A DNA stretch of 8,223 nt from Candidatus Bipolaricaulis sp. (GTDB lineage Bacteria; Bipolaricaulota; Bipolaricaulia; Bipolaricaulales; Bipolaricaulaceae), in NCBI GenBank assembly GCA_020062805.1, contig JAGUVP010000048.1, positions 1-8,223 on the forward strand. The letters are read 5' to 3'. Positions 1 through 8,223 of the stretch are shown here, piece after piece; within the stretch, counting starts at the first letter, position 1; every line of letters begins with the position of its first letter. The notes beneath the pieces were generated by a model that searched no databases, was not told where the DNA came from, and saw only the letters and a program-made list of their open reading frames with translations. The translations under genes were made by a program, and so were the position numbers.

Positions 1-203
1 CTTGCTGCGAGCGCCTGCAACCGGCGCCGACGGTGCTCCGCCGCGGTCAGCGCGTCGGGAACGGCCACTTTGCCGCTCTCGCGGTAGTACATGCACCAGC
101 AGCTGCGGGCCATCGAGCAGCCCTTGGCCAGGAACAGAGCCTCCAGATCCGGCCACCGCTCCGACGTCAACGGACGGGTGACGAGGTCCATGGGGGCCAG
201 CAT
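1..203 (-). CDS. GNAT-family N-acetyltransferase, N-terminal part (cut by window edge)
   Basis: The minus strand is open from an ATG at 203 to the window edge, giving 67 codons without a stop. The start reads MLAPMDLVTRPLTSERWPDL and continues into a Leu/Phe helix and then CWCMYYRESG at about residues 38-47. A Trp-Cys-Met-aromatic-aromatic-Arg motif after a short beta strand and a DLEALF-type helix is typical of the N-terminus of a GNAT subfamily that acetylates small amines. The acetyl-CoA-binding motif lies beyond the window. GAGGG at 216-220 sits about 12 nt before the ATG at 203. The in-frame ATG at 191 has no Shine-Dalgarno sequence, so 203 is preferred. The acceptor substrate cannot be told. 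Confidence 0.75.
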   Translation of the reverse strand, partial: MLAPMDLVTRPLTSERWPDLEALFLAKGCSMARSCWCMYYRESGKVAVPDALTAAEHRRRRLQALAA

Positions 204-433
204 ACCCACGGGGAGCCCTCTCGTCCGCACGCCGATCCCGACAGCCACCGTTCCATCACAACGAAGAGATGAAGTCCTCCAAGGACGACTCGAAGTGTTC
301 TCCCGTAGCGACGCCGCGGGGATCCGATGTTCTCCGCGAGGCCGAGGGCCCCGCGGGCCATCTGCAGGCTGGTTTCGTCGTGCTCTTTGTGCTGTTGCGG
401 TGAAGGCTATCTCGGTCGCCCGGGCGGTTCGCC
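204..433. other. 230-bp gap with no convincing gene
   Basis: This stretch lies between the start of the acetyltransferase and the end of the Nudix gene. A minus-strand frame is open from about 400 down to 167 and contains HKEHDETSLQMARGALGLAE, which looks protein-like (acidic, helical). It has no good start and runs into the acetyltransferase gene in another frame. I cannot assign it to a family, and it is probably a decayed gene fragment. I see no clear terminator, RNA gene or repeat here. Confidence 0.4.
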
Positions 434-928
434 TTACGCGTTCTGGGCACGCTTCAGCTCGAAGTCGAGGAGGGTGTCGCCGTCGAACGTGAACCACCCG
501 TCGAACGGTTCTCCGCGGAGCATCATGGGGAACCAGGTGTGATCGTCGGCCCACATGCGCTCGAACGGGACCTTGTCCAGGGGTGCCCAGAGTGGGGCCG
601 CCTCGTCCGACTCCCGCGGCTCGCCGCGGCAGTCATCCGCCCTGAACACGTAGACGAGGAGCGCCAGGCCGTCCGTGAACTGGAAGCGAAGCTCGCCGCA
701 CGGTTCCACGCCCAGCGGGGTAATCCCCAACTCCTCCTCCACCTCGCGCACCGCGCACGCCAGCGGCGTTTCCCCGTCTTCGACGTGACCGCCGGGACCG
801 TTGACCTTCCCTGCGCCGAGGCCGCGCTTCTTGTGGATGAGGAGCACCTGCCCATCGCGCACGATGAACAGGAGCGTCGCCCGCCGCTGCGGCTGCCACG
901 TCGTCCAGTCGATATCCCGGATCTTCAT
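434..928 (-). CDS. MTH1/MutT-type Nudix hydrolase (probable 8-oxo-dGTP diphosphatase)
   Basis: A 164-aa protein with a complete Nudix box at residues 47-69, from GHVEDGE through REVEEELGI; the catalytic glutamates of the REUXEEXGU core are present. Upstream is KKRGLGAGKVNGPGG. Downstream are ESDEAAPLW and FERMWADDHTWFP (about 122-134), followed by FDGWFTFDGDTLLDFEL. In the MTH1 branch of the family the Trp and two Asp of the MWxDD motif bind the oxidised purine, so removal of 8-oxo-dGTP or related nucleotides is the likely role, in the cytosol. Length is normal for the family. The ATG at 928 is preceded by GGAGGA about 12 nt upstream. It is transcribed away from the mazEF remnant. A mutY gene lies at the other end of the window, though not in the same operon. 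Confidence 0.9.
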   Translation of the reverse strand: MKIRDIDWTTWQPQRRATLLFIVRDGQVLLIHKKRGLGAGKVNGPGGHVEDGETPLACAVREVEEELGITPLGVEPCGELRFQFTDGLALLVYVFRADDCRGEPRESDEAAPLWAPLDKVPFERMWADDHTWFPMMLRGEPFDGWFTFDGDTLLDFELKRAQNA

Positions 929-973
929 GCTCGTACTCAGTCCTCCATCATCGCCTTTCAGCTACAACGTGCG

Positions 974-979
974 ATTCTA
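974..979 (-). promoter_or_regulatory. possible -10 box of the Nudix gene
   Basis: TAGAAT is read on the minus strand 46 nt before the Nudix ATG, in an 86-bp divergent gap. No good -35 hexamer lies at the right distance, so this is only a candidate. Confidence 0.25.
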
Positions 980-1014
980 CTTCCCACTCCGGTAGGGTTG
1001 GTTGTCCTTCCGGC

Positions 1015-1254
1015 ATGAAGACGGCGATTCCCCTGCCGGATGAGCCGTTCGAGCGTGCGGATCGGTTCGCGCGGCGGGTGGGTAAGTCGCGGAGTGAGCT
1101 GTTCCAAAACGCCCTCCGAGAGTTACCTCACTCGGTCGCGCCCCGGAGGATCTCACCGAGGCGGTGAACCGCGCTGTGGCGGCTGCGGGCGGGGGAGGGG
1201 AGGAGTTCCGTCAGCGCCGCAAGCCGACGCCTGCTGGAGCGCGTCGAGTGGTGA
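1015..1254 (+). pseudogene. mazE: mazE-like ribbon-helix-helix antitoxin, frameshifted
   Basis: The first frame reads MKTAIPLPDEPFERADRFAR and then RVGKSRSELFQNALRE. This is the DNA-binding ribbon-helix-helix half of a MazE-type antitoxin that would repress its own operon. Near 1123 the homology moves to the next frame (YLTRS). Near 1143 it moves again (PEDLTEAVNRAVAAA, then EEF). Near 1220 it moves a third time (SRRLLERVEW, then TGA at 1252-1254). This last segment is the usual C-terminal end that contacts the toxin. Each step fits a single extra base, and repairing them would give about 79 aa, a normal length. The stop overlaps the GTG of the mazF remnant, as in intact mazEF operons. With three lesions the antitoxin is not made full length, unless the lesions are assembly errors. 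Confidence 0.8.
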
Positions 1255-1460
1255 TCTCCCAGGCGAGGTGTGGTGCACAAGCCTGCCTGCACCCACAGGG
1301 TCAGAGCCTGGCTTCCGCCGTCCGGTTGTGGTCATCCAGGGGAGACGCGTTCAACCGGAGCAGGTTGGCCACCGTGGTGTGCGTCCCCCTCACGAGCAAC
1401 CTGAAGTGAGCCGATGTCCCGGGGACTGTGTCCGTCTGGTTGGAGCTTGGCTGTAGCTAG
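1251..1460 (+). pseudogene. mazF: mazF/PemK-family toxin, 5' two thirds, frameshifted and interrupted
   Basis: The start is GTG at 1251, overlapping the mazE stop, and reads VISQ. One base is then missing near 1262. The next frame gives EVWCTSLPAPTGSEPGFRRP followed by VVVIQG, the MazF core with the conserved substrate-loop Pro and Arg residues. An extra A near 1346 shifts the frame to DAFNRSRLATVVCVPLTSNL and then K, followed by TGA at 1407, where the family normally has Trp (TGG). The same frame then gives ADVPGTVSVWLELG and stops at 1460. MazF toxins are ribosome-independent mRNA endoribonucleases of about 110 aa. This copy lacks the C-terminal third, which seems to reappear at 2502. It is almost certainly inactive. 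Confidence 0.85.
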
Positions 1461-1586
1461 GTTCCAGCTGACCGGAGTCAGAGCAGTCACGACCGAGGGG
1501 CCGTAGTAGGGCTCCCGATCCATGGTATCCCGCAGCAAATCTGCGATTCGGGCAGCCTCGCTCACATCCACCTCCCCCTCGTTCAA
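1332..1586 (-). pseudogene. truncated cassette ORF of unknown function
   Basis: This minus-strand frame begins 24 nt after the attC recombination core, where cassette genes usually begin. GGGGGAGGTG provides a strong Shine-Dalgarno sequence just before a GTG at 1565; a TTG at 1586 is the alternative start. The first part reads VSEAARIADLLRDTMDREPY and then YGPSVVTALTPVSWNLATAK and looks like a genuine soluble protein. From about 1456 downward the frame runs antisense to the mazF remnant and stops at 1332, so only about the first 36-43 residues are likely native. No family is recognised. I infer a cassette gene cut off at the integron/mazF junction. Confidence 0.4.
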
Positions 1587-1609
1587 GGACTGCGCAGTCC
1601 GCGCCCTTC

Positions 1610-1670
1610 GCCCAACGCCTGAATTAAGCCGCGCCGCGAAGCGGCGTCGGGTTGAATGAATAGTTAGGGC
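1610..1670 (-). other. attC recombination site of an integron cassette (aadA-like)
   Basis: Read on the minus strand, the site starts with CCCTAAC (R'') and ends with GTTGGGC (R'), a perfect GTTRRRY core at 1610-1616. Between them are TTCAACCCGACGCCGC, a TTC loop, and GCGGCGCGGCTTAA, which fold into the long imperfect hairpin used by IntI on single-stranded attC. The central part matches, with about one difference, the attC of aadA resistance cassettes as I remember it. The 61-bp length is typical of short attC sites. It lies directly after the methyltransferase gene and just before the next cassette ORF, as an attC should. The R'' core reads GCCCTAAC, one base away from the ideal spacing. 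Confidence 0.85.
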
Positions 1671-1688
1671 TCACAGGCCCGCAGCGCC

Positions 1689-2219
1689 TTAGATCCAACG
1701 CCTAACGCGACGAGTGTACTGCTGCCAAGCGGCGCCATGCGTCCTGGCTAGCCAAGGCTCCTCCCCGAGGACCACCCGGAGATGGAAGGCGGCCATGGCG
1801 GCCAGTGCGTAGATGAGCAGAGCAACGGACCAGAACGCAGCAGCCCACCCCACCAAAATCAGGGCGACCGCGACATACATGGGATTGCGGCTATACCGGT
1901 ACAGCCCGACGACGACCAGATGCTGAGGCGGTGCCCAAGGCGCGAGGGTGCCTTTGCCGGAAACATAGAAGTCTCGGACGCACCACAACAGGCCGAAGGT
2001 GCCGAGGATGACGAGAACCAGACCAAGCGGCCAGTGCATCGACAAGCCCGCAACCCAAGACCAGGCGATCGGCACCAGAAACGCTACGATGCCGGGTAGC
2101 GCCACAAAAGCTATGAGTGCTCGAATGAAAATGAGGGTGAACCCTAACAGAGCTTCCCCGGATCCGCGTACCCCCCCGAACCACCCCACCCGTCCGCAGA
2201 ACACCCCACCGCCCGCCAC
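1689..2219 (-). CDS. isoprenylcysteine carboxyl methyltransferase-like membrane protein (cassette gene)
   Basis: The open frame is 176 aa from a GTG at 2219. Hydrophobic segments lie at about residues 26-55, 63-80 and 113-148, giving three to four membrane spans. GLYRYSRNPMYVAVAL (105-120) and EEPWLARTHGAAWQQY (153-168), followed by RRVRRW, are the two hallmark motifs of the ICMT/phospholipid methyltransferase superfamily. The Arg-Asn-Pro and Glu-Glu-Pro parts bind S-adenosylmethionine in the membrane. Its substrate in bacteria is unknown. The first 25 residues are Gly/Val rich, encoded by a G-run region, and probably not native. Family similarity seems to start near FIRALIAFVALPG, where no ATG, GTG or TTG precedes, so the start is unresolved. 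An attC follows the stop by 18 bp, marking it as a cassette gene. Confidence 0.75.
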   Translation of the reverse strand: MAGGGVFCGRVGWFGGVRGSGEALLGFTLIFIRALIAFVALPGIVAFLVPIAWSWVAGLSMHWPLGLVLVILGTFGLLWCVRDFYVSGKGTLAPWAPPQHLVVVGLYRYSRNPMYVAVALILVGWAAAFWSVALLIYALAAMAAFHLRVVLGEEPWLARTHGAAWQQYTRRVRRWI

Positions 2220-2222
2220 CCC
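2171..2222 (-). other. G-run tract able to form a G-quadruplex
   Basis: The minus strand has seven runs of G (4, 3, 4, 3, 4 and 7 long, the last able to split in two). The part from 2191 to 2171 satisfies the four-tract G3+ with 1-7 nt loops rule. It lies in the doubtful leader of the methyltransferase gene. The strong strand asymmetry contrasts with the neighbouring DNA. Confidence 0.5.
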
Positions 2223-2289
2223 ACGGCCGCCGCGCCCACCGCACCTCCCCGCGCCAATGGCTTCATGCCGGGATGATACACGGATCCGC

Positions 2290-2499
2290 CTAACGCACCT
2301 CGCCCACCAGCGCGTCCACCGGACTCCGTACGCTCGCCGGGTCGCGGTTCAACACGCGGGTGCAAATCATCGTCGTCTTCACGTCGATGTGCCCAACCAA
2401 CTCCTGCACCGTCCGGATGTCGTTACCATCCTCCAGCACGTGCGTCGCGAACAAGTGCCGGACGCTGTGGCAGGTGGCCCACTTGGCCGGACCCTCGCT
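2290..2499 (-). pseudogene. intI: integron integrase (IntI), C-terminal remnant with mutated catalytic Tyr
   Basis: The minus strand encodes 69 residues and a TAG. It starts [20 protein letters not shown], then [32 protein letters not shown] and [14 protein letters not shown]. This is the C-terminal catalytic part of an integron tyrosine recombinase. HSVR is the His-x-x-Arg box and GH is the second His. The IYTHVLNR signature of IntI reads ICTRVLNR here, so the nucleophilic Tyr has become Cys (a one-base change). Everything N-terminal, including the IntI-specific insert and the first catalytic Arg, is missing, because mazF sequence begins within a few bases of the 5' end. The protein cannot recombine DNA. 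The stop codon overlaps a GTTAGGC core site. Confidence 0.9.
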
Positions 2500-2501
2500 C
2501 C

Positions 2502-2699
2502 TACAGACCCCCCAAGGACTCTGTGGCCCTGGTCGCGCAGGTGATCACCCTCGACAAGTTCACCCTGGCCGACCGGTGCGGGAAGCTGCCTTCGGAACAG
2601 GTCGAGCTGATCCTCTCCCGGCTCGACATCGTGCTTGGCAGGGGAGAAGCCGGATGGCACCGGCCGCTGGCCACCAGCCACGCACGTGACAACGCCTGA
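2502..2699 (+). pseudogene. mazF: mazF 3' fragment (C-terminal third)
   Basis: The frame reads [20 protein letters not shown], then TLADRCGKLP and EQVELILSRLDIVLGRGE, matching the C-terminal third of MazF/PemK toxins (family pattern GLPKDSVA, ITLDK, GRLP, LG). It has no start codon and begins where the 1251-1460 copy breaks off, on the same strand. Only about ten residues are missing between them. The simplest reading is one mazF gene split by the integron piece. The normal stop after LGR is lost and the frame runs on to TGA at 2697-2699. It is about 75-80 percent identical by eye to the remnant at 4190-4385. Confidence 0.8.
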
Positions 2700-2718
2700 C
2701 CCGAATGCCCCGAATGCA

Positions 2719-2753
2719 GCAACAATGCCGAGGCGCTGTTGCTACGGTAGAAT
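2719..2753 (+). promoter_or_regulatory. possible flavodoxin promoter with operator-like palindrome
   Basis: TAGAAT at 2748-2753 is a good -10 box 27 nt before the flavodoxin ATG; no strong -35 hexamer is seen. Just upstream, GCAACA (2719-2724) and TGTTGC (2737-2742) form a perfect 6-bp inverted repeat spaced by 12 nt, where a repressor could bind. GAATGCCCC occurs at 2703 and again at 2750, with GAATGC at 2712. Confidence 0.4.
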
Positions 2754-2780
2754 GCCCCAGCCCAGGGGTGACGTGACCCA

Positions 2781-3260
2781 ATGAGAGCACTCATTGTCGT
2801 TTTCTCCTACCATCACAAGAACACGGAGGCCGTGGCGCGGGTGATCGCCAAGGCCCTCGGCGCCGACGTCGTCGCGCCCAAGGACGTGAAGCCGACCGAC
2901 CTCGCGATGTACGACCTCGTCGGCTTCGGCTCGGGGATCTACGACGCCAAGCATCACCCCTCCGTTCTCCAGCTCGCCGATCGGTTGCCCGAGGCAAAAG
3001 GCAAGAAGGCGTTCATCTTCTCCACCTGCGGCCTGTTCGCGTTCGCCGTCTCCAACCGGTTCATCCGCAGCAACCACTCGGCGCTGCGCGAGAAACTGCT
3101 TGCCAAAGGGTACGAGGTTGTGGGCGAGTTCGGCTGCCCAGGCTTCAACACCAACGTCTTCCTCCGGTTTTTCGGCGGCATCAACAGGGGACGTCCAAAC
3201 GCTGCTGATCTGGAGCGTACCAAGGCCTTCGCCGAAGGCCTCGCCCACACTCGGGGCTAG
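2781..3260 (+). CDS. flavodoxin-family protein
   Basis: A 159-aa protein of normal flavodoxin size. It begins with the hydrophobic strand MRALIVVFSY, then HHKNTEAVARVIAKAL. The usual phosphate-binding loop of FMN flavodoxins (S/T-x-T-G-x-T) is replaced by SYHHKNTEAVA, a variant I recognise from a flavodoxin subgroup in archaea and anaerobes. YDLVGFGSGIYDAKHH (44-59) is the second FMN loop region. KKAFIFSTCG (75-84) is the third strand, and GEFGCPGFNT (115-124) and GGINRGRPNAADL (132-144) follow. It probably binds FMN and carries electrons in the cytosol; the partner is unknown. AGGGG lies about 12 nt before the ATG. It is intact and shows no sign of decay, unlike the genes to its left. Confidence 0.85.
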   Translation: MRALIVVFSYHHKNTEAVARVIAKALGADVVAPKDVKPTDLAMYDLVGFGSGIYDAKHHPSVLQLADRLPEAKGKKAFIFSTCGLFAFAVSNRFIRSNHSALREKLLAKGYEVVGEFGCPGFNTNVFLRFFGGINRGRPNAADLERTKAFAEGLAHTRG

Positions 3261-3269
3261 CGGCTGGGC

Positions 3270-3488
3270 GTAGAGGCCCGCGATGGCCCCGACCCGATCG
3301 AGGCCCAGTCAGTCAACTCCGTCCGGAGCAGCCCATGGCCCAGCAAGCGAGGAAGGGAGGTCCGCAAGTGCCTGTCCGAGGCAACGCTGCCCGTGTCCTC
3401 CTCCAACCCGTGCATCCGCGCGACCTACCGCCGACTGAAGGAAACGGGGAAGCCCGACAAGATGGGCAACAGACGGTACAGCATGTGA
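3270..3488 (+). pseudogene. IS110-family transposase, C-terminal remnant
   Basis: The plus frame is open from about 3270 to TGA at 3486-3488 and reads ARDGPDPIEAQSVNSVRSSP, then WPSKRGREVRKCLSEATLP and NPCIRATYRRLKETGKPDKM. IS110 transposases have GLDP, QSG-SV, SKRG, LRKALY and NPVIRAFYRRL-GKP in this order in their C-terminal Transposase_20 domain. The N-terminal DEDD catalytic domain is absent and there is no start codon. After GKPDKM the sequence leaves the family (GNRRYSM), and the vapC stop follows within 20 bp. It begins about 10 bp after the flavodoxin stop. I see no insertion sequence ends. Confidence 0.75.
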
Positions 3489-3505
3489 CCCCCTGCATCA
3501 CGGCG

Positions 3506-3943
3506 TTACGAGCGTCCTGAGCTGCGCTTCTCCAGAAACGACCGCGCCTTCAGCCGGGATGCCTCCACAACCCGATCGAAGTGCGCATCAGCATGCCACA
3601 ACTCGGCACCGGCGGCGGCTGCCGCCTGGGCGATCAGAAGGTCCGGCAGGGGGACCGAGAAGCCCTTCAGCCGCAACTTCTGACCCAACCGCGCTGCGCC
3701 CTCCCAGACCTCCGGCGTGAGGGCCACTTCATCCAACGCGTGAAGGCTCTCCAACAGGCGATCGAACGCACCTGCGTTCCTGGCCCCAACAAGGAGTTCA
3801 GCCTTCACCACCCAGCACGTGAGAAGAGATCCTTGGTCCAGGAGTCGCGCCAGCTCCTCCTTCAATTCCTCCCATCCGGCGGGCTGGAGATACCGGACCC
3901 ACAGGGAGGTATCAACGAGAATCGGCTGCTGTGTTGCGATCAT
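3506..3943 (-). CDS. vapC: VapC-type PIN-domain ribonuclease toxin
   Basis: A 145-aa protein starting MIATQQPILVDTSLWVRYLQ. It has the four PIN-domain acidic positions: Asp11 (LVDTSLW), Glu49 (VKAELL), Asp101 (LPDLLIA) and Asp119 with Asp123 (HADAHFD). These bind the metal ions used to cut RNA; VapC toxins commonly attack initiator tRNA or rRNA, but the target here is unknown. The ATG at 3943 overlaps the vapB stop as ATGA, the usual coupled arrangement. Longer in-frame starts upstream would lie inside vapB and are rejected. All key residues are present, so the toxin is likely active. Confidence 0.92.
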   Translation of the reverse strand: MIATQQPILVDTSLWVRYLQPAGWEELKEELARLLDQGSLLTCWVVKAELLVGARNAGAFDRLLESLHALDEVALTPEVWEGAARLGQKLRLKGFSVPLPDLLIAQAAAAAGAELWHADAHFDRVVEASRLKARSFLEKRSSGRS

Positions 3944-4152
3944 CTCTCGCCTGATTCGCGCCATCGGGCCAGCTCCTCCTCCGTCCATGTCACCAGGCCC
4001 GCCCCCGCCATCGTACGCAGCTTCGCCCGGGCGCGGTTGCGGACGAACTCCCGCAGAGCCGTCTCGATCACGTCGCGCTTCGTCTTTGCCCCGCCCACGC
4101 TCATCGCCTCTTCGATCAGCTCAGGATCCACCGTCACTGACAACCGCCTCAT
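3940..4152 (-). CDS. vapB: VapB-type ribbon-helix-helix antitoxin
   Basis: A 70-aa protein. MRRLSVTVDPELIEEAMSVG and TKRDVIETALREFVRNR form a ribbon-helix-helix DNA-binding domain (about residues 2-38). The tail with TWTEEELARW (about 55-64) is the type of segment that wraps the VapC active site. AAAGGAGGG lies just before the ATG at 4152, a near-perfect ribosome binding site, so longer upstream starts in the same frame are rejected. Its stop overlaps the vapC start. It should neutralise VapC and repress the shared promoter. Confidence 0.92.
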   Translation of the reverse strand: MRRLSVTVDPELIEEAMSVGGAKTKRDVIETALREFVRNRARAKLRTMAGAGLVTWTEEELARWRESGER

Positions 4153-4174
4153 GGTGCCCTCCTTTGGTGCCATG

Positions 4175-4180
4175 ATTGTA
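4175..4180 (-). promoter_or_regulatory. -10 box of the vapBC operon
   Basis: TACAAT is read on the minus strand, 22 nt before the vapB ATG, giving a short leader that still contains the ribosome binding site. The -35 region is weak. GGTG and CACC half sites flank the -10 box and could be part of a VapB operator. Confidence 0.45.
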
Positions 4181-4189
4181 CACCAGCGA

Positions 4190-4385
4190 AGGCCACCACA
4201 CGCGAACATCAGGGTTAGATCTCTGTGCGTGTAGCAGTCCCTGGCCCGCACGAACCTCACGCGGGCTCCCTGGTCGCCCAGATGATCACCCTCGACAAGT
4301 CCGTCCTCACCGACCGGTGCGGGAACTTGCCTTGGGAGAGGGCGAGCTGGTCCTGTCCAGGTCTGACGATCTGCTTCTCGGCTGA
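4190..4385 (+). pseudogene. mazF: second mazF 3' remnant, decayed
   Basis: Starting near 4190, PPHANIRV resembles the PLTSNLKL stretch of MazF. A stop (TAG) follows at about 4231. CCCGCACGAACC then recalls the family's LPAR segment, and SLVAQMITLDKSVLTDRCGN and LP (about 4268-4333) match the C-terminal third. A frameshift follows, after which EGELVLSRSDDLLLG ends at TGA 4383-4385, the usual terminus. Several bases after the GLP codons are missing. It is a paralogue of the fragment at 2502-2699. No 5' half is present; the intact vapBC operon begins where it should be, on the other strand. Confidence 0.65.
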
Positions 4386-4420
4386 AAGCTCTTGTCCCTA
4401 GGCCATCGTAGACTCCACAC

Positions 4421-4444
4421 ATGCACGGAACAAGACCTGACCCC
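4421..4444 (-). repeat. left inverted repeat flanking the RelA/SpoT pair
   Basis: Read on the minus strand this is GGGGTCAG, then GTCTTGTTCCGTGCAT. It matches 6677-6700 in opposite orientation at 23 of 24 positions (G instead of A at position 9). The conserved GGGGTCAG end points inward toward the RelA/SpoT genes and the GCAT end points outward. Sequences beyond either end are not similar. Confidence 0.85.
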
Positions 4445-4449
4445 GCATA

Positions 4450-4470
4450 CGCATAACGCCCCCCTATGCG
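4450..4470 (-). terminator. weak stem-loop at the end of the RelA/SpoT operon
   Basis: CGCATA and TATGCG pair as a 6-bp stem around a 9-nt G-rich loop, overlapping the stop codon at 4464-4466. There is no U-tract, so it is a poor intrinsic terminator and may only be an mRNA end structure. Confidence 0.25.
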
Positions 4471-5576
4471 CGTCCGCTGGATCCTTTGGTTCGACGTGCC
4501 GGTTGTGCTCCGGCCAGTTTCTTGCACCCGAAGTCAACCAGGCGAATGAAATCTTGGGCGTCGGTGAAGTAGTTCCTGAACGCCAGACGGACTTCGTCCG
4601 TGGTGTCAGCTCGGACGAGTACAATGTCGATGCCAGGTCTCTCACGCTCAAAAACAAAGAGCGCGCGTAATGCCTCGGTTGCATCACGGAACGTCCTCAC
4701 CTCGAGGTCGCCGACCTCTGGGAAGATCAAGATAGCGTTCCTATTTGAGCTTCTCTGTGTGTTCGCGACGTTCAGCCCGCGCAGCATTCGCATGAGTGAC
4801 ACTTCAGACTCGACTTCCTGGAACTCCCGCACAACGTCACGATCAGGCATGTCCGGGAATGGTCCATTCGTGCGCTCGTAGACACGGGCGAGAATCTCAC
4901 TGGCGAGGCCCATCGCGTGTTCGTATCGGCGGTCGCCAACCTGGAACTTCGGCTGACTCTCGGTGATGAACCCAATGACTTCCACCGAGGTGGCCCAAGC
5001 GTGCTGGACCAGTGTTCGGTACTGGATCTCAACCAGCAGCCCTTTGAGGGGCTTTCCAACGACTGAGTTAACATCGTAGGAATAGACATCGTGGATTCCG
5101 CGGTATCCCGTGGACTTAGGGCGCTTGATGTAGTCGTATCTATCCAACTCATTCCGGCGCTCGTGGTGGAAGCGAGCCTTATGGAAGCCTCCACGGAAAT
5201 CGTAGAGGTCCTTCACCGTCTTGAAGATGAGTCGGCATCCCGCCACGTCGTCCATGCGCGAGAGCTGCATGTCCGGGTACCGCTGGAGTTTGCCGACTAT
5301 CGTCGATCGTCTCTTGTGCCGTTGCGCCACCACGATCTCGCTCCCACGCGTTCTCATGCGCAAGATTGCCTGGAACGTATTCAGCACAGGCCGGTGCGCC
5401 GCTCGCCACTCATCGAAAACGGAGATGTCGGCCTCGCTGGGATTGCCGTCCCTGATGGCTTGACCAGCGCGGTTGACCCGTGACCTCGATCCGCCGGGAA
5501 ACGGGGTGGCGTCTGAGGGCCCCAACACTTGCGGGAATCTAACTTGTCTGCTCATAGTCCGCCGCACGTCTGCCAT
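4464..5576 (-). CDS. RelA/SpoT-domain alarmone synthetase-like protein (370 aa, single-domain type with C-terminal extension)
   Basis: The synthetase-type RelA/SpoT domain covers about residues 70-205. Motifs are RHKRRSTIVGKLQRYP (86-101), MDDVAGCRLIF (108-118) with the metal-binding Asp, DYIKRPKSTGYRGIHDVY (148-165) with the substrate-stacking Tyr and the His, and VEIQYRTLVQHAW (182-194) with the catalytic Glu. There is no HD hydrolase, TGS or ACT domain, so it cannot degrade (p)ppGpp. The C-terminal part (about 205-370), with FERERPGIDIVLVRAD and NYFTDAQDFIRLV, occurs in other stand-alone RelA/SpoT proteins; its role is unknown to me. It could make (p)ppGpp or (p)ppApp or, like some toxic small synthetases, pyrophosphorylate tRNA. 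ATG at 5576 is the first ATG; ATG at 5555 and TTG at 5585 are alternatives, none with a clear ribosome binding site, so translation may depend on the upstream gene 35 nt away. Confidence 0.88.
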   Translation of the reverse strand: MADVRRTMSRQVRFPQVLGPSDATPFPGGSRSRVNRAGQAIRDGNPSEADISVFDEWRAAHRPVLNTFQAILRMRTRGSEIVVAQRHKRRSTIVGKLQRYPDMQLSRMDDVAGCRLIFKTVKDLYDFRGGFHKARFHHERRNELDRYDYIKRPKSTGYRGIHDVYSYDVNSVVGKPLKGLLVEIQYRTLVQHAWATSVEVIGFITESQPKFQVGDRRYEHAMGLASEILARVYERTNGPFPDMPDRDVVREFQEVESEVSLMRMLRGLNVANTQRSSNRNAILIFPEVGDLEVRTFRDATEALRALFVFERERPGIDIVLVRADTTDEVRLAFRNYFTDAQDFIRLVDFGCKKLAGAQPARRTKGSSGRA

Positions 5577-5583
5577 GACGCGC

Positions 5584-5620
5584 AAGGAATGGCGCAGAGC
5601 GAAGCGGCGCGCTATTCCTT
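5584..5620. other. hairpin between the two RelA/SpoT genes
   Basis: Arms AAGGAATGGCGC (5584-5595) and GCGCTATTCCTT (5609-5620) pair over 12 positions with one mismatch around a 13-nt loop. In the minus-strand mRNA the first arm contains the last codons and TAG of the upstream gene, and the second arm ends 8 nt before the ATG of the downstream gene. No U-tract follows, so translational coupling or an RNA processing site is more likely than termination. Confidence 0.55.
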
Positions 5621-6388
5621 GTCGCCGTCCATGGCCTTGTTGGCCTCTTCGTCATCGTCCTTGAAACCCTCGCGTTGCCCGTCTCGCAGCTTCTCGTCAG
5701 CCATCGCCCGATAGGTGTCACGGAACTTCATGAGGGTACTGTCCTCAAGGGCCAGTCTTCCTGCAACATCAGCAAGGAACTGCTCTAGTCTCCCGTCCCT
5801 CACCCCGGTGCTCTTTACCTTGTAGAAGAACTCGTGGGTTATGTCCCCCCACGCGTCTTGAAGCTTTGAGCGTATCTGTATTTCGCACAGGATGTTCTCT
5901 GGACTTACGACAACCTTCTCTCCAACCCTCCTGACCCCGTCGTAAGGCACCTCGGCGAAGACGTGTATTGCTCTGTAGCCTGCGGGTTGAGGGTTCGCGA
6001 TGTAGTCCTTTACGGGGTGAAGCGTCTCGTCTGCGACTCGGAAGTGGCTTGAACGCCGTATGAAGTTCAGAAGACCTCGACAGTCGTCAACGAACCAGCA
6101 CGTAATGCGGGCACCAATGAGATCCTTGACCACTTCGATTGGGTAGTAGAACTGAGGCCACCCCTCATTCTCGAGTTTCTTGAGGAAGCTGGGCAGCTTC
6201 TTGACTCGCGTTGTCACCTGAACGGCCTCGGGCGGCAAGCGATGGGTGATGGTGTAAGCCAGGCAGAGCTGCCGTAACTGAATGCGCAGAAGCTCAGCAA
6301 CCTGCTCCAGCTCTGCCTCGTATCGTGCGTAGAAGCGCGTTGCCCTATCTCTGAGCTGTGGCGGCGTCAGGTTCTCAGTGCCGCTCAT
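5612..6388 (-). CDS. RelA/SpoT-domain alarmone synthetase-like protein (258 aa)
   Basis: Start ATG at 6388 has AAGAGGAG eight nt upstream; an open frame reaching 6565 has no ribosome binding site. An N-terminal helical region (11-50, FYARYEAELEQVAELLRIQL) precedes the synthetase domain. TTRVKKLPSFLKKLENEG (59-76) is the Arg/Lys nucleotide-binding motif, and VVKDLIGARITCW (86-98) carries the metal-binding Asp89. DYIANPQPAGYRAIHVF (128-144) carries the stacking Tyr138 and His142, and CEIQIRSKLQDAWGDITHEF (168-187) carries the catalytic Glu169. The tail (about 232-258) is short and highly acidic. No hydrolase or regulatory domain is present. It is distinct in sequence from its neighbour, so the pair is not a recent duplication. 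First gene of the operon; substrate unknown. Confidence 0.88.
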   Translation of the reverse strand: MSGTENLTPPQLRDRATRFYARYEAELEQVAELLRIQLRQLCLAYTITHRLPPEAVQVTTRVKKLPSFLKKLENEGWPQFYYPIEVVKDLIGARITCWFVDDCRGLLNFIRRSSHFRVADETLHPVKDYIANPQPAGYRAIHVFAEVPYDGVRRVGEKVVVSPENILCEIQIRSKLQDAWGDITHEFFYKVKSTGVRDGRLEQFLADVAGRLALEDSTLMKFRDTYRAMADEKLRDGQREGFKDDDEEANKAMDGDKE

Positions 6389-6676
6389 ATGGTCGCTCCT
6401 CTTGTCTCGCGGTTGCATGCTTCCGAGGCCAACCACGATTGGTGTACGACCCTGCACGCTAGCAGCGTGGGCGATCCTTTGCAAATTAGCCTTATCGTCA
6501 CCCTTCTCGCCTCTTGTGCTCCCCCATACTGACATGCGTATCCATGCATGCCATCCTACAGCCATTAAGCTACTGCAGCAAGCGCGAGAGTTGTCTCACA
6601 CAAGATGAGCATGAAGGGTGTCCGAGGTTCTCACGCAAGGCGAGCACAGGCGTGGGGCTGAATCTCCGGGGTCTCC
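6389..6676. other. 288-bp leader region upstream of the RelA/SpoT operon
   Basis: No gene is supported here. Besides the promoter described separately, it holds a 16-nt direct repeat at 6594-6609 and 6629-6644 (TCTCACACAAGATGAG and TCTCACGCAAGGCGAG, 13 of 16 identical, 35 nt apart) and a short repeat CTCCGGGGT at 6665 and 6673. A minus-strand frame continues from the RelA/SpoT gene to 6565 but lacks coding character. Confidence 0.45.
6455..6484 (-). promoter_or_regulatory. candidate promoter of the RelA/SpoT operon
   Basis: TTGCAA (6479-6484) and TAGCGT (6456-6461) on the minus strand are spaced by 17 nt and lie about 70 nt before the ATG at 6388. The -10 box overlaps a palindrome, CACGCT-AGC-AGCGTG (6455-6469), that could be an operator or a leader hairpin. 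Confidence 0.4.
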
Positions 6677-6700
6677 GGGGTCAGATCTTGTTCCGTGCAT
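6677..6700 (+). repeat. right inverted repeat flanking the RelA/SpoT pair
   Basis: Reads GGGGTCAG, then ATCTTGTTCCGTGCAT, the mirror partner of 4421-4444 (23 of 24 identical). It lies 4 bp from the end of the small ORF at 6705-6887, which may have been cut by it. No target-site duplication is evident outside the two repeats. Confidence 0.85.
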
Positions 6701-6704
6701 TGCG

Positions 6705-6887
6705 CTACCAGACGAGTGCGTCTGTGCCCCGTTCACAGCGGGCGTGCTCGATGAGGGCAACGTCCGTCAGATCCTGGACGAACTCCTTGTCCCCGAGCCG
6801 GCGAGCGACAATCGCCGCTTGCTCAGGCTTAGGCAGAGCCTTGAACGCTGTCCAGAAGACCTCAGCTGTGGCTTCCTTGGACGTCAT
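6705..6887 (-). CDS. small antitoxin-like protein, probably 3' truncated
   Basis: A 60-aa ORF. ATG at 6887 follows GGGGAGGGA by about six nt, one of the strongest ribosome binding sites in the window. It reads MTSKEATAEVFWTAFKALPK, then PEQAAIVARRLGDKEFVQDL and TDVALIEHARCERG. The pattern (a helix with LPKPEQ, then FVQDLTDVALIE) resembles small antitoxins that sit before ParE/RelE-type toxins, where the protein continues for another 10-20 residues. Here DALVW and a stop come 4 bp before the right inverted repeat, and no toxin gene follows. I infer truncation of a TA module by arrival of the repeat-bounded segment. The family name is not certain. Confidence 0.5.
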   Translation of the reverse strand: MTSKEATAEVFWTAFKALPKPEQAAIVARRLGDKEFVQDLTDVALIEHARCERGTDALVW

Positions 6888-6945
6888 ACCGATCCCTCCC
6901 CTTCTCCCTCACCGGAAAACGGGCAATCGGACCCCGTCTCGTGCG

Positions 6946-7803
6946 TCACTCTCCCAGGCTCCCGCGCAACGCCTCCCACTCCTCCTTGGGAATCATGTAG
7001 GTGTGCTCGCGGCCGGGGAAGGCGCCGTCCTTCACGTCCTTGATGTAGTTCTGGAACGCCCCGAGCATCACCGACGACACGTCGGCGTACTTCTTCACGA
7101 ACTTCGGGGTGAACGCCTCGAACAGACCCAGAATGTCGTGGACGATCAGGAGCTGCCCGTGGCACGCCGGCCCGGAGCCGATGGAGAGAATCGGCACCTT
7201 CGCCCGCCCGGTGATCACCTCCGCCACCTTGGCGGGAATCGCCTCCAGGAGGATCGAGAACGCCCCGACTTCCTCCAGGCACTTCGCGTCGTCCATGAGG
7301 GCCTTGGCGGTGGCCGCGCTCCGGCCCTGGGACTTGAGCCCGCCGATCGCGCTCGCCGCCTGGGGGGTGAGGCCGATGTGCCCCATCACCGGGATCCCCG
7401 CCTTCACGATCGCCTCCACCCGCTCCGCCATCCGCGCCCCGCCCTCGAGCTTGATCGCATCCGCGCCGCCCTCGGAGATGAACCGGCCCGCGTTGCGGAC
7501 CGCGGTCTCGTTCGACGGCTGGTAGGACATGTACGGCATGTCGCCCACCACGAACGCCCGCGTCGCGGCCCGGCTCACGGCGGCGGTGATGGCGATCATG
7601 AAGTCCATCGTCGCCGGGAGGGTCGTCTTGTGCCCGAGCAGGCACATCGCCCCGGAGTCGCCGACGAGGATCATGTCCATCCCCGCCCGGTCCTCCAGCA
7701 GCGCCGTCGGGTAGTCGTAGGCGGTGAGGAACGTGATCTTCTCCCCCCGCTCCACCATCGCCAGAAGATCCGGGATCCTCACTTTCGCCCGCGTCTCGTC
7801 CAT
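6946..7803 (-). CDS. panB: 3-methyl-2-oxobutanoate hydroxymethyltransferase (ketopantoate hydroxymethyltransferase)
   Basis: A 285-aa TIM-barrel enzyme of normal length. It adds a hydroxymethyl group from 5,10-methylene-tetrahydrofolate to 2-oxoisovalerate, the first committed step toward pantothenate and CoA, in the cytosol. ITFLTAYDYPTALLEDRAG (23-41), ILVGDS (45-50, Asp49), VVGDMPYMSYQ (85-95, Asp88), IKLEGG (117-122, Lys118 and Glu120) and LLEAIP (185-190, Glu187) supply the metal, substrate and general-base positions of the family. MGHIGLTPQ (140-148) is also typical. The C-terminal CDGQ signature reads CHGQ (214-217), an unusual substitution outside the catalytic set. AAGGAGGAG directly precedes the ATG at 7803; longer in-frame starts are rejected. 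No other pan gene is in the window. Confidence 0.95.
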   Translation of the reverse strand: MDETRAKVRIPDLLAMVERGEKITFLTAYDYPTALLEDRAGMDMILVGDSGAMCLLGHKTTLPATMDFMIAITAAVSRAATRAFVVGDMPYMSYQPSNETAVRNAGRFISEGGADAIKLEGGARMAERVEAIVKAGIPVMGHIGLTPQAASAIGGLKSQGRSAATAKALMDDAKCLEEVGAFSILLEAIPAKVAEVITGRAKVPILSIGSGPACHGQLLIVHDILGLFEAFTPKFVKKYADVSSVMLGAFQNYIKDVKDGAFPGREHTYMIPKEEWEALRGSLGE

Positions 7804-7821
7804 CGCTCCTCCTTGGGCTCC

Positions 7822-7851
7822 ATGGTAGCGCGGTCGCTCGATCGCGGCCAA
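7822..7851 (-). promoter_or_regulatory. candidate panB promoter in the panB-mutY divergent region
   Basis: TTGGCC (7846-7851) and TACCAT (7822-7827) on the minus strand are separated by 18 nt and would start transcription about 12 nt before the panB ATG. No convincing promoter or ribosome binding site is seen on the plus strand for mutY in this 97-bp gap. Confidence 0.35.
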
Positions 7852-7900
7852 GCGCTGTGACCGGTGGCCCAGGGGCGGACGCCTGGGTAGGCTTCCGCCC

Positions 7901-8223
7901 ATGCAGGCGCCTTGCAACGAGAGAAGACTCAGACGGGCTCTGCTCTCGTGGTACCGGACGAACGCACGGGACCTACCGTGGCGGGGGACGCGCGATCCGT
8001 ACGCCATTCTCGTCTCGGAGGTCCTGCTCCAACAGACGCGGGTGGAACAAGCCCTTGGGTACTACGCCCGGTTTCTGGAAGCGTTTCCCGATCTCGGCGC
8101 CCTCGCGCGGGCCTCCGAAGAAGAGGTGCTGCATGTGTGGGCGGGGGCCGGCTACTACCGCCGGGCGCGGAACCTCCACCGACTGGCCCAGGCGGTGGCC
8201 GAGACCGGGCTTCCTGTGACGGC
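7901..8223 (+). CDS. mutY: A/G-specific adenine glycosylase MutY, N-terminal part (cut by window edge)
   Basis: 107 residues are visible. LLSWYRTNARDLPWRGTRDP (14-33) is the conserved MutY N-terminus. YAILVSEVLLQQTRVEQAL (34-52) carries catalytic Glu40 and the QQT motif of the mismatch pocket. VWAGAGYYRRARNLHRLAQ (79-97) leads into the helix-hairpin-helix DNA-binding element, which lies past the window edge with the catalytic Asp and the iron-sulfur cluster. MutY removes adenine mispaired with 8-oxoguanine. The ATG at 7901 gives the expected N-terminus but has no clear Shine-Dalgarno sequence. It is divergent from panB. Confidence 0.93.
   Translation, partial: MQAPCNERRLRRALLSWYRTNARDLPWRGTRDPYAILVSEVLLQQTRVEQALGYYARFLEAFPDLGALARASEEEVLHVWAGAGYYRRARNLHRLAQAVAETGLPVT

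Follow-up and report, generated by a model that had tools for sequence, protein, structure and literature searches.

Two RelA/SpoT-type synthetase genes, one of them CapRel-like, in a likely acquired insert between Y1-element repeats near panB of a Candidatus Bipolaricaulis genome

Two genes for single-domain synthetases of the RelA/SpoT type, here called SAS258 and SAS370 after the lengths of their products, were analyzed in an 8,223-nt stretch of a Candidatus Bipolaricaulis contig (the window). Positions 4445 to 6676 are probably an acquired two-gene insert that lies exactly between repeats of Y1-transposase elements near panB, and its cargo is probably a CapRel-like SAS370 together with a RelQ/RelP-like SAS258 that acts independently of it.

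RESULTS

Layout of the gene pair and its surroundings

In the open reading frame (ORF) listing, SAS258 and SAS370 are adjacent on the minus strand with a gap of 35 nt, and the SAS370 stop codon is located 18 bases from the flanking repeat, termed R (Table 1). PF04607 was the sole Pfam domain in each protein (74.3 bits for SAS258 and 54.2 bits for SAS370; cut-off, 27), and the catalytic residues were retained in both synthetase domains. A sequence-only reading of this DNA had described such a pair, with intact key residues and no HD domain, enclosed by 24-bp inverted repeats, and these observations held: the two copies of R, one of them reverse-complemented, agreed at 23 of 24 positions. GC content was 57.7% between the repeats, 64.9% in the left flank, and 67.4% in the right flank.

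Table 1. Features of the window at and around the synthetase gene pair
Feature	Position	Strand	Description
SAS258	5612-6388	-	258 aa, stand-alone RelQ/RelP-like RelA/SpoT synthetase
SAS370	4464-5576	-	370 aa, CapRel-like fused toxSAS toxin-antitoxin (PDC-S33 / phrog_4773 family)
Repeat R, left copy	4422-4445	-	CGGGGTCAGGTCTTGTTCCGTGCA on the minus strand; GGGG end towards the gene pair
Repeat R, right copy	6676-6699	+	CGGGGTCAGATCTTGTTCCGTGCA; GGGG end towards the gene pair
Leader 5' of SAS258	6389-6675	-	6424-6658 similar to stretches at three other loci of the genus
60-aa ORF (tail i)	6705-6887	-	Between panB and right R; no Pfam match
Flank left of R (tail a)	4225-4401	+	Contains another copy of the C-terminal remnant of MazF
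VapBC toxin-antitoxin	3506-4152	-	VapB 3940-4152, VapC 3506-3955; outside the module
panB	6946-7803	-	Conserved anchor gene beside the cargo slot

The surroundings had also been read as toxin-antitoxin and integron debris, which applied to part of them. C-terminal remnants of an integrase (2290-2454; 26.1 bits, under the cut-off of 27.1) and of PemK/MazF (2523-2699; 17.4 bits, under the cut-off of 23.1) were found, and positions 4268 to 4337 in tail a were 86% identical to positions 2527 to 2596 of the MazF remnant, this second copy having no Pfam match of its own. The flanking VapBC genes, however, look intact rather than like debris, with Pfam scores of 40.3 bits for VapB (cut-off, 23.4) and 49.1 bits for VapC/PIN (cut-off, 23.6); in NCBIfam, VapC scored slightly below the cut-off (78 versus 80) and VapB had no match. 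What we take, by eye, to be an attC-like site (1600-1690) follows a phospholipid-methyltransferase gene (1689-2219), and this site and the integrase remnant possibly represent what is left of a single-cassette integron. The 60-aa ORF resembled a small antitoxin by eye only.

A consensus scan of positions 4300 to 6950 revealed no promoter-like site, and no Rfam family matched anywhere in the window at gathering thresholds. Parts of the leader stretch recurred at L120:3230-3361, L151:4673-4837, and L134:9506-9576 (70 to 93% identity over 71 to 166 bp). All three loci bear repeats, and the L120 copy lies directly upstream of another ORF; the SAS258 and SAS370 genes themselves had no match at the genus loci compared for the leader. 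The recurring stretch may be a promoter or a recombination site common to these loci.

Contents of the slot beside panB in other genomes of the genus

panB was present in 11 of the 12 genomes of the genus, our own (G000) included, and alignments of related loci to the window broke at the repeats. Homology with G005 ran over panB, the 60-aa ORF, and R and stopped at 6677; a MazF-like remnant followed within some 25 bases of the break, and nothing of the SAS pair was found there. G006 aligned over 2513-4445 (1943 bp, 85%) and, separately, over 6677-6822, breaking at both R ends; the roughly 2.1 kb in between are different DNA, in which a gene for an HTH plus peptidase-M78 protein (E 8e-14) and a 152-aa ORF were found. 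In this genome panB and the slot are separated by a helicase gene and one more R unit. In G007, R and tail a were found about 30 bases after panB and the alignment ended at 4449, and the G010 alignments ended at 4444-4451 and at 6671, the breaks in these two genomes being at most 6 bases from the repeat ends. At E 1e-20, the remaining 11 genomes of the genus contained no match to SAS258 or SAS370. Taken together, the homology breaks, the GC step, and the varying contents of the slot in relatives support a discrete acquired module bounded by inverted repeats, in line with the earlier proposal of a mobile module.

Going downstream from panB, the first ORF longer than 250 aa had low GC (54 to 60%) and the orientation of panB in 6 of 11 genomes. 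It belonged to the SAS pair in G000 and encoded a UvrD-type helicase in G006 and N6/N4 DNA methylases in G004 and G011, while the ORFs in G008 and G010 had no Pfam match; the other five genomes had no such low-GC gene after panB. The region downstream of panB (window 4422-6945) was an insertion hotspot in these 6 of 11 genomes. In PADLOC, the G006 helicase matched GajB in part and at helicase-superfamily level (E 5.5e-39), the G004 and G011 methylases matched a type II methyltransferase model over nearly their full length (E 4.4e-145 and 3.9e-147), and the G008 and G010 ORFs had no PADLOC match; the putative defence label for the neighbouring cargo thus goes by family names. Close to the end of the G010 ORF (L206:1347-2462) is the sequence RNSVSAH, which we take by eye to fit the HEPN R-x4-6-H motif.

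R as a putative terminal repeat of Y1-transposase elements

At no more than 3 mismatches, 15 copies of R, the two in the window included, were detected in our assembly and none in the backwards-read control, so that the match is not due to chance. A repeat private to the module was ruled out by these 15 copies and by the presence of R in 8 of 20 genomes searched, the 8, our own among them, belonging to a single genus and having up to 17 copies; the exact 18-base pattern had no match in viral contigs. Inverted GGGGTCAG-type ends frame Y1-transposase genes of this phylum, though they were not seen around every gene. The alignments L156/L162, L164/L165, L158/L164, and L158/L165 stopped at most 2 bases from both element ends, L161/L165 ended at one element end, the other being cut by the contig, and L161/L164 and L164 versus a second L165 copy continued past the repeat into shared flanks. 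On contig C268 of G000, the R-type end left of a PF01797 gene and the end to its right share a 14-base core, and in L160 this core is on both sides of a PF01797 gene. With R at both element ends and homology between copies ending there, R is best read as the terminal repeat of such an element, with GGGG outermost.

In both window copies this outer end faces the genes, which would place the pair outside two element ends and not within one intact transposon; a second end of either element was not found in the window. R pairs elsewhere frame MITE-like units of 290 to 370 bp (L139:6327-6619, L144:3125-3416, L134:7086-7453, and L133:6597-6955), and the halves of one type (L139, L144) are the two flanks, split to the left and right of the SAS pair. 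The cargo may have been moved by Y1 transposition or by recombination between repeats. Lower GC on the GGGG side was weak as a general rule for R: outside the window it was seen at 23 of 42 copies over 300 bp (P = 0.12), 25 of 41 over 600 bp (P = 0.07), and 24 of 39 over 1,000 bp (P = 0.04), by eye mainly in G000 and G010.

SAS370 resembles CapRel

SAS370 matched the PADLOC profile PDC-S33 (SAS370 residues 27-351 aligned to profile positions 6-342 of 349; E 1.4e-97) and PHROG 4773, both over nearly the full length; a second in-frame Met at 5555 agrees with the N-termini of several homologues. Residues R86, K88, D110, R115, Y158, E183, and Q185 were invariant in 16 of 16 aligned rows, CapRel-SJ46 included. 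As in CapRel, an antitoxin-like pseudo-zinc-finger domain is fused at the C-terminus of the one protein. The C-terminal extension, which had been put forward as a contact with the neighbouring protein, corresponds to the antitoxin/sensor domain built into CapRel, in a register based on family alignment and structure; the pairwise match of the C-terminal half alone was not significant (-0.2 bits). In the columns of the YXXY neutralisation motif (Y352/Y355 of CapRel-SJ46), SAS370 has F-R-N-Y, the first position being phenylalanine in all 33 close relatives and in 5 of the 16 rows that include CapRel. SAS370 is therefore named CapRel-like and not placed in the CapRel subfamily, and FXXY instead of YXXY could change its regulation.

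At E 1e-3, 3,098 proteins matched SAS370, not all of the same clade. Relatives in G046 (82% identical, with an internal TAG) and G482 carry a stop codon within the matched frame. Beside the broken G046 gene, L174:6398-7885 encodes a 495-aa protein with a cytidine-deaminase and a RecG C-terminal-like domain. Plasmid DNA contained just one relative of the whole slot, covering 21% of it over the SAS370 part. A literature search returned no paper mentioning PDC-S33.

SAS258 is RelQ/RelP-like and not regularly paired with SAS370

The nearest folds of SAS258 were RelQ and RelP, and its single synthetase domain, fold, and catalytic residues are those of a RelQ/RelP-like small alarmone synthetase; it scored 67.4 bits against the RelQ/YjbM equivalog model NF053588 of NCBIfam (cut-off, 320). 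Its acidic tail, earlier suggested as an interaction site, is not conserved within its family, which argues against that role. In Ferrimonas and other genomes its relatives were solitary, with ordinary-looking neighbours and no obvious antitoxin (ORF listing, by eye). The 24 relatives in viral contigs were all at most 34% identical and hence none was of the 258 type, and plasmids gave no match to SAS258 at E 1e-20.

A 370-type neighbour was found at 0 of 24 258-type loci, both types in 0 of 24 genomes, and a 258-type gene at 0 of 13 370-type loci (at least 50% identity), counts that leave out the contigs of the closest metagenomic relatives of both proteins (70 to 85% identity). A conserved two-gene system, including a type II toxin-antitoxin pair conserved together, finds no support, given this lack of co-occurrence in the loci examined, and the partnership proposed in the sequence-only reading failed on this point. 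In the literature on CapRel and SAS operons, the titles and abstract openings among the matches listed mention no 258-370-type pair.

The host phylum seems to be without a classical stringent response

Our assembly comprises 1.7 Mb and is 73% complete. Its PanB fits a Bipolaricaulota host: of the 120 PanB relatives listed, the named ones at 79 to 91% identity were assigned to Candidatus Acetothermia, Bipolaricaulota, or Bipolaricaulaceae. Among 100 Bipolaricaulota genomes, mostly incomplete metagenome assemblies, PF04607 was found in 4 (2 of the 38 near-complete ones, a subset that agrees with the whole), versus 11 of 14 control genomes. A long RSH (Rel/RelA/SpoT) above the cut-off was found in 0 of the 100 versus 10 of 14 controls, with weak matches to the long-RSH model in 7 of 100, the SAS genes themselves among them. 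The hydrolase family HD_4 was detected in 0 of 20 genomes (our own included) and in 10 of 14 controls. At E 1e-20, SAS258 was matched in 1 and SAS370 in 2 of the 100 genomes, the second being G046. Judged by these profile searches, the phylum seems to lack a classical stringent response. According to an older survey, RSHs are missing from few free-living groups, e.g., PVC bacteria, some Mycoplasma, and some spirochetes (PMC3153485). Literature searches for Bipolaricaulota with stringent response and for Acetothermia with ppGpp returned nothing.

DISCUSSION

We infer the enzymatic products, the trigger, a defence role, and the horizontal origin of the insert. At rest, SAS370 would be closed, its C-terminal pseudo-zinc-finger domain lying over the ATP site and held there through the FRNY motif. 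Binding of a phage protein to this domain would open the enzyme, which, as in CapRel, is predicted to pyrophosphorylate tRNA 3' ends, and translation would stop. With ATP as the donor, SAS258 would pyrophosphorylate a guanosine nucleotide, yielding (p)ppGpp or a related nucleotide; since no HD_4 hydrolase was found in the host, its activity would have to be held low by other means.

Joint action of the two proteins is demanded by no finding here. They might nevertheless form one functional system, as a hetero-oligomer, through restraint of SAS258 in trans by the SAS370 C-terminal domain, or through tuning of SAS370 by (p)ppGpp from SAS258. The shared strand and upstream leader, the short gap, the closeness of the SAS370 stop codon to R, the retained catalytic residues, and the need of a free synthetase for some limiter where HD_4 was unmatched in all 20 genomes are consistent with this. 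However, the gene types were never together in the 24 plus 13 other loci, SAS370 already has a CapRel-like regulatory domain, and the acidic tail of SAS258 is not conserved, and we consider one system unlikely. It is also improbable that a RelQ-like synthetase and an FXXY-clade CapRel-like sensor-toxin make up a mutually regulating two-enzyme alarm operon, exchanged beside panB as one cargo unit set off by transposase-end repeats, and we hold equally doubtful that such an operon brings alarmone and tRNA-pyrophosphate chemistry into a phylum in which neither long RSH nor HD_4 was found in the genomes searched.

Two other explanations appear quite improbable. Both genes could be ordinary housekeeping alarmone synthetases of the host stringent response, as the RelQ and RelP folds nearest to SAS258 and its solitary relatives in ordinary-looking surroundings would allow, but the rarity of PF04607 and of long RSHs in the phylum, the lack of matches to either gene in the rest of the genus, the GC step at the module edges, and the fused regulatory domain of SAS370 argue against it. 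Decaying mobile debris that accumulated here by chance, with genes that are unexpressed or nonfunctional, is an explanation just as hard to credit: the integrase and MazF remnants, the broken SAS370 relatives in G046 and G482, and the negative promoter scan point that way, whereas both SAS frames are open with catalytic residues kept and the adjoining VapBC looks intact. We favour an acquired insert of two independently acting enzymes.

If this is right, PDC-S33, a widespread candidate-defence family listed without a mechanism, gains one, that of a fused toxin-antitoxin resembling CapRel, in this case with FXXY. Alarmone-type enzymes would also enter, as cargo, a phylum without a long RSH detected in 100 genomes, allowing a test of the effect of (p)ppGpp in cells that lack the machinery normally associated with it, and the repeat-bounded panB slot would be a handle on the exchange of small defence and toxin-antitoxin modules between Bipolaricaulota species.

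Compared with known systems, R resembles the ends of IS200/IS605-like Y1 elements and RAYTs in matching a Y1 terminal inverted repeat of the same genome and in its scattered copies. RAYT repeats are described as scattered around the genome (PMC2817692), usually in over 100 copies. R, with 15 copies in our genome and 6 to 17 in the four R-richest genomes, is low by that measure of a REP/RAYT system proper, and unlike RAYT repeats its copies mark edges of exchangeable cargo. SAS258 shares with RelQ (YjbM/SAS1) and RelP (YwaC/SAS2) the single synthetase domain, fold, and intact catalytic residues but forms a family of its own with its own conserved C-terminal stretch. The locus is like toxSAS operons of the FaRel2/ATfaRel2 type in its two genes with a synthetase among them. 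PDC-S33 and PHROG 4773 are library entries without a mechanism, unlike the CapRel-like mechanism suggested here for SAS370. With CapRel itself (CapRel-SJ46; PDB 7ztb and 9erv), SAS370 shares the N-terminal synthetase, the linking helices, the C-terminal strand-strand-helix-strand order, the catalytic residues, and the switch position, and it differs in having FRNY for YXXY and an arginine aligned with A341, at 25 to 28% identity.
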